Source of the DNA: Oscillospiraceae bacterium
GTDB taxonomy: Bacteria; Bacillota; Clostridia; Oscillospirales; Oscillospiraceae
Length of the DNA stretch: 64,000 bases
Assembly (NCBI GenBank): GCA_017458065.1
Contig: JAFTGD010000042.1
Span: 186,001 to 250,000, forward strand
Direction of reading: 5' to 3'
Below the pieces are notes generated by a model. The model was given only the letters and a program-made list of their open reading frames with translations, did not search any database and had not been told where the DNA came from. This document shows, one piece after another, positions 1 through 64,000 of this stretch. The position numbers were made by a program, and so were the translations under genes. Numbering within the stretch: position 1 is the stretch's first letter; every line of letters starts with the position of its first letter.

Positions 1-91
1 CCGTTCGACTCAATCAAATTGAGCGCCGCCCGCCGCACCTGCGGAGGGCGACGCTCGTGGGTTTATGACTCAGGATGTGCGTCCGTTGTTA

Positions 92-1660
92 TTACTGGCC
101 GGCATAGGTGGAGCCGCCGGGAACGAAGTTCAGGTTGTTGTCATAGCAGGGCTCGGTCAGAGCATTGCTGTAGATGGAGTAGTTTACATTGACAACCAGG
201 GGATCCAGATAGCCTTTGCCGATCCAGATCTCGCGCAGCTTATCCATGTTCTCCTTGTTGTTGCCTTCCATGGTGTTGCAGAGGTTATAGGCTGCGCGAA
301 GCTCTTCATCGGTGAAGTTGCCGAGCGTCATGTCATCGCCGTTGATGGTGTCATCGAAGAAGGCCTGGCTCAGGCTGATGCAGAAACCGCCGGATGCGCA
401 GTACATGAGGTAGAGATCCCATCCGGTATTCTGGTTGGAAATGGTCTGGATCGAGTTCAGGTCGCCGATATTGAGCGTCACATTGAAACCGGCCATGTCA
501 AGCAGGGCCTTGCAGATGGTCGCCATGTTCTTGATGTCCTCATCGTTCATCGCGATGATGGTGATCTCTTCTCCGTTGTAGCCTGCCTTTGCGGCGTACT
601 CTTTTGCGAGATCGACGTCATAGACCGTCATGTAGTTTTCTTCGGTCTCCCAGGCGGGGTCATAGTCTGCAAAGATGTTGGTGCCTGCGCCGTATGCGGG
701 GTTGTACCCGGTGACGGCCGCGGCAATCATGGTGTTGTCAATCGCATAATAGACCGCCTTGCGAAGGTCCTCGTTTGCCATCAGGCCGCCTTCATAGCAG
801 TTTGCAAGCAGAGAATAAACGAAGTTGCCGTCGCTCTGTTTCACGGTGTAGTTCGGATTTGCCTCAAAGTCTGCGAGGCTTGCCATATCAAAGGAGTTGG
901 AATACTCAATGGAACCGGTGTTCAGCGCAACGGTCTGGGAAGCCGCTTCGGTGATGATGTCATATTCCACCGTCTGGACCGTGCGCTTGTGCGTATCAGC
1001 GGTCAGTTCGTCGGTCTGCCAGTAGTTTTCGTTTGCCTCCAGAACCAGCTTGGAACCGGACTGATAGCTCGCGACCTTATACGGACCGGTACCGACAGGG
1101 GCAATTGCGAAGTTCCCCGCTTCATAAGCTGCCTTGGTGAAGATCGCCGTGCCGCCCCAGATGAACTCAAGCGAGCCGATGGCAACAAACGGATCTTCCT
1201 TGAAGTGGAAACGAACTGTGTAGTCGCCGGTCTTCTCAATGCTGTCATAGATGCCGTACTTGATGGCGTAGCCGGAATCAACCAGAACCTGATAGGAATA
1301 AACGACGTCATCCGCGGTCACGGGGTTTCCTTCGGAGTCCTGAATGTAGTCATAGATCTCTACATCCACCGTGGTGGGATCAACGACCGTGTATCCCTTT
1401 GCAAGAATGGGGACATATTCCGCGCCGTCGTTGTCGAACAGGCACTCATAAATCTGATGCCAGACCAGATTCTTGCCCTGGTTGTTCGGGTTCCAGGGGG
1501 CGAGCTCCTGCGGGTCGTTTGCCATGCCAATCGTGAACTTTTCCAGACGGCCGTTGTCAAGAACATTGCCGGCTGCAAACGCCGTGCCGTTTCCGACAAA
1601 GAGGGTGAAAACCATCACGAGGGCAACGATCAATGCTGCGTATTGTTTCGCTTTTTTCAT
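92..1660 (-). CDS. ABC transporter substrate-binding protein, oligopeptide/dipeptide type (SBP family 5)
   Basis: 522-residue extracytoplasmic binding protein of the DppA/OppA type, expected to capture a peptide, nickel chelate or similar ligand for an ABC importer. Residues 1-29 form a signal peptide (Lys-rich start, hydrophobic core, AFA-A cleavage). The family hallmark GTGPYKV lies at residues 190-196, followed by the usual E-N-x-N-Y-W stretch. An AAGGAG ribosome site sits 9 bases before the ATG. Unlike most Gram-positive family members, no lipobox cysteine follows the signal, so membrane anchoring is not evident. No permease or ATPase gene is visible; they could lie beyond the window start. 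The ligand cannot be told. Confidence 0.85.
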   Translation of the reverse strand: MKKAKQYAALIVALVMVFTLFVGNGTAFAAGNVLDNGRLEKFTIGMANDPQELAPWNPNNQGKNLVWHQIYECLFDNDGAEYVPILAKGYTVVDPTTVDVEIYDYIQDSEGNPVTADDVVYSYQVLVDSGYAIKYGIYDSIEKTGDYTVRFHFKEDPFVAIGSLEFIWGGTAIFTKAAYEAGNFAIAPVGTGPYKVASYQSGSKLVLEANENYWQTDELTADTHKRTVQTVEYDIITEAASQTVALNTGSIEYSNSFDMASLADFEANPNYTVKQSDGNFVYSLLANCYEGGLMANEDLRKAVYYAIDNTMIAAAVTGYNPAYGAGTNIFADYDPAWETEENYMTVYDVDLAKEYAAKAGYNGEEITIIAMNDEDIKNMATICKALLDMAGFNVTLNIGDLNSIQTISNQNTGWDLYLMYCASGGFCISLSQAFFDDTINGDDMTLGNFTDEELRAAYNLCNTMEGNNKENMDKLREIWIGKGYLDPLVVNVNYSIYSNALTEPCYDNNLNFVPGGSTYAGQ

Positions 1661-1787
1661 TTTACTTCTCCTTCTTTTTAAAAATTTTGACCAAATTTAC
1701 TTGCGGATTTCAACTTAATTTCCGCTTCTAATTGTATAATATAACGATTTTGCTGCACGCTGTCAATGCTTCCGGCGTTTCATAATG

Positions 1788-1831
1788 CAGCACGGACATT
1801 TCCAAAGCGGAAATGTCCGTGCTGTTTTATT
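1788..1831. terminator. Perfect 16-bp inverted repeat between LysR gene and binding protein
   Basis: Arms at 1788-1803 and 1809-1824 are exact reverse complements with a 5-base loop. The T-rich tract follows on the + strand (1825-1831), while the adjoining genes run on the - strand. It is probably a transcription stop for the LysR gene, but the polarity is not ideal, so a regulatory role is possible. Confidence 0.5.
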
Positions 1832-1849
1832 TCATTCGTTTTTTGTTTT

Positions 1850-2722
1850 CTATGTTTCAGCTTCATGAAGAAGAGAATTCAGGAAAGTCTTCGCTGCCGG
1901 AGAAAGCTTCCTTCCGCGCGCCTTCCAGATCTCCACATGAATCTCTGTCTGCGGTTCCAGACGGATGACGCGAACGGCGCTGTTTTTCTGATTCCTTGTC
2001 AGTTTTTCCATCATGATCGAACAGCCGCCGTTTTCCGCGATACATTCCACAATCGCCGTTCCGCGTGTGCAGGTCAGCACAATGCGGGGAACGAACGCCT
2101 CCTGCCGCATGAGCGATTCACAGTACCGGTAATGTGTTGTTGTCTGGGGCAGCATGACAAAATCCTCGTCCCGCAGCTGAGAGAGCGTCAGCGTCTGCTG
2201 CCCGGCGAGAGGGTGCTCCTTTGGCAGCACCGCAGCCAGATAGTCCGTCTTATAGGGAATTTTCTCAAATGCGGCATCATCCAGCTGCGCATCACACAAA
2301 AGAGAAAAGTCGACGATCCCTCTGGACAGCATCCTTGCTGTCTCTTCATAAGTTTCATACTCCTGATACTGAAACTTGTATTCCGGGTAATGCCGCTGGA
2401 AATGGTATACCGAGCCCCAGATCCGATAGTCTGAGGAAACGCGAACCCTGGTGCCGGCCTCCTCCTTCCAGTTGTTCAGTTCGGCCTGACACTGTTCTTC
2501 AATGCTGACCAGTTTCGACGCATAAGGAAGAAAAAGCTCCCCGAACGCGCTGAGGGTGATAAAGCGTCCGTTTTTGTCAAACAGCGCTCCTCCGAGATCT
2601 TCCTCCAGTGCCTTAATATGCTTAAACAGGGAAGAATGCGAAATATACAGGTTGTTCGCTGCCGCCGCATAGTTCAGCGTCTTCGCCGTCATCAGAAAGT
2701 CTTTCAGATATTCTGTCTGCAT
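1850..2722 (-). CDS. LysR-family transcriptional regulator
   Basis: 290-residue LysR-type regulator. The N-terminal winged helix-turn-helix (about residues 1-60) has the family pattern L-x-x-F-L-x-x-A...N-x-A-A-A-N-x-L-x-x-S-x-x-S-L-x-x-x-I-x-x-L-E-x-x-L-G. An effector-binding domain follows (about 90-290). It lies just upstream of, and in the same direction as, the binding-protein gene at 92-1660, which is its most likely target, though the hairpin between them suggests separate transcripts. The effector is unknown. Confidence 0.88.
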   Translation of the reverse strand: MQTEYLKDFLMTAKTLNYAAAANNLYISHSSLFKHIKALEEDLGGALFDKNGRFITLSAFGELFLPYASKLVSIEEQCQAELNNWKEEAGTRVRVSSDYRIWGSVYHFQRHYPEYKFQYQEYETYEETARMLSRGIVDFSLLCDAQLDDAAFEKIPYKTDYLAAVLPKEHPLAGQQTLTLSQLRDEDFVMLPQTTTHYRYCESLMRQEAFVPRIVLTCTRGTAIVECIAENGGCSIMMEKLTRNQKNSAVRVIRLEPQTEIHVEIWKARGRKLSPAAKTFLNSLLHEAET

Positions 2723-2771
2723 GTTTTCCTCCTCTAATCTCAGCTGTTTCGCCTTTAACCTGCACCTCTCA

Positions 2772-3680
2772 TCAGATCCACCACTCCGGGGTCAGTTCTC
2801 CCAGGGTCATGATACGCTCCTGCCGGTAGTCCATCATAATCTCAACGTTTTGATAGCTGTCCGGCATCAGCTGCACCATCAGTTCACGACAGGCGCCGCA
2901 GGGCGCCCCGCTTCTGCCGTCGGGCAGGATGGCGACCACCTTGCGGATCTTCTGCTCGCCGTCTGTGAGCATCCGGAAGATGGCATTGCGCTCCGCGCAG
3001 ATCCCGAGGGTGGAGCAGGTGTCGACGCAGACGCCCGTATAAATCTTCCCCGCGCCGGAGAGAATCGCCGCCGAGACCTCGCCGCAGGTGACATAGTCGG
3101 AGATCCTGCGCTCCTTCCGCACGGCAGCGGCGGCCTCGTACAGCCGGTCCCACTGCCACTGGTCCCTGGTTATGGCGCTGACATGGCATGTGCGCTTTTC
3201 ATGCAGGAGCGGTACATCCACGTTCTCCGTCTTCCGTTGATAGCGGAAGACGGTCTTCTCCTGCACCCGCCTGGATTTTTCGTTCCCCTCGTAATAGCCG
3301 CACCAGACCTTTGTCATGCCGATGTCCTCAAAGGCATGGCGGAGCAGCTCTCTGACGGCCTCCGGCATCAGCCCCTGTCCCCAGAAGGGCTTGCCCAGCC
3401 AATAGCCCAGCTCACATTCATCGTCCCGGTCCGTCATATCGGTATGGCCGTACAGCTTCAGCTCAACCGCGCCGATGGCCCTGTTGTCGGGCTTCCGGCA
3501 GACGGCATAACATTCCCTCCCGTTGAGGACCGTCCGGATCACATCCCGGCTCTCTTCTATGCTGCTGTGAGGCGGCCAGCCGGCGATCGGTCCGACGGCC
3601 GGGTCCTTCGCGTATTCATATAAGCTCTCCGCGTCGCTGTCCTCCCAGCGGCGGAGAATCAGTCTTTCTGTTTCCAGCAT
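2772..3680 (-). CDS. GNAT acetyltransferase fused to cytidine deaminase-like domain
   Basis: 302-residue two-domain protein. Residues 1 to about 170 are a RimJ/RimL-type GNAT N-acetyltransferase (M-L-E-T-E-R-L-x-L-R start, GYWLGKPFWGQGLM acetyl-CoA loop near 92-105). Residues about 175-302 are a cytidine/blasticidin-S deaminase-type zinc fold with C-A-E-R at 228-231 and P-C-G-A-C at 260-264, giving C228, C261 and C264 as metal ligands and E230 as proton shuttle. The start at 3680 was chosen because it begins the GNAT domain and has an AAAGGAG site; the longer frame upstream has no domain. The substrate of either domain is unknown. Both activities are typical of drug or nucleoside-antibiotic inactivation, but that role is inference. 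Confidence 0.8.
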   Translation of the reverse strand: MLETERLILRRWEDSDAESLYEYAKDPAVGPIAGWPPHSSIEESRDVIRTVLNGRECYAVCRKPDNRAIGAVELKLYGHTDMTDRDDECELGYWLGKPFWGQGLMPEAVRELLRHAFEDIGMTKVWCGYYEGNEKSRRVQEKTVFRYQRKTENVDVPLLHEKRTCHVSAITRDQWQWDRLYEAAAAVRKERRISDYVTCGEVSAAILSGAGKIYTGVCVDTCSTLGICAERNAIFRMLTDGEQKIRKVVAILPDGRSGAPCGACRELMVQLMPDSYQNVEIMMDYRQERIMTLGELTPEWWI

Positions 3681-3806
3681 TCCGCTCAGGTCTCCTTTCC
3701 GGTTTCCCAAATCGTTAGAATATAAGAATAGTATCATAATTCCGCCGGGTCTGCAATCCTCGATCCGGATAACTGCTCTTTCTGTCAGAAAGGTTTTTAC
3801 CCGGGC

Positions 3807-3835
3807 TTGACAGCGCCTGCCATTTGTTTTAGACT
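3807..3835 (+). promoter_or_regulatory. Predicted sigma-A promoter for the MATE gene
   Basis: TTGACA at 3807-3812, 17-base spacer, TAGACT at 3830-3835. The ATG follows 33 bases later. The -35 is perfect, the -10 matches 4 of 6. Confidence 0.5.
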
Positions 3836-3868
3836 TTGTGTGATTAAGAAAGAAAAGACTGTATTCAC

Positions 3869-5248
3869 ATGACGGTTCCACATTTTCATCACAACTCCGC
3901 TTCGCGGACACATAATATGACGGAGGGCAGCATCCTCCGGCTGCTGGTGGCGTTTGCGCTGCCTCTCATGCTGGGCAACATCTTCCAGATGCTCTACAAC
4001 ACGGTGGACTCTGTCATCGTGGGCAACTTTGTCAGCAAGCAGGCCCTCGCCGCCATCGGCTCCACCACCATGATCGTCAACATGATGGTCTTTTTCTTCA
4101 ACGGCTTTTCCATCGGGGCGGGCGTGGTGATCAGCCAGTACTTCGGCGCGGACAACAAAGACGCGCTCCACCGGGCCATTGAGACCACCATGACCGCCAC
4201 CTTCCTGCTGAGTCTGCTGTTCTCGGTGGTCGGCGTGATCCTTGTCCGGCCGCTGCTGCGCATGATGAACACGCCGGAGGACGTATTCTTGGATGCGACG
4301 GTGTATCTGCGCATCTACCTGGCGGGCATCTCCGGCCTGCTGATCTACAACATGGGCAGCGGCATCCTCCGGGCTGTGGGCGATTCGATCCGCCCGCTGG
4401 AGTTCCTGATCCTCACCAGCATCCTGAACATCATCCTGGACCTGTTTTTTGTCATCGTGCTGAAGACCGGGATTGCCGGCGCCGCCATCGCGACGATCCT
4501 CTCCCAGTTTGTCTCCGCCGCGCTGATCCTCCTTCTCCTGACCCGGTCGAAGGAGATCTACCGCCTTGATTGGCGGGAGCTGGGGCTGGACCTCCCTATC
4601 CTGCGCAAGATCTTCGCCATTGGTCTCCCCACCGGGATCCAGTCGGTGATCACGGCCTTCTCCAACATCTTTGTCCAGGGCTACATCAACATCTTCGGCT
4701 CGGACGTCATGGCCGGCTGGAGCAGCTACAACAAACTGGACCAGTTTATCCTGCTGCCCATGCAGAGCATGGCGATGGCCTCGACCACCTTTGTCAGCCA
4801 GAACGTCGGCGCACGGAAGGAAAAGCGCGCCGATCAGGGTACCGTGACCTCCATATTGCTGACCTTCGGCGTCACGGGGGTTATCTGCGCCCTGCTGATG
4901 ATCTATGCCCCCGCCGCGGTACGGCTGTTCTCGCCGGATGCGAAGGTCATCGAATACGGCTCGCTCTTCCTCCGGACCAACGTACCCTTCCTGCTCTTCA
5001 ACTGCGTCAACCACGTGCTGGCCGGGGCGCTGCGCGGGCGGGGCGACTCCCGCGGGCCGATGATCATCATGCTCTCCACCTTCGTGGGCGTGCGCCAGAT
5101 CTATCTATATCTGGTGACGCACTTTGTGGCCAACACGCCCCGACTTGTCGGCTTCGGCTACCCGGTGGGCTGGTTCTGCTGCTGCTTTATCGAGCTGCTG
5201 TACTACGGGATCCGCCGCCGGCAGCGCCGCCCGCTTATCCAGAGATAA
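3869..5248 (+). CDS. MATE-family multidrug/cation antiporter
   Basis: 459-residue polytopic membrane protein of the MATE (NorM/MepA-like) family, normal length, with the recurrent family signatures P-L-M-L-G-N-I-F-Q-M-L-Y-N-T-V-D near residue 32 and repeated I-G-L-P-x-G-x-Q in the second half. About 12 membrane segments are visible. It would export cationic drugs or metabolites by Na+ or H+ exchange. A methionine at 3917 is an alternative start closer to the usual N-terminus. Divergent from the GNAT-deaminase gene, with which it shares a drug-tolerance flavour but no proof of joint function. Confidence 0.88.
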   Translation: MTVPHFHHNSASRTHNMTEGSILRLLVAFALPLMLGNIFQMLYNTVDSVIVGNFVSKQALAAIGSTTMIVNMMVFFFNGFSIGAGVVISQYFGADNKDALHRAIETTMTATFLLSLLFSVVGVILVRPLLRMMNTPEDVFLDATVYLRIYLAGISGLLIYNMGSGILRAVGDSIRPLEFLILTSILNIILDLFFVIVLKTGIAGAAIATILSQFVSAALILLLLTRSKEIYRLDWRELGLDLPILRKIFAIGLPTGIQSVITAFSNIFVQGYINIFGSDVMAGWSSYNKLDQFILLPMQSMAMASTTFVSQNVGARKEKRADQGTVTSILLTFGVTGVICALLMIYAPAAVRLFSPDAKVIEYGSLFLRTNVPFLLFNCVNHVLAGALRGRGDSRGPMIIMLSTFVGVRQIYLYLVTHFVANTPRLVGFGYPVGWFCCCFIELLYYGIRRRQRRPLIQR

Positions 5249-5280
5249 GAATCCCGAAAACGGAACACTCCCATATCATC

Positions 5281-5326
5281 AGCAGGGACCGCCCCGCCCA
5301 GTTCGGCGAAGCAGTCCCTGCTGTTT
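5281..5326. terminator. Hairpin terminator after the MATE gene
   Basis: Arms 5281-5289 (AGCAGGGAC) and 5314-5322 (GTCCCTGCT), followed by GTTT. It lies between convergent genes. The right side resembles the terminators of the peptide cassettes downstream (GCAGTCCYTGCTGTTT). Confidence 0.65.
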
Positions 5327-5374
5327 GTCTCTGTTTTGATGCGTTCCTTCGGGGAAAGCGTGATCGTGCTGCCG

Positions 5375-5971
5375 TTACAGTCCCAGATCCTCCCGGATCA
5401 GGAGAACCTCGGCCTCCGAGCCCATCATCGGCCCCCAGAGGGTGACCAGCGCGCGGCAGACGCGCTCGGGGCTCTTGCAGTTGAAGCAGCGCGTCGAGCC
5501 GTTTGCGACGCAGGGCGTCTTCACATGGAACTGGGCGGCTCGTTTCGGCGCAGCCACATTCCGCGCCCGCCAGACGGCCTCTTCATAGGTCACGGTCACC
5601 TTGTTCTGGCCGACGACAAAGTACACCTTCTCGTGGCCGAAGAGCGTGGAGGAGACGCGGTTGCCCTTTCCGTCGATGTTGACGATCTCTCCGGTCTCCG
5701 CAAGGGCGTTGGCGGAACACAGGTAGACATCCGTCTTCATGGCGTTGAGGCGCGCCTCGTCCTGATCCTGTTCCCAGTGCCAGTAGACGGTGTTGTGGGT
5801 GCGCAGGAGGTCGTAGAGACCCAGCGCTTTCACGGTGGCCGATCCGCCGATGCCCACCGTCTTGCCGTCGACCTGCTGATTCAGCCACTCGGCCGCTTCT
5901 GTGCCGGTATCGAAGATCTGTACGGAGAATCCGGCCAGCTTCAGATTTTTCGCTGCTTTTTCAAGATTCAT
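5375..5971 (-). CDS. LUD-domain protein (LutC/DUF162 family)
   Basis: 198-residue LUD-domain protein. The V-G-I-G-G-S-A-T-V motif (residues about 40-48) and the W-R-A-R-N-V-A-A-P-K stretch near 130-140 are typical. A C-terminal cysteine-rich element (G-S-T-R-C-F-N-C-K-S-P-E-R-V-C-R) is common in clostridial members. LutC proteins belong to the lactate-oxidation complex LutABC, but no lutA or lutB is nearby, so a single-gene role is likely and unknown. Start at 5971 has a GAAAGGCGG site. Its promoter (6036-6064) closely resembles that of the YoeB/RelB module. Confidence 0.8.
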   Translation of the reverse strand: MNLEKAAKNLKLAGFSVQIFDTGTEAAEWLNQQVDGKTVGIGGSATVKALGLYDLLRTHNTVYWHWEQDQDEARLNAMKTDVYLCSANALAETGEIVNIDGKGNRVSSTLFGHEKVYFVVGQNKVTVTYEEAVWRARNVAAPKRAAQFHVKTPCVANGSTRCFNCKSPERVCRALVTLWGPMMGSEAEVLLIREDLGL

Positions 5972-6035
5972 GGTTTTCCGCCTTTCTGATATGGACTGTG
6001 GTTTCACGGTTTTCGTTGAGCTTCTTATCAAGCAT

Positions 6036-6064
6036 AATTTAGCATTCAATTGTATATTCGTCAA
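6036..6064 (-). promoter_or_regulatory. Promoter of the LUD gene, paralogous to the relB promoter
   Basis: Reading on the - strand: TTGACG (6059-6064), 17-base spacer, TAAATT (6036-6041). The surrounding sequence aligns without gaps to 7107-7135 at a constant offset of 1071 bases, including a weaker form of the AAGCATA/TATGCTT inverted repeat. Confidence 0.6.
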
Positions 6065-6202
6065 TCATTTGCTTTGCAATTCCGTATGCGGACATTGGCG
6101 TATCGTCCTCACCTTCTTGGGTGGCAGCTCGAAGGCTTATCATATGTATTGTGTATTATTATCAAGCTGTTATAAGTATTTCCATATTTTAAAAACCTGT
6201 GG

Positions 6203-6226
6203 TATATTACAATCGTCCTGAGGGAC
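6203..6226 (+). promoter_or_regulatory. Extended -10 promoter and 5' hairpin of cassette 1
   Basis: TG-G-TATATT (extended -10, hexamer 6203-6208) with only a weak -35 (TTCCAT, 17 bases upstream). About 7 bases later GTCC-TGAG-GGAC (6215-6226) can form a small hairpin near the transcript start. Both are identical in the other cassettes (7274, 8974). Confidence 0.6.
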
Positions 6227-6259
6227 AAGATCAAAAACAAAAGAAAGAAGGCTTTGACA

Positions 6260-6322
6260 ATGAAAAAGATTTCTATGTTGCTGAAAGAGTACTACGAGAC
6301 CTACAAAGAAGGCCGAGGCTGA
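6260..6322 (+). CDS. 20-residue peptide, cassette 1 copy a
   Basis: Encodes MKKISMLLKEYYETYKEGRG, then TGA. An AAGAAGG ribosome site lies 8 bases before the ATG. I do not recognise the peptide. It is amphipathic-looking, with basic ends (KK..., KEGR-G) and a Tyr-rich middle, no membrane segment, no signal peptide, no Gly-Gly leader and no cysteine. Six near-identical genes occur in this window, and the codon differences among them are nearly all silent, which is the main evidence that it is translated. Too short for standard gene finders. Candidate roles are a signalling or regulatory peptide, a small toxin or a modified-peptide precursor; none is shown. Confidence 0.75.
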   Translation: MKKISMLLKEYYETYKEGRG

Positions 6323-6386
6323 GCGATCAGCGGAACCCAGTCAACAGAAACTTGAACAATCATAAAATAGAAAGAAGGCTATAATC

Positions 6387-6449
6387 ATGAAAAAGATTTC
6401 TATGCTGCTGAAAGAGTACTACGAGACCTACAAAGAAGGCCGGGGCTGA
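6387..6449 (+). CDS. 20-residue peptide, cassette 1 copy b
   Basis: Same amino-acid sequence as copy a (Met at position 6), with silent codon differences (for example Leu7 TTG/CTG and Gly-Arg-Gly GGCCGAGGC versus GGCCGGGGC). It has its own AAGAAGG ribosome site 64 bases after the stop of copy a, so both are likely read from one transcript. A terminator follows 38 bases after its stop. Confidence 0.75.
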   Translation: MKKISMLLKEYYETYKEGRG

Positions 6450-6487
6450 GAACCGTATGAGAAAAAAGGTTACGGCCGATCATAATT

Positions 6488-6534
6488 AGCAAGGACTGCT
6501 TCACCGATGCCGGCGACGCAGTCCTTGCTGTTTA
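6488..6534 (+). terminator. Terminator of cassette 1
   Basis: Perfect 12-bp arms 6488-6499 and 6518-6529 followed by GTTTAT. The stem is identical in all three cassettes. Confidence 0.75.
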
Positions 6535-6563
6535 TTGCGGGTATTCCGTTATAGAAAACCTTT

Positions 6564-6824
6564 TTAATTTCCATAGTGACCTCTGCATGAAGCAATCTCA
6601 ATGGTCCCTTCTTTCAGCCTATAGACCAAACGATCTGTTTCATTGATCCTTCGGCTCTTAAACCCTGATAAATCACCATGCAGGATTTCAGGCTTTCCAA
6701 TACCAAGATCCCCGGTTCTTTCGATATCTCGAATCAATTGATTAATGCGCTTTAAAGTCTTCTTATCCTGTGACATCCAATATAAATAGTCGTCCCATGC
6801 TTTGTCATACCAGATTTTATGCAT
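6564..6824 (-). CDS. yoeB: Txe/YoeB-family mRNA endonuclease toxin
   Basis: 86-residue YoeB-type toxin, near-canonical length. Hallmarks are I-W-Y-D-K-A-W-D-D-Y-L-Y-W near the start, G-K-P-E-x-L-x-x-x-L-S-G-F-x-S-R-R-I (about residues 43-60), D-R-L-V-Y, and the C-terminal C-R-G-H-Y with the catalytic His-Tyr. It would cleave mRNA in the ribosomal A site. Its start codon overlaps the antitoxin stop by one base (TGATG), the usual coupled order antitoxin then toxin. Confidence 0.93.
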   Translation of the reverse strand: MHKIWYDKAWDDYLYWMSQDKKTLKRINQLIRDIERTGDLGIGKPEILHGDLSGFKSRRINETDRLVYRLKEGTIEIASCRGHYGN

Positions 6825-7081
6825 CAGTCTACCTCAATGAGATCATGCTCCGTGCCTTTTCCTTCATTCAAAGCTGAAATTGCATTGCGCAGAAAGGCCA
6901 TATTCGCCTCACTGTAAAAGGGATCTGCATTAATCTCAAAAGGAATTCTGTGCTCACGGACCACTTTATTTGCAAAAATGGTGTACGCCGTTGTCGCAGA
7001 CATCCCCATTTCTTTGCAGACTGTGTCCATCTTGTTTTTCAGAGTTTCGTCCATTCGAAAATTGACCATAGTCTGTGCCAT
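6824..7081 (-). CDS. relB: RelB/DinJ-family antitoxin
   Basis: 85-residue antitoxin partner of the YoeB toxin. Residues about 5-50 form the ribbon-helix-helix (V-N-F-R-M-D-E-T-L-K-x-K-M-D... then G-M-S-A-T-T-A-Y-T-I-F) and the C-terminal part binds toxin. RelB/DinJ paired with YoeB, rather than YefM, is a known mixed pairing. Start at 7081 has an AAGGAG site. The promoter upstream is covered by an inverted repeat, consistent with autoregulation. Confidence 0.9.
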   Translation of the reverse strand: MAQTMVNFRMDETLKNKMDTVCKEMGMSATTAYTIFANKVVREHRIPFEINADPFYSEANMAFLRNAISALNEGKGTEHDLIEVD

Positions 7082-7097
7082 TTCTATCACACTCCTT

Positions 7098-7148
7098 GTA
7101 AAGCATAATTTAACATTAATATGCAATTTTGTCAATCATATGCTTTAC
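7098..7148 (-). promoter_or_regulatory. relB-yoeB promoter with embedded inverted-repeat operator
   Basis: On the - strand TTGACA (7130-7135), 17-base spacer, TAAATT (7107-7112). Perfect 10-bp inverted repeat GTAAAGCATA (7098-7107) / TATGCTTTAC (7139-7148) brackets the promoter, a plausible binding site for the RelB-YoeB complex. Confidence 0.65.
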
Positions 7149-7330
7149 AATCTTACACGTAGGCATCAGTGAGTTATTCTCGCCATTTTTGGTGGCAACT
7201 TAAAAGTTTATCATATGTTATATATATAATTAACCAGTTGTTATAAGTATTTCCATATTTTAAAAACCTGTGGTATATTACAATCGTCCTGAGGGACAAG
7301 ATCAAAAACAAATGAAAGAAGGCTTTAACA

Positions 7331-7393
7331 ATGAAAAAGATTTCCATGCTGCTGAAAGAGTACTATGAGACCTACAAAGAAGGCCGCGGCTGA
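7331..7393 (+). CDS. 20-residue peptide, cassette 2 copy a
   Basis: Protein identical to cassette 1 peptides (Met at position 6) but with silent changes, for example Tyr-Tyr as TACTAT and Gly-Arg-Gly as GGCCGCGGC. AAGAAGG ribosome site, ATG 8 bases later. Function unknown. Confidence 0.75.
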   Translation: MKKISMLLKEYYETYKEGRG

Positions 7394-7457
7394 TCAATCA
7401 GCGGAACCCAATTAACCGAAACCAGAACAATCATAAAAAAGAAAGAAGGCTTTGATC

Positions 7458-7520
7458 ATGAAAAAGATTTCCACGCTGCTGAAAGAGTACTACGAGACCT
7501 ATAAAGAAGGCCGGGGCTGA
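7458..7520 (+). CDS. 20-residue peptide, cassette 2 copy b
   Basis: Same peptide with Thr at position 6 (MKKISTLLKEYYETYKEGRG), the only position that varies among the six copies. Own AAGAAGG site; 64 bases after copy a. Function unknown. Confidence 0.75.
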   Translation: MKKISTLLKEYYETYKEGRG

Positions 7521-7558
7521 GAACCGTATGAGAAAAAGGGTTACGGCCGATCATAATT

Positions 7559-7606
7559 AGCAAGGACTGCTTCACCGATGCCGGCGACGCAGTCCTTGCT
7601 GTTTTT
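7559..7606 (+). terminator. Terminator of cassette 2
   Basis: 12-bp arms 7559-7570 and 7589-7600 followed by GTTTTT; same stem as cassettes 1 and 3. Confidence 0.75.
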
Positions 7607-7838
7607 CTGTCTGTTATTTCACTTGTACAAACAAATAAATAGAAGAAGTTAAATCGCCGCGATGCTTTTCACGTTGACTAATACACCCAATGGGTGTATG
7701 AAACAGACAGGGGACGATGGACTCAACGGAGCGTATATGAGGTGTGTTCATGGTGGCCTTTCTTTTGTGGCAACATTGTTGCTACAAAATTGACTTTTTC
7801 TCTGAATGTGCTATACTGTTTACGAGGAGGCGAAAGAA
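7607..7838. promoter_or_regulatory. Intergenic region with two palindromes and the promoter of the second TA module
   Basis: Two palindromes stand out: ATACACCCA-A-TGGGTGTAT (7681-7699) and TGTGGCAACAT-TGTTGCTACA (7766-7786, one mismatch in the arms). The second abuts a promoter, TTGACT (7790-7795), 16-base spacer, TATACT (7812-7817), and is a likely operator for the RelB-like antitoxin at 7839. The first is an unassigned regulator site. No gene was found between them. Confidence 0.55.
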
Positions 7839-8141
7839 ATGGATCATGTTACGTCAGCGCCGAAGACCGACGTGTTTCGTATGCGTGTGAATCCCGAAAT
7901 CCGCAAGAAGCTGGAAGCCGTCTATGAGAAGAACGGTCTGAGTCTCACGGATGCGGTCAATGTTTTTTTCCAGCAGTCTCTCAACGCAGGCGGCTTCCCA
8001 TTTGCCGTCACCGAGGAAAACGCCGAGGTCGTCAAGGCAAAGGCGCTCTCCCGCTTGATGAGGGAATTGCAGAAGGGCGACGAGTGCGCGGAGAGTTATT
8101 CGGAAGAAGACGCTATGCGACTTTTGGGAGTTGAGCCTTGA
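7839..8141 (+). CDS. RelB/DinJ-family antitoxin (second module)
   Basis: 100-residue protein with a ribbon-helix-helix N-terminus (D-V-F-R-M-R-V-N-P-E-I-R-K-K-L... G-L-S-L-T-D-A-V-N-V-F) and an acidic C-terminal toxin-binding tail. Start at 7839 has a GAGGAGG site 9 bases upstream. Its stop overlaps the toxin start (TTGA). Not closely similar to the RelB at 6824-7081, so the two modules are separate acquisitions rather than duplicates. Confidence 0.85.
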   Translation: MDHVTSAPKTDVFRMRVNPEIRKKLEAVYEKNGLSLTDAVNVFFQQSLNAGGFPFAVTEENAEVVKAKALSRLMRELQKGDECAESYSEEDAMRLLGVEP

Positions 8142-8443
8142 AAGTACGGTACAAGAGAACCGCGATTGAGGATATACAGGCAACGGAGGAATACATCCGC
8201 AGCGTCCTGCACAACGGCTCTGCCGCAAGGAAGCTGACCGGACGGATCGTGCAGGCGGTGTCTCTGCTGGCGGATAATCCCTACATGGGGACGCCGCTCA
8301 GCAGCCGCTTTGATGTGGAGACCGATCTCCGCTATCTGCTTGTCTCCGATCAGTTGATCTTCTATCGCGTGGTGGAAGAAAGTCATGTGGAAGTGACCCG
8401 CGTTCTGAACGGGCGGCAAGATTACATCAGCATATTATTTTGA
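8138..8443 (+). CDS. RelE/ParE-superfamily toxin
   Basis: 101-residue toxin with the ParE/RelE plan: M-K-V-R-Y-K-R-T-A-I-E-D-I strand, a helical pair, N-P-Y-M-G-T-P-L, then L-R-Y-L-L-V and Y-R-V...V-E-V-T-R-V-L-N-G-R-Q-D-Y at the end. TTG start overlapping the antitoxin stop by 4 bases. The VLNGRQDY ending favours ParE-like over RelE-like members, so gyrase is a possible target, but this is not certain. Confidence 0.85.
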   Translation: MKVRYKRTAIEDIQATEEYIRSVLHNGSAARKLTGRIVQAVSLLADNPYMGTPLSSRFDVETDLRYLLVSDQLIFYRVVEESHVEVTRVLNGRQDYISILF

Positions 8444-8487
8444 CGTCTGACCCGCGGCAGGACTCTGCAATACAAGGGGGTTATATT

Positions 8488-8667
8488 ATGGCAAACGTTA
8501 TTGAGAATCCAAAAATAATCAGCCGGATCTTTACTGAGAAAGAGCTGGCAGAACTGGAAAATGCCAGAAAACTGCCCATCACATATGATGAAGACTGCCC
8601 AGAGACAACCCCAGAAATGGCAATGCGATTCCGCCGTGTCAACCCGACACGTAAAGGCAAGTCATAA
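8488..8667 (+). CDS. Small acidic protein of unknown function (59 aa)
   Basis: I do not recognise it with certainty. It is short and charged (F-T-E-K-E-L-A-E-L-E...; P-I-T-Y-D-E-D-C-P-E-T-T-P-E-M-A), with a basic tail R-R-V-N-P-T-R-K-G-K. An AAGGGGG site precedes the ATG. It follows the ParE-like toxin by 44 bases in the same direction and is closed by a terminator, so it may belong to that module, for example as an accessory or orphan antitoxin-like protein. Confidence 0.55.
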   Translation: MANVIENPKIISRIFTEKELAELENARKLPITYDEDCPETTPEMAMRFRRVNPTRKGKS

Positions 8668-8683
8668 TCTATAAAAGCCCGTC

Positions 8684-8715
8684 AGCGCGCCGAGGGAACA
8701 TTCCTTCGGCGCGCT
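8684..8715 (+). terminator. Hairpin terminator of the second TA module
   Basis: Arms AGCGCGCCGA (8684-8693) and TCGGCGCGCT (8706-8715), perfect, 12-base loop, followed by only a short mixed tract. Confidence 0.6.
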
Positions 8716-8907
8716 TAGCATATTCCGTTAATTTTCACACCTTCTTGATTGATGTTAAACCATTCATAGAAACAAAAATCAATATATTTCGTGGAAACAT
8801 ATCGGATCAAACCTTGGTGACGATCCGACAACCATCATTTTGTAAATGTGCTACGCAGGACATAATGTCCTACGACATACAATGTAAATAGCTGTCCCAT
8901 GCCCTGG
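8716..8907. other. Intergenic stretch with inverted repeats, no gene seen
   Basis: Contains TCGGATC (8802-8808) / GATCCGA (8822-8828) and the near palindrome AGGACAT-A-ATGTCCT (8857-8871). It replaces the divergent promoter found left of cassettes 1 and 2. Confidence 0.4.
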
Positions 8908-9030
8908 TTATCATATCTTTTATATACTATTAGACCGCTGTAACAAGTATTTCCATATTCTATGAGCCTGTGGTATATTACAATCGTCCTGAGGGACAAG
9001 ATCAAAAACAAAAGAAAGAAGGCTTTGACA

Positions 9031-9093
9031 ATGAAAAAGATTTCCATCCTGCTGAAAGAGTATTATGAGACCTATAAAGAAGGCCGGGGCTGA
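9031..9093 (+). CDS. 20-residue peptide, cassette 3 copy a
   Basis: Same peptide with Ile at position 6 (MKKISILLKEYYETYKEGRG). Silent differences from the other copies include Tyr10, Tyr11 and Tyr15 as TAT. AAGAAGG ribosome site. Function unknown. Confidence 0.75.
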   Translation: MKKISILLKEYYETYKEGRG

Positions 9094-9157
9094 GCGATCA
9101 GCAGAACCCAGACAACAGAAACCTGAACCATCATAAAAAAGAAAGAAGGCTTTGATC

Positions 9158-9220
9158 ATGAAAAAGATTTCCACCCTGCTGAAAGAGTACTATGAGACCT
9201 ACAAAGAAGGCCGGGGCTGA
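9158..9220 (+). CDS. 20-residue peptide, cassette 3 copy b
   Basis: Same peptide with Thr at position 6, identical in protein to cassette 2 copy b. Own AAGAAGG site, 64 bases after copy a. Function unknown. Confidence 0.75.
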   Translation: MKKISTLLKEYYETYKEGRG

Positions 9221-9258
9221 GAACCATATGAGAAAAAGGGTTACGGCCGATCATAATT

Positions 9259-9306
9259 AGCAAGGACTGCTTCACCGACGTTGGCGACGCAGTCCTTGCT
9301 GTTTTA
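9259..9306. terminator. Terminator shared by cassette 3 and the helicase operon
   Basis: 12-bp arms 9259-9270 and 9289-9300, then GTTTTATT on the + strand. It lies between convergent units and may stop both. The loop differs from the other cassettes by three bases while the stem is unchanged. Confidence 0.7.
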
Positions 9307-9313
9307 TTGTGTA

Positions 9314-12280
9314 TTATTCTTCCTGTTGTTTCAAAAAGCCTTGCAGAAACGCTGCCGGAAAAATAAACTGTTTCTCCACATCCCCAAAGGAGACGATCAG
9401 ACGGCTGTTTTCCAAAGATTTTACCACGCCTTGACCAAAAGCCTTATGGATTACTCTTGAACCGGCTTTGACGCCCGATACGTCGATTGTGGGAGCCGCA
9501 GCCGCGGGAGGCGCTGCGTTCTGCTTCGGTTTTGCGGGATCGACGTAAGCCGCAGACCGCTCCGGAGCGGACTCCGGTTTGGCCGTTCTGGCGGCATGGA
9601 CAATCACAACCTCCCCGTTTTTGTTTTTCTTCGCGGGCTTCTTTGCTTTCTTCGGGGCCGGTTCTTCGATTTCGTTCTCATCCTCGTCTTCGTAGTCGTC
9701 CACCGGTTCCGCGGCGAGAAGAAAGGTGTCCGGGATGTCGGTCTCATCTACAGGAGGCGCTTCGGTACTGGCCTGCTGTTCAAAGAACATTTCATCATAA
9801 TCAATGACGGTGTTGAACAGACCAACCTTCTCGCCTTCATGGCGGTTGATACCGGTATAGCTCAGACTGGAGTCCTCATACCGTTTGAACTTGTAGATCG
9901 CGTCGTTCATCAGATCCGCGTTGAAGACGTTCAGCGAGCACAACAGTTCAAAATCTTTCACATTCAGACCGGTAACCTTTTTGAAGAGGCCTGGCTCCAG
10001 CTGCGTGATCACATCCACCAGCGTCTGCTCCCGGTAATCTGTCAGGTACATGAAGACCGGTACACGGGTTGCAAACTTGATCAGCTTTTCCTGGATCTGT
10101 TTCCGCAGGGACTTGTATTCCTTTTCTTCGGCGGTAAGCTCCTTCTTTTCCTTTTCTGTGAGCTTGTCACCCTTTTCTTTCTTCGCCTGTTTAACCTTGT
10201 CGGACTTGTTGATGATCGCGGCAATATCCTGGTTCAGGCTGCGGAAGCCTTCGATCTTCATCAGCGCATCCATGGCTGCTTCGTTTGCCATGAGGCGTTT
10301 CAGTGTCTCATTATCCACATTGACCAGCAGCGCACTCTCCCAGCGCCTCGCAAGCAGAGTGGCCGAAGTACCCGACATTGCAATGTCAAGAATGGCCGCC
10401 GCGTTGATCTGGGTCATCTTCGCCCCATCATATGCCAGCACCGGGAGAAAACTGATAAACTCCTCGACCTTTTTCTCCGGACTTTCGCCCATGTTGGGAT
10501 TGAGGCGGCAGCTGTAATCAGCCAGCTGTTTCAGAGCACGATCCAGGGCAAAATCAAAGACATAGACCTCTTCCTTCATGATCTCGCCATCAATCTCCCA
10601 AGGGCTCTGAACGCGGAAGGCAGCCTGGAAGTAGGTCTCAGGGCTCTTCAGATTTCTCAGCATGAAGATCCCTGACCAGGGTTTCACGGTGACGCCGGTG
10701 GTGAGCTTGCCGCAGGTGAGCGTGATGGTCTTGGTTGACAGAGGATCCTTCATCGACTTCTGCACCGGAGCGAGTGCTGACAGGCCTATGCCTGCCTTTG
10801 TACCGGCACAACAGTTCACTGTGTAGTCCCGATAAAAGTTGTTCCTCGCCAGAAGATTCCTCATTGCCTCACAGGATGCCACATTGGGCAGGAACCAGAT
10901 GGTATGACTGAGCACGTTCAGCAGCCTCGCATCGGAAAAGGGCATCGGCGGACGCTGTGCGCCGAGCTTCAGCTCGTCCACTGCAGTTTCCAGATAAGCG
11001 CCGCGGATCAGGTCAAGCCACTTCTGAACATAGTCTTCATATACAAAATGAGCTTCTTCGCCTCTTCCCTTGGCGGAAAAGAACACATTCAAATCGAACT
11101 CATTGAACTCACCCTGCTCTGCAATCTGCCGAATGCTGTCAGGCAGCCGGTAGGTCATCAGCACCATGCGGGGCAACGCACGGTAAGGATTGTTCTCCCC
11201 GACCCAGTTCTCTTTGGATCGCTGCTCATCCGAATAGGTCCAGTTATAGATTTGTTCCTCAATGAACTCGCCGGAGTTCAGCGCGCGGAAGGGCGTCCCG
11301 GACAGGTACAGATAGTACCGTGTGGTAATCGGCAGCCAGGTCTCGTCCACGGCGTTGCCGGCCTCTTCCTGCTGGTACTTTTCAGCGTCAAAATCCGTGT
11401 CCGCTTCCTCGTCTGGATTGTCGAAGAGCTTCTTGGCTCTGTCACGCCATGCGCCAAAGTGGTACTCGTCAAAAATGACCAGATCCCAGTTGTCTGTGTG
11501 GATAAACTCGTTCTTGGCCTTGATGCCGCCGCTCTCATTGGTCCCCAGCAGATCCTGAAAAGAACCGAAGACCACGATGGGGCGGGACTTGTCCGCTCTG
11601 GCATACTGCTCATCGATATTCAGGCTGCTGTCCGCCGCGTCCTTATTAGAGACAAACTGCCAGCCCTCGAAATCCACATGCGTGACCAGGTCCTCCCGCC
11701 AGGCAGACTCGACTGCCGGTTTGAAGGTCAGTACCAGGACCCGCTTAAAGCCCATCTTCTTGGCCAATTCATAAGCGGCGAAGGTCTTGCCGAAACGCAT
11801 TTTGGCATTCCACAGGAACTTCGGAATGCGGGAAGAGACCTCTCCTTCGGTAGAGCGGAAATAGGCGATCGTCTTCTCAACCGCGTCCCGCTGTTCCGGG
11901 CGCATGGGAAAGTCGCGGGTCCTCTGCTCTTCATTCTCTGTACGGCTCTTCACCGCAATCCACGCTGCCCGCACATCTTTGACGGTGCAGCGGAACCATT
12001 CGCCGTCCAGCCGTTCAAAACCGTGCTTACTCATGTAGCGGTGAATATCGTGATCCATGAAGGAGCCGCCGTCTTCGTACATGGCGGATTCCTGAAATAC
12101 GATTTTATAGGGTTTCCCGCCGGGGCGAAGGGTAGGATATTGCTGGGCGACCCGTTTCTCCACATCGTGCTTGGTGTAGCCGATTTTCAGCATGCCCTTA
12201 TACATGGGGTTGTTATCTTCATAGGCATAGATCATCGGATGGGAGTCAGGACGCGGGGGAAAGAAATCCATTTTAGGCAT
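9314..12280 (-). CDS. SF2 helicase with N-terminal GIY-YIG/T5orf172-type nuclease domain (restriction subunit)
   Basis: 988-residue DNA translocase-nuclease of a restriction-modification-like operon. Residues about 16-95 resemble the T5orf172/GIY-YIG fold (M-I-Y-A-Y...K-G-M-L-K-I-G-Y-T, then R43). The helicase core follows: R-F-G-K-T at 162-166 (Walker A) and F-D-E-Y-H at 270-274 (motif II, DEAH-like variant), with later helicase motifs toward residue 600. A charged Lys/Glu/Pro linker (about 860-940) leads to a small C-terminal barrel (G-S-R-V-I-H-K-A-F-G-Q-G-V-V) like that ending UvrD/PcrA helicases. Last gene of the operon; start overlaps the EVE-like gene by 8 bases. Probably cuts unmodified invading DNA; not proven. 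Confidence 0.8.
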   Translation of the reverse strand: MPKMDFFPPRPDSHPMIYAYEDNNPMYKGMLKIGYTKHDVEKRVAQQYPTLRPGGKPYKIVFQESAMYEDGGSFMDHDIHRYMSKHGFERLDGEWFRCTVKDVRAAWIAVKSRTENEEQRTRDFPMRPEQRDAVEKTIAYFRSTEGEVSSRIPKFLWNAKMRFGKTFAAYELAKKMGFKRVLVLTFKPAVESAWREDLVTHVDFEGWQFVSNKDAADSSLNIDEQYARADKSRPIVVFGSFQDLLGTNESGGIKAKNEFIHTDNWDLVIFDEYHFGAWRDRAKKLFDNPDEEADTDFDAEKYQQEEAGNAVDETWLPITTRYYLYLSGTPFRALNSGEFIEEQIYNWTYSDEQRSKENWVGENNPYRALPRMVLMTYRLPDSIRQIAEQGEFNEFDLNVFFSAKGRGEEAHFVYEDYVQKWLDLIRGAYLETAVDELKLGAQRPPMPFSDARLLNVLSHTIWFLPNVASCEAMRNLLARNNFYRDYTVNCCAGTKAGIGLSALAPVQKSMKDPLSTKTITLTCGKLTTGVTVKPWSGIFMLRNLKSPETYFQAAFRVQSPWEIDGEIMKEEVYVFDFALDRALKQLADYSCRLNPNMGESPEKKVEEFISFLPVLAYDGAKMTQINAAAILDIAMSGTSATLLARRWESALLVNVDNETLKRLMANEAAMDALMKIEGFRSLNQDIAAIINKSDKVKQAKKEKGDKLTEKEKKELTAEEKEYKSLRKQIQEKLIKFATRVPVFMYLTDYREQTLVDVITQLEPGLFKKVTGLNVKDFELLCSLNVFNADLMNDAIYKFKRYEDSSLSYTGINRHEGEKVGLFNTVIDYDEMFFEQQASTEAPPVDETDIPDTFLLAAEPVDDYEDEDENEIEEPAPKKAKKPAKKNKNGEVVIVHAARTAKPESAPERSAAYVDPAKPKQNAAPPAAAAPTIDVSGVKAGSRVIHKAFGQGVVKSLENSRLIVSFGDVEKQFIFPAAFLQGFLKQQEE

Positions 12281-12713
12281 TTATGTCACCTTTTTCAGGC
12301 ATTTCATTTAATAATTCTTCATTCTCAATATACTTTAATAAACGGCGGTCTATCCTTGCTTGTATTTGGACTTGCCCAAGCCCATGTTCCCTTAATTTAT
12401 TAAGTGAGAGGAAGTTGGCAGGGTATTCTTTTTCAAGCTCTAGTTTGACATATTTTACTCTTTTGGAATAGTAATTATTGGCTACTTTGGCTGGAATTGC
12501 ATAAGCATTTTTCATTAATGTGTCTTCATCTACGGTATCGCTTATCACCTTACATTTGTAACGAATTTCTCCATATGGACTGCCTAAATAAATAAATGCT
12601 GCATCTCCTTTTCGCATTGAGAAGGTGTTTCTCCAGACAATCGTCTTTTCTTGAGCAAAATGAGCTGGGACATCGTATATTCTTACATTACACGGAATTA
12701 GCCAGTGTTCCAT
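12273..12713 (-). CDS. EVE/PUA-like domain protein, possible modified-base reader
   Basis: 146-residue single-domain protein. The start (W-L-I-P-C-N... then I-V-W-R-N...M-R-K-G-D-A-A-F-I-Y-L-G-S-P...I-R-Y-K-C-K-V) has the layout of EVE-domain proteins, relatives of YTH and ASCH that bind modified bases in DNA or RNA. It lies between methyltransferase B (5-base gap) and the helicase (8-base overlap). A reader placed between writer and cutter would suit recognition of modified or foreign DNA; this is inference. The gene is clearly more AT-rich than the helicase gene. Alternative: a specificity factor with a PUA-like fold. Confidence 0.6.
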   Translation of the reverse strand: MEHWLIPCNVRIYDVPAHFAQEKTIVWRNTFSMRKGDAAFIYLGSPYGEIRYKCKVISDTVDEDTLMKNAYAIPAKVANNYYSKRVKYVKLELEKEYPANFLSLNKLREHGLGQVQIQARIDRRLLKYIENEELLNEMPEKGDINA

Positions 12714-12718
12714 AACTA

Positions 12719-14233
12719 TTATTCTCCATCCTCATTAATTGTTGTGATTCTTGAATCTATGTATTCCCATTCTTCTTCTGAAAGATCCCACATTTTTCGG
12801 AGCACTGAATCGGTATATTCACCTTTATAAACTCGAAGATCTGGAACAAAGCAGTAATTCTTTCTGGTTACGTCTTGAGATACTACTGTTTGCAGAAGTA
12901 AGAATCTAACGCATTTTGTGAAGATATATGATTTATATGAAAGTACTTCTTCTTTTGTGTTAAATGATCCTGCAACAATCCAGGATTCTGTACAACACTC
13001 CCCAGGATTCGCTATGCGAGTATTTCCGTCATAATAGAATCCAACTGGTTTGGTAAAATCTGTTTGACCTGCAATTGGGGCTTTAGGGACTAATAGTTTC
13101 CATTTGTCTAAATAACCTTTACTATCGTCAACATCTTTATTATCTGCATATTTAAGGCCAATACGCTGTATAAAATGACAGGGAATACCTTGACTCTTTG
13201 GTTCATAGTTGGTTGGAAGACCAAATGGTTTTCTTGAAGAAACTCTTTCACTTAAGAAATAGTCATAACCATTAGTAATCTTCTTAACAATTCCAACTGC
13301 CAAATTTTGTCGAATAAATGTATCATATTCATCAAGATAGCGTACTGCTGAAGATTCTCGTTTTGCACTGAAATTTGTTACGGTACACGGTCCTTCATAG
13401 TCTCTATCCCAAAGGAAATAACACGCCCCGCCTGCTAGATCAACCCCTGGAAACACTTCCTTAAAGTTCTCATAATCAACTAAGTTTCTAATTCTTCTAT
13501 CAGAGAGCATGTCCTGCCGAAAACCAACTAGACCTTTTCCACCTGAAAACCAGCGAGAAGGAATAATCATGCTGAGATAACGAGGATTAAGTTTTTTTGC
13601 TTGTTCAACAAAGTGCTGATATATTGGCTTTGCACTTTTCCCAGCTCCACTATCATTTAATTGATAGGGGGGATTGGAGATTATTACATCAAATTTCATC
13701 ATAAAAATGTCCTCTGGCTTTGTTGTATGTATCAATTCGTATGCATGTGTCTCTAAATCGTCGCCTCGAGAATATTCTTTTTCTGGGGCACCACAGAAAA
13801 TACATTTTCCATCTTTCCACCGGTGCTGAATGCGCTTATAACGGATATTGCCGCTCTGGTCGTCAAATTTGGAAACGGAATAAACACTGTTGGGATATTT
13901 GGTACAGTAAAGGCTCCTTCTGGACAATAGGCTTGTCAACTCTGTTATTGCGATTCCATATAGTTGCTCATGAAAAATATGGTCGATCCGTTCCTGCAGA
14001 TCCGGGATCTGGTCTGCCAACCCTTCAATCAGTCGCTTGGCAATCTCCCGAAGGAACACGCCGCTTTTACAGGCAGGGTCCAGAAACTTCGTATTGGGAT
14101 CAGAGAACAGCTCCTGCGGCAGCATGTCCAGCATGGCGTTTGCCACCTCTGGAGGTGTGAAGACCTCATCGTTGGACAGGTTGGCAAGGCAGGACAGCAC
14201 ATCGGGATTGTAGCCGGTAATCAGATTACTCAT
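12719..14233 (-). CDS. Eco57I-type N6-adenine DNA methyltransferase (catalytic)
   Basis: 504-residue methyltransferase. Motif I is [11 protein letters not shown] at residues 50-60 (SAM binding) and the catalytic motif IV is N-P-P-Y at 187-190. Between them is a probable zinc site, C144-x2-C147 with H163 and H169. The C-terminal half (about 260-504) would carry target recognition. Start at 14233 has AGGAGG and overlaps methyltransferase A by 8 bases. Base composition falls sharply after about residue 91 (near 13960) and stays low through the EVE-like gene, so the specificity part looks imported or exchanged. Probably methylates adenine in the host recognition site. Confidence 0.85.
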
Positions 14234-14975
14234 GTTCCGCGATCCTCCTGTAATGAATTAAGGGATATTCTCTGATGGGTTTGGGGATCATCTCTTTGGT
14301 GACGGGATCCTCTTCCCACAGATCCAGATTCATGGCGTCGTCATCGAAGAGGGAAAAGGTGTCATAGTTGTCTTCATCTCCGTTCTCTTTGAGAAGCACA
14401 TCCAGGCGAAAATCCCGTCTCTTGACCATGCTGTCATTGCGGGGGAAGCTCCATTCGGGGAAGACGATAAAATCCTCTGTGTCCTGTCCTTTGGCGTCCA
14501 CCTTCATCATGCTCAGCGCATTGCCGCACAGGATGTTTTGGGTGAGCACATAGCGAACCGCTTCCCGGTAGGCGTCACTGGCATCCCCTTTGCACACGGA
14601 TGTGTATTCCTCGTCAAATATCGTAAACAGACGTGTCTGACAGGCCTCCACATTATCCTGGAGCAGATCCACGCCATAAATGCTCATGACTGCCTTGATG
14701 GCGTGGAGTTCATAATCGTGACAGCTCCCGCGCCGGGGGAAGTATTCCCGCCGCACAACTGCCAGTTTCCGCCGGAGGATCTCTACGAGGAAATTGCCCG
14801 TGCCGCATGCAGGCTCCAGAAAGGTGCTGTCAATGCGTTCGGTCTCCTGTTTCACCAGGTCCAACATGGCGTTTACTTCCCGTTCGGCGGTAAATACTTC
14901 TCCATGATCGGCCACACGCTGTTTGGATTTGATCTGCTGTTCGGTATCATAGAATGTTGCGTTTTCTGCACTCAT
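14226..14975 (-). CDS. Methyltransferase-fold partner protein lacking the catalytic tetrapeptide
   Basis: 249-residue protein, first gene of the operon. It has a clear SAM-binding motif [11 protein letters not shown] at residues 53-62, preceded by [15 protein letters not shown], as in N6-adenine methylases. No N/D-P-P-Y/F follows, so it may bind SAM or the partner without transferring methyl itself. GGAG site before the ATG. Companion small methylase-like subunits beside Eco57I-type enzymes and helicases are known in Firmicutes; the specific complex here is not named. Confidence 0.75.
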
Positions 14976-15006
14976 TAAGCAAAACTCCAGACGCTTTTAG
15001 CAAAAA

Positions 15007-15149
15007 GTACACGTTTTGATTATTGTCCAGAGCCCACCATCAATGCGGACAGCGGCATGCAAAAACGGCCCTTGAGGCCGTTTTTGTGTTGTAATAACAG
15101 CATTTTCCGTGTATAATGAGCCTTAGTTTTCGACTGTCAAAACGTGTAC
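15007..15149. repeat. 13-bp inverted repeat bracketing the recombinase-methylase intergenic region
   Basis: GTACACGTTTTGA (15007-15019) and its exact reverse complement (15137-15149). It lies between the methylase operon and the serine recombinase gene, so could be crossover sites, ends of an inserted segment or a regulator site. Confidence 0.5.
15061..15088. terminator. Bidirectional terminator hairpin
   Basis: AAAAACGGCC (15061-15070) / GGCCGTTTTT (15076-15085), 5-base loop, A-tract on the left and T-tract on the right. It would stop recombinase transcription before the methylase operon. Confidence 0.7.
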
Positions 15150-15165
15150 GTTGCGATAGTTGTTT

Positions 15166-16047
<882 letters not shown>

Positions 16048-16078
16048 AGCAAGGAGAAAAGAAAGAGGCTTAAAAGAA

Positions 16079-16783
16079 ATGACAAGCGCGGAAGCAAAAA
16101 AGATCTGTGACCGGATGCTCCTGATCATCCCCGGCATGCTTTTCGCCATGATCGGCGACTATTGCATGGGCCTGGAGCCGGCGGACAGCACGGCGATCTC
16201 CGGAATGATCTCCTCCGGATGGCTGACCATCGCGGACTGGCGGATCGCGGTATCCAATATCGGCGGGATGATTGGGACGGCGCTGTACACCGTCGCCGCA
16301 TTTGCCTTTCTCAGATATCTGGTATACAGACTCTCAAAATGCAGCGAAAAACGGGACAGGGTTTTCCTCAAGACCTACATTGCCGGTCTGGTCTGGGGGA
16401 TCATGGTCTTCATGTATTTTCACCTTGCCTGCGGGACGCTGATCCACAACTTCAACGTGATCTATGACGCCGCGGGCGGAAACACGGAGCTTGCCGTGCA
16501 GATGTGGAACCGAACTTACAGCGTTCAGTTCGTGACCTATTGGGGCAGCTTCATTGTGCTGGGGATCACGTCCACCGGCGGCTGGATTGCCGTTGTGTTA
16601 AAAGGCCTTTTGCCGCTCAAAAAGACGTGGGCGCTGGCCGCGCCTCTGATCATCGCGTGTATAGGGTTCCTGTTGGAGTGGCTGCTGCCGCTTCCCTTCA
16701 ACGGGTTATCCTCCGGCTTTGAGAGCTTCGGTTGGATCGTCATGTTCCTGGGCGGGAGGAAAGCGATCAAAAACGACTTGTGA
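16079..16783 (+). CDS. Polytopic membrane protein of unknown function (first of two)
   Basis: 234 residues with about six hydrophobic segments; possibly the DUF6796 family, which I cannot confirm. The start M-T-S-A-E-A-K-K-I-C-D-R is cytoplasmic and the C-terminus is basic. Its position behind the duplicated promoter-leader block and directly before an acyl-CoA-thioester-hydrolase-like gene is the same as that of the membrane gene at 18886, so the two are positional counterparts even though the sequences are only distantly alike. It may share a regulator with the hydrolase. No catalytic motif seen. Confidence 0.7.
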   Translation: MTSAEAKKICDRMLLIIPGMLFAMIGDYCMGLEPADSTAISGMISSGWLTIADWRIAVSNIGGMIGTALYTVAAFAFLRYLVYRLSKCSEKRDRVFLKTYIAGLVWGIMVFMYFHLACGTLIHNFNVIYDAAGGNTELAVQMWNRTYSVQFVTYWGSFIVLGITSTGGWIAVVLKGLLPLKKTWALAAPLIIACIGFLLEWLLPLPFNGLSSGFESFGWIVMFLGGRKAIKNDL

Positions 16784-16841
16784 AGGAATTGAAACGGACC
16801 TATTTGGAACGATCAAACAACTACGGGAGGAGTGTGCTGTG

Positions 16842-17729
16842 TTGAAAGAAAAATACACGATCGAACAAGACGGATTTGTAGGTTACTGGCATCCATCCGA
16901 TGGCCATGAGGATAGAGCGATTATCGTATTTCCCGGCTCCGGTGCGGACTATGAACTGACAAGAAACGGCTCAGCGTTTCTTGGGAAAGCAGGCTGGAAC
17001 AGGCTTCTTGTAGCGTTTGCCGGCTGGGACGGACTTCCGGAAGATCCGGTTCTCGCTCCCGTGGAGTATGCGGAAAATGCGATAGCTGCATTAAAAGACG
17101 CCGGCTTTGACAAAATCGGCGTATACGGGATATCTGCAGGGGCAAAGTATGCAATCACGGCTGCTTCTCTGCTGCCTGGAATCAGCCTTGTGATTGCGGC
17201 ATCTCCGTTTGATTATACGACAGAGGCTTTTAAAGGAACGAAAGCATTGAATGAATCCACATTCTCGTTTAGAGGAGAGCCGCTGCCCTATGATCCAACC
17301 GTCACGCTCCACAGAAACATACTCAACGTACTTTTTCGGACGGCATTTTCGAAGAAGTATGGGACGAGGAGGATGCTGCGCGGATGTTATGATGAAAATG
17401 TTCAGACAGAGAAAGCCCGTATCAAGGTAGAAAATATGCATGCCGATTTCCTGATGCAATGCCCGGGTTACGATGATTGTTGGCCTTCTGACGAGGCTGT
17501 ACCGAGGATGGAGAAGATTCTGAAAGAAGCAGGATATCCCTACAGGTACAAAGCTACCGTGTATGAAAAGGGCAGTCATCTGCTCTGTGGTGATCTGTCC
17601 GGCAGCCCGGATTATTTGAAATCCATGAAGAGAATCCTTCAGGCGGAATACGTGGATCAGGAAGCCTGCAACAAGGCCCGGGAAGACAGCATGAAAGAGG
17701 CTCTTGATTTTTTGGAGGGATGGGAATAA
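16842..17729 (+). CDS. Acyl-CoA thioester hydrolase/BAAT-like alpha/beta hydrolase (first of two)
   Basis: About 295 residues. Alpha/beta hydrolase with nucleophile elbow G-I-S-A-G (after K-I-G-V-Y) and a His near the end (G-S-H-L-L-C-G), as in bile acid-CoA:amino acid N-acyltransferase / acyl-CoA thioester hydrolase C-terminal domains. No signal peptide, so intracellular. Start set at TTG 16842, behind GGGAGGAG, because it then aligns with the start of the paralogue at 19555 (both K-x-x-x...x-D-G-F). GTG at 16839 is an alternative. Substrate unknown; in a gut anaerobe bile-acid or fatty-acyl conjugates are conceivable but unproven. Confidence 0.75.
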   Translation: MKEKYTIEQDGFVGYWHPSDGHEDRAIIVFPGSGADYELTRNGSAFLGKAGWNRLLVAFAGWDGLPEDPVLAPVEYAENAIAALKDAGFDKIGVYGISAGAKYAITAASLLPGISLVIAASPFDYTTEAFKGTKALNESTFSFRGEPLPYDPTVTLHRNILNVLFRTAFSKKYGTRRMLRGCYDENVQTEKARIKVENMHADFLMQCPGYDDCWPSDEAVPRMEKILKEAGYPYRYKATVYEKGSHLLCGDLSGSPDYLKSMKRILQAEYVDQEACNKAREDSMKEALDFLEGWE

Positions 17730-17806
17730 TGCCAAGTGTACGCTATAAGCTGAGCGAAACCATGTTTGGCGCGCTGGGCGTCAGCAAAATGCTGGACAAA
17801 CAATGA
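17729..17806 (+). pseudogene. 25-codon remnant resembling an alpha/beta hydrolase N-terminus
   Basis: Reads M-P-S-V-R-Y-K-L-S-E-T-M-F-G-A-L-G-V-S-K, six more residues, then TGA. The wording is like the start of clostridial alpha/beta hydrolases, but the body is missing. A GGAGGG site precedes it, and its stop overlaps the next start (ATGA), so it may still couple translation of the ketopantoate-reductase-like gene. Confidence 0.45.
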
Positions 17807-18672
17807 GAATTCTGATTTATGGCGCGGGTGTGATCGGCAGCTTATATGGCGCGCTGCTGTCTGCGGCGGATCTGGATGTGACGCTCTACGCGCGGGGCAG
17901 GCGCCTGGAAACGCTCCGGAAAAGCGGCTTGCGCTATCGGACGAAGGACGGCGTCAAGCGGGCCTCGGTAAACGTAATAGACATGCTTGCCCCGACGGAT
18001 CGTTATGACTTCGTTTTCCTGACCGTCAAGGAAAACCAGCTTTATACCGCGCTGCAAGAACTGAAAGAGAACATAAGCCCCACCATTGTAACCATGGTCA
18101 ACTCTCTGGACAGCTATGACCGGTGGGAGGCCATCTGTGGCGAAGGACGGATCTTGCCGGCTTTCCCCGGGGCAGGCGGCGGCTTCGACGGAGAAGTACT
18201 GGACGCCGCACTGACGCCGAGACTGATACAGCCGACCACCATCGGTCGGATCGATGAGCGGGCAAATCAGCTTGCCGCGCTGTTTAAAAAGGCCCATATC
18301 CCTTATGTGATTGTTGAGGATATGCATGCCTGGCAGATCTGCCATCTGGCCATGGTCGTGCCGATCGCAGACGCCTATCATGAGGCTGACGATCCAAAGA
18401 ATGCAGGAAAGGATCGTACGCTGATGGGCAAAACGGCGCGGAACATTCGTGACAACTTAAAAGCCGTTGCCTCCCGCGGCATACCGATCACGCCGAAGAA
18501 GCTGAACTTATTTCGCGTTTTGCCGGCCGGCCTGGTGCGTACCGCGCTTGGCTTTACCTTCCGAAGCCGATTCGGTGAGGTGTTCATGTATCGCCATTCT
18601 GTAAAAGCGCCTGACGAGATGCGTCGGCTGCATGAGCAGTTCTATTCCTGGCTGGAAGGCAACGAAACGTGA
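17803..18672 (+). CDS. Ketopantoate reductase-like (PanE/ApbA family) dehydrogenase
   Basis: 289 residues. Rossmann motif M-R-I-L-I-Y-G-A-G-V-I-G-S at the start binds NAD(P)H; T-V-K-E-N-Q near residue 75 is the family's conserved Lys region. The C-terminal half is helical but lacks an obvious match to the strict PanE signature, so it may act on another 2-oxo acid. Starts inside the stop of the 25-codon remnant. It separates the two membrane protein/hydrolase units and is not duplicated. Confidence 0.75.
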   Translation: MRILIYGAGVIGSLYGALLSAADLDVTLYARGRRLETLRKSGLRYRTKDGVKRASVNVIDMLAPTDRYDFVFLTVKENQLYTALQELKENISPTIVTMVNSLDSYDRWEAICGEGRILPAFPGAGGGFDGEVLDAALTPRLIQPTTIGRIDERANQLAALFKKAHIPYVIVEDMHAWQICHLAMVVPIADAYHEADDPKNAGKDRTLMGKTARNIRDNLKAVASRGIPITPKKLNLFRVLPAGLVRTALGFTFRSRFGEVFMYRHSVKAPDEMRRLHEQFYSWLEGNET

Positions 18673-18681
18673 TTTTTCTAT

Positions 18682-18805
18682 CACCTTGAAAAATGAGCAG
18701 CAGTGAAGTATAATAAGAGGCGTCTAACAGCCCGCAGTGCAGTACCCCGCCGTGGATGGCTGTGCGGCGGGCTGTTGATTTGGCCGGCGGTTAGCATTTT
18801 CTAAC
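18682..18805 (+). promoter_or_regulatory. Promoter, hairpin leader and GTTAG/CTAAC operator, copy 2
   Basis: TTGAAA (18686-18691), 17 bases, TATAAT (18709-18714). The leader is almost identical to copy 1 through the GCGGGCTGT arm, then diverges, but the palindrome GTTAG (18790-18794) / CTAAC (18801-18805) is retained with the same 6-base spacing. Confidence 0.65.
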
Positions 18806-18885
18806 AATCACGCATTTTAGTCGTGGCGTTATGAGGAACTCAAACCGGCATCCTGCGACGTTCAAAGAAAGAAGAGGCGAAAATA

Positions 18886-19506
18886 ATGACTTCTATCAAA
18901 TGGATTTTTCTTGTTGCGCTTTTCGGGCATCTGCTCTGCGGCGTGTGCGACTGCCTGATAACCTATCTGCCGAACGGGCGCTTTAAGTTTGATTATATGA
19001 AGGACAACCAAAAGCTCTCCACAATTTTCAACGGGATGCCGCTGCGCAGCTCCATCCTCTCCATGCTGCTGGGCTGCCTTGCCATGTGCATGATGTTCTT
19101 CGGCTATCTGGCGCTGGCGCTGTGGATGCGGCCGATCTCGGCGATCCACGCGAATTGGATGCTGCTCGCCGTCGGGCTGATCTTCACCTTCGGCATCGCG
19201 CACCACATTTTGTGTGGCGTCCCGGAATGGCTCTATGTCCGGCTTGGCCGCACGGAGGAGGCGCGGCAGGTCATCACGGAACTGTTTCAGAAGACCTCTG
19301 TTACGATGTTCGTCTGCTATGCCGGTTTTCTGATCTTCGGGATTGCGTTCTTCGCCGCGGTCGTCTCCGGCCTGACGCCGCTGCCGAGATGGGCTTGCGT
19401 GTTCAACACCACCCTTTTGATGTTTGTGCTGATGCCGACGCGCATCGGCGGCAGCGGGAACTGGGCCGGCGCGATCATGTTCCTCGGACTGCTGTTCTTC
19501 ATGTGA
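18886..19506 (+). CDS. Polytopic membrane protein of unknown function (second of two)
   Basis: 206 residues with about six hydrophobic segments. Conserved-looking soluble elements are D-x-L-I-T-Y-L-P-N-G-R-F near residue 25 and G-I-A-H-H-I-L-C-G-V-P-E-W near 108. It occupies the same place as the protein at 16079 (leader upstream, hydrolase downstream). A GAAAGAAGAGG site precedes the ATG. Function unknown; a two-protein unit with the hydrolase is the best guess. Confidence 0.7.
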   Translation: MTSIKWIFLVALFGHLLCGVCDCLITYLPNGRFKFDYMKDNQKLSTIFNGMPLRSSILSMLLGCLAMCMMFFGYLALALWMRPISAIHANWMLLAVGLIFTFGIAHHILCGVPEWLYVRLGRTEEARQVITELFQKTSVTMFVCYAGFLIFGIAFFAAVVSGLTPLPRWACVFNTTLLMFVLMPTRIGGSGNWAGAIMFLGLLFFM

Positions 19507-19554
19507 TAAAGGGAAGAACATTTTTTTCATAACCGAATCACGGAGGCAAAGCGT

Positions 19555-20487
19555 ATGAAAAAACAGGTATTCAGAGCAGAAAAAGACGGATTCAACGGCG
19601 CATGGTATTTGAATCCCGCCGGGAGCCGCCGCGGCGTCATCCTGATGCTGGGCGACAGTGCGGAGGATCGGCTGGCCGTCTGCGGCGCGAAATGGCTGCA
19701 GGAAAACGGCTGCCATGTCATGGCCATGTCCCCGGACAAGAAGGACTACGGTCATCATAATTATCCATTGGAGCGGTTTGGAAAGGCCATTTCTTTCATG
19801 AAAGCACAGGGCTGTGAAAAGCTCGGCGTCATCGGCGCGTCCACCACCGGTATGCTCTCCCTTATCGCCGCGTCCTATTATCCCGAGCTGACGCTGACGA
19901 TTGCGTTCTCTCCGTCGGACTTTGTGATGGAGGGCTTCTATCAAGACGGCAAAGACGGAATGCGCGAGAGGCCGGGCGACGGAGAATCTTCCGTATCCTG
20001 GCAGGGAAAGCCGCTGCCCTATCTGCCCTATGCCTACCGGCACCCGGAGTACTGGCAGAAGATCCAAGAGGAATCCAAGGCCGGAGGCGACTTTGTCGCG
20101 TCCAGAAAGATGTTCGACGAATCGGAGCGCCGGCACCCGCTTCAGGAGGAGGAAAAGATCAAGGTGGAGCGGATCCGCGGCAGGATCATCTGCATCGGCG
20201 CGGAGGACGACGTGCTCTGGGACACCTGCAAGTACATCCGGCGGATGGAGGCGCGGCTGAAAGAACTGCCGCATGAAAGCAGCTTTGAGGCCTGGCTCTA
20301 CGAGCACGGCACACATTTCGCCTTTCCGGAGTCCATGCTGAAAATGATGCTGCCGGTGGGCTCCTCCCTGCTCGTCCGCATCATGTTCCGGGCGGGGAAA
20401 GAGTACCCGAAAGAGTGCCGCGAAACACGAATCGACCTTGATCGCCGTCTCAGGCAGGTGTTTCGTGCCTGGCTGACAGAAGATTAA
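19555..20487 (+). CDS. Acyl-CoA thioester hydrolase/BAAT-like alpha/beta hydrolase (second of two)
   Basis: 310 residues, paralogue of the protein at 16842. Both begin with a similar K-x-D-G-F-x-G-x-W/Y strand and share the C-terminal P-L-P-Y...K-I-K-V-E-R/N...E-x-G-x-H-x-x/F order. The nucleophile elbow here is G-A-S-T-T-G rather than G-x-S-x-G, an unusual fifth residue. H-G-T-H-F-A-F near 260 supplies the likely catalytic His. Cytoplasmic. AATCACGGAGGC ribosome site. Substrate unknown. Confidence 0.75.
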   Translation: MKKQVFRAEKDGFNGAWYLNPAGSRRGVILMLGDSAEDRLAVCGAKWLQENGCHVMAMSPDKKDYGHHNYPLERFGKAISFMKAQGCEKLGVIGASTTGMLSLIAASYYPELTLTIAFSPSDFVMEGFYQDGKDGMRERPGDGESSVSWQGKPLPYLPYAYRHPEYWQKIQEESKAGGDFVASRKMFDESERRHPLQEEEKIKVERIRGRIICIGAEDDVLWDTCKYIRRMEARLKELPHESSFEAWLYEHGTHFAFPESMLKMMLPVGSSLLVRIMFRAGKEYPKECRETRIDLDRRLRQVFRAWLTED

Positions 20488-20557
20488 GAAAGGAAGAGGC
20501 CGACAGCTGCGGCTCCGCGCTTTACGGAAACTGCAGTCTGTCGGCCCCTTCGGTCTT

Positions 20558-20587
20558 CCGCCCGTACAGCTGACGGGCGGTTTTGTT
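20558..20587 (+). terminator. Terminator after the second hydrolase
   Basis: CCGCCCGT (20558-20565) / ACGGGCGG (20573-20580) then TTTTGTT. A second stem, GGCCGACAG/CTGTCGGCC, lies just upstream (about 20501-20546). Confidence 0.7.
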
Positions 20588-20595
20588 ATGCTGTT

Positions 20596-20871
20596 TTATG
20601 TCCGGTCGATGACCGCCTGTGCTTTGCGGTTCATCGGGACGGTCGTCGCGGCGCGGTAGCTGGTCAGCGCATAGCCGTACATGTCGTTGACGATGGTCAG
20701 GGCGCGGCCCAGGCAGTTGACATAGCACTGTCCGCAGCTCTGGCAGTTTTCGGGATAGGCGATGACGGATTTGTTCGCTGCATTATCAAAACGGAAGACG
20801 TCCATCGGGCAGACGGTCACACAGGACTTGCAGCCGATGCATTTGTTCAGATCGTATCTTGCAACACTCAT
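20596..20871 (-). CDS. Two-cluster [4Fe-4S] ferredoxin-type subunit
   Basis: 91 residues with C-I-G-C-K-S-C-V-T-V-C-P (residues 11-22) and C-Q-S-C-G-Q-C-Y-V-N-C (about 43-53), two [4Fe-4S] ligand sets. It lies 18 bases downstream of the Tat flavoprotein and is surely its electron partner, as in AprBA-like or fumarate-reductase-like pairs. It has no export signal of its own, so it would either leave the cell bound to the Tat substrate or deliver electrons from the inside. AAAGGAG site. Confidence 0.9.
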   Translation of the reverse strand: MSVARYDLNKCIGCKSCVTVCPMDVFRFDNAANKSVIAYPENCQSCGQCYVNCLGRALTIVNDMYGYALTSYRAATTVPMNRKAQAVIDRT

Positions 20872-20889
20872 GTTCAGGTCTCCTTTCCT

Positions 20890-22854
20890 TTACTTGCCGC
20901 CCCAGCCGCCGGTGGCTTCCTCGGCAGGCAGGCCGAGCGTCTCCAGCTCTTTGGGGAAGTAATAGGTATAACGGCTCTTGTAGTCCTCGGTCAGATCGCC
21001 CTTCCACTCGTCCTTGACGGGGACCTTCTCGATGTCCATGCCGCCCTCGGCGTTCTTGGTGAGGGTGATGTAGCAGAGGAAGTTTTCATCGTCGCGGTAC
21101 GGGAAGTCGGTGCGGAAGTGGAGACCGCGGGTCTCCTCGCGGGCGAGGCTGGCACGCAGCGAGAGCTCGGCGTTGAGGATCTTGTGCTGCATCTCAAGAC
21201 ACATACGCACATCGTGATAGCTGGCGGCCTGCAGCTTGGGGATGACGCGGTCGCGCATATACTCGATCTGGGTCAGAGTGGCTTCCAGCGTCGCCTTGCT
21301 CTTGGCGATGTAGACCCAGTAGGGGGACATGATGCTGTGCAGCTGGTCGCGCGCCCAGGTGGGATCAAAGCCCTTTTCCACGCTCAGCGGAGCCTGGATC
21401 TTCTCGGTCTCCTCTTCGATGCGCTCGGCCGGGATCTTTGTGAGCTCGGCGCCGGCGGCGTACTCGGCCGCGGCCTTGCCCGCGCGGTTGCCCATGGTGG
21501 AGACATAGTTTGAGGTGAAGCCCACACCCGTGGGATAGGCGGCGCCGGTGGGACCGCAGGCCTGCATGCCGTCGCCGGAGACCCAGAGCCCTTCGATGGA
21601 GGTCTTACCCTCCAGGTCGTCAAGGCCGCAGAACACGCCGTTGGTCAGGTGTGCGCCGAAGCCGACGGCCGCGCCGTAGATATCGCCCTTGTACATGGTG
21701 TCGTTGCACTTGCCGGTGCGGACCTCTCCGGGATTCTCGGAGGCGGAGCCGCCGCGGCGGGTCACATCCTGCTGGGACATGTCCTCAACACCCGTGCCGT
21801 CGGTGACGGCCAGACCGGTCATGGACTTGGTCACACGGTCAAGGACCATGACCTTACCCTTGGTGGTGGCGTAGGAGATCGCCGTATCAGCGGTGATGTC
21901 GCCGCCGCAGAGCCACAGGGGATCCAGATAGGTCCAGTTGTTGTTCAGGAAGGCGTTGCCCGGGGCCCAGGACAGGGTCATATGGAAGTCGTCAAACTCC
22001 TTGCCCGCGATGGGGAGGCCCAGGTTGTAGGCGATGTACTCGCCGTCAAAGGTGACGCCGCCGGTGGGGAAGCCTGTCGGCTTGTAGCAGCCGCCGCCCA
22101 TGGCCATGACGACCGCCTTGGCGTGGCAGGTGATGATGGCGCCGCTGGGCACATGGAAGCCGACCGCGCCGCAGACCTTGTTGTTCTCGACGATGACGTT
22201 GGTCACCATGGTGTAGTCCGCATACTCGATGCCCTTGTCCCGCAGAACGGCCGCAAACTTGGTGCGGCGGTCGTGCTGGTAGAACTTTTCATGATAGCCC
22301 TGATAGTCGCCGGAACAGTCGGCGGGATCGCCGCTGTCATTGTAGAAGCCGCTCTCCTTGGCCGTCTCGTACTGGTCCAGGATGCCCCAGTCGCGCAGAC
22401 GCTCGTAGGTGGCCTTGGACTCCTCCAGCCAGACCTCGTAGAGGTCCATATTGCCCAGGTATTCGCTGCCGTGCTGGATACACTTGCGAAGGGCGTCGTA
22501 ATCGTCGCCCATTTCCTTGTCCGCCCAGCGGTGAGAGCTGGGCCAGGGGCTCAGACCGGAGTAGCCGGGGTGGCCCTTGTCGATCATGACGACGCTCTGT
22601 CCCTGATCGGCTGCTGCGGCCGCCGCGTTCAGGCCGGCGAAGCCGCCGCCGATGACCAGGACGTCACATTCGTACTCGGTTTTTGCCGGGGCTTCCGCCT
22701 CGGGGATGGGGAGCTCGGTGGTGACGCGTTCGACGAGCTCGGTCTCGCTCTCGGCGTGCGCCACGGGGATCCCTGCCAGCGCCGTGACGGCGGAGGCTGC
22801 GCCGATGCCCGCCATACCCTTGATAAAGTCCCGACGGCTGATGGATTTAGCCAT
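20890..22854 (-). CDS. Tat-exported FAD-dependent fumarate-reductase-like flavoprotein
   Basis: 654 residues. Twin-arginine signal S-R-R-D-F-I-K at residues 6-12 with cleavage near A-H-A-E (32-35). FAD-binding V-L-V-I-G-G-G-F-A-G-L-N-A-A at about 65-78, and the C-terminal helical domain of the succinate dehydrogenase/fumarate reductase flavoprotein family. No FMN-binding domain. Likely a catalytic subunit that reduces an organic acceptor outside the membrane with electrons from the adjoining ferredoxin. The acceptor is unknown; canonical fumarate-binding residues were not verified. AAGGAGG site. Divergent from a two-component system that may control it. Confidence 0.85.
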   Translation of the reverse strand: MAKSISRRDFIKGMAGIGAASAVTALAGIPVAHAESETELVERVTTELPIPEAEAPAKTEYECDVLVIGGGFAGLNAAAAAADQGQSVVMIDKGHPGYSGLSPWPSSHRWADKEMGDDYDALRKCIQHGSEYLGNMDLYEVWLEESKATYERLRDWGILDQYETAKESGFYNDSGDPADCSGDYQGYHEKFYQHDRRTKFAAVLRDKGIEYADYTMVTNVIVENNKVCGAVGFHVPSGAIITCHAKAVVMAMGGGCYKPTGFPTGGVTFDGEYIAYNLGLPIAGKEFDDFHMTLSWAPGNAFLNNNWTYLDPLWLCGGDITADTAISYATTKGKVMVLDRVTKSMTGLAVTDGTGVEDMSQQDVTRRGGSASENPGEVRTGKCNDTMYKGDIYGAAVGFGAHLTNGVFCGLDDLEGKTSIEGLWVSGDGMQACGPTGAAYPTGVGFTSNYVSTMGNRAGKAAAEYAAGAELTKIPAERIEEETEKIQAPLSVEKGFDPTWARDQLHSIMSPYWVYIAKSKATLEATLTQIEYMRDRVIPKLQAASYHDVRMCLEMQHKILNAELSLRASLAREETRGLHFRTDFPYRDDENFLCYITLTKNAEGGMDIEKVPVKDEWKGDLTEDYKSRYTYYFPKELETLGLPAEEATGGWGGK

Positions 22855-22983
22855 AATATTCCTCCTTGAAAAGTGATGGATTTGCTGTGTTATGACATTA
22901 TTTTAGCACTATATAGAGGCAATTGGAATGGCTTTTGCCCACTGTCACACGCAGGGGACAAGCTCGCCGGTTAGTCGTGTGAT

Positions 22984-23018
22984 ACTTGCCATCGGGGGGC
23001 AAAAACTTGCCATCGGGG
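22984..23018 (+). promoter_or_regulatory. Two direct repeats 21 bp apart, probable LytTR operator
   Basis: ACTTGCCATCGGGG at 22984-22997 and again at 23005-23018. LytTR regulators (AgrA type) bind pairs of direct repeats about two helical turns apart. The second repeat ends 12 bases before the -35 of the regulator promoter, fitting self-activation. Confidence 0.65.
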
Positions 23019-23029
23019 AAAAGATTCCA

Positions 23030-23058
23030 TTGAAAAAAACCGCTGAAATGATTAAAAT
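23030..23058 (+). promoter_or_regulatory. Promoter of the two-component operon
   Basis: TTGAAA (23030-23035), 17-base spacer, TAAAAT (23053-23058). The GTG start lies 25 bases further. Confidence 0.65.
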
Positions 23059-23082
23059 GGGTCCTGAGTGAGGTGATGGACC

Positions 23083-23781
23083 GTGATCCGCATTGCAATT
23101 GTAGAAGATACCGCCTTTGACCGGCAGGTCCTGAAGGACTGTCTGCGCGAATACAGCCAGGAGACCGGAACGGAACTGCAGATCACGGAATTCACCGGCG
23201 GGACGGAGCTCATGGAGCGCTATCCCGAGGAGCTGGACCTGATCTTTCTGGATATCATGATGGAGGGGATGGACGGGCTGTCCGCCGCCCGGATGCTGCG
23301 TCGGCGGGACAACAAGGTCCTGCTGGTGTTTGTGACCAGCATGGTCCAGTATGCTGTGCAGGGCTACAGCGTGGACGCGATGGACTTTATCGTAAAGCCT
23401 GTGACCTATACCGGACTCAAGCTGTGCATGGACCGCGCGGTCAAGCGCCTGAACGAGGCAGCCCCGGTGCGGCTCTGCTTCACCAACCGGGAGGGGAAGC
23501 ACTCTGTCCCCGCCTCGGAGATCTGCTATATCGAATCGCTGGAGCACCGGATCGTCGTGCACACCACACAGGAGGAGATCACAGCGGACATGTCCCTTGC
23601 CGCGGCTGAGAAGCTGGTGAAGGCGCTTCCCTTTTTCCGCTGTCATGTGTCGTATCTGGTGAATCTCCGTTTCGTGGACCGCATCAGCGGCAATGACGTC
23701 TGGGTCAACGGGGACCGGCTTTCGATCAGCCGCTACCGGCGGAAGGAATTTCTGGAAGCCTGGTCCGCCTATCTGGGGTAA
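23083..23781 (+). CDS. LytTR-family response regulator (AgrA-like)
   Basis: 232 residues. Receiver domain with phospho-acceptor Asp57 (L-I-F-L-D-I-M-M-E-G-M-D-G), acidic pocket E8/D9 and the V-T-S and K-P-V motifs; LytTR DNA-binding domain about 125-232 (I-C-Y-I-E-S-L-E-H-R...F-F-R-C-H-V-S-Y-L-V-N-L). GTG start preceded by GAGGTGATGG. Transcribed with the kinase 11 bases downstream and divergent from the Tat flavoprotein, so likely controls it. Confidence 0.93.
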   Translation: MIRIAIVEDTAFDRQVLKDCLREYSQETGTELQITEFTGGTELMERYPEELDLIFLDIMMEGMDGLSAARMLRRRDNKVLLVFVTSMVQYAVQGYSVDAMDFIVKPVTYTGLKLCMDRAVKRLNEAAPVRLCFTNREGKHSVPASEICYIESLEHRIVVHTTQEEITADMSLAAAEKLVKALPFFRCHVSYLVNLRFVDRISGNDVWVNGDRLSISRYRRKEFLEAWSAYLG

Positions 23782-23792
23782 GAAGCGCTGCC

Positions 23793-25115
23793 ATGACAGA
23801 ACTGATCTCTCCTTTTCTGATCGGCATCGGCCAGACGGCCGCCGTGCTGGTCTACCTGCTGTACGGCGATCGGGACGCGCTCCGGGAAAGGCCTGCCCGC
23901 TGGGCGTACACCGCGGGCTTTTACCTGCTGCTGAGTCTGGCGCAGGCCAGGCTGCATCTGTACCTGTCCGCACAGGGGACCGGCAGCCTGCCGACGCTGC
24001 CGTTTCTGGCGCTGAGCTGGCTGCTCTACGCGCTGTTTCTGGTTCTCTGGAGCCGCGCCCCCTGGACGGTCTGCTGCTTTCTGGCCTTCGTGCTGATGCT
24101 GGCGGACAACTGTATCTGGCCGCTGGTCAGCACCGTCTCCCGCATGCTCTGGGGCGTCAACTATCTGTACGACGGCCGTTTCCTGCTCAGGATCCCGTTT
24201 ATCCTGGCGCTTTCCGCACTGGAATGTGCCCTGGCCTACGGCATCCGCAGACTCCTGCCCGAGATGCGCAAGATCCATCTGACACTTTACGACACCGTCC
24301 TCGCCGCGGCGATTGTGATCCCCTTTCTGTACATCCGGACGCTTTCGGGGCAGAGTCTCAGCCAGGACAACAAGCTGGTTCAGATCATCATGACGGTCTG
24401 CTGCCTCGTGGCGGTCATCACGCTGGCGGCCGAGATCGGCCATTCCTCCAGCGAACATGAAGAGCGCCGCGAAGAGCAGATGCAGAGCGTGCTCCGCCAG
24501 CAGCAGGCGATGTTTGAGCAGAAGCTGCAGGACGCGGACAGCCTCAACCGCAAGTATCACGACATGAAGAACTTTCTGCTCTATCTGCGCGCCCATGAGG
24601 GCGGCGGGCAGGAATTGGACAGCTCCATCGACCAGCTCATGAAGAGCATCGAGCCCTACGGCAACGCCGTCTCTACCGGCAACACCGTTGTGGATGTGAT
24701 CCTGGGGGAGAAGCTGGCCGTCTGCGCGGAGGAAGGGATCGTCTGCGTCCCCTATCTGGACGGGAGCCTGCTGGACTTTGTAAAACCGCTGGACCTCTGC
24801 ACACTGATCGGCAACGCCATGGACAACGCCATCGAGAGCTGCTGCCGGATCCCCGAGCGGGAGCGGCGCCATATCCGCCTGCACAGCGTACAGCGGGGCG
24901 AGACCGTGGTGCTCACCGTACGCAACACCTTTGACCGCGCGCCGGACTTTCGCGGCGGGCTGCCGGCCACCACCAAGGAAGATGCCGGGAATCACGGCTA
25001 CGGACTGCGGAACATGCAGTATCTGGCCGAGAGCTACGGCGGGACGCTCTCCTGCCGGATCGAGAACGAGGAGTTTGTCCTGACCATTGTGCTGCAGCGG
25101 GACGCCGCTGTCTGA
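23793..25115 (+). CDS. GHKL-type sensor histidine kinase (AgrC-like)
   Basis: 440 residues. About six to seven membrane segments over residues 5-215, a coiled coil (220-255), then K-Y-H-D-M-K-N with the phosphorylated His256, N-box N-A-M-D-N-A-I-E-S near 343-351 and G-box G-Y-G-L-R-N toward the end. This is the AgrC/ComD-type layout, but no autoinducer precursor or AgrB protease lies beside it; it may instead sense a ligand linked to the divergent flavoprotein. Confidence 0.92.
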   Translation: MTELISPFLIGIGQTAAVLVYLLYGDRDALRERPARWAYTAGFYLLLSLAQARLHLYLSAQGTGSLPTLPFLALSWLLYALFLVLWSRAPWTVCCFLAFVLMLADNCIWPLVSTVSRMLWGVNYLYDGRFLLRIPFILALSALECALAYGIRRLLPEMRKIHLTLYDTVLAAAIVIPFLYIRTLSGQSLSQDNKLVQIIMTVCCLVAVITLAAEIGHSSSEHEERREEQMQSVLRQQQAMFEQKLQDADSLNRKYHDMKNFLLYLRAHEGGGQELDSSIDQLMKSIEPYGNAVSTGNTVVDVILGEKLAVCAEEGIVCVPYLDGSLLDFVKPLDLCTLIGNAMDNAIESCCRIPERERRHIRLHSVQRGETVVLTVRNTFDRAPDFRGGLPATTKEDAGNHGYGLRNMQYLAESYGGTLSCRIENEEFVLTIVLQRDAAV

Positions 25116-25144
25116 GACTTTGAAAATACTGCCTGAGCATGCCA

Positions 25145-25178
25145 CAGCCGCGGGTCATAACGACCCGCGGCTGTTTTG
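25145..25178 (+). terminator. Terminator of the two-component operon
   Basis: Perfect 12-bp arms CAGCCGCGGGTC (25145-25156) / GACCCGCGGCTG (25162-25173), then TTTT. The left half of this terminator and its upstream flank recur at 26081-26117. Confidence 0.85.
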
Positions 25179-25336
25179 CATGTTTGTGACTTATATCTAT
25201 TGCCGGGAATAAATCTTCCGTTTTGCATAATTCCTGCAATAGATTTTTGTACGTTTTTTACTATTGCCGTCAATATGCCATTATGATATTATGCAAGTTA
25301 GAGAGCAGTTGTATTTCTACTGGAAGGGGTGTCTTT

Positions 25337-25522
25337 ATGGCCATTAGTAAAGCCCAACAAAAGGCTGTAGCAAAATATAAGAATGCAAACTATGACAGAA
25401 TAGAATTGACCGTTCCCAAAGGGAAAAAGGAAGAATACAAAGCCGCTGCTGATCAACTTGGTATATCTCTCAATGCATTTATTAACGAGGCTGTCGATGC
25501 TGCCATGCAGAGAGCAAATTAG
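25337..25522 (+). CDS. Small ribbon-helix-helix-like protein (61 aa)
   Basis: 61 residues with the Arc/MetJ-like pattern R-I-E-L-T-V-P-K-G-K-K-E-E-Y-K-A-A-A-D-Q-L-G-I-S-L-N-A-F-I-N-E-A, common in small DNA-binding antitoxin-like proteins of Clostridia. GGAAGGGG site before the ATG at 25337. First gene of a three-gene unit with the two genes below; may be the transcriptional regulator of the module. Confidence 0.7.
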   Translation: MAISKAQQKAVAKYKNANYDRIELTVPKGKKEEYKAAADQLGISLNAFINEAVDAAMQRAN

Positions 25523-25537
25523 AAAAGAGGTTTCATT

Positions 25538-25759
25538 ATGAGCAACCGTGAAAGAATCATGCAAATTGTTGATCGTCTTCCGGAATATAAGCTGACTCAG
25601 ATTTTGGTATTCTTACAGGGCATCCAATTTGACGATGACTTAGAAGATGATCTGTTTTGTGAGAAGCTTTATCAAAGATACCTTGAAGACGATGATCCAG
25701 AGAAGCATAACACGATTTCTCTTGAAGATCTTGCCGCCCGTGAAGGTATCGCACTATGA
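25538..25759 (+). CDS. Putative antitoxin of a RelE-type module (73 aa)
   Basis: 73 residues, acidic (D-D-D-L-E-D-D-L-F; E-D-D-D-P-E), beginning S-N-R-E-R-I-M-Q-I-V-D-R-L-P-E-Y-K-L-T-Q-I-L-V-F-L-Q-G, a helix pattern often found in antitoxins preceding RelE toxins. Its stop overlaps the toxin ATG (ATGA), and it lies 15 bases after the RHH gene. Confidence 0.75.
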   Translation: MSNRERIMQIVDRLPEYKLTQILVFLQGIQFDDDLEDDLFCEKLYQRYLEDDDPEKHNTISLEDLAAREGIAL

Positions 25760-26016
25760 AGTATCAGATTCTCGTTGAAAAACCTGCTGAAAAATTCATC
25801 TCGCGTTTACCAAAACCGGAAAAAGAAAGAGTGCTGCGGGCAATCAGCAAGTTACCAAATACAGGTGATATTAAGCGCTTGCAGGGACGAACCAATAAAG
25901 ATCTCTTTCGTCTCCGTGTTGGAGAATACCGGATCATCTATCGCGTGGACAACGGCAAATTGATTGTGTGCGTGATAGATGCAGGTAACCGAGGTGAAAT
26001 ATACAATCGTTATTAA
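25756..26016 (+). CDS. RelE/ParE-family toxin (third module)
   Basis: 86 residues: Y-Q-I-L-V-E-K-P-A-E-K-F-I-S-R-L-P, a helical hairpin, then G-R-T-N-K-D-L-F-R-L-R-V-G-E-Y-R-I-I-Y-R-V and a closing V-I-D-A-G-N-R-G-E-I-Y strand. The L-R-V-G-x-Y-R-I-x-Y core and C-terminal R-G-x-I-Y are typical of RelE toxins that cut mRNA on the ribosome. Coupled to the upstream antitoxin. Confidence 0.9.
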   Translation: MKYQILVEKPAEKFISRLPKPEKERVLRAISKLPNTGDIKRLQGRTNKDLFRLRVGEYRIIYRVDNGKLIVCVIDAGNRGEIYNRY

Positions 26017-26080
26017 TCATGCAGAATGCTGTACGGGATCTGTCGTTTTACGGCGCGTAAACAAACCGGTCGGATCCATG

Positions 26081-26117
26081 ATACTGCCGCCTGAACATGC
26101 CGCAGCCGCGGATCATA
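26081..26117 (+). repeat. Partial copy of the 25126-25159 terminator region
   Basis: ATACTGCC...CTGA-CATGCC-CAGCCGCGG-TCATA matches 25126-25159 with a two-base insertion and scattered substitutions, but lacks the right arm of the hairpin. The third TA module lies exactly between the two copies. Confidence 0.6.
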
Positions 26118-26166
26118 GATGCCCGGTCAGCTCCGGATTGTTTTTGAAATAGGAAAACTCAGAAAC

Positions 26167-26215
26167 CTTCGTTATTTCAAATTAGCTTGACAAGTTGAAA
26201 TAACGAAGTTATACT
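26167..26215 (+). promoter_or_regulatory. fic promoter overlapped by a perfect 14-bp palindrome
   Basis: TTGACA (26187-26192), 17 bases, TATACT (26210-26215). CTTCGTTATTTCAA (26167-26180) and its exact reverse complement (26195-26208) flank the -35 and fill the spacer, a strong repressor operator. The Fic protein's own C-terminal winged helix is the obvious candidate binder. Confidence 0.75.
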
Positions 26216-26250
26216 CTCATCAGTATTTCAGAAACGAGGAGGACCTGCGC

Positions 26251-27393
26251 ATGAAAAACCGCGCCGGTGAATGGAAGCGGAACATGTCCGGGGAGGCGGC
26301 CTATCAGTCATTTTCCCCTGCCCCGTTGCCGCCGGAGCCACCGGTCGTGCTGGATGCAGAAACGGTCGAGCTGCTGGTGCGGGCCAACTGTCAGCTTGCC
26401 ACGCTGGATGGGATCGCTGCGAGGATTCCCAATATGCCGCTGTTTGTATCCATGTATGTGCGCAAAGAGGCTTTGATGTCCTCTCAGATCGAGGGTACGC
26501 AGGCAACCTTGGAAGATGTGCTCGACCCGATGCTGGAGGCCAACACCAACCGAAGCGTGGCGGACGTAGTCAACTACATCAAAGCCACAGATTACGCCGT
26601 GAAGAGGTTAGAGACCCTGCCCCTCTGCAATCGTCTGCTCCGTGAGACGCACGCCGTGCTGATGGAGGGCGTGCGGGGACAGGAAAAGTACCCCGGTGAG
26701 TTTCGCCGTTCGCAGAACTGGATCGGCGGCCAGGGCAGCAACCTTAAAACCGCGCGCTATGTTCCACCCTCGCCAGAGGATATGGAGCAGGCCATGTCTG
26801 ACCTGGAGAAGTATATCAACAGTGAGGACGGGCAAGACGAGCTGATCCGCGCGGCGCTGATCCACTATCAGTTTGAGACGATCCACCCCTTCCTTGACGG
26901 CAACGGACGGATAGGGCGGCTGCTCATCACGCTCTACCTGATGGAAAAGAAGGTTTTGAGCACTCCGGCGCTGTATATCTCCTATTTCCTCAAACGAAAC
27001 CGCGTAGAATTCTATGACCGCATGACGGAGGTACGCCGGAACGGCAGCTATGAGCAGTGGGTGCACTTTTTCCTGCAGGCTGTTGAGGAATGTGCGCGGG
27101 ATGCCATTGAGACAATCGACCGGCTGACCGCGCTGCACGAGAAAAACACCGCCATCGTCGGCGGCATGGGGCGCTCAGCCAAGAACACGTTGCTGGTATT
27201 CCGCTATCTTGAGGCCAATCCGATCATTGATATCCGCAAAACGGCGCAGGCGCTGTCGCTGTCGTTCAACACAGTTGCCGCCGCTGTACGCCGCTTAACT
27301 GAGGCGGGCATTTTGATTCAGACTGACACAACCAACCGAAACCGCAGCTTTGCTTATGAAGACTATCTGGACATTCTGAGAAACGGAACATAA
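26251..27393 (+). CDS. Fic-domain protein with C-terminal winged helix
   Basis: 380 residues. Active-site H-P-F-L-D-G-N-G-R-I-G-R at residues 212-223, complete for AMP transfer from ATP. An inhibitory helix S77-S-Q-I-E81-G82 lies N-terminal (class II Fic), with the Fic_N region before it. C-terminal helix-turn-helix about 320-375 (D-I-R-K-T-A-Q-A-L-S-L-S-F-N-T-V-A-A-A-V-R-R-L). Such proteins modify target proteins and commonly repress themselves. ACGAGGAGG site. The target is unknown. Confidence 0.92.
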   Translation: MKNRAGEWKRNMSGEAAYQSFSPAPLPPEPPVVLDAETVELLVRANCQLATLDGIAARIPNMPLFVSMYVRKEALMSSQIEGTQATLEDVLDPMLEANTNRSVADVVNYIKATDYAVKRLETLPLCNRLLRETHAVLMEGVRGQEKYPGEFRRSQNWIGGQGSNLKTARYVPPSPEDMEQAMSDLEKYINSEDGQDELIRAALIHYQFETIHPFLDGNGRIGRLLITLYLMEKKVLSTPALYISYFLKRNRVEFYDRMTEVRRNGSYEQWVHFFLQAVEECARDAIETIDRLTALHEKNTAIVGGMGRSAKNTLLVFRYLEANPIIDIRKTAQALSLSFNTVAAAVRRLTEAGILIQTDTTNRNRSFAYEDYLDILRNGT

Positions 27394-27415
27394 ATGCGGA
27401 GCCTACACATCTTCG

Positions 27416-27455
27416 CATAAAAACGCCGCCCGGACGGACGGCGTTTGATTTTTTG
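27416..27455. terminator. Bidirectional terminator between fic and SIMPL gene
   Basis: AAACGCCG (27421-27428) and CGGCGTTT facing arms around CCCGGACGGA, with A-rich left and T-rich right flanks (GATTTTTT). Convergent genes on both sides. Confidence 0.75.
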
Positions 27456-27469
27456 GTTTTCCTCTGTGA

Positions 27470-28168
27470 TCACGAATCGGCTTTAAACGTAACCACAATG
27501 CTGGAACTGACGGTCAGTTTTGCCGCCTGCACAACGGTGCCTGCAGCAGATTCCTCCGCCGCCACCATGTCAAAGGAATTCCGGATCCCTTTGTCATAGC
27601 TATAGGTATTCTGCTCCGCGATATCTTCAATGCCGCGAAGCTGCAGCCCGGCCGCATCCGCGAGGACTGCCGCTTTGGCCTGCGCATCCTCCACAGCCAG
27701 CCTCATTGCCTTTTCTTTCGCTTCGCTTGTGTCCGTGGCTGAGAAGCTGATGTCGTTCAAGGTGTTTGCTCCGGCGCCGAACGCGAGGTCGATTACTTCC
27801 CCGACCCGGTCGATGTCCTTCACCCGGATGGCCAGGGTCGAATTTGCGTTGTAGGCCGTGATCTGCTCAGACCCGCCGGAATAGTCGTACATGGCGTAGA
27901 TGTTGATGTAGTCGGTGTTGATATCCTCTTCCGCGATGCCGCCGGCCGTCAGGGCGGCGCGAATGGCCGCTACCGCCTCGTTCGCCTTCGCCTGAGCGGT
28001 CAGCACATCCGGATCGGCGGCGCTCACGCCAAGCGAGACAACCGCCGCATCGGCAGGGACCAGCACGTTTCCCGTGCCCGTAACCGTGATTTCGGAATCC
28101 GCAGAGGCAAACACCGGGATCATCGCCAGAACGAGCATCGCCAGGAGCAGAGAAACTGTTTTCTTCAT
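27470..28168 (-). CDS. Secreted SIMPL-domain (DUF541) protein
   Basis: 232 residues. Signal peptide 1-23 (A-S-A-D cleavage), then I-T-V-T-G-T-G-N-V-L-V-P-A-D-A-A-V-V, the usual first strands of the SIMPL/BP26 fold, to the C-terminus (V-S-S-S-I-V-V-T-F-K). No lipobox. Exported, probably oligomeric; biochemical role unknown. Single-gene unit. Confidence 0.85.
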   Translation of the reverse strand: MKKTVSLLLAMLVLAMIPVFASADSEITVTGTGNVLVPADAAVVSLGVSAADPDVLTAQAKANEAVAAIRAALTAGGIAEEDINTDYINIYAMYDYSGGSEQITAYNANSTLAIRVKDIDRVGEVIDLAFGAGANTLNDISFSATDTSEAKEKAMRLAVEDAQAKAAVLADAAGLQLRGIEDIAEQNTYSYDKGIRNSFDMVAAEESAAGTVVQAAKLTVSSSIVVTFKADS

Positions 28169-28281
28169 ATTGATAGGCCTCCTTGTTGATTTGGTGGCCT
28201 TATTCTACTCCTGCCCCTGCCGGGAAACAACAAACACGCTGTGAATTCAGAATTCTTCAGAATTCCGGCTTTGCTGTGTCT

Positions 28282-30210
28282 TTATCCCAGCACCGCGGCG
28301 CCCCAGGGGGACAGGGTGAGGGGCTCTCCCTCGCGGTGCGTCTCTCCGGTCAGGCGGTCCTGCCCGGAGACCGGGCAGAGAAGGGTCTGCTCCGCATCGG
28401 AAAAGTTCAACACAAAGTGCAGCTTTCCGCGCTGCATACTGACAATGGGCCACTGCTGCGCCGGGACCGCAATGCCTGCCGCGGCCGCGGCCTGTGCGAG
28501 AGCGGTTTTCAGTTCCCCGTTTTTCAGCGTGCAGCCCAGATACCACGCGGTCCCCTGCCCGAAGCGGTTCCGCGTCAGGGCGGCGTACCCGCCCCAGTGC
28601 GGGTCGTCATAGCGCTTCAGGACTTCCGCGCCCTCGGCCTCCAGCAGTTCCATCCAGAGGTGCCGGTCGTTTTTGGTGAAGCGGTCGTAGTGCAGGCCGA
28701 ACACATCCGTCAGGCCATAGGGCTGCCGCTCATGGCGGGGCCTGGCGTTCTCATCCGCGTAGAAGCTGCGGAAACCCGCGAACACGCTGCCGCCCTGTGC
28801 GACATAGTCCCGCACCCGGGCGATCATCTCTTCGGACGCGCAGTAGAACTCCGGGAAGACCAGCAGCCGATAGCCGCTCCAGTCCGTCTCACGGTCATAA
28901 AGGATGTCGCAGTCGAGGTTCAGCTCATACAGCGCCTGATGGAAGCTGTTCACCACATCGTTGTAGCTCAGGCGCCTGTCGGTGGGAAACCACTTCATTG
29001 CGTGCAGGTTCTCCGGACTCACAATCACGGCGATGGGTGCGCGGGCCTTCTCTTCCAGCTCCGGGGCAAGCGTCCGAAGCATCCGGCCGATCTCCCGGAC
29101 CTCGGCATAGGTCTCGCCCGGTTCCCCGTCGTGGCTGAGAATCCCCTTCCAGTAGGTCTCGAGCCCGCCGTGGATGGAGGCCCAGGGCCAGTACATCTGG
29201 CCGCAGGCGCCGGCCGCCAGATGCGCCAGCGTCATCAGCTTCAGCTGTCCGGGCCAGGGCAGCCACCCGGTGAAGGCCTGGGTCTGGCTCTCCAAAACCA
29301 GATACGGCTCGCGCTTCAGCGGGCGCATGAGGCTTCCGCCGAAGGCGATCTCCCTGCCGGTCAGCTCGCCGCAGGGCGGGCAGTAGACGTCCGTCCCGAT
29401 CAGGGTCAGGGCCTTCGCGGCCTCAAAATGGCTGATGCCCGGCTGGACGCCGCAGGAGTATCCCTCCTGCTGTCCCTCCGCGCCGAAGAACTTCCACTCA
29501 TAGTCCAGGTTGTGGGTGACAAACTGGTCCTCCCGCTTGTACTCCGAGACGATCCCCGCCTGCCAGAGAAGGAATTCTGCCGCGAGTTCCCGCCGGTATT
29601 CCTCAAAGGCACAGGCGTAGCCGCCGTTCACGGTCCCCTCCGGGTCCGGCAGCTCCTCAAAGCTCGCCACCGAGCTGCTCCAGTGCCGGAGGCCGAAGGC
29701 GGCATTCACCGCCTCGATGCTGCCGAAGCGCTTTTTCAGCCAGGCACGGAAGCCGTCAAGCACGCGTGTGTTGTTCATCCCATAGTGCTTGGTCTCGTTG
29801 TCGATCTGAAAGCCGATCACATTGGCGCAGCTCGCCGTACGGGACACCAGCTCCCGGATGATCCGCTCGGCATAGAAGCGGTAGGTCGGGTTGGTGATGT
29901 CCATGTTCTGCCGCGGGCCGAATTTGTTCCTGCCCAGGATCTCAGGGTCTAGGTCCGCCAGCCACTTGGGCACCGCGTAGGTGGGTGTGCCGATGATGAC
30001 GTCGATGCCGAAGCGCTCCGCCGCCTCAATGACCCTCATCACGTGGGAGAAGTCAAATTCTCCGCAGCGCGGCTCCTCCACCGACCAGGTGGACTCCGCG
30101 ATGCGGATCGTGTTCATCCCGGCGTCCCGGATGAGCGCCATATCTTTCTCCAGCCGGTCCTCCGGCTGGTATTCCTCATAATACGCCGCACCGAAAACGA
30201 ATTTTTTCAT
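28282..30210 (-). CDS. GH42 beta-galactosidase
   Basis: 642 residues, normal for family GH42. TIM-barrel start F-G-A-A-Y-Y-E-E-Y; acid/base in I-G-F-Q-I-D-N-E (about residues 135-142) and nucleophile in P-Y-L-V-L-E-S-Q (near 300-307). A trimerisation/class I glutamine amidotransferase-like domain follows (about 395-600). No signal peptide, so it hydrolyses imported beta-galactosides or alpha-arabinopyranosides inside the cell. Last gene of the glycoside cluster. Confidence 0.93.
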   Translation of the reverse strand: MKKFVFGAAYYEEYQPEDRLEKDMALIRDAGMNTIRIAESTWSVEEPRCGEFDFSHVMRVIEAAERFGIDVIIGTPTYAVPKWLADLDPEILGRNKFGPRQNMDITNPTYRFYAERIIRELVSRTASCANVIGFQIDNETKHYGMNNTRVLDGFRAWLKKRFGSIEAVNAAFGLRHWSSSVASFEELPDPEGTVNGGYACAFEEYRRELAAEFLLWQAGIVSEYKREDQFVTHNLDYEWKFFGAEGQQEGYSCGVQPGISHFEAAKALTLIGTDVYCPPCGELTGREIAFGGSLMRPLKREPYLVLESQTQAFTGWLPWPGQLKLMTLAHLAAGACGQMYWPWASIHGGLETYWKGILSHDGEPGETYAEVREIGRMLRTLAPELEEKARAPIAVIVSPENLHAMKWFPTDRRLSYNDVVNSFHQALYELNLDCDILYDRETDWSGYRLLVFPEFYCASEEMIARVRDYVAQGGSVFAGFRSFYADENARPRHERQPYGLTDVFGLHYDRFTKNDRHLWMELLEAEGAEVLKRYDDPHWGGYAALTRNRFGQGTAWYLGCTLKNGELKTALAQAAAAAGIAVPAQQWPIVSMQRGKLHFVLNFSDAEQTLLCPVSGQDRLTGETHREGEPLTLSPWGAAVLG

Positions 30211-30228
30211 ATCGCTCTCCGTTGAAAG

Positions 30229-30255
30229 GAGGGGCTGCTGTTGGGGCAGCCCCTC
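30229..30255. terminator. Hairpin between the transporter and GH42 genes
   Basis: GAGGGGCTGC (30229-30238) / GCAGCCCCTC (30246-30255), 7-base loop. It lacks a U-tract in the direction of the genes and may be a processing or partial-termination site. Confidence 0.45.
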
Positions 30256-30293
30256 AAAGTGTTTTCTTATAATAGGTCAGGCGCGGGGTTTTG

Positions 30294-31694
30294 TCAATCC
30301 TTGCTGCCCGCCCAGCGGCCGGCGGCGAGGTCCTCGACGACCTTGTCATAGTGCTTGTCGAGATCGAACATCAGCAGGCACACCACGCCGATGACGGCGA
30401 TGATCAGGGGAACCCAGATGACCGCGGTGTTGATGGCGGCAACGGAGGATGCGCTGGTGGGATCGGCGTCAAAGCCGCCGGCGGAGAGGATCCAGCCGAG
30501 GGCCGCGGTGCCGAGACCGGAGCCGATCTTCATGGTGAAGGAGGAGGCGGCGTTGCCCATGCCCATGGCGGCGACGTTGCTCTTCCACTGGCCGTAGGTG
30601 ATGGCGTCCTGCAGCAGGCCGAACATGGTGGCGGCGCCGCAGCCGAAGCCGAGACCCTTGAGGATGTTCGCGGCGAGCACGAGGTTCACGTTCTGTCCGG
30701 CCAGCAAGGTCAGCAGGAAGGCCACGCCTGCCGCGGCCATACCGATCATGCCGGTCCAGCGTTTGCCGATCTTCTTCATGATGAAGGGCGTCAGGAACAT
30801 CATGCCCATCTGGCTGAGGGACAGGGCGTTGGCGAGCAGGGAGTAGGACTCAGGCGCGTTCAGCACATACTGGGCAAAGTAGTAGTTGGCGCCGAAGAAG
30901 GTGGACATCATGAAGTACAGCGCAAAGAGGAAGATAACCATGATGACCCAGTACTTGTTGGTGACCAGGCTCTTGAGGCACTCGCCGACGGAGGGGCCTT
31001 TTGCCTTTTCGCCCGCTTCCTCTTCCTTCTCCTCTACGACGCGCTCCTTGCAGCAGAAGAAGGTGATGAGGTTCAGAACCACGAAGACCAGCATCAGCAC
31101 GATGAAGGCCAGGGTCCAGCCCTTCTGGCTGTTCTCGTCGCCGCCGAAGGCCGTGACAAGCTTCAGCGTGACGGAGTTGATGGTCATGGTGCCGAAGGTG
31201 GCCAGCAGCATGCGGAAGTTGCCCAGCAGGCCGCGCTCATACTGGTTGGTGGTCATCAGACCCTGCAGGGTGGCATAGGGCACGTTCAGCGCGGTGTAGA
31301 AGATGGTGGAGACCAGGTTGTAGGTCAGGAAGGCGTAGGCGATCTTCAGCGTCATGCTGAAGCCGGCGGGGATGGTGAACATCAGCACGGTGCAGATGGC
31401 CAGAGGGATGCTCGCCCGGATGAGCCAGGGCCGGGCTTTGCCCCACTTGGTGTGGGTCTTGTCGACGATGCGGCCCATGATCAGGTCGCTGACGCCGTCA
31501 AAGATCTTGGAGATGGCCATGACGCTGGCGGCGGTGGCGCTGGGGATGCCGACGACGCTGACGTAATAGACCAGCAGGAACGCGGAGATGGCGGAGTAGA
31601 CAAGGTTTCCGGCATAGTCGCCGATACCGTAGGCGATACGCTCCAGCCAGGAGAGCTTTGCGTTGGGATCGAGAGTCTGTGCTTTCGTACTCAT
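30294..31694 (-). CDS. GPH-family (MelB-like) sugar:cation symporter
   Basis: 466 residues with about 12 membrane segments. The early sequence Y-G-I-G-D-Y-A-G-N-L-V-Y and the loop D-K-T-H-T-K-W-G-K-A-R-P-W-L are hallmarks of glycoside-pentoside-hexuronide symporters. A long charged cytoplasmic loop lies near 230-250. Between GH5 and GH42 genes, so it most likely imports the oligosaccharide that they digest. Confidence 0.92.
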   Translation of the reverse strand: MSTKAQTLDPNAKLSWLERIAYGIGDYAGNLVYSAISAFLLVYYVSVVGIPSATAASVMAISKIFDGVSDLIMGRIVDKTHTKWGKARPWLIRASIPLAICTVLMFTIPAGFSMTLKIAYAFLTYNLVSTIFYTALNVPYATLQGLMTTNQYERGLLGNFRMLLATFGTMTINSVTLKLVTAFGGDENSQKGWTLAFIVLMLVFVVLNLITFFCCKERVVEEKEEEAGEKAKGPSVGECLKSLVTNKYWVIMVIFLFALYFMMSTFFGANYYFAQYVLNAPESYSLLANALSLSQMGMMFLTPFIMKKIGKRWTGMIGMAAAGVAFLLTLLAGQNVNLVLAANILKGLGFGCGAATMFGLLQDAITYGQWKSNVAAMGMGNAASSFTMKIGSGLGTAALGWILSAGGFDADPTSASSVAAINTAVIWVPLIIAVIGVVCLLMFDLDKHYDKVVEDLAAGRWAGSKD

Positions 31695-31737
31695 TGGTTT
31701 TCTCCTTTTACAAGTTTTATATATTCAGGTTCTTTGC

Positions 31738-32910
31738 TTACACGTTTGCCGGGAACCAGCCCAGATCCACGCTCTTGCCCAGATCCCAGCAGTCCCAGCC
31801 GCGCCAGTTGGGCTCGTTGCAGGGATCGAGGAGCAGCTTGTAGTTCCAGTAGAAGTAGCCGCTGCCGTTCTCCCAGGCCGCAAGCTGGGCGTTGGCCAGC
31901 TGCTCGTAGAGGTACTTTTTCTTCTCAGGGCTCAGGCCCTCGCTCTCGGTGAAGTCCATCCCGTTGAGCGCCGTCTGGCCGCCCCTGGTGTCCACGCCGA
32001 CGGCCAGCGAGTTGAAGAGGCACCACTCGCCGCAGACGATGGGTACATACTCCTGGACCTCCGCGATGTCCCTGGCGTAGTTCTCCTGAATGTACTTGAT
32101 GTAGCCGTTCAGGGTCTGCTCGCAGCCGTAGGCCTCGGCCACCATCAGGTACTGGTGCGTGTCGAGGTATACCCTGCCGGTGAACTTCTCCTGCGTCAGG
32201 AAGTCCTTCCAGTCCTTCAGACGGAAGGCGTCGTGGAAGACCACAAACGCGCCGTCCTTCAGGTTCGGTTGAATCCGGTCGAAGGCGCGGGTGTAGAAGC
32301 CGCGCAGAAACTCCATGGTGTTCGGGGCGCTGCCGGCGGCCAGCTCCGGCTCCACCGGGGGATAGCGGTTGGGGACGTTCATCGTCGTCCACATGGGCTC
32401 GGTGATCGGCTCGTTGATGGGGGTGATGCCGAAGAGGCCTTCACGCCGGCCGTAGCGCTTTGCCAGCTTCTCCAGCACATCCAGGACAAAGTCCACTTCC
32501 TCCGGGGTCTGACTCCATTTGCAGACGCCGCAGATACCGCCGTTGTCAAAGCCGTTCTGGCTCAGGGGCGCGGTGTGCAGGTCGACGAGGATCTTGATGC
32601 CGTACTTTTCGGCCCAGTTGAAGGCCTTGTCCAGCTCCTCGATGCAACCGATGAAGGGCGGCCGGTCGCCGAAGATGAAGTAGGGGACGGGAATGCGCAC
32701 GGTGTTCAGGCCGATGCGGCGGATGGTTGCAAAGTCGCGCTCGGAGATATACTCGCTGCGGTGGACCTTGATCCGCGCCTCATAGACCTCCGGGGAGAGC
32801 TGCCGGGGCAGGTAGTATTCGTCCTCCGCCGTGGTGCCGTCGAAGAGGGCCGGGCTCATCCATTTTTCCAGAACCAGCCAGTTGCCGAGGTTAACGCCTT
32901 TGATATACAT
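31738..32910 (-). CDS. GH5-family glycosidase, exo-beta-1,3-glucanase-like, intracellular
   Basis: 390 residues. Starts directly with K-G-V-N-L-G-N-W-L-V-L-E-K-W-M, as in fungal-type exo-1,3-glucanases, with no signal peptide. I-N-E-P (near residue 175) carries the acid/base Glu, and C-G-E-W (near 290) the nucleophile. N-T-V-R-I-P-V and D-L-H-T-A-P are further GH5 signatures. Lies 43 bases upstream of the symporter gene. Exact linkage specificity is not certain. Confidence 0.87.
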   Translation of the reverse strand: MYIKGVNLGNWLVLEKWMSPALFDGTTAEDEYYLPRQLSPEVYEARIKVHRSEYISERDFATIRRIGLNTVRIPVPYFIFGDRPPFIGCIEELDKAFNWAEKYGIKILVDLHTAPLSQNGFDNGGICGVCKWSQTPEEVDFVLDVLEKLAKRYGRREGLFGITPINEPITEPMWTTMNVPNRYPPVEPELAAGSAPNTMEFLRGFYTRAFDRIQPNLKDGAFVVFHDAFRLKDWKDFLTQEKFTGRVYLDTHQYLMVAEAYGCEQTLNGYIKYIQENYARDIAEVQEYVPIVCGEWCLFNSLAVGVDTRGGQTALNGMDFTESEGLSPEKKKYLYEQLANAQLAAWENGSGYFYWNYKLLLDPCNEPNWRGWDCWDLGKSVDLGWFPANV

Positions 32911-33082
32911 GCTGTCGCTTCCTTTCCTTTGTTGATTTGATGTCTGTAACTATAAAATAACAAAAAATGCGCCCGGAAATATATCACGATTCCGAGCGCT
33001 TTATAACAATTCTTGTTTTTGTTTTTACTTTTGGCGTTTTGTCTAAATTTCAGGTCCGTTTTTTGTCTATTTTGTCCAGGGA

Positions 33083-35521
33083 TCAGGCCCGTGCTGTTGC
33101 CTTCTCCCCGTAGAGCTTCCGGTACTGCCTTGGCGTCATCCCGGTCCATTTTTTGAAGACCTTGCCGAAGTGGCTCTGAGAGGAAAAACTCAGGGAGGCG
33201 GCAATGTCGTCATAGGACTTCTCCGTGAAGATCAGCTCCCGCTCCGAGACGCGGATCTTCTCCCGGGCGATGTAGTCGGAGAGTGCGATCCCCTCCTCCC
33301 GGGAGAACAGCTGCGACAGATAGTCCGGGCTGATGTTCAGCACTTCCGCCAGGTCTCTCACGGTGAGCCTGGCGTTCACCCGCCTGCTCACCAGGTCGCG
33401 GCAGCGGAGAACCACCGGATTATTGGTCTTGCTGCGGCTGTGGTCCCGCACCGCCAGGCAGTATTCCAGCTCCGCTTTTCTGGTAAAGTTCATGATTTCG
33501 TCCTTGCTTTTGAGCTCTTCGATCTGCTGGACAAAGACGTCCTCCATCGAGAAGGCCAGCTCCGGGGATACGCCGCCCTCGATGGCGGAGCGGGAGGAGA
33601 GCGTCAGCACGACAATGGCCAGGTTCTTCCAGTTGCGCAGTTCCTCCCGGGACAGAGTCCCGACTCTGGAGAGATCCAGCTCCCCGATGGCGCGGTGCAG
33701 GCCCTCCACGTCGCCACGGCGGACGCATTCCTGCTCACGGAGCTCCTGTTCATAGGAGTTGTGGCTCCTCTCGCTCTCGTGCAGGTCGGCGCTGAGAGAC
33801 TGGACCTTTTTGCGCAGCTTCTTCTGCAGCGCGTCCGCGTGGACCCCTTCCCGGCTGCTGGTCGGCGCGCCGGTCAGCAGGTCCGGCTCCAGATCGCGGT
33901 ATTCGAAGAAGTCGAAATCCGCGGTCATCCTATGCCGGATCAGATCGGCGCAGGTCAGACCCACAAAGGTCCCCGTGAACTCGCCGTATTGGGAATACTC
34001 GTCGGAGAACTCGCTGGTGTCGAAGGCGGGGCCGATCTCCTCCCAGGCTTCGCCGTCAAAGGACAGGCTGAACTGGGACTCTCTCCCTTTCACGCGCAGC
34101 TTCATCCACACAGGGCCGTCCCCGGCCGCGCGCCGGGCGCTGTTGAAGTCGGTCTTTTCGCCGTTATTCAGCCGGACCACCGAGATCGCCGGTCCCCCCA
34201 GCGTATCGCTCCAGTACTTGCGCAGGTAGGCATAGTTCATGTTGTCATAGTAGAGGATGAGTCCGGCGCTGTGCTGGTGGATCTCGGGTCTGAAATCCAT
34301 TTTTGTGACGGTCTCCGCGTTCACACTCCGCAGCTTCCGCGCCAGGATGCTGACCTGGTTGAGCGAGCTTCTCGCCTCCTGGCCCCTCATGCGCAGCCAG
34401 CCGGGGCGGGCTTTGAGGTCGCAGAAGCTGTTGGCGTTGATGCGCGGTGCGTAGTACTGGATGCCCAGGGTCCCGCTGTCAAAATCGTCCCGCTCGGGGA
34501 TCTGCGCCGGCTCCCAGTCGGGAAGCGCACTCCCCTCCACAAAGGTCTGCGCCATATTGCCGCCCGATTGAAGGCGCAGCCAGCCGTCCTCGGTCCAGGT
34601 CATCCTCTGGATGGCCGTCTCACGGCCCAGGGTGCACCGCAGTTCCGGGGTAAAGGGCCTTGCGCACAGATGCACCAGCCAGGTCTCGCCGTTGGGGCAG
34701 TCCACATAGCTGCCGTGGCCGCACTTTTGCAGGTAGCTGGCGGGGTTATAATAGCGCGGCTTGAGGTGGTCGACGTCGGCGCGCTCGTTTTTGTTCTCGG
34801 GCACCGCGGTCAGGATGGGGTTGGCCGGGTCGCCCTCATAGGGGCCGAAGGGATCCTTCGCCCGGGCCATGGTGACGCAGTGATAATACCCCGTGCCGCC
34901 CTCGGCGCACATGAGGTAATACATCCCGTTTCGCTTGGTCAGATGCGGCGCCTCCAGGCAGCCGCGGTCCGTACCGCCGCGCCAGATCCGCTTCGGGTAG
35001 CCCTTGATGGCTTTGGCCTTCGGGTCGTACTCCACGATGCAGATCGCGCCAGGCTTTTCGTAGCCGGTGCGGAACTCCCAGTCCAGCGAGACCAGCCATT
35101 TCCGCCCGTCGTCATCGTGCAGCAGAGAGGCGTCGAAGCCGGCGGAGTGCAGGTAGACCGGTTCGCTCCAGGGTCCGCGGATATCCGGCGCGGTGATGAG
35201 GAAGTTATCGATGTCAAAATACCGGGCGTTCATCGAGTTCATGACACCGTAGATCACATAAAAGAGGCCCTCCTCCTCGCACCAGGTCAGGCACGGCGCC
35301 CAGATCCCCTTGGCAGAGGGTAGGCGCCTGAGGTCGCAGGTGTTCTCGTCGGTCAGCACATTGGTATAGAGCTCCCAGTGCTTCATATCCCGGGAGTGAT
35401 ACACCGGGATCCCCGGGAACCACTCGAAGCTGGACACCGCGATGTAGTAGTCGTCCCCTCTGCGGCAGATGCAGGGGTCGGCGTGAAAGCCGGAGAGTAT
35501 CGGATTTTTCAGCTGCATCAT
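33083..35521 (-). CDS. GH43 glycosidase fused to an AraC-family regulator
   Basis: 812 residues in one uninterrupted frame. Residues about 1-310 are a GH43 five-bladed propeller (F-H-A-D-P-C at 12-17 with the base Asp; F-D-A-S-L-L-H-D-D-D-G; G-C-L-E-A-P-H with the acid Glu), like GH43_11 beta-xylosidases, and 320-530 the usual beta-sandwich. From about 545 a helical region joins an AraC/XylS double helix-turn-helix (about 715-808: L-T-V-R-D-L-A-E-V-L-N-I-S-P-D-Y-L-S-Q-L-F...F-S-S-Q-S-H-F-G-K-V-F-K-K-W-T-G-M-T-P-R-Q-Y-R). Start at 35521 has AAGAAGG; GTG at 35539 is an alternative. The glycosidase may serve as sugar sensor for the regulator, or both may work; likely controls this cluster. Confidence 0.88.
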   Translation of the reverse strand: MMQLKNPILSGFHADPCICRRGDDYYIAVSSFEWFPGIPVYHSRDMKHWELYTNVLTDENTCDLRRLPSAKGIWAPCLTWCEEEGLFYVIYGVMNSMNARYFDIDNFLITAPDIRGPWSEPVYLHSAGFDASLLHDDDGRKWLVSLDWEFRTGYEKPGAICIVEYDPKAKAIKGYPKRIWRGGTDRGCLEAPHLTKRNGMYYLMCAEGGTGYYHCVTMARAKDPFGPYEGDPANPILTAVPENKNERADVDHLKPRYYNPASYLQKCGHGSYVDCPNGETWLVHLCARPFTPELRCTLGRETAIQRMTWTEDGWLRLQSGGNMAQTFVEGSALPDWEPAQIPERDDFDSGTLGIQYYAPRINANSFCDLKARPGWLRMRGQEARSSLNQVSILARKLRSVNAETVTKMDFRPEIHQHSAGLILYYDNMNYAYLRKYWSDTLGGPAISVVRLNNGEKTDFNSARRAAGDGPVWMKLRVKGRESQFSLSFDGEAWEEIGPAFDTSEFSDEYSQYGEFTGTFVGLTCADLIRHRMTADFDFFEYRDLEPDLLTGAPTSSREGVHADALQKKLRKKVQSLSADLHESERSHNSYEQELREQECVRRGDVEGLHRAIGELDLSRVGTLSREELRNWKNLAIVVLTLSSRSAIEGGVSPELAFSMEDVFVQQIEELKSKDEIMNFTRKAELEYCLAVRDHSRSKTNNPVVLRCRDLVSRRVNARLTVRDLAEVLNISPDYLSQLFSREEGIALSDYIAREKIRVSERELIFTEKSYDDIAASLSFSSQSHFGKVFKKWTGMTPRQYRKLYGEKATARA

Positions 35522-35535
35522 GACACCTTCTTTGC

Positions 35536-36111
35536 TCACCGGATCTGCACCGGCTCGGTATAGACGCCGTCTGCGAGTTCGGTCCGGTAGATGGCGCAGT
35601 TTTCAATGTATTTGGACCAGTAGCTGCCGCGCTCGGGCGGCGTCAGATACGAGAGGGCGCCCTTCATGGCGATGGCGTGGGTGGAGAGCAGGATTTCCTT
35701 CTCCGCGGCCAGGGGCTTCAGCTCCTCCAGCAGCGCGCCCAGCCGCTCGGTGACCGCGGCCAGCGGCTCCATCCCTTCCGGAGCCGGGTTGTGCTCAAAG
35801 TCGCTGAAGAAAAACGCCACTTCCGGGGCGGGGCGGGTCAGGTCCATCCCCTCGTAGGGGCCGAATTCCATCTCGATCAGCCGCTCGTCGATCTTCCGCT
35901 CGACGCCGGGTGCAGCCAGCTCCGCGGTGCGGAGGGCGCGGTCCAGCGGGCTGGAGTACACGAGATCAAAACGGATGTTCTGTTCCTTCAGCCAGTCCCC
36001 GGCCTCCCGGGCCTGGCGGATCCCCGTCTCGTTCAGGCGGTAGTCGGCGCGCCCGGCCAGGATATTGCGGCTGTTCTGTTCGGTCTGTCCGTGGCGGATG
36101 ATATAGATCAT
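35536..36111 (-). CDS. Histidine phosphatase superfamily protein (phosphoglycerate mutase-like)
   Basis: 191 residues. I-I-R-H-G-Q-T-E-Q-N at 4-13 with catalytic His7, Y-S-S-P-L-D-R-A near 52-59, E-M-E-F-G-P-Y-E-G near 84 and the second His in S-T-H-A-I-A. Small cofactor-independent-of-mutase members act as phosphatases. Immediately upstream of the GH43-AraC gene, so probably co-transcribed; might dephosphorylate a sugar phosphate. Confidence 0.9.
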   Translation of the reverse strand: MIYIIRHGQTEQNSRNILAGRADYRLNETGIRQAREAGDWLKEQNIRFDLVYSSPLDRALRTAELAAPGVERKIDERLIEMEFGPYEGMDLTRPAPEVAFFFSDFEHNPAPEGMEPLAAVTERLGALLEELKPLAAEKEILLSTHAIAMKGALSYLTPPERGSYWSKYIENCAIYRTELADGVYTEPVQIR

Positions 36112-36287
36112 GCGGATGCTCCTTTCCTGCGGTCCGGCGCCGGTGTATTCACTTCCTGACGATTCTGCATGCGTTTTCCTCTCTTTCCGCCGCCAGGTCG
36201 GGCCTTTCGGTTCTGCCGACCATCATAATCTGTTTGCTGCGCTTTTTCAAGAATTTTAAATGCGGCCGCCAGACCCTCTCTTTTTCC

Positions 36288-37223
36288 TCACGGCCGCAGG
36301 CCTTTTCTCTCATCGGCGAAGATGCGGTCGTACTGTTCCCAGCGGGCTTTGTATTCGCCCTCCATATACCGGCAGAACAGGTTTAGCAGGCCCTGGTTTT
36401 CACTCTGCTCCGAACAGAGAAAGCCCAATTCCCAGTGAAAACCGGTCAGCACACTGGTCTTGTTCCAGTCAAATTCCGGGACATTCGTTTTCAGGATATC
36501 AAACCCGACGGTGTTTCCGTGTTTGATCTGGTAAAATGCGTCCAGGGTCAGGGGCACGGTCTGATAGGGGAAGTGAATACCGCTCTGTGCGCACAGTTCC
36601 CACAGCGGCCGCATGCTGACCTCCAGACTCCCCATTCCCAGGCAGGGAATCCCTTCAAGATCCTCCGGTTTCAGATATCGCTTTCCTCCGAAAAGCTCAG
36701 GATCCTCATGATCCAGCGCTACCTCATATTCCCTCAGCACATGCATGCGGCAGCCCTCACGGCGGCAGGGCATTTGCAGGATACAGCCCGCATCCAGCTG
36801 CCCGTCCTCCACCGCGCGGATCACCGCGTCATTCTCCATCTGTTCCACCTGAAGCCGGATATCCGGAAATCCGCCCTGAAACCCGCGCAGAATCAGCTCG
36901 TTGTCCGGCAGAATAAAAGGAAACAGGCTCATCGAAAACCCGATCCTCAGACGTACCGCTCCGGCGGTCAGGCTGACCAGCCCCCGTTCCATCTCGTCGA
37001 AAGCCCGGAGGGCATCGCGTCCGGCCGTGTTCAGATAGGCGCCGTATTCGGTCAGCGTCAGCTTGTTCCGGACGTTCTCGAAGAGCGGCTTGCCGATTTC
37101 CTCTTCCATCACTGCAATGGCCTGACGCAGGGACTGCCGTGCAATATAAAGCGCGTCCGCGGCTTTGGAATAATTCATATATTCGGCTGTCTTTAGAAAG
37201 TATCTCAGCTGTGTGATATTCAT
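36288..37223 (-). CDS. LysR-family transcriptional regulator
   Basis: 311 residues. N-terminal helix-turn-helix M-N-I-T-Q-L-R-Y-F-L-K-T-A-E-Y-M-N-Y-S-K-A-A-D-A-L-Y-I-A-R-Q-S with the effector domain after about 90. Start at 37223 has GGAGGGG; the upstream extension lacks homology. Divergent from the FMN/FAD reductase gene 111 bases away, its probable target. Confidence 0.9.
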   Translation of the reverse strand: MNITQLRYFLKTAEYMNYSKAADALYIARQSLRQAIAVMEEEIGKPLFENVRNKLTLTEYGAYLNTAGRDALRAFDEMERGLVSLTAGAVRLRIGFSMSLFPFILPDNELILRGFQGGFPDIRLQVEQMENDAVIRAVEDGQLDAGCILQMPCRREGCRMHVLREYEVALDHEDPELFGGKRYLKPEDLEGIPCLGMGSLEVSMRPLWELCAQSGIHFPYQTVPLTLDAFYQIKHGNTVGFDILKTNVPEFDWNKTSVLTGFHWELGFLCSEQSENQGLLNLFCRYMEGEYKARWEQYDRIFADERKGLRP

Positions 37224-37334
37224 GTCGCCCCTCCAAACGCAGGAAAAGCCTGCGTTTCTCGTCATATTATATATTCTTTTTCCCTCCGCGTAAAGATGTT
37301 ATAGTGGAATCATCATCCATACAGGAGGTTTCTT

Positions 37335-39314
37335 ATGTCCGACAAAACACTTTCCCGCAGAGACTTTCTCCGCGGCGCCGCGGCCCTCGGCGTCATGGCC
37401 ACCGGTTCAGCCCTCGGCATCACTCATGCGTCTGCAGAAGAGATCCCGGCAACCTATATTCCCGGCACCTATACCGCCACCGCACCCGGGTTCGGCGGCG
37501 ATGTCACCGTGACCATCACGGTGGATGAAACCAGCATTCTTGAGGCCAGCATTACCGCAGACGGCGAGACGGAGTCCATCGGTCAGGTTGCCGCCGCCGA
37601 ACTGAAGGATCAGATCCTTTCGCTCCAGACCTATCAGATCGACGCCGTCAGCGGCGCCACCAACACTTCCCGTGCCGTCAGGCAAGCATGCGAGTCCTGC
37701 ATCGCCCAGGCCAAAGGTATTGACGTCAGCCTCCTGCAGGCGGCGGACGCCGAGGCCGAAGCCGGCCAGGGGCAGGCTGACTGGCTTGGCGAGGCGCCCG
37801 TTATCGAAGAGAGCGACGTGATAGAAACCGTCGAGACCGAGGTTCTGGTTATCGGCGCCGGCACGGCCGGGCTCTTTGCCGCCTGCTCAGCGGTTGAAGA
37901 GGGTGCAAGGACCATTCTGATTGAAAAGATGGACGAGGAATTCGGCGGTTCCGGCATCCGCGATACCCTCGGCGCCATCGGCAGCCGCGAGCAGCTGGCC
38001 GACGGCGACAATCCGGACAAGTTTGACGTCATCACCGAGCTCTACCGGCAGTCTAACGGCTACGGCGACCAGCGGCTCTACAAACTCTGGGCCGACAACT
38101 CCGGCGAGGCCATCGACTGGTACACCGACCGCGTGACCGAAGGCGGTCTGCGCTTCCGCCACGAGGTAGACAGCCATACCGTGGATGTCCGCTACCCCAT
38201 CTATGATGTCGGTCATTCCCTCCAGATGAGCGATACGGAGGGCGCCCACGGCGCCACTGCGAACATTCTGAAAGAGTACGCAAAAAAACTGGGGCTTGAG
38301 ATCCACTACAAGACCGCGCTGGTGTCCCTGATCAAGGACGGAAACACCGTGACCGGCATCTATGCCTCTACCGAGAAAGGCTATGTCCGATATAACGTCT
38401 CCAAGGGCGTCATCGTCTGTACGGGCGGCTACAGTCTGAATATGGACATGCTCAAAGCGCTGCAGCCGGAAACCGCCAAGATGATCAACATCAACTACTC
38501 CTATCCCGGCAGCCAGGGCGACGGGATCAAGGCCTGCCTGTGGGCGGGGGCCGCCATGGACGAAACCCACTGCGGCATGCTGTTTGACCGCGGCGCTGTC
38601 ATGCCGGACCAGGTCGGCTGCCAGACGCCCGGCGTCCTCTTCTGGATGGGAAGCCAGCCTTTCCTGAAGGTCAATCTTGAGGGCGAGCGCTTCACCAACG
38701 AATCCGGCTGCTATGACCACATCCTGCACACCGCCTATACCCAGCCGGGCATGACCTACGCCATGGTCTGGGACGCCAACTATATCGAAGACATGATGCG
38801 CTTCGACACTCACGGCTGCAGCCGCATGTTCGATCACGAAAACGGCGCCGAATCCGTCTGGCCTCTGGCCCTGAACGAGGGCTACTTCATGCCCATGTAC
38901 CGCGATCAGGGCTACGTTGTGAAAGCCGACACCATCGAAGAGCTGGCCGAAAAACTCGGCCTCCCCGTTGAGAATTTCAAGAAAACCGTCGACCGCTACA
39001 ACGAACTCTACGACTTGCAGAAGGACGAGGACTTCGGCAAGGAGCCTTACCGTCTCTCGGCAATGCGCACCGCGCCGTTTGAGGGCGTCCGTATGAGCGG
39101 CGGATACTTCATCTGCACCATGGACGGAATCCGCATCAATACGGACCTCAACGCCATTGACACCGAGGGCAATCCCATTGAGGGGCTCTATGTCGCGGGC
39201 GACTGCTCCGGCGGATACTTCGCCACCAGCTATCCGAACCTGCTGGCAGGCGCCGCAGCCGGGCGCAGCGTCACCTTCGGCCGTCTGGCCGGCAAAAACG
39301 CCGCGAAGAGATAA
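37335..39314 (+). CDS. Tat-exported FMN- and FAD-binding reductase (urocanate/fumarate reductase type)
   Basis: 659 residues. Twin-arginine signal L-S-R-R-D-F-L-R at 6-13, cleavage near A-S-A-E (32-35). FMN-binding domain about 40-125 with D-A-V-S-G-A-T-N-T-S at 103-112, the site where FMN is covalently attached to Thr by ApbE. FAD domain from V-L-V-I-G-A-G-T-A-G near 170 to the C-terminus (G-L-Y-V-A-G-D-C-S-G-G-Y near 625). This single-chain layout is that of UrdA/ARD-type reductases, which use fumarate, urocanate or acrylates as external electron acceptors. The acceptor here is unknown. AGGAGG site; divergent LysR gene. Confidence 0.9.
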   Translation: MSDKTLSRRDFLRGAAALGVMATGSALGITHASAEEIPATYIPGTYTATAPGFGGDVTVTITVDETSILEASITADGETESIGQVAAAELKDQILSLQTYQIDAVSGATNTSRAVRQACESCIAQAKGIDVSLLQAADAEAEAGQGQADWLGEAPVIEESDVIETVETEVLVIGAGTAGLFAACSAVEEGARTILIEKMDEEFGGSGIRDTLGAIGSREQLADGDNPDKFDVITELYRQSNGYGDQRLYKLWADNSGEAIDWYTDRVTEGGLRFRHEVDSHTVDVRYPIYDVGHSLQMSDTEGAHGATANILKEYAKKLGLEIHYKTALVSLIKDGNTVTGIYASTEKGYVRYNVSKGVIVCTGGYSLNMDMLKALQPETAKMININYSYPGSQGDGIKACLWAGAAMDETHCGMLFDRGAVMPDQVGCQTPGVLFWMGSQPFLKVNLEGERFTNESGCYDHILHTAYTQPGMTYAMVWDANYIEDMMRFDTHGCSRMFDHENGAESVWPLALNEGYFMPMYRDQGYVVKADTIEELAEKLGLPVENFKKTVDRYNELYDLQKDEDFGKEPYRLSAMRTAPFEGVRMSGGYFICTMDGIRINTDLNAIDTEGNPIEGLYVAGDCSGGYFATSYPNLLAGAAAGRSVTFGRLAGKNAAKR

Positions 39315-39348
39315 CCGTACCGAACGGGAAGCTGAATAAAAAAACCTA

Positions 39349-39393
39349 AAAAGAGAACGTCTTCCAATCAGTCTGAAGACGTTCTCTTTTTTG
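39349..39393 (+). terminator. Strong terminator after the FMN/FAD reductase
   Basis: AAAAAGAGAACGTCTTC paired with GAAGACGTTCTCTTTTTT around a short loop; near-perfect 17-bp stem with a U-tract. Likely bidirectional with the convergent peptidase gene. Confidence 0.85.
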
Positions 39394-39488
39394 CTGTTAT
39401 GTTTGACTGCGCTTTGCTTTCTCCCCTGTTCTCATGGAGAGCGCATATCGCCGTGTGCCCAAATCCATTTCCGTTTTCTTATCGCTTG

Positions 39489-41174
39489 TTATACCCGGAT
39501 CTTCTCCAGCAGGGCGTCTACCCGCTGGGCCAGGGTCTTCAGCGCTCCCGGCTCAAAGGGGGACGGGAAGCCCGCTTCTTCCAGCAGGTCGGTCCAGACC
39601 TTCTCGCCGCCCTGGCGGCTCAGGCGCAGGTAGCGCCGGAAGGCGTCGTCATAGTCCTCCTGGGAGGCCAGCAGGAAGCAGAAGGCCGCCGTCTGGGCCA
39701 GGCAGTAGTCGATGTAGTAGAAGGGGCTCTCATAGATGTGCATCTGGTACTGCCAGCGCGTCCCCTTCTCCAGATAGGGCATGCCCTCCATCGAGATATG
39801 CGGGCGGAACTGCTTCTCCAGCTCCAGCCAGGCCGCATCCCGCTCGGCGGGGGTCATATCGGGGTTTTCATACACGATGTGCTGGAAGGCGTCCACCATG
39901 GTCCCGTAGGGCAGGAAGGAGAAGGCGTCCAGCGCATGCATGAAGCGGTATTGATCCGCGTTCTCGCCGAAGAACTTTGCCATATACGGCCAGGCGAAAA
40001 ATTCCATGCTCATGGAGTGGGTCTCGGCCGTCTCCATGCCGCCGCAGCCCAGCTCCAGGGCGAAGCGGTTGTCCGCGATCAGGTAGGCGTTGAGCGCGTG
40101 GCCGGCCTCATGAGTCACCACGTCCACATCCCCGGCGGTACCGTTGAAGTTGGCGAGGATGAAGGGCTGTTTGAACTTCGGAAACTCCGTGCAGTAGCCG
40201 CCGCCCCACTTGTTCTTGCGGCTGTCGACGTCGAAGGCTTCGTTTTCCAGCATCATGTCGATAAAGGCGGCGGTCTCCTCGCCCATGGCGTGGTACATCT
40301 CTTTCGCCGCGGCGAAGATCTCGGCCTTGCCGAAGGGCTTCGGGTCGCCGCCCGGGATGATCACACCGTCGTCATAGAGATGGTAGTCCTCGACGCCGAG
40401 GCGTTTTGCGTTTTCCGTGCGCAGGTGCGCGATCACGGGGACGATGTCCTTCAGAATGTTCTCGCGGAAGACGCGGACCTTCTCCTCGTCGTAGCAAAGG
40501 CGGCCCATCCGGTGGTAGCCCAGCTCGACAAAGTTCTTGTAGCCCATCTTCTTCGCCATGCGGTCGCGGACATGCACCATCCGGTCGTAGATGCTGTCCA
40601 GCTGCTCCTGATGCTCGGCGAGCCCGCGGCCCAGGACCTCATAGCACTCCTTGCGGGTCGCCCGGTCTTCGTCCTTGGCGTACTTCATCAGCATGGCGCG
40701 GGGCATGGTCTCGCCCCGGAAGGTAAACTCCATCCCGCTCATCAGGTCGGAGTACTCCCGGACCAGCTTGTTCTCCTCGATCATGTCCTCCACGATCTCC
40801 GGCGACATGGACTTTCTCTCCACTTCCATCGCCTTGAACAGCACCGGGGAGAGCTTCTCCTCCAGTTCCGCGCGGAAGGGGGAATCCAGCAGCGCGGAGG
40901 CGTACTGGACGGAGTAGTTCTGCACCGCGGGGCCGATCTCGTCGTAGTATTCGTTCTCGGCGACATAGAACTCGTCCACCGTGTTGCAGGAGTAGCGCAT
41001 ATAGGCCAGGGCCGTGTTGGTGGTATACTCCAGCATGAGCCTGCGCTCGTCCTCGCGGGCGGCCAGGATCTCGTCGACGGAGGCGGCGTTCCGGATGCGG
41101 GCGAGCACGTCCTCCATCACGGAGGTGACTTCTTCGATGGTTACTCTGCGATAGGGCAGTTCGGATACTTTCAT
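39489..41174 (-). CDS. M3-family oligoendopeptidase
   Basis: About 561 residues from the ATG at 41174. Zinc site H-E-A-G-H (near residue 345) with a downstream E in E-T-A-E-T-H-S-M-S-M-E-F, typical of M3 (PepF/thimet) peptidases. No signal peptide: cytoplasmic cleavage of imported oligopeptides. The frame is open further upstream but the extra N-terminal 101 residues have no homology and contain the terminator of the next gene. Single-gene unit. Confidence 0.92.
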   Translation of the reverse strand: MKVSELPYRRVTIEEVTSVMEDVLARIRNAASVDEILAAREDERRLMLEYTTNTALAYMRYSCNTVDEFYVAENEYYDEIGPAVQNYSVQYASALLDSPFRAELEEKLSPVLFKAMEVERKSMSPEIVEDMIEENKLVREYSDLMSGMEFTFRGETMPRAMLMKYAKDEDRATRKECYEVLGRGLAEHQEQLDSIYDRMVHVRDRMAKKMGYKNFVELGYHRMGRLCYDEEKVRVFRENILKDIVPVIAHLRTENAKRLGVEDYHLYDDGVIIPGGDPKPFGKAEIFAAAKEMYHAMGEETAAFIDMMLENEAFDVDSRKNKWGGGYCTEFPKFKQPFILANFNGTAGDVDVVTHEAGHALNAYLIADNRFALELGCGGMETAETHSMSMEFFAWPYMAKFFGENADQYRFMHALDAFSFLPYGTMVDAFQHIVYENPDMTPAERDAAWLELEKQFRPHISMEGMPYLEKGTRWQYQMHIYESPFYYIDYCLAQTAAFCFLLASQEDYDDAFRRYLRLSRQGGEKVWTDLLEEAGFPSPFEPGALKTLAQRVDALLEKIRV

Positions 41175-41331
41175 GTTGCGTTCCTTTCTATTCAAAATCT
41201 GTATTTTGCGGTTGTCGGCGGTCCTGCGCCGGTCGGTGCAGCGGCCGCAGGGAAAAGTATAGCATTTTGCCGCCCCCCGCGCAATGACAAGTTTTTCTGT
41301 CCTCTTATTCTGCAATCCTTTTGAACGCAAA

Positions 41332-41375
41332 AAAGTCTGAACCCGGAAACGAACCAGGTTCAGACTTTTGCTTTT
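41332..41375. terminator. Terminator of the ttcA-like/tcdA pair
   Basis: AAAGTCTGAACC (41332-41343) / GGTTCAGACTTT (41357-41368), with T-tracts on both strands; mainly serves the - strand pair ending at 41380. Confidence 0.8.
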
Positions 41376-41379
41376 TTGC

Positions 41380-42252
41380 TTATTCCTCGTGAAAACTCGA
41401 TGCGTTTTCTTCCTCGCGAAACTGCTCCAGAAAACTGTGCATCTCGCCGTTCGATTTGTAGCCGGGGAAGGTGTCAAGATGTACGGCGTGGATGGCGTTA
41501 AAGATGCTGCGGTCGATGTTGGGGTTGTCTTTGCGCAGTCGGCGGATCAGGATTTTCATCTCCTTGCGCTTGCTGCCGCCGGAATCATCGTCCGGAAGGG
41601 AGCAGTTCTCCGTAAACCGGCAGGCGCACTGGATGAAATCCAGCTCGTTATACCGTTTCCAGGCCAGGATATCTTCCTCATGGACGCAGTAGAGCGGACG
41701 GATCAGCGTCATGCCCTCAAAGTTCTGGCTGTGGAGCTTTGGCAGCATCGCCTGCAGCTGGGATCCGTAAAACATGCTCATCAGCGCCGTCTCGATCACG
41801 TCGCTCAGATGGTGGCCCAGGGCGATCTTGTTGCAGCCCAGCTCCTTTGCCTTGCTGTAGAGATAGCCGCGGCGCATCCTGGCGCAGAGATAGCAGGGCG
41901 AGCCGTCCACCGAGGCGGTCACGTCAAAAATGTCGGTGTCGAAAATCTGGATCGGGATGTTCAGCAGCTTCGCGTTGTCTTCAACCTTTTTCCGGTTATA
42001 CTCATTGTAGCCCGGGTCCATCACCAGAAAGACCAGCTCAAAGGGCACGTCGCTGTGACGCTGCAGCATCTGCAGCAGCTTGGCGTCCAGAAACGAGTCC
42101 TTTCCGCCCGAGATGCAGACGGCGATCCGGTCTCCTTCCTGGATCAGCTCGTACTGTTTGACGGCGTTGATAAACGGCCGCCAGATCGTCTTGCGGAATT
42201 TCTTGTTGATGCTCTGCTCCACAAGCTGGTATTTTTCCAATTCTCTGCTCAT
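41380..42252 (-). CDS. TtcA-family tRNA thiolation ATPase
   Basis: 290 residues. PP-loop C-I-S-G-G-K-D-S near 46-53 for ATP-dependent sulfur transfer, C-Y-L-C-A-R-M-R-R-G near 120 and C-A-C near 210 as probable iron-sulfur ligands. Resembles TtcA (2-thiocytidine at tRNA position 32); clostridial relatives may differ in target. The start overlaps the tcdA stop by 4 bases (ATGA), so both tRNA-modification genes are translated together. Confidence 0.85.
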   Translation of the reverse strand: MSRELEKYQLVEQSINKKFRKTIWRPFINAVKQYELIQEGDRIAVCISGGKDSFLDAKLLQMLQRHSDVPFELVFLVMDPGYNEYNRKKVEDNAKLLNIPIQIFDTDIFDVTASVDGSPCYLCARMRRGYLYSKAKELGCNKIALGHHLSDVIETALMSMFYGSQLQAMLPKLHSQNFEGMTLIRPLYCVHEEDILAWKRYNELDFIQCACRFTENCSLPDDDSGGSKRKEMKILIRRLRKDNPNIDRSIFNAIHAVHLDTFPGYKSNGEMHSFLEQFREEENASSFHEE

Positions 42253-43004
42253 TGCTTCACCAGATCCTTTACAACTTCGCCTGCGATAATAAGCCCTACG
42301 ACCGAGGGCACAAAGGCCACCGAACCGGGGATATCCCGGCGGTCGGTGCAGTGGCGCTTCGTCCCCGGCGGGCAGATACAGTTGGTCCGGCAGCTGATGC
42401 TCATATCCTCCAGCGGCCGGATGGGCTTCTCTGTCGAATAAACCACCTTCAGGTGCGTGACACCGCGTTTTTTGAGCTCCCGCCGCATAACCCGCGCCAG
42501 CGGGCAAACCGAGGTCTGCGTAATATCCGCCACGCGAAAGGCCGTGGCGTCCAGTTTGTTGCCGGCGCCCATCGAGCTGATGATCGGTGTCCCGGCCGCC
42601 CGGGCCGCCAGCACCAGCTGGATCTTGCCGCTCACGGTGTCGATGGCGTCTACCACGTAATCGTATTGGGAGAAGTCAAACTGCTCCGCCGTCTCCGGCA
42701 GATAGAAGGTCTTATGGGTTTGAACCTCGCAGCGGGGATTGATCTCATGGACCCGTTCTTCCGCCACATCCACCTTGTATTTCCCGACGGTCCTGCGCGT
42801 GGCCAGGATCTGCCGGTTGATGTTGGTCAGACAGACCCGGTCGTCGTCCACCAGATCCAGCGCGCCGACGCCGGATCTCGCCAGCGCTTCGACCGTATAG
42901 CCGCCCACGCCGCCGATCCCGAAAACGGCCACACGGCTTTGCGACAGCTTTTCCATGGCTTCCGGCCCCAGCAGCAGCTGGGTCCGTGAAAATTCATTGA
43001 GCAT
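42249..43004 (-). CDS. tcdA: tRNA threonylcarbamoyladenosine dehydratase (TcdA)
   Basis: 251 residues of the ThiF/MoeB (E1-like) family. V-A-V-F-G-I-G-G-V-G-G-Y-T-V-E-A-L-A-R-S-G-V-G near 25-47 binds ATP; D-D-D-x-V-C-x-T-N-I-N-R-Q and D-A-I-D-T-V are family marks. Catalyses cyclisation of t6A37 to ct6A in ANN-decoding tRNAs. The YgdL-type C-terminus is present. Coupled to the TtcA-like gene. Confidence 0.9.
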   Translation of the reverse strand: MLNEFSRTQLLLGPEAMEKLSQSRVAVFGIGGVGGYTVEALARSGVGALDLVDDDRVCLTNINRQILATRRTVGKYKVDVAEERVHEINPRCEVQTHKTFYLPETAEQFDFSQYDYVVDAIDTVSGKIQLVLAARAAGTPIISSMGAGNKLDATAFRVADITQTSVCPLARVMRRELKKRGVTHLKVVYSTEKPIRPLEDMSISCRTNCICPPGTKRHCTDRRDIPGSVAFVPSVVGLIIAGEVVKDLVKQ

Positions 43005-43187
43005 GTTGCAGTTCCTTCATTTGATCAGATTCTCCCGGAGAAACAGGTCTCTCTCCGACGGTTTTCCGGCATCCAGAGTAGTATAAACAAAACAACATAC
43101 TCCGTCAATGGGAAATTTATGTCCCCGCCGCCGGCACGGATCAATGCTCCATCGTTCTTCAATGTAGCCGGGATGGGTGTCCTTCCC

Positions 43188-44972
43188 TTACTCCATATAC
43201 GCGCCTTTCATAGCGCTGACAGCGTGCCGGGCATAGAGTTTCAGCAGACCGCTCTGATACTTGCTCATAAAACCGGTCCATGCCTTCCGCCGTTCCTTTA
43301 GGACGGCGTCGATCTCTTCTGGCGTTTTCCGTTCACTCCGGATGCCGACGATCTCAAGACAGCGCGTCTCCACATCAATCTCAATGAGGTCGCCCTCCTC
43401 CACAAAGGCGATAGGCCCGCCGACCCCAGCCTCCGGGCTCACGTGGCCGATCACCGGACCGCGGGACGCGCCGGAGAAGCGCCCGTCGGTGATCAGGGCG
43501 AAACTGGCGGCCAGCTTCGGGTCGGCACAGATGGCCTCGCCGGTATAGAACATCTCCGGCATGCCGGAACCGCGGGGCCCTTCATAGCGGATAAAGACCG
43601 CATCGCCGGGACGCACTTCACCGTGCAACACCGCGTCGATGCAGGCTTCCTCGCTGTCATAGGGCTTCGCGGTGAGGGTAGCTTTGAACATGTTCTTCGG
43701 GCAGGCTGTATGCTTGATAACACAGCCCTCCGGGGCAAGGTTCCCGCGCAGGATCGCAATGCTTCCGTCGGTCCCCTTGGCGTCGTCAAAGTCGCGGATG
43801 ATATCCCCGCGCCGGACCGTGAGGCCAAGGGCGGCGGATTTTTCCCGCAGGAGCCGGTCGCAGTGTTCGTAGAAGCCGTTTTTCTTCAGGTCCTCTAGGT
43901 TTTCGCCCAGGGTCCTGCCGGTGACGGTAAGCACGTCCAGGTGCAGCATGGATTTGATCTCCTCCATTACCCTCGGCACGCCGCCGGCATAATAGAAGTA
44001 CTGGGCAGGCCAGTCCCCCGAGGGTCGGATATTCAGCAGGTAGTGTGCGCCCCGGTGCATCCGATCAAAGGTGTCGGCATCGATGGCGAAGCCGAACTCG
44101 TGGGCAATGGCCGGCAGGTACATGGTGGCGTTAGTGGAGCCGGAGATGGCCGCATGAACCATGATAGCGTTTTCAAAGTTCTTCATTGTTACGATGTCCC
44201 TGGCCCGGATCCCCTGGTTCACCAGCTGCATCAGCTGCTTTCCCGCCGCCCGGGCGGCCTTGGCGAGCTCCGGCGCGGTCGCGGGCATCAGAGCGGTTCC
44301 CGGGAGCATCAGTCCCAGGGCTTCGGCCATGATCTGCATGGTGGAGGCGGTGCCCATGAACGAACATGCGCCGCAGCTGGGACAGGCGTTGTGCTTGTAG
44401 TACTCCAGCTGTTCGCTCGGGATGACGCCGGTCTTTTCCCAGGCGTCGAACTTGCCGATCTGCTCCAGGGTCAGCAGATCGTTGATGGCGCAGGCAGGAT
44501 CCTGTACCACATACTGTCTCGGCAGGACATGGGCCTCCATAACGCCGCCGGTGACGACGATAGCGCTCATGTCCTTCAAGCGACCAATGCTCATAAGTAT
44601 GGCGGGCATAGACTTGTCGCAGCTGGCGATGAACACGCCGCCGTCGATGCCCGTGGCGTTGGCCTGGGCTTCGACCAGGTTCACGATGGCGTCTCGGTGG
44701 GGCAGGGAATAATTGATGCCGTCGTGGCCTTGGGCGATGCCGTCGCATATATCGGTGGCAAAGTATCGCGAAGCTTTGCCGCCGTTTTCGCTGATCCCTT
44801 GCACTGCCTGTTCGACAAAGCGGTTGAGATGCGCTGAGCCCGGGTGACTGTCGCCGAAGGTGCTCTCCACCATGATCTGAGGCTTATCCAGATCTTCAAC
44901 CTTCCATCCCATCCCCATCCGGAGCGGGTCCATCTCAGGTGCCCGTTTCCGTACTTCCTGACTTTTCAGCAT
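43188..44972 (-). CDS. IlvD/EDD-family dehydratase, probably sugar-acid dehydratase
   Basis: 594 residues. Iron-sulfur cysteines lie in A-S-C-D-K-S-M-P-A (about 116-124) and C-P-S-C-G-A-C-S-F-M-G (about 188-198), with a third toward the C-terminus in H-T-A-C-P-K-N. By family it could be dihydroxy-acid dehydratase, but its place as last gene of a sugar-acid operon next to KDG kinase and KDPG aldolase points to an aldonate (for example gluconate or xylonate-like) dehydratase giving 2-keto-3-deoxy acids. AAAGGAG site at the chosen start. Confidence 0.85.
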   Translation of the reverse strand: MLKSQEVRKRAPEMDPLRMGMGWKVEDLDKPQIMVESTFGDSHPGSAHLNRFVEQAVQGISENGGKASRYFATDICDGIAQGHDGINYSLPHRDAIVNLVEAQANATGIDGGVFIASCDKSMPAILMSIGRLKDMSAIVVTGGVMEAHVLPRQYVVQDPACAINDLLTLEQIGKFDAWEKTGVIPSEQLEYYKHNACPSCGACSFMGTASTMQIMAEALGLMLPGTALMPATAPELAKAARAAGKQLMQLVNQGIRARDIVTMKNFENAIMVHAAISGSTNATMYLPAIAHEFGFAIDADTFDRMHRGAHYLLNIRPSGDWPAQYFYYAGGVPRVMEEIKSMLHLDVLTVTGRTLGENLEDLKKNGFYEHCDRLLREKSAALGLTVRRGDIIRDFDDAKGTDGSIAILRGNLAPEGCVIKHTACPKNMFKATLTAKPYDSEEACIDAVLHGEVRPGDAVFIRYEGPRGSGMPEMFYTGEAICADPKLAASFALITDGRFSGASRGPVIGHVSPEAGVGGPIAFVEEGDLIEIDVETRCLEIVGIRSERKTPEEIDAVLKERRKAWTGFMSKYQSGLLKLYARHAVSAMKGAYME

Positions 44973-45039
44973 GTTGTGCTCTCCTTTTTTCGGTCTCAAC
45001 ACGGTCGTTCTACAGCAGATCATAGTCTGCATCCAAAGA

Positions 45040-45090
45040 AAAAGCAAGAGAACAACTGCGTTTCTCTCGCTTTTTCGGGTTTTCAGCTGC
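45040..45090. terminator. Imperfect hairpin between the kinase remnant and dehydratase gene
   Basis: GAAAAAGC-AAGAGAA pairs with TTCTCT-CGCTTTTTC. Either a partial terminator within the operon or a bidirectional stop. Confidence 0.45.
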
Positions 45091-45144
45091 TTGACGATTT
45101 TACAACTGCAATACCGCCGGATTCCCGTTTTTCAGATTTTTGTT

Positions 45145-46231
45145 TTATCGTTTGATATCGTAATCCGTATTCATCAGGGCCTGAATACCCTTCACGTCGT
45201 CGGTAATGTTTGCATCGCCGTGAATGGTGTGCTTGAGAACGGAACTCGCCACCGCGAAATTGATCATCTCCATGGGCTTGAAGCCGTTCATCATGGCGTA
45301 GATCAGGCCGCTGGCAAAAGCGTCGCCTCCGCCCACACGGTCGAGGATGTTGAAGGTAAAAAGTTTGCTCTCAAACGTATGCCCCTGATACCACATATAG
45401 GCCATGAGTCTGTTTTCACTGCCGGAATGGGCATACCGTACATGTCTGACGATGCATTTGAGATTCGGTCTGCGGCTTACAAACGCCTGAAAGACCTCGT
45501 CTTGTTGCTCGTAACTTGGCTGAAGGGGAATGCCTTCTTTCAGATCGCCCTTCGCGTGATCTTGCTCATCCCGCCACAGATGGTAGGGTTCGATTCCAAA
45601 AAGGACATCCACATAGGGTAGCAGCTCGGTACAGCAGTCCCTCGCCGCTTCCCAGGTCCAGAGCCCGGAGCGGAAGTTGCCGTCAAAGCTCACGGTCAGT
45701 CCAAGCTCCTTCGCCTTTCGGGCGCAGGCGAGACAAAATGCAGCACAGTCTGGCGAAAGCGCCGGCGTAATACCGCTTAAGTGCAGCCATTCGAAACCCG
45801 TAAGCAGCTTGTCCAGATCAATTCTTGAGAAGTCATATTCCGTGATGGCACTGTGCTTTCGATCCATAGATCACTTTGCTCGGCCAGATCCCGTAACCTG
45901 CTTCCAGATAGTAGGTACTGAGACGATGGGTCGGTGTTTCTTCCGGCGTTGTGAGAATGACAGGAGCACAGTGTACATCGTTGCTGCAAAGCATACGCAC
46001 GGCGCTCTTCCCGAGAGAATTGTTCGGCACGACACTGAAAAAAGTGCTGTCGATGCCTAAATTTGCCAGAGCCAAAGCGATATTGGCCTCACTCCCGCCA
46101 TAGCTTGCTTCAAAATTGGTCGCAACCCCGATTTTCTCGTAGTTCGGCGGGGTCAGGCGCAGCATGATCTCGCCGAAGGTAATGAATTTCTGTGTCGTCC
46201 CACCCGATAGAAGCGGATTTCTATGCTCCAT
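45145..46231 (-). pseudogene. Frameshifted PfkB-type 2-keto-3-deoxygluconate kinase
   Basis: Two overlapping frames together make one normal sugar kinase. The N-terminal part (45833-46231) has I-T-F-G-E-I-M-L-R-L-T-P and reads to Y-L-E-A-G-Y-G-I-W-P-S-K-V-I-Y; the C-terminal part (45145-45867) continues with D-R-K-H-S-A-I-T-E-Y-D-F and ends with D-R-V-G-G-G-D-A-F-A-S-G. Removing one base of the CC pair (+ strand 45864-45865) joins them. It is related to the intact kinase directly upstream. Either a real loss of function, a sequencing error or a programmed shift; no slippery run is evident. Confidence 0.8.
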
Positions 46232-46232
46232 T

Positions 46233-47330
46233 CTATCGTTTTACTCTTGCGCCCGCACCGCCCATGACGGCTTCGACCTCATTGACGGAAGCCATGGAGG
46301 TATCGCCCGGAGTGGTCATCGCCAGCGCGCCGTGGGCCGCGCCGTAGTTGACGGCCTTCTCGGCGTCGCCCGTGGTCATCAGGCCGTAGACCAGGCCCGA
46401 GGCGAAGGAATCGCCGCCGCCCACGCGGTCCATGATCTCGAGACCGTTGTACTCCTTGGACTGGTAGATCTCGCCGTCGGCCCAGCAGATGGCCTTCCAG
46501 TCGTTGACCGTCGCAGTCTTCACCGTACGCAGCGTGGTAGCAACTACTTTGAAGTTCGGGTACGTCTCGGCAGCCTTGCCGATCATCTTCTTGTAGCCGT
46601 CAAGGTTCAGCTCTTTCAGGTTCTCGTCGTTGCCCTCGATCTCAAAACCCAGGCAGGCGGTGAAGTCCTCCTCGTTGCCGATCATGACGTCGACGTATTT
46701 TGCGACCTCACGGTTGACCTCCCTGGCCTTTTCCAGCCCGCCGATGGCGCTCCACATGGAGGGGCGGTAGTTGAGGTCATAGGAGATGACAGTACCGTAC
46801 TTCTTCGCGGTCTTGCAGGCTGCGATGACAGTCTCGCAGCTCTGTTCGGAGAGCGCCGCGTAGATGCCGCCGGTGTGCAGCCAGCGCACCCCCAGCTTGC
46901 CGAAGATATACTCAAAATCGAAGTCCTCAGGTGTCGCCTGGGAGATCGCGGTGTTGACCCGGTCGGAGCAGCCCACGGCGCCCCGGATGCCGAAGCCGCG
47001 CTCGGTAAAGTTGATGCCGTTGCGGCAGATGCGCCCAATGCCGTCGGTCTTCTTCCAGTAGATAAGATCGGTAGATACGCCGCCCTGTTCGATAAAGTCC
47101 TTCATCAGCTTGCCCACCTCGTTGTCGGCAAAGGCGGTGATTACCGCTGTGCTCATGCCGAAGCACTTATGCAGCCCACGGATGACGTTATACTCGCCGC
47201 CGCCCTCCCAGGCGCGGAAGCTGCGGGCGGTGCGGATTCTCCCCTCGCCGGGATCCAGGCGGAGCATGATTTCGCCGAGAGACACGGCGTCAAAACGGCA
47301 TTCTTCTTTCGGACGCAGATTGAGTTCCAT
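46233..47330 (-). CDS. kdgK: 2-keto-3-deoxygluconate kinase (PfkB family)
   Basis: 365 residues. Start region V-S-L-G-E-I-M-L-R-L-D-P-G-E-G-R-I, W-E-G-G-G-E-Y-N-V and the PfkB signature D-R-V-G-G-G-D-S-F-A-S-G near residue 290 with the catalytic Asp. Phosphorylates KDG to KDPG, the substrate of the aldolase encoded just upstream. Only one base separates it from the frameshifted second kinase. Confidence 0.9.
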   Translation of the reverse strand: MELNLRPKEECRFDAVSLGEIMLRLDPGEGRIRTARSFRAWEGGGEYNVIRGLHKCFGMSTAVITAFADNEVGKLMKDFIEQGGVSTDLIYWKKTDGIGRICRNGINFTERGFGIRGAVGCSDRVNTAISQATPEDFDFEYIFGKLGVRWLHTGGIYAALSEQSCETVIAACKTAKKYGTVISYDLNYRPSMWSAIGGLEKAREVNREVAKYVDVMIGNEEDFTACLGFEIEGNDENLKELNLDGYKKMIGKAAETYPNFKVVATTLRTVKTATVNDWKAICWADGEIYQSKEYNGLEIMDRVGGGDSFASGLVYGLMTTGDAEKAVNYGAAHGALAMTTPGDTSMASVNEVEAVMGGAGARVKR

Positions 47331-47345
47331 GATATTTTTCCTCCC

Positions 47346-47987
47346 TTATCCTCTGGCTTCTTCGACGATTTCTCTGGACTTCTTGCAAAGCCCCGTGATC
47401 TCATCCCACTTGTTGTTGTCGATCAGGTCCGCTGTGACCATATAGCTGCCGCCGCAGGCTGCGATTACCGGGGAAGAGATGTACTCTTTCAGATTCTTCA
47501 AGGAGATGCCGCCGGTGGGCATGACCTTGAACATCGGGAAGGGTGCAGACAGGGCCTTGATCTTGGCAAGGCCGCCGCTCTGCTCGGCCGGGAAGAATTT
47601 CAGCACTTCCAGGCCGAATTTCAGCGCCTGATGATACTCGGACGCAGTGGTGCAGCCGGGGAAAATGGGGATGTTCTTCTCCTGTGCGTAGGCTACCAGC
47701 TCAGGATCAAAGCCGGGCGTGACGATAAACTCGCCGCCTGCCTCAATGACCTTGTCGATCTGCGCGGTATTGGTGACCGTGCCCGCACCGACGATCATCT
47801 CGGGATTGGCTTCCTTCATGAGACGGATGGCAACATCCGCACCGGCTGCGCGGAAGGTGATCTCCGCCACAGGTACGCCGCCCGCGCAAAGGGCCTTGCC
47901 GAGGTTGGCGGCGTCACGTTCCGGATGGTTAAGCTTAATCACCGGCACTACACCGATGGCGCTAATCTTTTCGTTCATTGCGTTCAT
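47346..47987 (-). CDS. eda: KDPG aldolase (Eda family)
   Basis: 213 residues. V-P-V-I-K-L near the start, G-A-G-T-V near 67, F-F-P-A-E near 132 and M-P-T-G-G-I near 150 are family marks; the Schiff-base Lys is expected in the K-F-F-P-A-E stretch. Splits KDPG to pyruvate and glyceraldehyde 3-phosphate. Start at 47987 follows GAGGTATGG; the second Met at 47978 is possible. 15 bases upstream of kdgK. Confidence 0.9.
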   Translation of the reverse strand: MNAMNEKISAIGVVPVIKLNHPERDAANLGKALCAGGVPVAEITFRAAGADVAIRLMKEANPEMIVGAGTVTNTAQIDKVIEAGGEFIVTPGFDPELVAYAQEKNIPIFPGCTTASEYHQALKFGLEVLKFFPAEQSGGLAKIKALSAPFPMFKVMPTGGISLKNLKEYISSPVIAACGGSYMVTADLIDNNKWDEITGLCKKSREIVEEARG

Positions 47988-48042
47988 TTTTTTATTCCAT
48001 ACCTCCGCAATAAATACGTGATAAAGCTTAATATCGGGAGAA

Positions 48043-48999
48043 TTAAACCTGCCGGTACTGCGGCTCGCGCCCTTCCAGCGCATCTATGATCTGCTGTGCG
48101 GTCACAATTCCGCAGTTTTCGAGGTTCTCATAGGATTCCGCACCGTTGTGGGAAGTCGCAATCACGTTGGGGAGTGTAAGAAGCGGGGTGTTCTCCGGCG
48201 TCGCCGGTTCATGCACAAAGACGTCCGATGCAAAAAAGCCCACCTGCCCGCTCACAAGCGCGTCATACATTGCCTCTTCATCCACTACCTCGCCGCGCGC
48301 GTCAGTGACAAAGATTACGCCTTTCTTGCAGAGTTTGAGGCTCTCGCGGTTGATCATGTTTTCCGTTGATGGAAGCAGCGGGACCAGAATGCAGATGATG
48401 TCACTCTCCTTCATGAGCTCTTCAAAGCTCTTAAATTCCACACCGTATTTTTCGGCGGTCTCCCGGTCCTGCACCACATCATAGGCGATGGTGCGGCAGT
48501 CGAAACCCGTGAGCTTCTTCGCCACCAGTTTTCCGATATAACCGAAGCCCAGGATGCCGACCGTTTTCCCCGATACCTCGTGGAAGTTCAGGTTTTTCCA
48601 TTGTCCTTCTTTTGTCATTTCATTTTGCCTCGGCAAATCCCGAATACCAGCCAGCAGAAGCGTCATGATATGCTCGGCGACAGAGTTGGCGTTAACACCG
48701 GGGCAGTTGGTAACCATAATCCCATGACGCTTTGCAGCCTCGGTATCTACAGAATTCATACCGGTACCGTAACGTGCAAGAATTTTTACGTTCGGTGCGG
48801 CGCTCATCGCCTCCTCCCCCCAGGGCTCGCAGTTAGCGATACAGCCATCGATGTCCCCGATCATTGGGAGCAACTCTTCCAGAAAATAGTCCCGGTCAAG
48901 CGGCGTGGTCACGACCTCATAGCCTTTGTCCAGCAGCATCTGATAGCCCGTTGGGCTGAATTTCTTATAGTTGGGCTTGGCAATCAGCACTTTTTTCAT
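48043..48999 (-). CDS. D-isomer 2-hydroxyacid dehydrogenase
   Basis: 318 residues. NAD-binding V-G-I-L-G-F-G-Y-I-G-K near 143-153, substrate Arg in T-D-A-R-G-E-V near 235, and catalytic His in T-S-H-N-G-A-E near 285. In this operon a 2-ketogluconate reductase-like or related 2-keto-aldonate reductase role is likely, feeding the dehydratase. Between the transporter and aldolase genes. Confidence 0.87.
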   Translation of the reverse strand: MKKVLIAKPNYKKFSPTGYQMLLDKGYEVVTTPLDRDYFLEELLPMIGDIDGCIANCEPWGEEAMSAAPNVKILARYGTGMNSVDTEAAKRHGIMVTNCPGVNANSVAEHIMTLLLAGIRDLPRQNEMTKEGQWKNLNFHEVSGKTVGILGFGYIGKLVAKKLTGFDCRTIAYDVVQDRETAEKYGVEFKSFEELMKESDIICILVPLLPSTENMINRESLKLCKKGVIFVTDARGEVVDEEAMYDALVSGQVGFFASDVFVHEPATPENTPLLTLPNVIATSHNGAESYENLENCGIVTAQQIIDALEGREPQYRQV

Positions 49000-49033
49000 A
49001 ATACAAATACCTCTTTCTTTGTGAGAAACTTTA

Positions 49034-50329
49034 TCACAGAACCATGCCTGACAGTCTGGGTAATGTCTCCGAAATCGCCGGGATATAAGTGATGCAGAGC
49101 AGGCAGAAAAGCATTACTACAATAAAGATGATGATGCCTTTGCAGACCGTCTCCAGCGATGTATTACCAACGCGGGCAGCAACAAAGAGATTGATGCCGA
49201 GCGGGGGAGTAATAAATCCGATGGCGAGGTTAACCACCATGATGATGCCGAAGTGAATCGCTGAAAGCCCCAGTTGCAGCGCAACTGGCAACAGAATCGG
49301 GGAGAGCACCATCATAGCTGGCGTAGTATCCATGAAGCAGCCAACAATCAGCAGAAGAATATTGATCAAAATCAACACGATAACTGGATTGCTGGAAACA
49401 TTGAGGATACCCTGCGTGATCATGGCCGGGATCTGCTCAATGGTGAGAATACGCGTAAACGCTGTAGCCGCCCCAATGATCGCCATCGTTGTACCGTTGG
49501 TGGAGCATGCGCTCGCAATGGTATTGAAAAGTTGCTTCGGTGTGAGTTCACGGTAGATAAACATACCGCATACAAAGGCGTAAACTGCCGCGACGGCAGC
49601 CGCTTCCGTTGGGGTAAAAATGCCGCCGTAGATGCCGCCAAGAATAATGACCGGATCAATTAATGCCCACTTGGCATCCCAGATGATGGCAAGGCGCTCC
49701 TTACTGGTATATCTCCGGCTGTCGCCCTTCCACCCCATTTTCTTGCAGTAGAAGTAGCAGAGAACGCAGAGGCAAACCCCGATGAAGATACCCGGCAGGA
49801 ATCCTGCCAGGAACATGCCGGTGATGGATGTCGTTGTGGAAACGCCATAAATGACCATGGGTATGCTGGGAGGAATAATGACACCGATGCAGCCGGCACA
49901 GGCTACGCATGCAAGTGTAAAGCTCTTGCTGTATCCTTTATCGAGCATACTTGGAACAACCATGGCGCCAACTGCGGCGACTGTGGCCGGGCCGGAACCA
50001 CTGACAGCGGCAAAGAACATGCAAACCACAACCGTGACGATTGCGAGACCGCCCGTAATGTGCCCGAAGTATGCGTTACAGACATTCAGAATTCTTTTCG
50101 ATACACCCCCTGCGGCCATCAGCTCGCCGGCAAGAATGAACAGCGGGATCGCCATAATCGGAAAGGAATCTGTGCCGCCTATCATCTGCTGCACCATAAA
50201 ACTGGAGGTAAGACGCGAGCTGTTAAAGACAACACAAAGAGACGCCATGCCAATGGCAATGCCGACCGGGACGTTCAAAATCAAAAACACAACAAGGGAA
50301 ACAAACAAGATAATGGCAGCCTGACTCAT
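49034..50329 (-). CDS. dctM: TRAP transporter large permease (DctM type)
   Basis: 431 residues, about 12 membrane segments, with the family stretch G-S-G-P-A-T-V-A-A-V-G near 110 and G-V-I-I-P-P-S-I-P-M-V-I-Y-G near 150. Na+-driven uptake subunit. Start overlaps the small permease stop by 4 bases. Confidence 0.93.
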   Translation of the reverse strand: MSQAAIILFVSLVVFLILNVPVGIAIGMASLCVVFNSSRLTSSFMVQQMIGGTDSFPIMAIPLFILAGELMAAGGVSKRILNVCNAYFGHITGGLAIVTVVVCMFFAAVSGSGPATVAAVGAMVVPSMLDKGYSKSFTLACVACAGCIGVIIPPSIPMVIYGVSTTTSITGMFLAGFLPGIFIGVCLCVLCYFYCKKMGWKGDSRRYTSKERLAIIWDAKWALIDPVIILGGIYGGIFTPTEAAAVAAVYAFVCGMFIYRELTPKQLFNTIASACSTNGTTMAIIGAATAFTRILTIEQIPAMITQGILNVSSNPVIVLILINILLLIVGCFMDTTPAMMVLSPILLPVALQLGLSAIHFGIIMVVNLAIGFITPPLGINLFVAARVGNTSLETVCKGIIIFIVVMLFCLLCITYIPAISETLPRLSGMVL

Positions 50330-50811
50330 CCTTCATACTCCTCTCCGTTTTTGATGCAGCGAATCCTGTAAAGAATCGTCTGGATCTGGCGGATCACGGC
50401 GAAACCAAAGCCGAAAAAGGTCGAAATATAGACATATTTAAAAGGGATGCTCATTGCGGAGGAAACGCGCGTCTGTTTCAGAGAATAGGCCAAACCTGTA
50501 TAAGCGATATAGCAGGCAAAGAAAAGGAAAACCAGGTCGCCGATGATCACCACATATTTCCGGACTTTCTTCGGAAAGAGGCCAAGTGCCGCGTCAATTT
50601 TAATGTGCTTTCGCATCTGGCAGCCATAGCTTATCCCGAGATAAACCAGCCAAATAAATATATAGCGGGCAAGTTCCTCAGACCAACTCAGCGAATTGTG
50701 AAACACGTAACGTGCCACAACTTGGATGAAAATGATGACTGCCATGACGCTCATCAGGACTACGCAACAGCATTTTTCGAGATTCTCATCCATCCATTTG
50801 AGAACTTTCAA
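50326..50811 (-). CDS. dctQ: TRAP transporter small permease (DctQ type)
   Basis: 161 residues, four membrane segments, W-S-E-E-L-A-R-Y-I-F-I-W-L-V-Y-L-G near 38-54 as in DctQ subunits. Partner of the DctM protein; translation coupled (ATGA). Confidence 0.92.
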   Translation of the reverse strand: MKVLKWMDENLEKCCCVVLMSVMAVIIFIQVVARYVFHNSLSWSEELARYIFIWLVYLGISYGCQMRKHIKIDAALGLFPKKVRKYVVIIGDLVFLFFACYIAYTGLAYSLKQTRVSSAMSIPFKYVYISTFFGFGFAVIRQIQTILYRIRCIKNGEEYEG

Positions 50812-50868
50812 TTCACGACACTCCTTTATGACATCAGATCTCCAGAGTCAATTTCCGCGGGAAAAACA

Positions 50869-50922
50869 ACGAGAGCCGCTGTGGCATGGAAAGCTGCCCC
50901 ATGTCAACAGCGGCTCTCTCCA
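50869..50922 (-). terminator. Intercistronic terminator between dctP and dctQ
   Basis: GAGAGCCGCTGT and ACAGCGGCTCTC arms; on the - strand it is followed by GTTGTTTTT. It would allow partial read-through, leaving more binding protein than permease. Confidence 0.7.
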
Positions 50923-50926
50923 AACT

Positions 50927-51943
50927 TCAGTCTCTTGCGGCAGCAAGCGTGTCAATCAGCTGCTGGCCCAGTTCAGGGTGCTCCATCTTCTGCATAGCCA
51001 TCGTTGCACAGTCGGCGGAATCTGCAGCGGCCTTGAATTCTGCCAGGACGTCGTCAGAAAGTTTGACTACTTTGCAGCCGGCGGCCTCAATGGTCGCAAC
51101 ATCTTCTGCTTCATATTTTTCAGACTGTTCGCGCTCGTACTGGGTAGCTTCCGACATAGCCCGGGTAATAGCGTCCTGCTGTTCTGCCGTCAGACTGTTC
51201 CAGCGGTCAAGATTCATGACGACATAGTAGGGAGTGAAGCTGTGACGGGTTTCGGCTGCAAATTTTTCGACTTCCTCAAACTTGTTGCCGACAATAATTC
51301 CGTAGGGGTTTTCCTGTCCGTCAACAGTTCCCTGTTGCAGCGCAGTGAAGACCTCAGAAAACGCCATCGGGGTCGGGTTGGCACCCATCGCCTTCCATGC
51401 GGCCAGATGAATTGCATTATCCATTGTGCGCAACTTCAAACCCTTCAAATCCGCAACAGTATTAATCTCTTTGTTGTTTGTTGTGACGTTGCGGAAACCG
51501 TTCTCCCAGAGCGCCAGCCCTTTCAGATTCAGACTTTCTACGCCGTTTAGGATTGCCTGCCCTGCTTTGCCGGCAAAACCGACGTCGAAAACTTCATCCC
51601 TGCTAAGAAACAGATACGGCGTGTCAAAGATATAGAAATCATTGTAAGAGGAGGCCACAGAAGATGTAGACCCGATAGAAATGTCGCACTCACCGGTTTG
51701 GGTCATTTCCCATCTCTGCTCATCATTGCCAAGCTGATTATCTGGGAAGTCCTTGCAGACAATAGTACCGCCAGAATAATCCTCCACCAGCTCAATGAAT
51801 TTCGTCACTGCATCTTTTGCATTCATGGATGTGACACCGCCAATGATCAGTTCGACTGGCTTTTCTTTTGCTGCCTCCGCAGAAACAGCAAACATGGATA
51901 CCATAATCAGGATCAACAGGGTCGCGAGGAGTCTTTTTTTCAT
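50927..51943 (-). CDS. dctP: TRAP transporter substrate-binding protein (DctP type)
   Basis: 338 residues. Signal peptide 1-24 (A-E-A-A), no lipobox. The family pattern is seen in L-K-G-L-K-L-R-T-M-D-N near 170 (the Arg binds the ligand carboxylate) and E-V-F-T-A-L-Q-Q-G-T-V-D-G-Q-E-N-P near 200-216. First gene of the sugar-acid operon. The ligand is likely a sugar acid from gene content. Confidence 0.93.
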   Translation of the reverse strand: MKKRLLATLLILIMVSMFAVSAEAAKEKPVELIIGGVTSMNAKDAVTKFIELVEDYSGGTIVCKDFPDNQLGNDEQRWEMTQTGECDISIGSTSSVASSYNDFYIFDTPYLFLSRDEVFDVGFAGKAGQAILNGVESLNLKGLALWENGFRNVTTNNKEINTVADLKGLKLRTMDNAIHLAAWKAMGANPTPMAFSEVFTALQQGTVDGQENPYGIIVGNKFEEVEKFAAETRHSFTPYYVVMNLDRWNSLTAEQQDAITRAMSEATQYEREQSEKYEAEDVATIEAAGCKVVKLSDDVLAEFKAAADSADCATMAMQKMEHPELGQQLIDTLAAARD

Positions 51944-52021
51944 TGCTTTTCTTCCTTTCTGTTTTGAAATATCAATAACATGGTCATTGCCATATTATTT
52001 TACAGAACTTTGCGCCGCCGC

Positions 52022-52039
52022 ACGTCGTACGCGCGACGT
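52022..52039. promoter_or_regulatory. Inverted repeat downstream of the dctP promoter
   Basis: ACGTCG-TACGCG-CGACGT, perfect 6-bp arms, in the 5' leader of the dctP operon. A possible second regulator site or leader hairpin. Confidence 0.4.
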
Positions 52040-52060
52040 ATGACGACCGATGATGGCAAA

Positions 52061-52097
52061 AATATAACACCATTAACTTTAGCTTGTCAATGGTGTT
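52061..52097 (-). promoter_or_regulatory. dctP operon promoter with GntR-type operator
   Basis: On the - strand TTGACA (52085-52090), 18-base spacer, TATATT (52061-52066). AACACCATT (52066-52074) / AATGGTGTT (52089-52097) is a perfect 9-bp inverted repeat spanning the promoter, a natural target for the GntR regulator encoded just upstream. Confidence 0.7.
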
Positions 52098-52169
52098 TTT
52101 GAAATAACTTTATATTTTGTCAGTTTCACCAGTAATATGGACTGGGTTTTGTAGATTATTACCAAAGAA

Positions 52170-52931
52170 TCAAATTTCTGATGTTTGTTTTGCTTTCAGC
52201 CGTTCAATGTTTTCAAGATTGGATTCAATATGCTTCAGCATGTTGGCTTTGGCCCCCTTTGTATCGTTCGAACAGATTGCTTCCATTGTTGCCCTGTGAA
52301 GCTCAACGGTACTTTGGAGCATATCTGGATCTTTGAATCTGGTGAAAATCTGAACACTGTAAGTCACAATAGAGAGTAGTTCAGACAGGACGTTGTTATG
52401 TGTACAGGATGCAATATAATGATGGAAAGCAATATCTTCCAAACAGTGGTCTAAACCATTAGAGATTTTTTCCTCGACTGCTTCGCAGCGCTGTCGCAGC
52501 TCCTGTTTTTCATCTTCCTGAATACGTTTAGCGGCCAACGAGGCGATCCATGGTTCAAGATGAACACGGACTTCATAAAGTTCTTCTGCTAGCTTAATTT
52601 TGTCGGTAATGTATTCAAATCCCAGCGGGTCGTTCACCTGTCCGATCTTCTCGGTTACAAAAGTACCTTTTCCACGGCGAATCTCCAGGCAGTTGCGTGC
52701 AACCAACAGTTTTACCGCTTCCCGGATAGTTCCTCTGCCGACATTCAGTCTCTCTGCCAGCTCAAACTCATTTGGAAGCTTATCCCCGACTCCGATGTTC
52801 TGTTCCTTGATGAGATCGCTGATCTGTTCCGCAACCCGTTCCGACAGCGATAATTCCTTGTGCTGCTGTACCGTTTTAAAAATACTATCCAAAGTACACA
52901 CCGCCCTTCTGCTACATACGACATCCGACAT
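52170..52931 (-). CDS. GntR-family regulator (FadR subfamily) of the sugar-acid operon
   Basis: 253 residues. Winged helix about 27-95 (L-S-E-R-V-A-E-Q-I-S-D-L-I...L-P-N-E-F-E-L-A-E-R-L-N-V-G-R-G-T-I-R-E-A-V), all-helical FCD effector domain about 110-245 with likely metal/ligand residues around E-D-I-A-F-H-H. Lies directly upstream of dctP in the same direction. The first ATG has a weak ribosome site; TTG at 52892, behind AGAAGGGCGG, may be the true start. Probable repressor relieved by a sugar acid. Confidence 0.88.
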   Translation of the reverse strand: MSDVVCSRRAVCTLDSIFKTVQQHKELSLSERVAEQISDLIKEQNIGVGDKLPNEFELAERLNVGRGTIREAVKLLVARNCLEIRRGKGTFVTEKIGQVNDPLGFEYITDKIKLAEELYEVRVHLEPWIASLAAKRIQEDEKQELRQRCEAVEEKISNGLDHCLEDIAFHHYIASCTHNNVLSELLSIVTYSVQIFTRFKDPDMLQSTVELHRATMEAICSNDTKGAKANMLKHIESNLENIERLKAKQTSEI

Positions 52932-53050
52932 TATAAAGGAAATCTACCTCTCTCGTCAAGAGGTGTACTTTTTAATATGATGTGTTTTTTGAAAAATTCG
53001 GCAAGATTGCGAGGAATGTGTAAAGTACAGCACGACAGATTTTATATCTG

Positions 53051-53132
53051 AAAATTTGTTGATTTGCTCCTTATTTCATACTCAAAAATTTGTTGAAAAC
53101 AGCTTGACTTCATACTCGATTTTTTGTATTAT
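53051..53132 (+). promoter_or_regulatory. Promoter region of the AAA ATPase with direct repeats
   Basis: TTGACT (53104-53109), 17 bases, TATTAT (53127-53132). AAAATTTGTTGA occurs at 53051-53062 and 53085-53096, and TTCATACTC occurs twice, one copy in the spacer; they could be regulator sites. Confidence 0.5.
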
Positions 53133-53175
53133 TACCTTGGTAAAGCCTTTTATTCTCTATACTCGGAGGATCTAT

Positions 53176-54528
53176 ATGGACATTAAAAGAAAAGCTTACA
53201 ATCAGCTGTTACACTGGAAGAATGCTTCCCCCTCTTCCAAGGCAATCCTTATTAAAGGCGCCCGCCGGGTCGGAAAAAGCTATCTGGCAGAAGAATTTGC
53301 AAAGAATGAATATGCCAGTTACATTCTCATTGATTTCGCCAGTCCTTTAGCTGGGACGAAAGCGATTTTTGATCGGTATGGAAACCGACAGAATCTGAAT
53401 GAGTTTTTCAACCAGCTTTCTGTTCTATATGGCATTCCCCTGATCGAAAGAAGGTCTGTTTTCATCTTTGATGAAATTCAGAAATATCCCAAAGCCAGGG
53501 AACTCATCAAATATCTTGTGGCAGACGGTCGTTATGATTACATTGAGACCGGTTCCCTGATTTCCATCCATAAAAATGTAAAAGACATCGTAATCCCATC
53601 CGAGGAAGAAGAACTGCTCCTTCACCCTCTTGATTTTGAAGAGTATCTTTCTGCATTGTCCGATCCCGTCACAGTTCCGTTCCTGCGAGAAGCCTATCAA
53701 GCCAGCCGGCCCCTGGGGAATATGCTCAAACCCATGATGGATAAGCTGAGGGGATATATGCTGGTTGGAGGCATGCCACAGGCTGTTATTGAATACGCCA
53801 CTTCAGGAAATATAGACCGGGTGGAGCACATTAAGCGTGGAATCATCAAGCTATATCGGGAAGACATTGCAAAATACGCCGAGGGTTATGTTGCAGAAGC
53901 AAAGGCTGTTTTCAATGCAATCCCTTCGCAACTTGCCCATCATGATAAAAAAATCAAATATTCCTCTTTAGGAGAGGGAGACCGTTTCTCCAGCTATAAA
54001 GACGCGATTCGATGGATTGACGATTCCATGGTTGGTTCTCTTTGTTCTGGAACCGATCAGCCTGACCTTTTCAGTGAGTTCGCGGTTCAGCCATCCAAAC
54101 TGAAATGCTATATGGGCGATACCGGCCTGCTGTTGACGCTGGCTGCAGGTACAAACTATCTGAAAAGCGATTTGTATAAGACTTTTATGAAGGGAAGCCT
54201 GTCCGTGAATCAGGGTATGATGACCGAGAACCTGGTAGCGCAGGCCTTATCTGCTTCAGATGTTCCTTTGCGCTTCTATGAAAAAACCGTCAGCCATGAT
54301 GGCGTCACAAAGAAATACGAAGTGGATTTTCTGATTGTTGTGGATGGAAAAGTGATTCCCCTGGAAGTCAAGAGCGGTAATCGAAAAAAACATCCTTCTC
54401 TGGATTATTATTGTCAGACGTATAAGAAACAGACTGGAAAAGGAATTATTTTGACGAAGGGCGATCTTCGTATCACTGAGGAATATCGTTATATTCCTCT
54501 GCCTATGGCCTGGTTTTTACTGGAATAG
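53176..54528 (+). CDS. AAA ATPase with DUF4143 domain
   Basis: 450 residues from the ATG at 53176 (CGGAGG site). Walker A G-A-R-R-V-G-K-S at about 28-35, Walker B V-F-I-F-D-E-I-Q near 92-99; C-terminal DUF4143 with a PD-(D/E)XK-like pattern Y-E-V-D-F...V-I-P-L-E-V-K-S-G near 385-405. Common, often single-gene, accessory protein in anaerobes; its role, perhaps in DNA or stress response, is not established. Less GC-rich than its neighbours, consistent with transfer. Confidence 0.87.
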   Translation: MDIKRKAYNQLLHWKNASPSSKAILIKGARRVGKSYLAEEFAKNEYASYILIDFASPLAGTKAIFDRYGNRQNLNEFFNQLSVLYGIPLIERRSVFIFDEIQKYPKARELIKYLVADGRYDYIETGSLISIHKNVKDIVIPSEEEELLLHPLDFEEYLSALSDPVTVPFLREAYQASRPLGNMLKPMMDKLRGYMLVGGMPQAVIEYATSGNIDRVEHIKRGIIKLYREDIAKYAEGYVAEAKAVFNAIPSQLAHHDKKIKYSSLGEGDRFSSYKDAIRWIDDSMVGSLCSGTDQPDLFSEFAVQPSKLKCYMGDTGLLLTLAAGTNYLKSDLYKTFMKGSLSVNQGMMTENLVAQALSASDVPLRFYEKTVSHDGVTKKYEVDFLIVVDGKVIPLEVKSGNRKKHPSLDYYCQTYKKQTGKGIILTKGDLRITEEYRYIPLPMAWFLLE

Positions 54529-54558
54529 GAAATGTCGACAGAAGACATGGACAGAAGA

Positions 54559-54583
54559 AACAGCGCAGCAGGCTGCTGCGCTG
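54559..54583. terminator. Hairpin between convergent AAA ATPase and prsA-like genes
   Basis: ACAGCGCAGCA-GGC-TGCTGCGCTGT, perfect 11-bp arms, without a clear U-tract on either side. Confidence 0.5.
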
Positions 54584-54601
54584 TCGTCTTCCGTATAGCT
54601 C

Positions 54602-56032
54602 TTACTCTGTGACGAAGGACATCAGATTCGGCTGCTCATGACCCGGGAGCCACTCGAGCTCGAGGGAGTCGGCCAGGGCCTGCAGCTTCTCGCCGTATTC
54701 CTGATTCGCCGCCAGCATACGGGCGGTTCTGGCCTCGCCGGTGACGCTGTTGAACTCGACAATGGCGTCCGGGGAGTACGGCAGACGCAGGATGATGTGG
54801 TAGCCGTAGCTGGTGTCGACGATGTCAGAGATCTCATACTCCTCCAGCGCGTTGGCGGCGTTTTCAAACACCGGCACCATGGTGCCCGGCGCGTAGGTGT
54901 AGCCCTCGGGATAGTGGCGCTTGCCCGGGTCCTCGCTGAGTTCCGTCACCTTCTGAAGGAAGGCCTCCTTGCGCGCCTGGGGATCCTCGATGGCGCGCAG
55001 CTCGGCAAGCAGCGCCTCCAGGTCCGCCTTCTTTGCCGCGAGGGCAGCCTCGTCCAGCTCCTCGCCGGTGCTGTCGTCGATGTTCCGGAAGAGGATGTGG
55101 GCGGCGCTGATGTACTCGTTGTCCTCCAGGAACTTGAGGGCTGTCTCATCGTCGATGTTCTCGGCCTTTTCGCCGTAGATCTTGTTGAAGCTCTCCTGAT
55201 ACAGGAAGTTCTGCGTCACGATGCGGGCGTACATGTCCTCGGAGAGGTGGATGCCCTTCAGGTACTCCAGGAACTCCTCCTTCGTGGCCCCTTCGCCCAT
55301 CGCCGAGACGATATCCTGCTCCATCTGGCTCTCGATCATGGCCTGCATCTCTTCGCCGACCTCGACGCCGTTCTGCTCGGCAAAGGTCTCCAGCGCGCCG
55401 AGCTGGATCATCAGGTTGTCCGCGCTCTCCAGCGCCGCCTCGGCATAGGTGTCGCCGTCCTCTTCAATGGCGTCGCCCCAGGCAAACTCCATTCCGTAAT
55501 AGGCGGACATGGCGTCAAAGTAATCCTCGATCTGGCCGCACTGCGTGAAGAGAATGTAGAAGTAGTCTCCCCAGGTCTCCTCTTTGCCGGCGACCTTGAG
55601 GACCTTTTCATCCGGATCGTACAGGCTGCGCAGGGCCTCATAGTTGAGACGGCCGGAGGCCGTGTCGGGCTCGTCAGGCACCGTGGACGGCGCTTCCTCA
55701 GCCGGTTCGGCGGCAGCTTCCGCGGGCTCCGCCTCAGCGGCGGGCTCCTCTTCCGCGGCCGGTTCCGCGGCTTCGGCGGGTGCGGCAGGCTCTTCCGCAG
55801 CCTCTGCCTCAGCGGGTTCCTCTGCGGGCTCGGCGCTGTCCTCGCCGGTGACATAGACCGCCGTCGGGCCGTCTGCGCCGCCGATGACGCTGACGGTGGG
55901 CTCCTGCGTATCGGAGGTTACAATGTTCGGCAGAACCTCGTTATAGGGGGCCCGCTCCTTCGAACCGGTCAGCCCGAAGATTCCGATGATCACCAGGCAG
56001 ACGACCAGAAGGCCGATGACAAATTTTTTCAT
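54602..56032 (-). CDS. Exported parvulin-type peptidyl-prolyl isomerase/foldase (PrsA/SurA-like)
   Basis: 476 residues. Hydrophobic N-terminal signal or anchor (6-22) without lipobox Cys. Residues about 62-120 are an Ala-Glu-Pro repeat, an extended cell-wall linker. A SurA_N-like helical part follows (130-300), then a rotamase-like domain (I-S-A-A-H-I-L-F-R-N near 320 to G-Y-H-I-I-L-R near 425). Just before the linker is V-S-V-I-G-G-A-D-G-P-T-A-V-Y-V, similar to a motif of Na+-pumping decarboxylase beta subunits, of unknown meaning here. Coupled to mfd (ATGA). Confidence 0.82.
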   Translation of the reverse strand: MKKFVIGLLVVCLVIIGIFGLTGSKERAPYNEVLPNIVTSDTQEPTVSVIGGADGPTAVYVTGEDSAEPAEEPAEAEAAEEPAAPAEAAEPAAEEEPAAEAEPAEAAAEPAEEAPSTVPDEPDTASGRLNYEALRSLYDPDEKVLKVAGKEETWGDYFYILFTQCGQIEDYFDAMSAYYGMEFAWGDAIEEDGDTYAEAALESADNLMIQLGALETFAEQNGVEVGEEMQAMIESQMEQDIVSAMGEGATKEEFLEYLKGIHLSEDMYARIVTQNFLYQESFNKIYGEKAENIDDETALKFLEDNEYISAAHILFRNIDDSTGEELDEAALAAKKADLEALLAELRAIEDPQARKEAFLQKVTELSEDPGKRHYPEGYTYAPGTMVPVFENAANALEEYEISDIVDTSYGYHIILRLPYSPDAIVEFNSVTGEARTARMLAANQEYGEKLQALADSLELEWLPGHEQPNLMSFVTE

Positions 56033-59000
56033 GATGCGCTCCTTTCTTCGCTGTCCCCGCCCCAGGCGAGGGCAAACTCACGTGCTTCGTCGATGACGTT
56101 CTTTTTGGACTTTATCTTCAGGCTGAGACAGGGTTTGGACCCCGCCTCCACACGAAGCTTCCCTTTGTATTCCGGCCGGGCATAGAGCTCCGAGACCTTC
56201 TCCATGTTGAACTCTTTGAGCGTGAACCGCAGCTCGCCCTGCTTCTGGACGATGTCGGTGATGCCCGCGTTGCCCGCGACGCCCCGGAGAATCGCCACCT
56301 GGATCAGGGCGTTGACCCCCGGCGGTGGATCGCCGTAGCGGTCGATCAGCTCGTCCAGCAGGTCGTCGGCCTCTGCCTCCGTGCGGATCTGGGCAATGCG
56401 GCGGTAGATGTCCATCCGCTGCTCCGAGGAGGGGATATACCGGTCGGGGATGTTGGCCGCCACAGCGAGGTCCGCCGAGCATTCAGCCCGCTGCGGGATC
56501 GGGATGCCGCGCTCTTCCAGCACGGCCTCGTTTAAGAGCTTCATATACATGTCGTAGCCGACATCCACCATATGCCCCGACTGCTCCGCGCCCAGGAGGT
56601 TGCCCGCACCGCGGATCTCGAGGTCGCGCATGGCGATCTTCATCCCCGCGCCGAACTGGGCAAAGTCCCGCATGGCGGTCAGGCGCTTTTCGGCGATCTC
56701 GGTGAGGACCTTGTCGCGGCGGAAGGTGAGATAGGCCGAAGCCCGGCGCGTGGAGCGGCCGACGCGGCCGCGGATCTGGTGGAGCTGGGCGAGGCCCAGC
56801 TTGTCCGCGTCCTCCACGATCAGGGTGTTGACGTTCGGGATGTCGATGCCGGTCTCGATGATCGTCGTGCAGACCAGCACCTGCGTCTCGCCCTGGACCA
56901 CGCTGTCCATCACCCGGGCGAGCTCGTTCTTGTCCATCTTGCCGTGGGCCACGGCGACGCTGGCGTTCTCCAACTGCTGGGCGAGGCGGTAGGCCGTGCG
57001 GTCGATGTCCTCGATGCGGTTGTGGAGATAATAGACCTGGCCGCCGCGCTGCAGCTCGCGCCGAATCGCCTCGGCAATGATGCCCCAGTCGTGTTCCATG
57101 ACAAAGGTCTGGACCGGCTGGCGGTCCTCCGGGGCCTCTTCGATGTTGGACATGTCGCGGATGCCGCTCATGGCCATGTTCAGGGTCCGGGGGATGGGCG
57201 TTGCCGAGAGCGTCAGCACGTCCACGCCGCGGGAGAGCTCCTTGATGTGTTCCTTGTGCGTCACGCCGAAGCGCTGCTCCTCATCCACCACCAGCAGGCC
57301 CAGGTTCTTGAACTTCACGTCCTTGGACAGGAGCCGGTGCGTCCCGATGACGAGGTCGCATTTTCCGGTCTCGAGGTTTTTGATGGTCTTGCCGTTGTCG
57401 CCGCCGGTGCCCATCCGGCTCAGAAGCCCGATCTCCACCGGGAAGCCGAAGAAGCGCTGCAGCGCGGTCTGGTAATGCTGCTGCGCCAGCACCGTGGTCG
57501 GCACCAGGATCGCAGCCTGTTTCCCGTCGAGGATGCACTTCATCACCGCGCGGAAGGCCACTTCCGTCTTGCCGAAGCCCACGTCCCCGCAGAGGAGCCG
57601 GTCCATCGGGACAGAGGCCTCCATGTCCCGCTTGATCTCCGCCGTGCAGCGGAGCTGGTCGTCGGTCTCGGTGTAGGGGAAGTTCTCTTCAAACTCCCTC
57701 TGCCAGGCGCTGTCCGGGGAGAAGGCGTAGCCGGGCAGCCGCTGCCGCTCGGCATAGAGGGCGATCAGCTTCCTTGCCATGTCCTTGGCCGCGCCTTTGG
57801 CGCGGGAGCGGGTTTTGGCCCACTCGGTTCCGCCCATCTTGGAGAGACGGACCGGGCGGTCTTCCCCGCCGCCGGTGTATTTGGACACCATGTCCAGCTG
57901 CGTGGCGGGGACATAGAGGATGTCGGTCCCGGCGTAGCTGAGCTTGATATAGTCCTTCTCGAATCCGTCCACCTGCATTTTGACGATGCCGGCGAAGCGG
58001 CCGATGCCGTGGGTCTCGTGGACCACATAGTCGCCCACGGAGAGGTCGGAATAGCTCTCGATCCGCTTTCGGTCGGCCGGCAGCTTCCTGGCCGTGCGGC
58101 GCTTGCCCCTGCCGCGGATCAGCTGGGCGTCCGTCAGGATCGCGAGACGCAGCGAGGGGTACTCGATGCCCGAGGAGAGCGCCCCGACGCCGATGCAGCA
58201 GGCGCCGTAGTCCGGCAGCGTATCCATCTCCGGCCGGATCAGGACCGGCATACCGTGCTCCTTCAAAAACTCCTGCAGCACTTTGGCCCGGCGCTCGTCG
58301 CCCGCCAGGATCACCACACGGTAGTTCTGTTTGAGATAGACCTTCAGGTCCTCCGCGGCCGCCTGGGCGTTGCCCGCGTAGGAGGGCAGCTGCTTGGCCG
58401 GGATGCTGAGCAGCGTCTTCGGCTGGAAGCTGCCGCGGCCCAGCGTGAAGGCGTCGCCCGCGTAGAGCGGGTATTGGCCCAGCGTCTTCCAGATCTCCTC
58501 CGGCGGGAAGCAGAAGCTGTCCGCGTCGAAGGGGCAGAGCCCGTCCTTCTGCAGCGCGCGCAGGTCCTCGCCCAGCTGCTTGCGGTATTCCCTGGCCATC
58601 TCGCCGCAGCGGGTGGGCTGGTCCAGGAAGACCACCGCGTCTTCCGGGATATAGTCAAAGCCGGTGGCCGCGGGGTACAGCAGCGGCAGCCAGCGGTCCA
58701 GGTCGGTCATCGGGAGCCGGTCCCGCAGTCTGTCGGCGGCCTGGCGCAGCGCCGCCGCGATTTTACCGGCGGCCTCGCTGCCGCGCCGCTTCTGATAGCG
58801 GTCGGCCAGCTCTTCCATCTTTTTGCACAGGACCTCGACCCCGCCGGGGGTCAGCGTCGGCAGCGACTCCGCCGCCGGGAGGATCCGGCATTCCTTTATG
58901 GCCTCGTCCCGGCGCTGGGACGAGATGTCGAAGGTGCCCATCGAGTCGATCTCGTCGCCCCAGAACTCCATGCGGACCGGCTGGTCCTCCGCCGGGGAGA

Positions 59001-59559
59001 AGAGATCGAGGATGCCGCCGCGCCTTGCAAACTGGCCCGGACCTTCCACCTGCTCGGTCCGCTCGTAGCCGCAGCGGATCAGGGCTTCCTCCAGATCCTC
59101 GATGGCGTAGCTCTCATCGGAAGAGATCGTGAACGCCGCCCTCTGCAGGATATCCTTCGGCACGGTGCGCTGCAGCATGGCGGACACCGAGGCCACCGTG
59201 ACGGTGAGCGCTCCGGTCCGTTCTGCATCCGCCAGCGTCTGGAACACCGCGAGGCGCTGCTGCTCCACCCGCCGGGACACCGCCTCCGCCGGGAGGAAGG
59301 TATATTCCCTCAGGCCCAGGCACTGCGCCGGGCGCTGCAGCATGCTCTGCAGGTCGCGGGCGAAGTTCTCCGCCGCGGTGTCGTCCGGACAGAGGACAAA
59401 GAGGGGTCTGTCCAGCGCCGTGCACAGGGCGGCCGCGAGGTTTGCCCGGTGGACCGCCGACAGGCCCGAAATGAGCGCGGGAAGCCCGCCGCCCTCCAGC
59501 AGAGACGGGAGGGCGGCCAGTTCTTTATGATTGAGAATCTGGTTGACCAATTCCTTCAT
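56029..59559 (-). CDS. mfd: Transcription-repair coupling factor (Mfd)
   Basis: 1176 residues, family length. UvrB-homologous N-terminal region (about 1-330), CarD-like RNA polymerase interaction domain (near 490-560: D-Y-V-V-H-E-T-H-G-I-G-R-F), translocase motifs G-D-V-G-F-G-K-T-E-V-A (near 660) and D-E-E-Q-R-F-G-V (near 760), and TRCF C-terminal domain. Removes stalled polymerase and recruits UvrA. Start overlaps the GNAT gene stop (ATGA). Confidence 0.97.
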   Translation of the reverse strand: MKELVNQILNHKELAALPSLLEGGGLPALISGLSAVHRANLAAALCTALDRPLFVLCPDDTAAENFARDLQSMLQRPAQCLGLREYTFLPAEAVSRRVEQQRLAVFQTLADAERTGALTVTVASVSAMLQRTVPKDILQRAAFTISSDESYAIEDLEEALIRCGYERTEQVEGPGQFARRGGILDLFSPAEDQPVRMEFWGDEIDSMGTFDISSQRRDEAIKECRILPAAESLPTLTPGGVEVLCKKMEELADRYQKRRGSEAAGKIAAALRQAADRLRDRLPMTDLDRWLPLLYPAATGFDYIPEDAVVFLDQPTRCGEMAREYRKQLGEDLRALQKDGLCPFDADSFCFPPEEIWKTLGQYPLYAGDAFTLGRGSFQPKTLLSIPAKQLPSYAGNAQAAAEDLKVYLKQNYRVVILAGDERRAKVLQEFLKEHGMPVLIRPEMDTLPDYGACCIGVGALSSGIEYPSLRLAILTDAQLIRGRGKRRTARKLPADRKRIESYSDLSVGDYVVHETHGIGRFAGIVKMQVDGFEKDYIKLSYAGTDILYVPATQLDMVSKYTGGGEDRPVRLSKMGGTEWAKTRSRAKGAAKDMARKLIALYAERQRLPGYAFSPDSAWQREFEENFPYTETDDQLRCTAEIKRDMEASVPMDRLLCGDVGFGKTEVAFRAVMKCILDGKQAAILVPTTVLAQQHYQTALQRFFGFPVEIGLLSRMGTGGDNGKTIKNLETGKCDLVIGTHRLLSKDVKFKNLGLLVVDEEQRFGVTHKEHIKELSRGVDVLTLSATPIPRTLNMAMSGIRDMSNIEEAPEDRQPVQTFVMEHDWGIIAEAIRRELQRGGQVYYLHNRIEDIDRTAYRLAQQLENASVAVAHGKMDKNELARVMDSVVQGETQVLVCTTIIETGIDIPNVNTLIVEDADKLGLAQLHQIRGRVGRSTRRASAYLTFRRDKVLTEIAEKRLTAMRDFAQFGAGMKIAMRDLEIRGAGNLLGAEQSGHMVDVGYDMYMKLLNEAVLEERGIPIPQRAECSADLAVAANIPDRYIPSSEQRMDIYRRIAQIRTEAEADDLLDELIDRYGDPPPGVNALIQVAILRGVAGNAGITDIVQKQGELRFTLKEFNMEKVSELYARPEYKGKLRVEAGSKPCLSLKIKSKKNVIDEAREFALAWGGDSEERSAS

Positions 59560-60125
59560 TCTGTGAAAACAAGCATTTTGTCCAGCTGCGCCGGACGGAG
59601 ACAGCGGGAGTAAAAGTCGATGAGGATCCTTTTCGCCACGGGGGCGATTTCCGCCGTGCCGCGGATCGGCTTTGCCGTGAGGAAGACCTCCGCGCCGCCG
59701 AGGCGGTAGCTGCAGGGGACTTCTTCATAGCCGAAGCGGGCGAAAAAGCGTTTGAGCTTGCGCAGGTAGTCCCCGCCCTCGCTGTCGTCGAACACGGTGA
59801 GCTCGGCGAGGATGCCCTGCCGGTCGGCGTAGCGCTTGTGCAGCAGGCGCATGGCCTCGACGCCGAGTCCGTGGTCCTGGTACCACGAGAAGATGCCGAA
59901 GTACTTCAGCAGCACATAGCCGTAGACGTTCCGGACCCCGCAGAGGGCGTAGCCCTGGGTCATTCCGGTCGTGTCGTCATAGAACAGCAGAAACTCCTGA
60001 TCGCCCCGTCTCACCGCTCTCCGGATCGCACCCAGGGGCAGCAGTTCTCTCCGGTCAAAGTCCATCTCCAGCGCGCTGTAGAATCTTCCGATTTCAGCCG
60101 CGTTGGCTTCTCTTACGTTCAGCAT
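59556..60125 (-). CDS. GNAT-fold protein of unknown substrate
   Basis: 189 residues from the ATG at 60125, which overlaps the rnhA end. Pattern Y-A-L-C-G-V...G-Y-V-L-L-K-Y-F-G-I...D-H-G-L-G-V-E-A-M-R-L-L fits the beta4-alpha3 core of GNAT acetyltransferases, but the usual Q/R-x-x-G-x-G/A loop is weak. Possibly a diverged N-acetyltransferase. Operon member between rnhA and mfd. Confidence 0.65.
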   Translation of the reverse strand: MLNVREANAAEIGRFYSALEMDFDRRELLPLGAIRRAVRRGDQEFLLFYDDTTGMTQGYALCGVRNVYGYVLLKYFGIFSWYQDHGLGVEAMRLLHKRYADRQGILAELTVFDDSEGGDYLRKLKRFFARFGYEEVPCSYRLGGAEVFLTAKPIRGTAEIAPVAKRILIDFYSRCLRPAQLDKMLVFTE

Positions 60126-60573
60126 GCTGTCTCCGCCTCCCCGGCATAGCGGTCCCGCTGCTCCACCGCCATGGCGTCGCAACGGTTGTTATAGGGGTTC
60201 TCCGCGTGGCCCTTGACCCAGTGATAGTGCATCTCGTGCTTCTCGGTGAGGCGCAGCAGCGTTTCCCAGAGGTCCGGGTTCAGGGCCGGGTCCTTCTTGT
60301 TGCGCATCCAGCCCTTCTTCTCCCAGCCGGCGGCCCAGCCCTTCTCCAGCGCGTCGATGACGTAGCGCGAGTCGGACCAAAGCTCCACCGCGCAGGGCTC
60401 CTTCAGCGCCTGCAGGGCCGAGATGACGCCCATCAGCTCCATGCGGTTGTTGGTGGTCTGTTTCTCTCCGCCGGAGAGCTCCTTCTCCACCCCGTTATAG
60501 ATCAGGATCGCGGCCCAGCCGCCTGGGCCGGGATTGCCGCTGCAGGCCCCGTCGGTATAGATGCTGACCTGTT

Positions 60574-60577
<4 letters not shown>
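60119..60577 (-). CDS. rnhA: Ribonuclease HI
   Basis: 152 residues. Catalytic acids Asp9 ([10 protein letters not shown]), Glu47 (N-N-R-M-E-L), Asp69 (S-D-S-R-Y-V) and Asp in N-N-R-C-D near 133; the basic protrusion G-W[10 protein letters not shown] is present. Degrades RNA in RNA:DNA hybrids. Overlaps gyrA (ATGA). Confidence 0.96.
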
Positions 60578-63129
<2,552 letters not shown>

Positions 63130-63141
63130 GTTTTCTCAGCC

Positions 63142-64000
63142 TCAGATATCCAGATTGCCCACGTACTGGGCATTGCGCTCGATCCATTCCTTGCGCGGCT
63201 CGACCTCTTCGCCCATCAGGACTGTGAAGACCTGATCGGCCAGGATCGCGTCGCCCAGGGTGATCCTTCGCAGCGAGCGCTGCTCGGGGTCCATGGTGGT
63301 CTCCCAAAGCTCGTGCGGGTCCATCTCGCCCAGGCCCTTGAAGCGGGAGATGTCGACCTTCACGTTGGGGTTGTCGCCCCGCATCTCGGCGCTGATCTGA
63401 TCGCGCTGTTCGTCGGAATAGGCGACGCGCTGTGTCTTGCCGCGGGTCAGCTTGTAGAGCGGCGGCACCGCCGAATACACATAGCCGCGCTCAATCAGCG
63501 GCCGCATATAGCGGAAGAAGAAGGTGAGCAGCAGCGTGCGGATATGGGAGCCGTCCACATCGGCATCCGCCATGATGATGATCTTGTGGTAGCGGAGCTT
63601 CTCGATGTTGAACTCGTCCCCGATCCCGGCGCCCAGCGCCACGATCAGGGGATAGAGCTTGTCGTTGCCGTAGATTTTATCGGCCCGGGCTTTCTCGACG
63701 TTCAGCATCTTGCCCCACATGGCGAGGATGGCCTGGAAGCGGCTGTCGCGGCCCTGGATTGCCGAGCCCGCGGCCGAGTCGCCCTCGACGATGTAGATTT
63801 CGCAGAGGGATGGGTCGCGCTCGTTGCAGTCCTGCAGCTTATCCGGCATCTGGCCGCTCTCGAGGCCGGTCTTCCGGCGGACGGACTCCCTTGCCTTCCG
63901 GGCCGCCTCGCGGGCGCGGTTTGCCATCATGGCCTTCTCCAGGATGGCCTTGGCGGCCGCGGGGTGCTCTTCAAAATACTCCGCCAGCTGCTCGCTGACG
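63142..64000 (-). CDS. gyrB: DNA gyrase subunit B (C-terminal part, cut by the window end)
   Basis: About 286 C-terminal residues; the frame stays open to the window end, so the start is outside. TOPRIM motifs E-G-D-S-A-A-G-S-A and [12 protein letters not shown] are present, then L-W-E-T-T-M-D-P near the end. The quinolone-linked stretch reads A-I-Q-G-R-D...[10 protein letters not shown], with Ile where Lys is usual in S-A-K-Q; the W-G-K-M wording is what I know from Oscillospiraceae. Acts with GyrA to supercoil DNA. Confidence 0.96.

Follow-up and report, generated by a model that had tools for sequence, protein, structure and literature searches.

The window, a 64,000-nucleotide stretch of a contig from an Oscillospiraceae bacterium, contains six open reading frames (ORFs) that encode the 20-residue peptide MKKISxLLKEYYETYKEGRG, in which x is, in order, M, M, M, T, I, and T. 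These ORFs are spread over three cassettes of about 400 bp, each consisting of a promoter, two peptide genes, and a terminator. In all three cassettes the two gene starts are 127 nucleotides (nt) apart, the terminator hairpin lies 228 nt from the first start, and the hexamer GTATTT lies 84 nt upstream of it; over 300 nt, cassettes 2 and 3 are 88% and 83% identical to cassette 1. The six copies match the degenerate core with 0 mismatches (expectation of 0 from 100 shuffles), and a DNA search and a profile search of the bacterium's own 3.6-Mb genome found no seventh copy. The identical spacings and perfect core matches bear out the preliminary description, which had been made from the sequence and reported three paired cassettes of near-identical genes, each cassette with a promoter and a terminator; ribosome sites are present as well. 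Two toxin-antitoxin modules flank the cassettes, and a restriction-type gene lies nearby.

Table 1. Features of the three peptide cassettes, in window coordinates
Feature	Position	Strand	Basis or remark
LysR-type operator dyad (putative), cassette 1, about -65	6134..6161	+	PWM
Promoter, cassette 1: GTATTT, then extended -10 TGG-TATATT (6203-6208)	6176..6208	+	Alignments
GUCC-UGAG-GGAC small stem-loop at predicted RNA 5' end	6215..6226	+	Structure kept in part of family
Peptide gene 1A, MKKISMLLKEYYETYKEGRG	6260..6322	+	
Peptide gene 1B, MKKISMLLKEYYETYKEGRG	6387..6449	+	
Intrinsic terminator hairpin, cassette 1	6488..6535	+	
LysR-type operator dyad (putative), cassette 2	7205..7232	+	PWM
Promoter, cassette 2	7247..7279	+	
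Peptide gene 2A, MKKISMLLKEYYETYKEGRG	7331..7393	+	
Peptide gene 2B, MKKISTLLKEYYETYKEGRG	7458..7520	+	
Intrinsic terminator, cassette 2	7559..7605	+	
LysR-type operator dyad (putative), cassette 3	8905..8932	+	PWM
Promoter, cassette 3	8947..8979	+	
Peptide gene 3A, MKKISILLKEYYETYKEGRG	9031..9093	+	
Peptide gene 3B, MKKISTLLKEYYETYKEGRG	9158..9220	+	
Intrinsic terminator, cassette 3	9259..9305	+	

Eight of the 60 nt vary among the six window copies, with six differences silent and two in codon 6, and pN/pS is 0.076 in this set, which was not picked by peptide pattern. Among related peptides (described below), pN/pS is 0.173 in group a, 0.091 in b1, 0.268 in b2, 0.253 in c, 0.146 in d, and 0.047 in e; the members of these groups were chosen by peptide pattern, which lowers pN, and the groups exclude genus g46, from which the pattern collected no sequences, as well as members with an additional upstream in-frame start, such as that at L020. 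Judged by these substitution patterns, the cassette ORFs are under selection at the level of the peptide, as had been proposed from the silence of the differences outside codon 6. Frameshifts or stops in homologous copies, which the preliminary description had named as counterevidence, were met rarely: among the homologs read there was one frameshifted first copy (L046/L061), against 78 distinct ORF sequences that were collected by pattern and possibly include a few chance ORFs.

The cassettes have a common promoter made up of a dyad, TTATCATAT-N7-ATATGATAA, near position -65, GTATTT near -39, and an extended -10 element. A PWM for the operator plus GTATTT, trained on 23 peptide loci of which none came from the window or from type a, ranked the three cassettes first to third over both strands of the 64 kb, with scores of 36.4, 31.4, and 26.4 against 4.7 for the next site. 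Promoters controlled by LysR-type regulators typically contain a dyad near -65 plus a proximal site, in a -65/-35 layout. This arrangement, a dyad near -65 with a proximal site, is common to the peptide genes and to the nitrogen genes described below.

Of the 102 genomes of the window's genus, 26 encode related peptides, and such peptides also occur in six further genera within the same family. The other 76 genus genomes gave no kept match in the profile search, in which 64 peptide matches were kept at E ≤ 0.002 and one more (G314) was dropped as an ordinary gene. The related peptides are diverse, ranging from 15 to 27 amino acids (aa) with a core of about LxEYYxSF, and occur in one to four tandem copies. 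Seven initial matches in other genera were attributed to chance. An order-wide search of 380 genomes, run under Infernal's stricter filters, gave matches in 10 at E ≤ 1e-5. Seven of these genomes belong to the same family; because the three matches outside the family lead to other genes and were rejected, the peptides look confined to the family at the sensitivity of that search. The exact window-peptide pattern was absent from the genome contigs and viral contigs searched, and a broader core pattern occurred in no viral contig and in 23 stretches of genome contigs; judged by script, 22 of these stretches contain an ORF of the family, the exception being L088, labelled Blautia. Distant DNA and protein searches of phages and plasmids returned nothing save ten short phage matches (E 0.3), taken as chance. 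A literature search by peptide motifs and by LysR, nitrogen, asnB, and small-protein topics found no report of the family among the listings of the library searched.

The absence of a recognized family, noted at the outset, held for members of 20 aa or more, which gave no match above cutoff in Pfam or NCBIfam, and membership in the IF7/IF17 sequence family (discussed below) was likewise not found there. Weak matches were to SP_0009_fam (E 0.014, 15 of 33 bits), to three unnamed PHROGs (E 0.024 or weaker), and, in 1 of 15 members, to Mre11_C_bact (E 0.085). The family peptides are predicted to be mostly amphipathic helices, with 12 of 15 representatives amphipathic at ≤2% of shuffles and types c and e and the L219 ORF not significantly so. 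Across 48 peptides with 930 residues, Asn and Gln together account for 8 residues, compared with 5.8% in nine reference proteins.

An initial promoter model (R1) gave many weak matches that were plain strong promoters, and it was replaced by an operator-promoter model (R2) trained on 33 rows, three of them asnB promoters and none from other nitrogen genes. The operator-promoter model identified 65 sites in the 102 genus genomes (E ≤ 1e-4). Family peptides follow 34 of these sites, and one (L219) is divergent from a LysR gene and precedes a 41-aa ORF containing the EYY motif twice; the remaining 30 all precede nitrogen or amide genes, namely asnB (17), gltB (3), and glnN, guaA, purA, purC, and asnA (2 each). 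Conversely, 62 of the 64 kept peptide matches lie directly downstream of an operator-promoter match. Neighbors of the peptide loci in relatives, which outside the window were mostly read by eye, include an ammonium transporter, AsnB, GlnN, GuaA, and PyrG, and at several type-a and type-e loci there is no obvious nitrogen link among the neighbors listed.

Outside the genus, a LysR gene of one type adjoins 15 of 17 peptide loci, divergently in 14 and in the same direction at L242, and in most of these loci the peptide promoter is the LysR divergent promoter. In genera g39, g46, g82, and g95, the gene adjoining the peptides encodes LysR and not glutamine synthetase. Fourteen LysR matches to the L091 query cover most of the protein (45 to 100% identity), and the fifteenth, located where a contig ends, spans 45 aa. 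GltC and NAC, by their model names LysR regulators of nitrogen genes, are of the same regulator kind, and the LysR of L070 scores far below cutoff against both models (118.7 of 350 bits and 92.1 of 309 bits, respectively). In the window's genome, the LysR ortholog lies next to a T-box asnB, in trans to the cassettes; there are at least 20 LysR-like matches in this genome at E ≤ 1e-5, and the basis for proposing this ortholog, rather than another LysR, as the regulator of the cassettes is orthology together with the common operator. Because the operator is common to peptide and nitrogen genes and LysR adjoins the peptides outside the genus, the cassettes very probably belong to a LysR-controlled nitrogen regulon.

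On balance, the cassettes are best explained as micropeptide genes of this nitrogen assimilation regulon whose product tunes a nitrogen assimilation protein, an explanation somewhat better than even in which translation, LysR binding, the nitrogen response, the protein target, and the direction of the effect are inferred by us from the genome comparison. The LysR-type regulator encoded next to the T-box asnB would bind the dyad near -65 and drive short mRNAs, each with two copies of the amphipathic-helical peptide, as well as the genes whose products make asparagine, glutamine, glutamate, purines, and CTP. Most likely, the peptide would act inside the cell, its helix docking through the LxEYYxSF face onto a nitrogen assimilation protein and tuning its activity. 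Candidate targets are the type III glutamine synthetase GlnN, which is a tentative choice, the AmtB-GlnK fusion, or LysR itself.

The last of these would make the peptide a feedback partner: by binding LysR, it would restrain or sharpen the activation of the peptide genes themselves and of the nitrogen genes. This is an unlikely, though not negligible, reading: the LysR gene is the recurring neighbor outside the genus and mostly shares its promoter region with the peptides there, but within the genus of the window many peptide loci lie away from LysR, and three g39 loci and five g102 loci carry LysR without peptides, so LysR does not need them. At L146, L147, and L243, LysR and the promoter are kept and the peptides are missing; since they are also missing from 76 of the 102 genus members, the peptides are not essential.

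Toxin, defense or immunity, signal, and modified-peptide precursor roles, all raised previously, found no support. A type I-like toxin, or a leaderless, membrane-active peptide of the bacteriocin kind, that is retained in a defense or addiction island would be short, leaderless, amphipathic, and present in tandem copies, as these are, and the window cassettes do lie among toxin-antitoxin and restriction-type genes. However, the window peptide has a mean hydrophobicity of 0.27 and many charges, unlike the hydrophobic transmembrane peptides of type I toxins, and none of 16 scanned family members matched PADLOC. The suggested defense-island setting was not seen to recur, and many relatives adjoin nitrogen genes or LysR. 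Since the relatives' peptides share their on-switch with nitrogen-handling genes, the peptides probably serve in nitrogen control and not as poisons, which leaves the toxin reading most improbable. Scarcely more probable is a peptide signal that is secreted or modified (RiPP precursor): in one relative (G381, locus L131), a probable radical-SAM protein, identified by eye through its motif, is encoded about 300 nt upstream in the same orientation, and 3 of 15 scanned members match grasp_w_spasm_A, but these matches are weak (best E 0.02), the peptides have no hydrophobic leader, and no modifying enzyme was found among seven window neighbors scanned.

It is similarly improbable that the ORFs are leader peptides or part of an RNA element, translation of which controls termination before the next gene, such as asnB, with the peptide serving only as a sensor. 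Type b peptides do lie between the promoter and the T-box asnB, and no obvious T-run terminator separates them from that gene, but the near absence of Asn and Gln leaves no attenuator codon run. Moreover, a T-run hairpin follows the ORFs in the window and in other types, and the next gene may be on the opposite strand. The 5' hairpin was rejected as a universal structure, as 15 of 33 leaders are at ≤5% of shuffles and 14 to 17% of shuffles are equally stable for the window copies. Rfam gave no match in the window at the gathering score, the glutamine riboswitch included, and at E ≤ 5 gave weak matches to alpha_tmRNA, sR53, and IsrM.

Returning to the micropeptides as tuners of nitrogen assimilation, the nearest known systems include small proteins, a peptide, and protein tails described as binding glutamine synthetase. 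The cyanobacterial glutamine synthetase inactivating factors IF7 and IF17 (gifA and gifB; 65 and 149 aa) are described as binding the enzyme and as controlled by the nitrogen regulator NtcA, a small RNA, and a glutamine riboswitch (PMC7760959); the cassette peptides, in contrast, are 15 to 27 aa and have a LysR-type operator, and glutamine synthetase is a candidate target. The 23-residue ORF-encoded peptide sP26 of Methanosarcina mazei is a reported glutamine synthetase binder (PMC9249791, PMC11957540), although binding was, as described, not resolved in a later cryo-EM study (PMC11957540); sP26 is archaeal, and the likeness is one of description. In Gram-positive bacteria, the C-terminal tails of GlnR and TnrA are described as short helical segments that bind feedback-inhibited glutamine synthetase (PMC9249791), but these are parts of MerR-like regulators (GlnR motif XG(E/D)XSRF), whereas the cassette peptides are free and have another motif.

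Peptides of such length escape annotation, and the comparison of genomes links this unannotated family to one regulon and gives directly testable predictions. A more speculative proposal is that, in uncultured Oscillospiraceae-like bacteria, the most dedicated output of the LysR-type regulator may be 15- to 27-aa peptides, nearly free of Asn and Gln, whose role would be to control either type III glutamine synthetase or the AmtB-GlnK switch. If so, nitrogen control in Firmicutes would have a peptide arm. Should the peptides tune glutamine synthetase or the uptake of ammonium, they would bring a further, peptide-based layer to the control of nitrogen in bacteria related to ruminant-gut MAGs and would give access to the regulation of type III glutamine synthetase. 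The operator model itself outlines the LysR nitrogen regulon of the genus as asnB, asnA, glnN, gltB, guaA, purA, and purC, together with pyrG, which has weaker sites.

The cassettes of the window, judged by sequence comparison, appear to belong to a family of nitrogen-regulon micropeptides, an interpretation that replaces the toxin or immunity role entertained in the preliminary description, which was not upheld. Each of the three direct repeats consists of a promoter, two MKKISxLLKEYYETYKEGRG open reading frames with ribosome sites, and a hairpin terminator, with the same internal spacings in all three. The peptide core matched six times in the window versus 0 in 100 shuffles, confirming the earlier account of six copies in three cassettes. 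The copies had also been described as differing almost only silently except at residue 6, and this holds: 8 of 60 coding positions vary, six silently and two in codon 6. A LUD-domain gene flanks the region on the left and a T5orf172/ResIII protein on the right; toxin-antitoxin pairs separate the direct repeats, which may have contributed to recombination or duplication. A 60-nt stretch common to the upstream regions of cassettes 1 and 2 (78%) joins the start regions of the LUD and relB genes to the cassette repeat. Hairpins like the cassette terminator also occur 3' of unrelated genes of the window's own genome and resemble a repeated terminator element.

Coordinates of features in the window, its own genome, and related loci
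Feature	Location	Strand	Remark
Operators of cassettes 1, 2, and 3	Window 6134, 7205, 8905		
YoeB/RelB-type toxin-antitoxin pair	Window 6564-7135	-	Between direct repeats
RelB/ParE-type toxin-antitoxin pair	Window 7842-8443	+	Between direct repeats
Common 60-nt stretch	Window 6021-6080, 7092-7151		
Terminator-like hairpin	Window 5303-5322		
Terminator-like hairpin	L004 1501-1545 (C19:156624)		Own genome
Rejected operator-promoter site	C20:165209		Own genome
amtB	L070 5045-6772	+	
Probable radical-SAM gene	L131 1808-2560	reverse	G381
Probable glmS	L233 1535-3436		G405, C61

The 23 leaders in alignment A3 share GTATTT 17 nt ahead of the GTG of an extended -10 element. Farther upstream they carry a dyad resembling TTATCATAT-N7-ATATGATAA, an arrangement known for LysR-type promoters. 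A position weight matrix trained on 23 peptide loci, leaving out the window and type a, gave its highest scores in the 64-kb window to the three cassettes, at 26.4 bits or more (next, 4.7). R2, the operator-promoter search model, was built from 33 rows, of which 26 came from peptide loci, 2 from window cassettes, 2 from g39 loci that lack peptides, and 3 from asnB promoters; it matched 65 sites in 37/102 genomes of the genus (E ≤ 1e-4), 66/400 genomes of the family (E ≤ 0.001), and 10/380 of the order (E ≤ 1e-5).

A retained peptide lies within 420 nt downstream of 34 of the 65 genus sites. The other 31 comprise L219, whose site is divergent from a LysR gene and ahead of a 41-amino-acid frame containing SEYYRTYS and SEYYKTFQH, and 30 that precede asnB (17 sites; at L210 the gene falls into two frames), gltB (3), or glnN, guaA, purA, purC, and asnA (2 each). 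These genes were assigned by similarity to reference proteins, of which AsnB, GuaA, AsnA, PurA, PurC, and PyrG lie above their NCBIfam cutoffs, GltB is partial and under its cutoff, and Pfam places GlnN in type III; asnB and gltB of genome G000 and the genes of G109 were identified by separate reading of those loci. The dyad part of the matrix ranked first in 25/27 other target loci; R2 had selected these loci, and it is therefore the gene identities that constitute independent evidence. Weaker sites (1e-4 to 1e-3) lie ahead of purC in the window's genome and, in G109, ahead of pyrG and amtB. One own-genome candidate was dropped, as it looked like a chance strong promoter. Common control with amtB, glnN, gltB, and asnB suggests that the response would be to nitrogen shortage.

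Cassette DNA was not found beyond the window's own genome in a DNA search of 300 family genomes, phages, and plasmids. At the protein level, a single-peptide search matched 29/101 genomes of the genus (E ≤ 10) and a profile search 47/102 (E ≤ 1, counting weak matches within long frames); 64 matches from 26 genomes were kept at E ≤ 0.002, and a 65th, in G314 (9.9e-4), was read as an ordinary gene and dropped. Beside the window peptide (type a), the types are b (MKKLEKLVEELYESFSHREG with MKKISELFKEYYKSFSHREGR), c (MKKVSVLLEELYVTFIHGRG), d (two or three of MKKIERFFEDLYESYLHR with MKKVSRLLREYYATFSR), and e (MLKEYYESFSHREGK, in pairs). Values of pN/pS were 0.173 (a, 8 sequences), 0.091 (b1, 6), 0.268 (b2, 6), 0.253 (c, 3), 0.146 (d, 9), and 0.047 (e, 17), with pN biased downward because peptide patterns defined the groups. 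Nothing exceeded the cutoffs of Pfam or NCBIfam (15/18 members and seven longer relatives scanned); among 16/28 members, PADLOC gave no match and PHROGs nothing beyond weak unnamed ones. Named contigs with the core motif come from metagenome-assembled genomes labeled Oscillospiraceae, Ruminococcaceae, Clostridiales, and similar. Two more are labeled Lachnospiraceae and one is labeled Blautia, and ruminant guts appear in several of the titles.

Type b peptides are flanked by glnN or amtB on one side and by asnB on the other, and LysR and pyrG genes follow farther out, as far as contigs reach (L022, L024, L033, L041, L052, L070, and L072). AmtB of L070 passes its cutoff as an ammonium transporter, and its C-terminal part is PII-like (89 of 202 bits, under the model's cutoff). 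Type c adjoins glnN (L023), glnN and guaA (L026), or guaA (L032), and some type e loci adjoin asparaginase (L128) or purA and guaA (L090); the neighbors listed for other type a and e loci have no obvious nitrogen link. About 300 nt upstream of one type a gene (L131) lies a probable radical-SAM gene, named by eye from TGRCKHCSEG.

Outside the genus, 31 loci were read (the 29 stronger hits that the R2 family search supplied with their loci and two more of G405), and 17 contain peptides (genera g39, g41, g46, g60, g82, and g95). A LysR gene related to the asnB-adjacent one adjoins 15 of the 17, L145 and L156 being the exceptions; it is divergent at 14, one match being 45 amino acids at a contig end, and in the same direction at L242. 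Its ortholog in the window's own genome (74% over 316 amino acids) adjoins a T-box asnB on contig C20, the next-best of the 20 matches listed being much weaker. AlsR, CidR, and GltC are among the NCBIfam matches shown for this LysR, all far under cutoff. Of the 14 peptide-less loci, five (g102) lead to asnB and three (g39) are next to LysR; the remaining six contain other genes, with a more distant LysR relative (30 to 35% identity) at five of them. The g39 loci L100/L146, L110/L147, and L243 keep LysR and the operator-promoter and lack the peptide gene; L100 and L243 retain a GTGTGATCCATCC stretch found 3' of the peptides in their relatives.

Operator, regulator, and neighborhood comparisons point to nitrogen-responsive micropeptides. 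The helical hydrophobic moment was matched by at most 2% of shuffles in 12/15 representatives. Asn and Gln make up 8/930 residues, a scarcity that is suggestive only, because related sequences are not independent; it would permit translation when those amino acids run short. The nearest working analogues are IF7/IF17 (PMC7760959) and the GlnR tail (PMC9249791), which bind glutamine synthetase, and sP26 (PMC9249791, PMC11957540), which is reported to bind it, a likeness that implies no family membership. The LysR protein would be an equally possible target of the peptides. Small regulators of nitrogen metabolism are already known; these peptides would add an unrecognized family with a testable regulon. 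In two g39 genomes (L143 and L144), a similar extra small frame, MEQNxLxHVVGA..GNCQTS, precedes the peptide copies, 141 to 145 nt after the operator start. A probable glmS, identified by eye, lies just upstream of a peptide pair distant from LysR at L233; glmS is another glutamine user.
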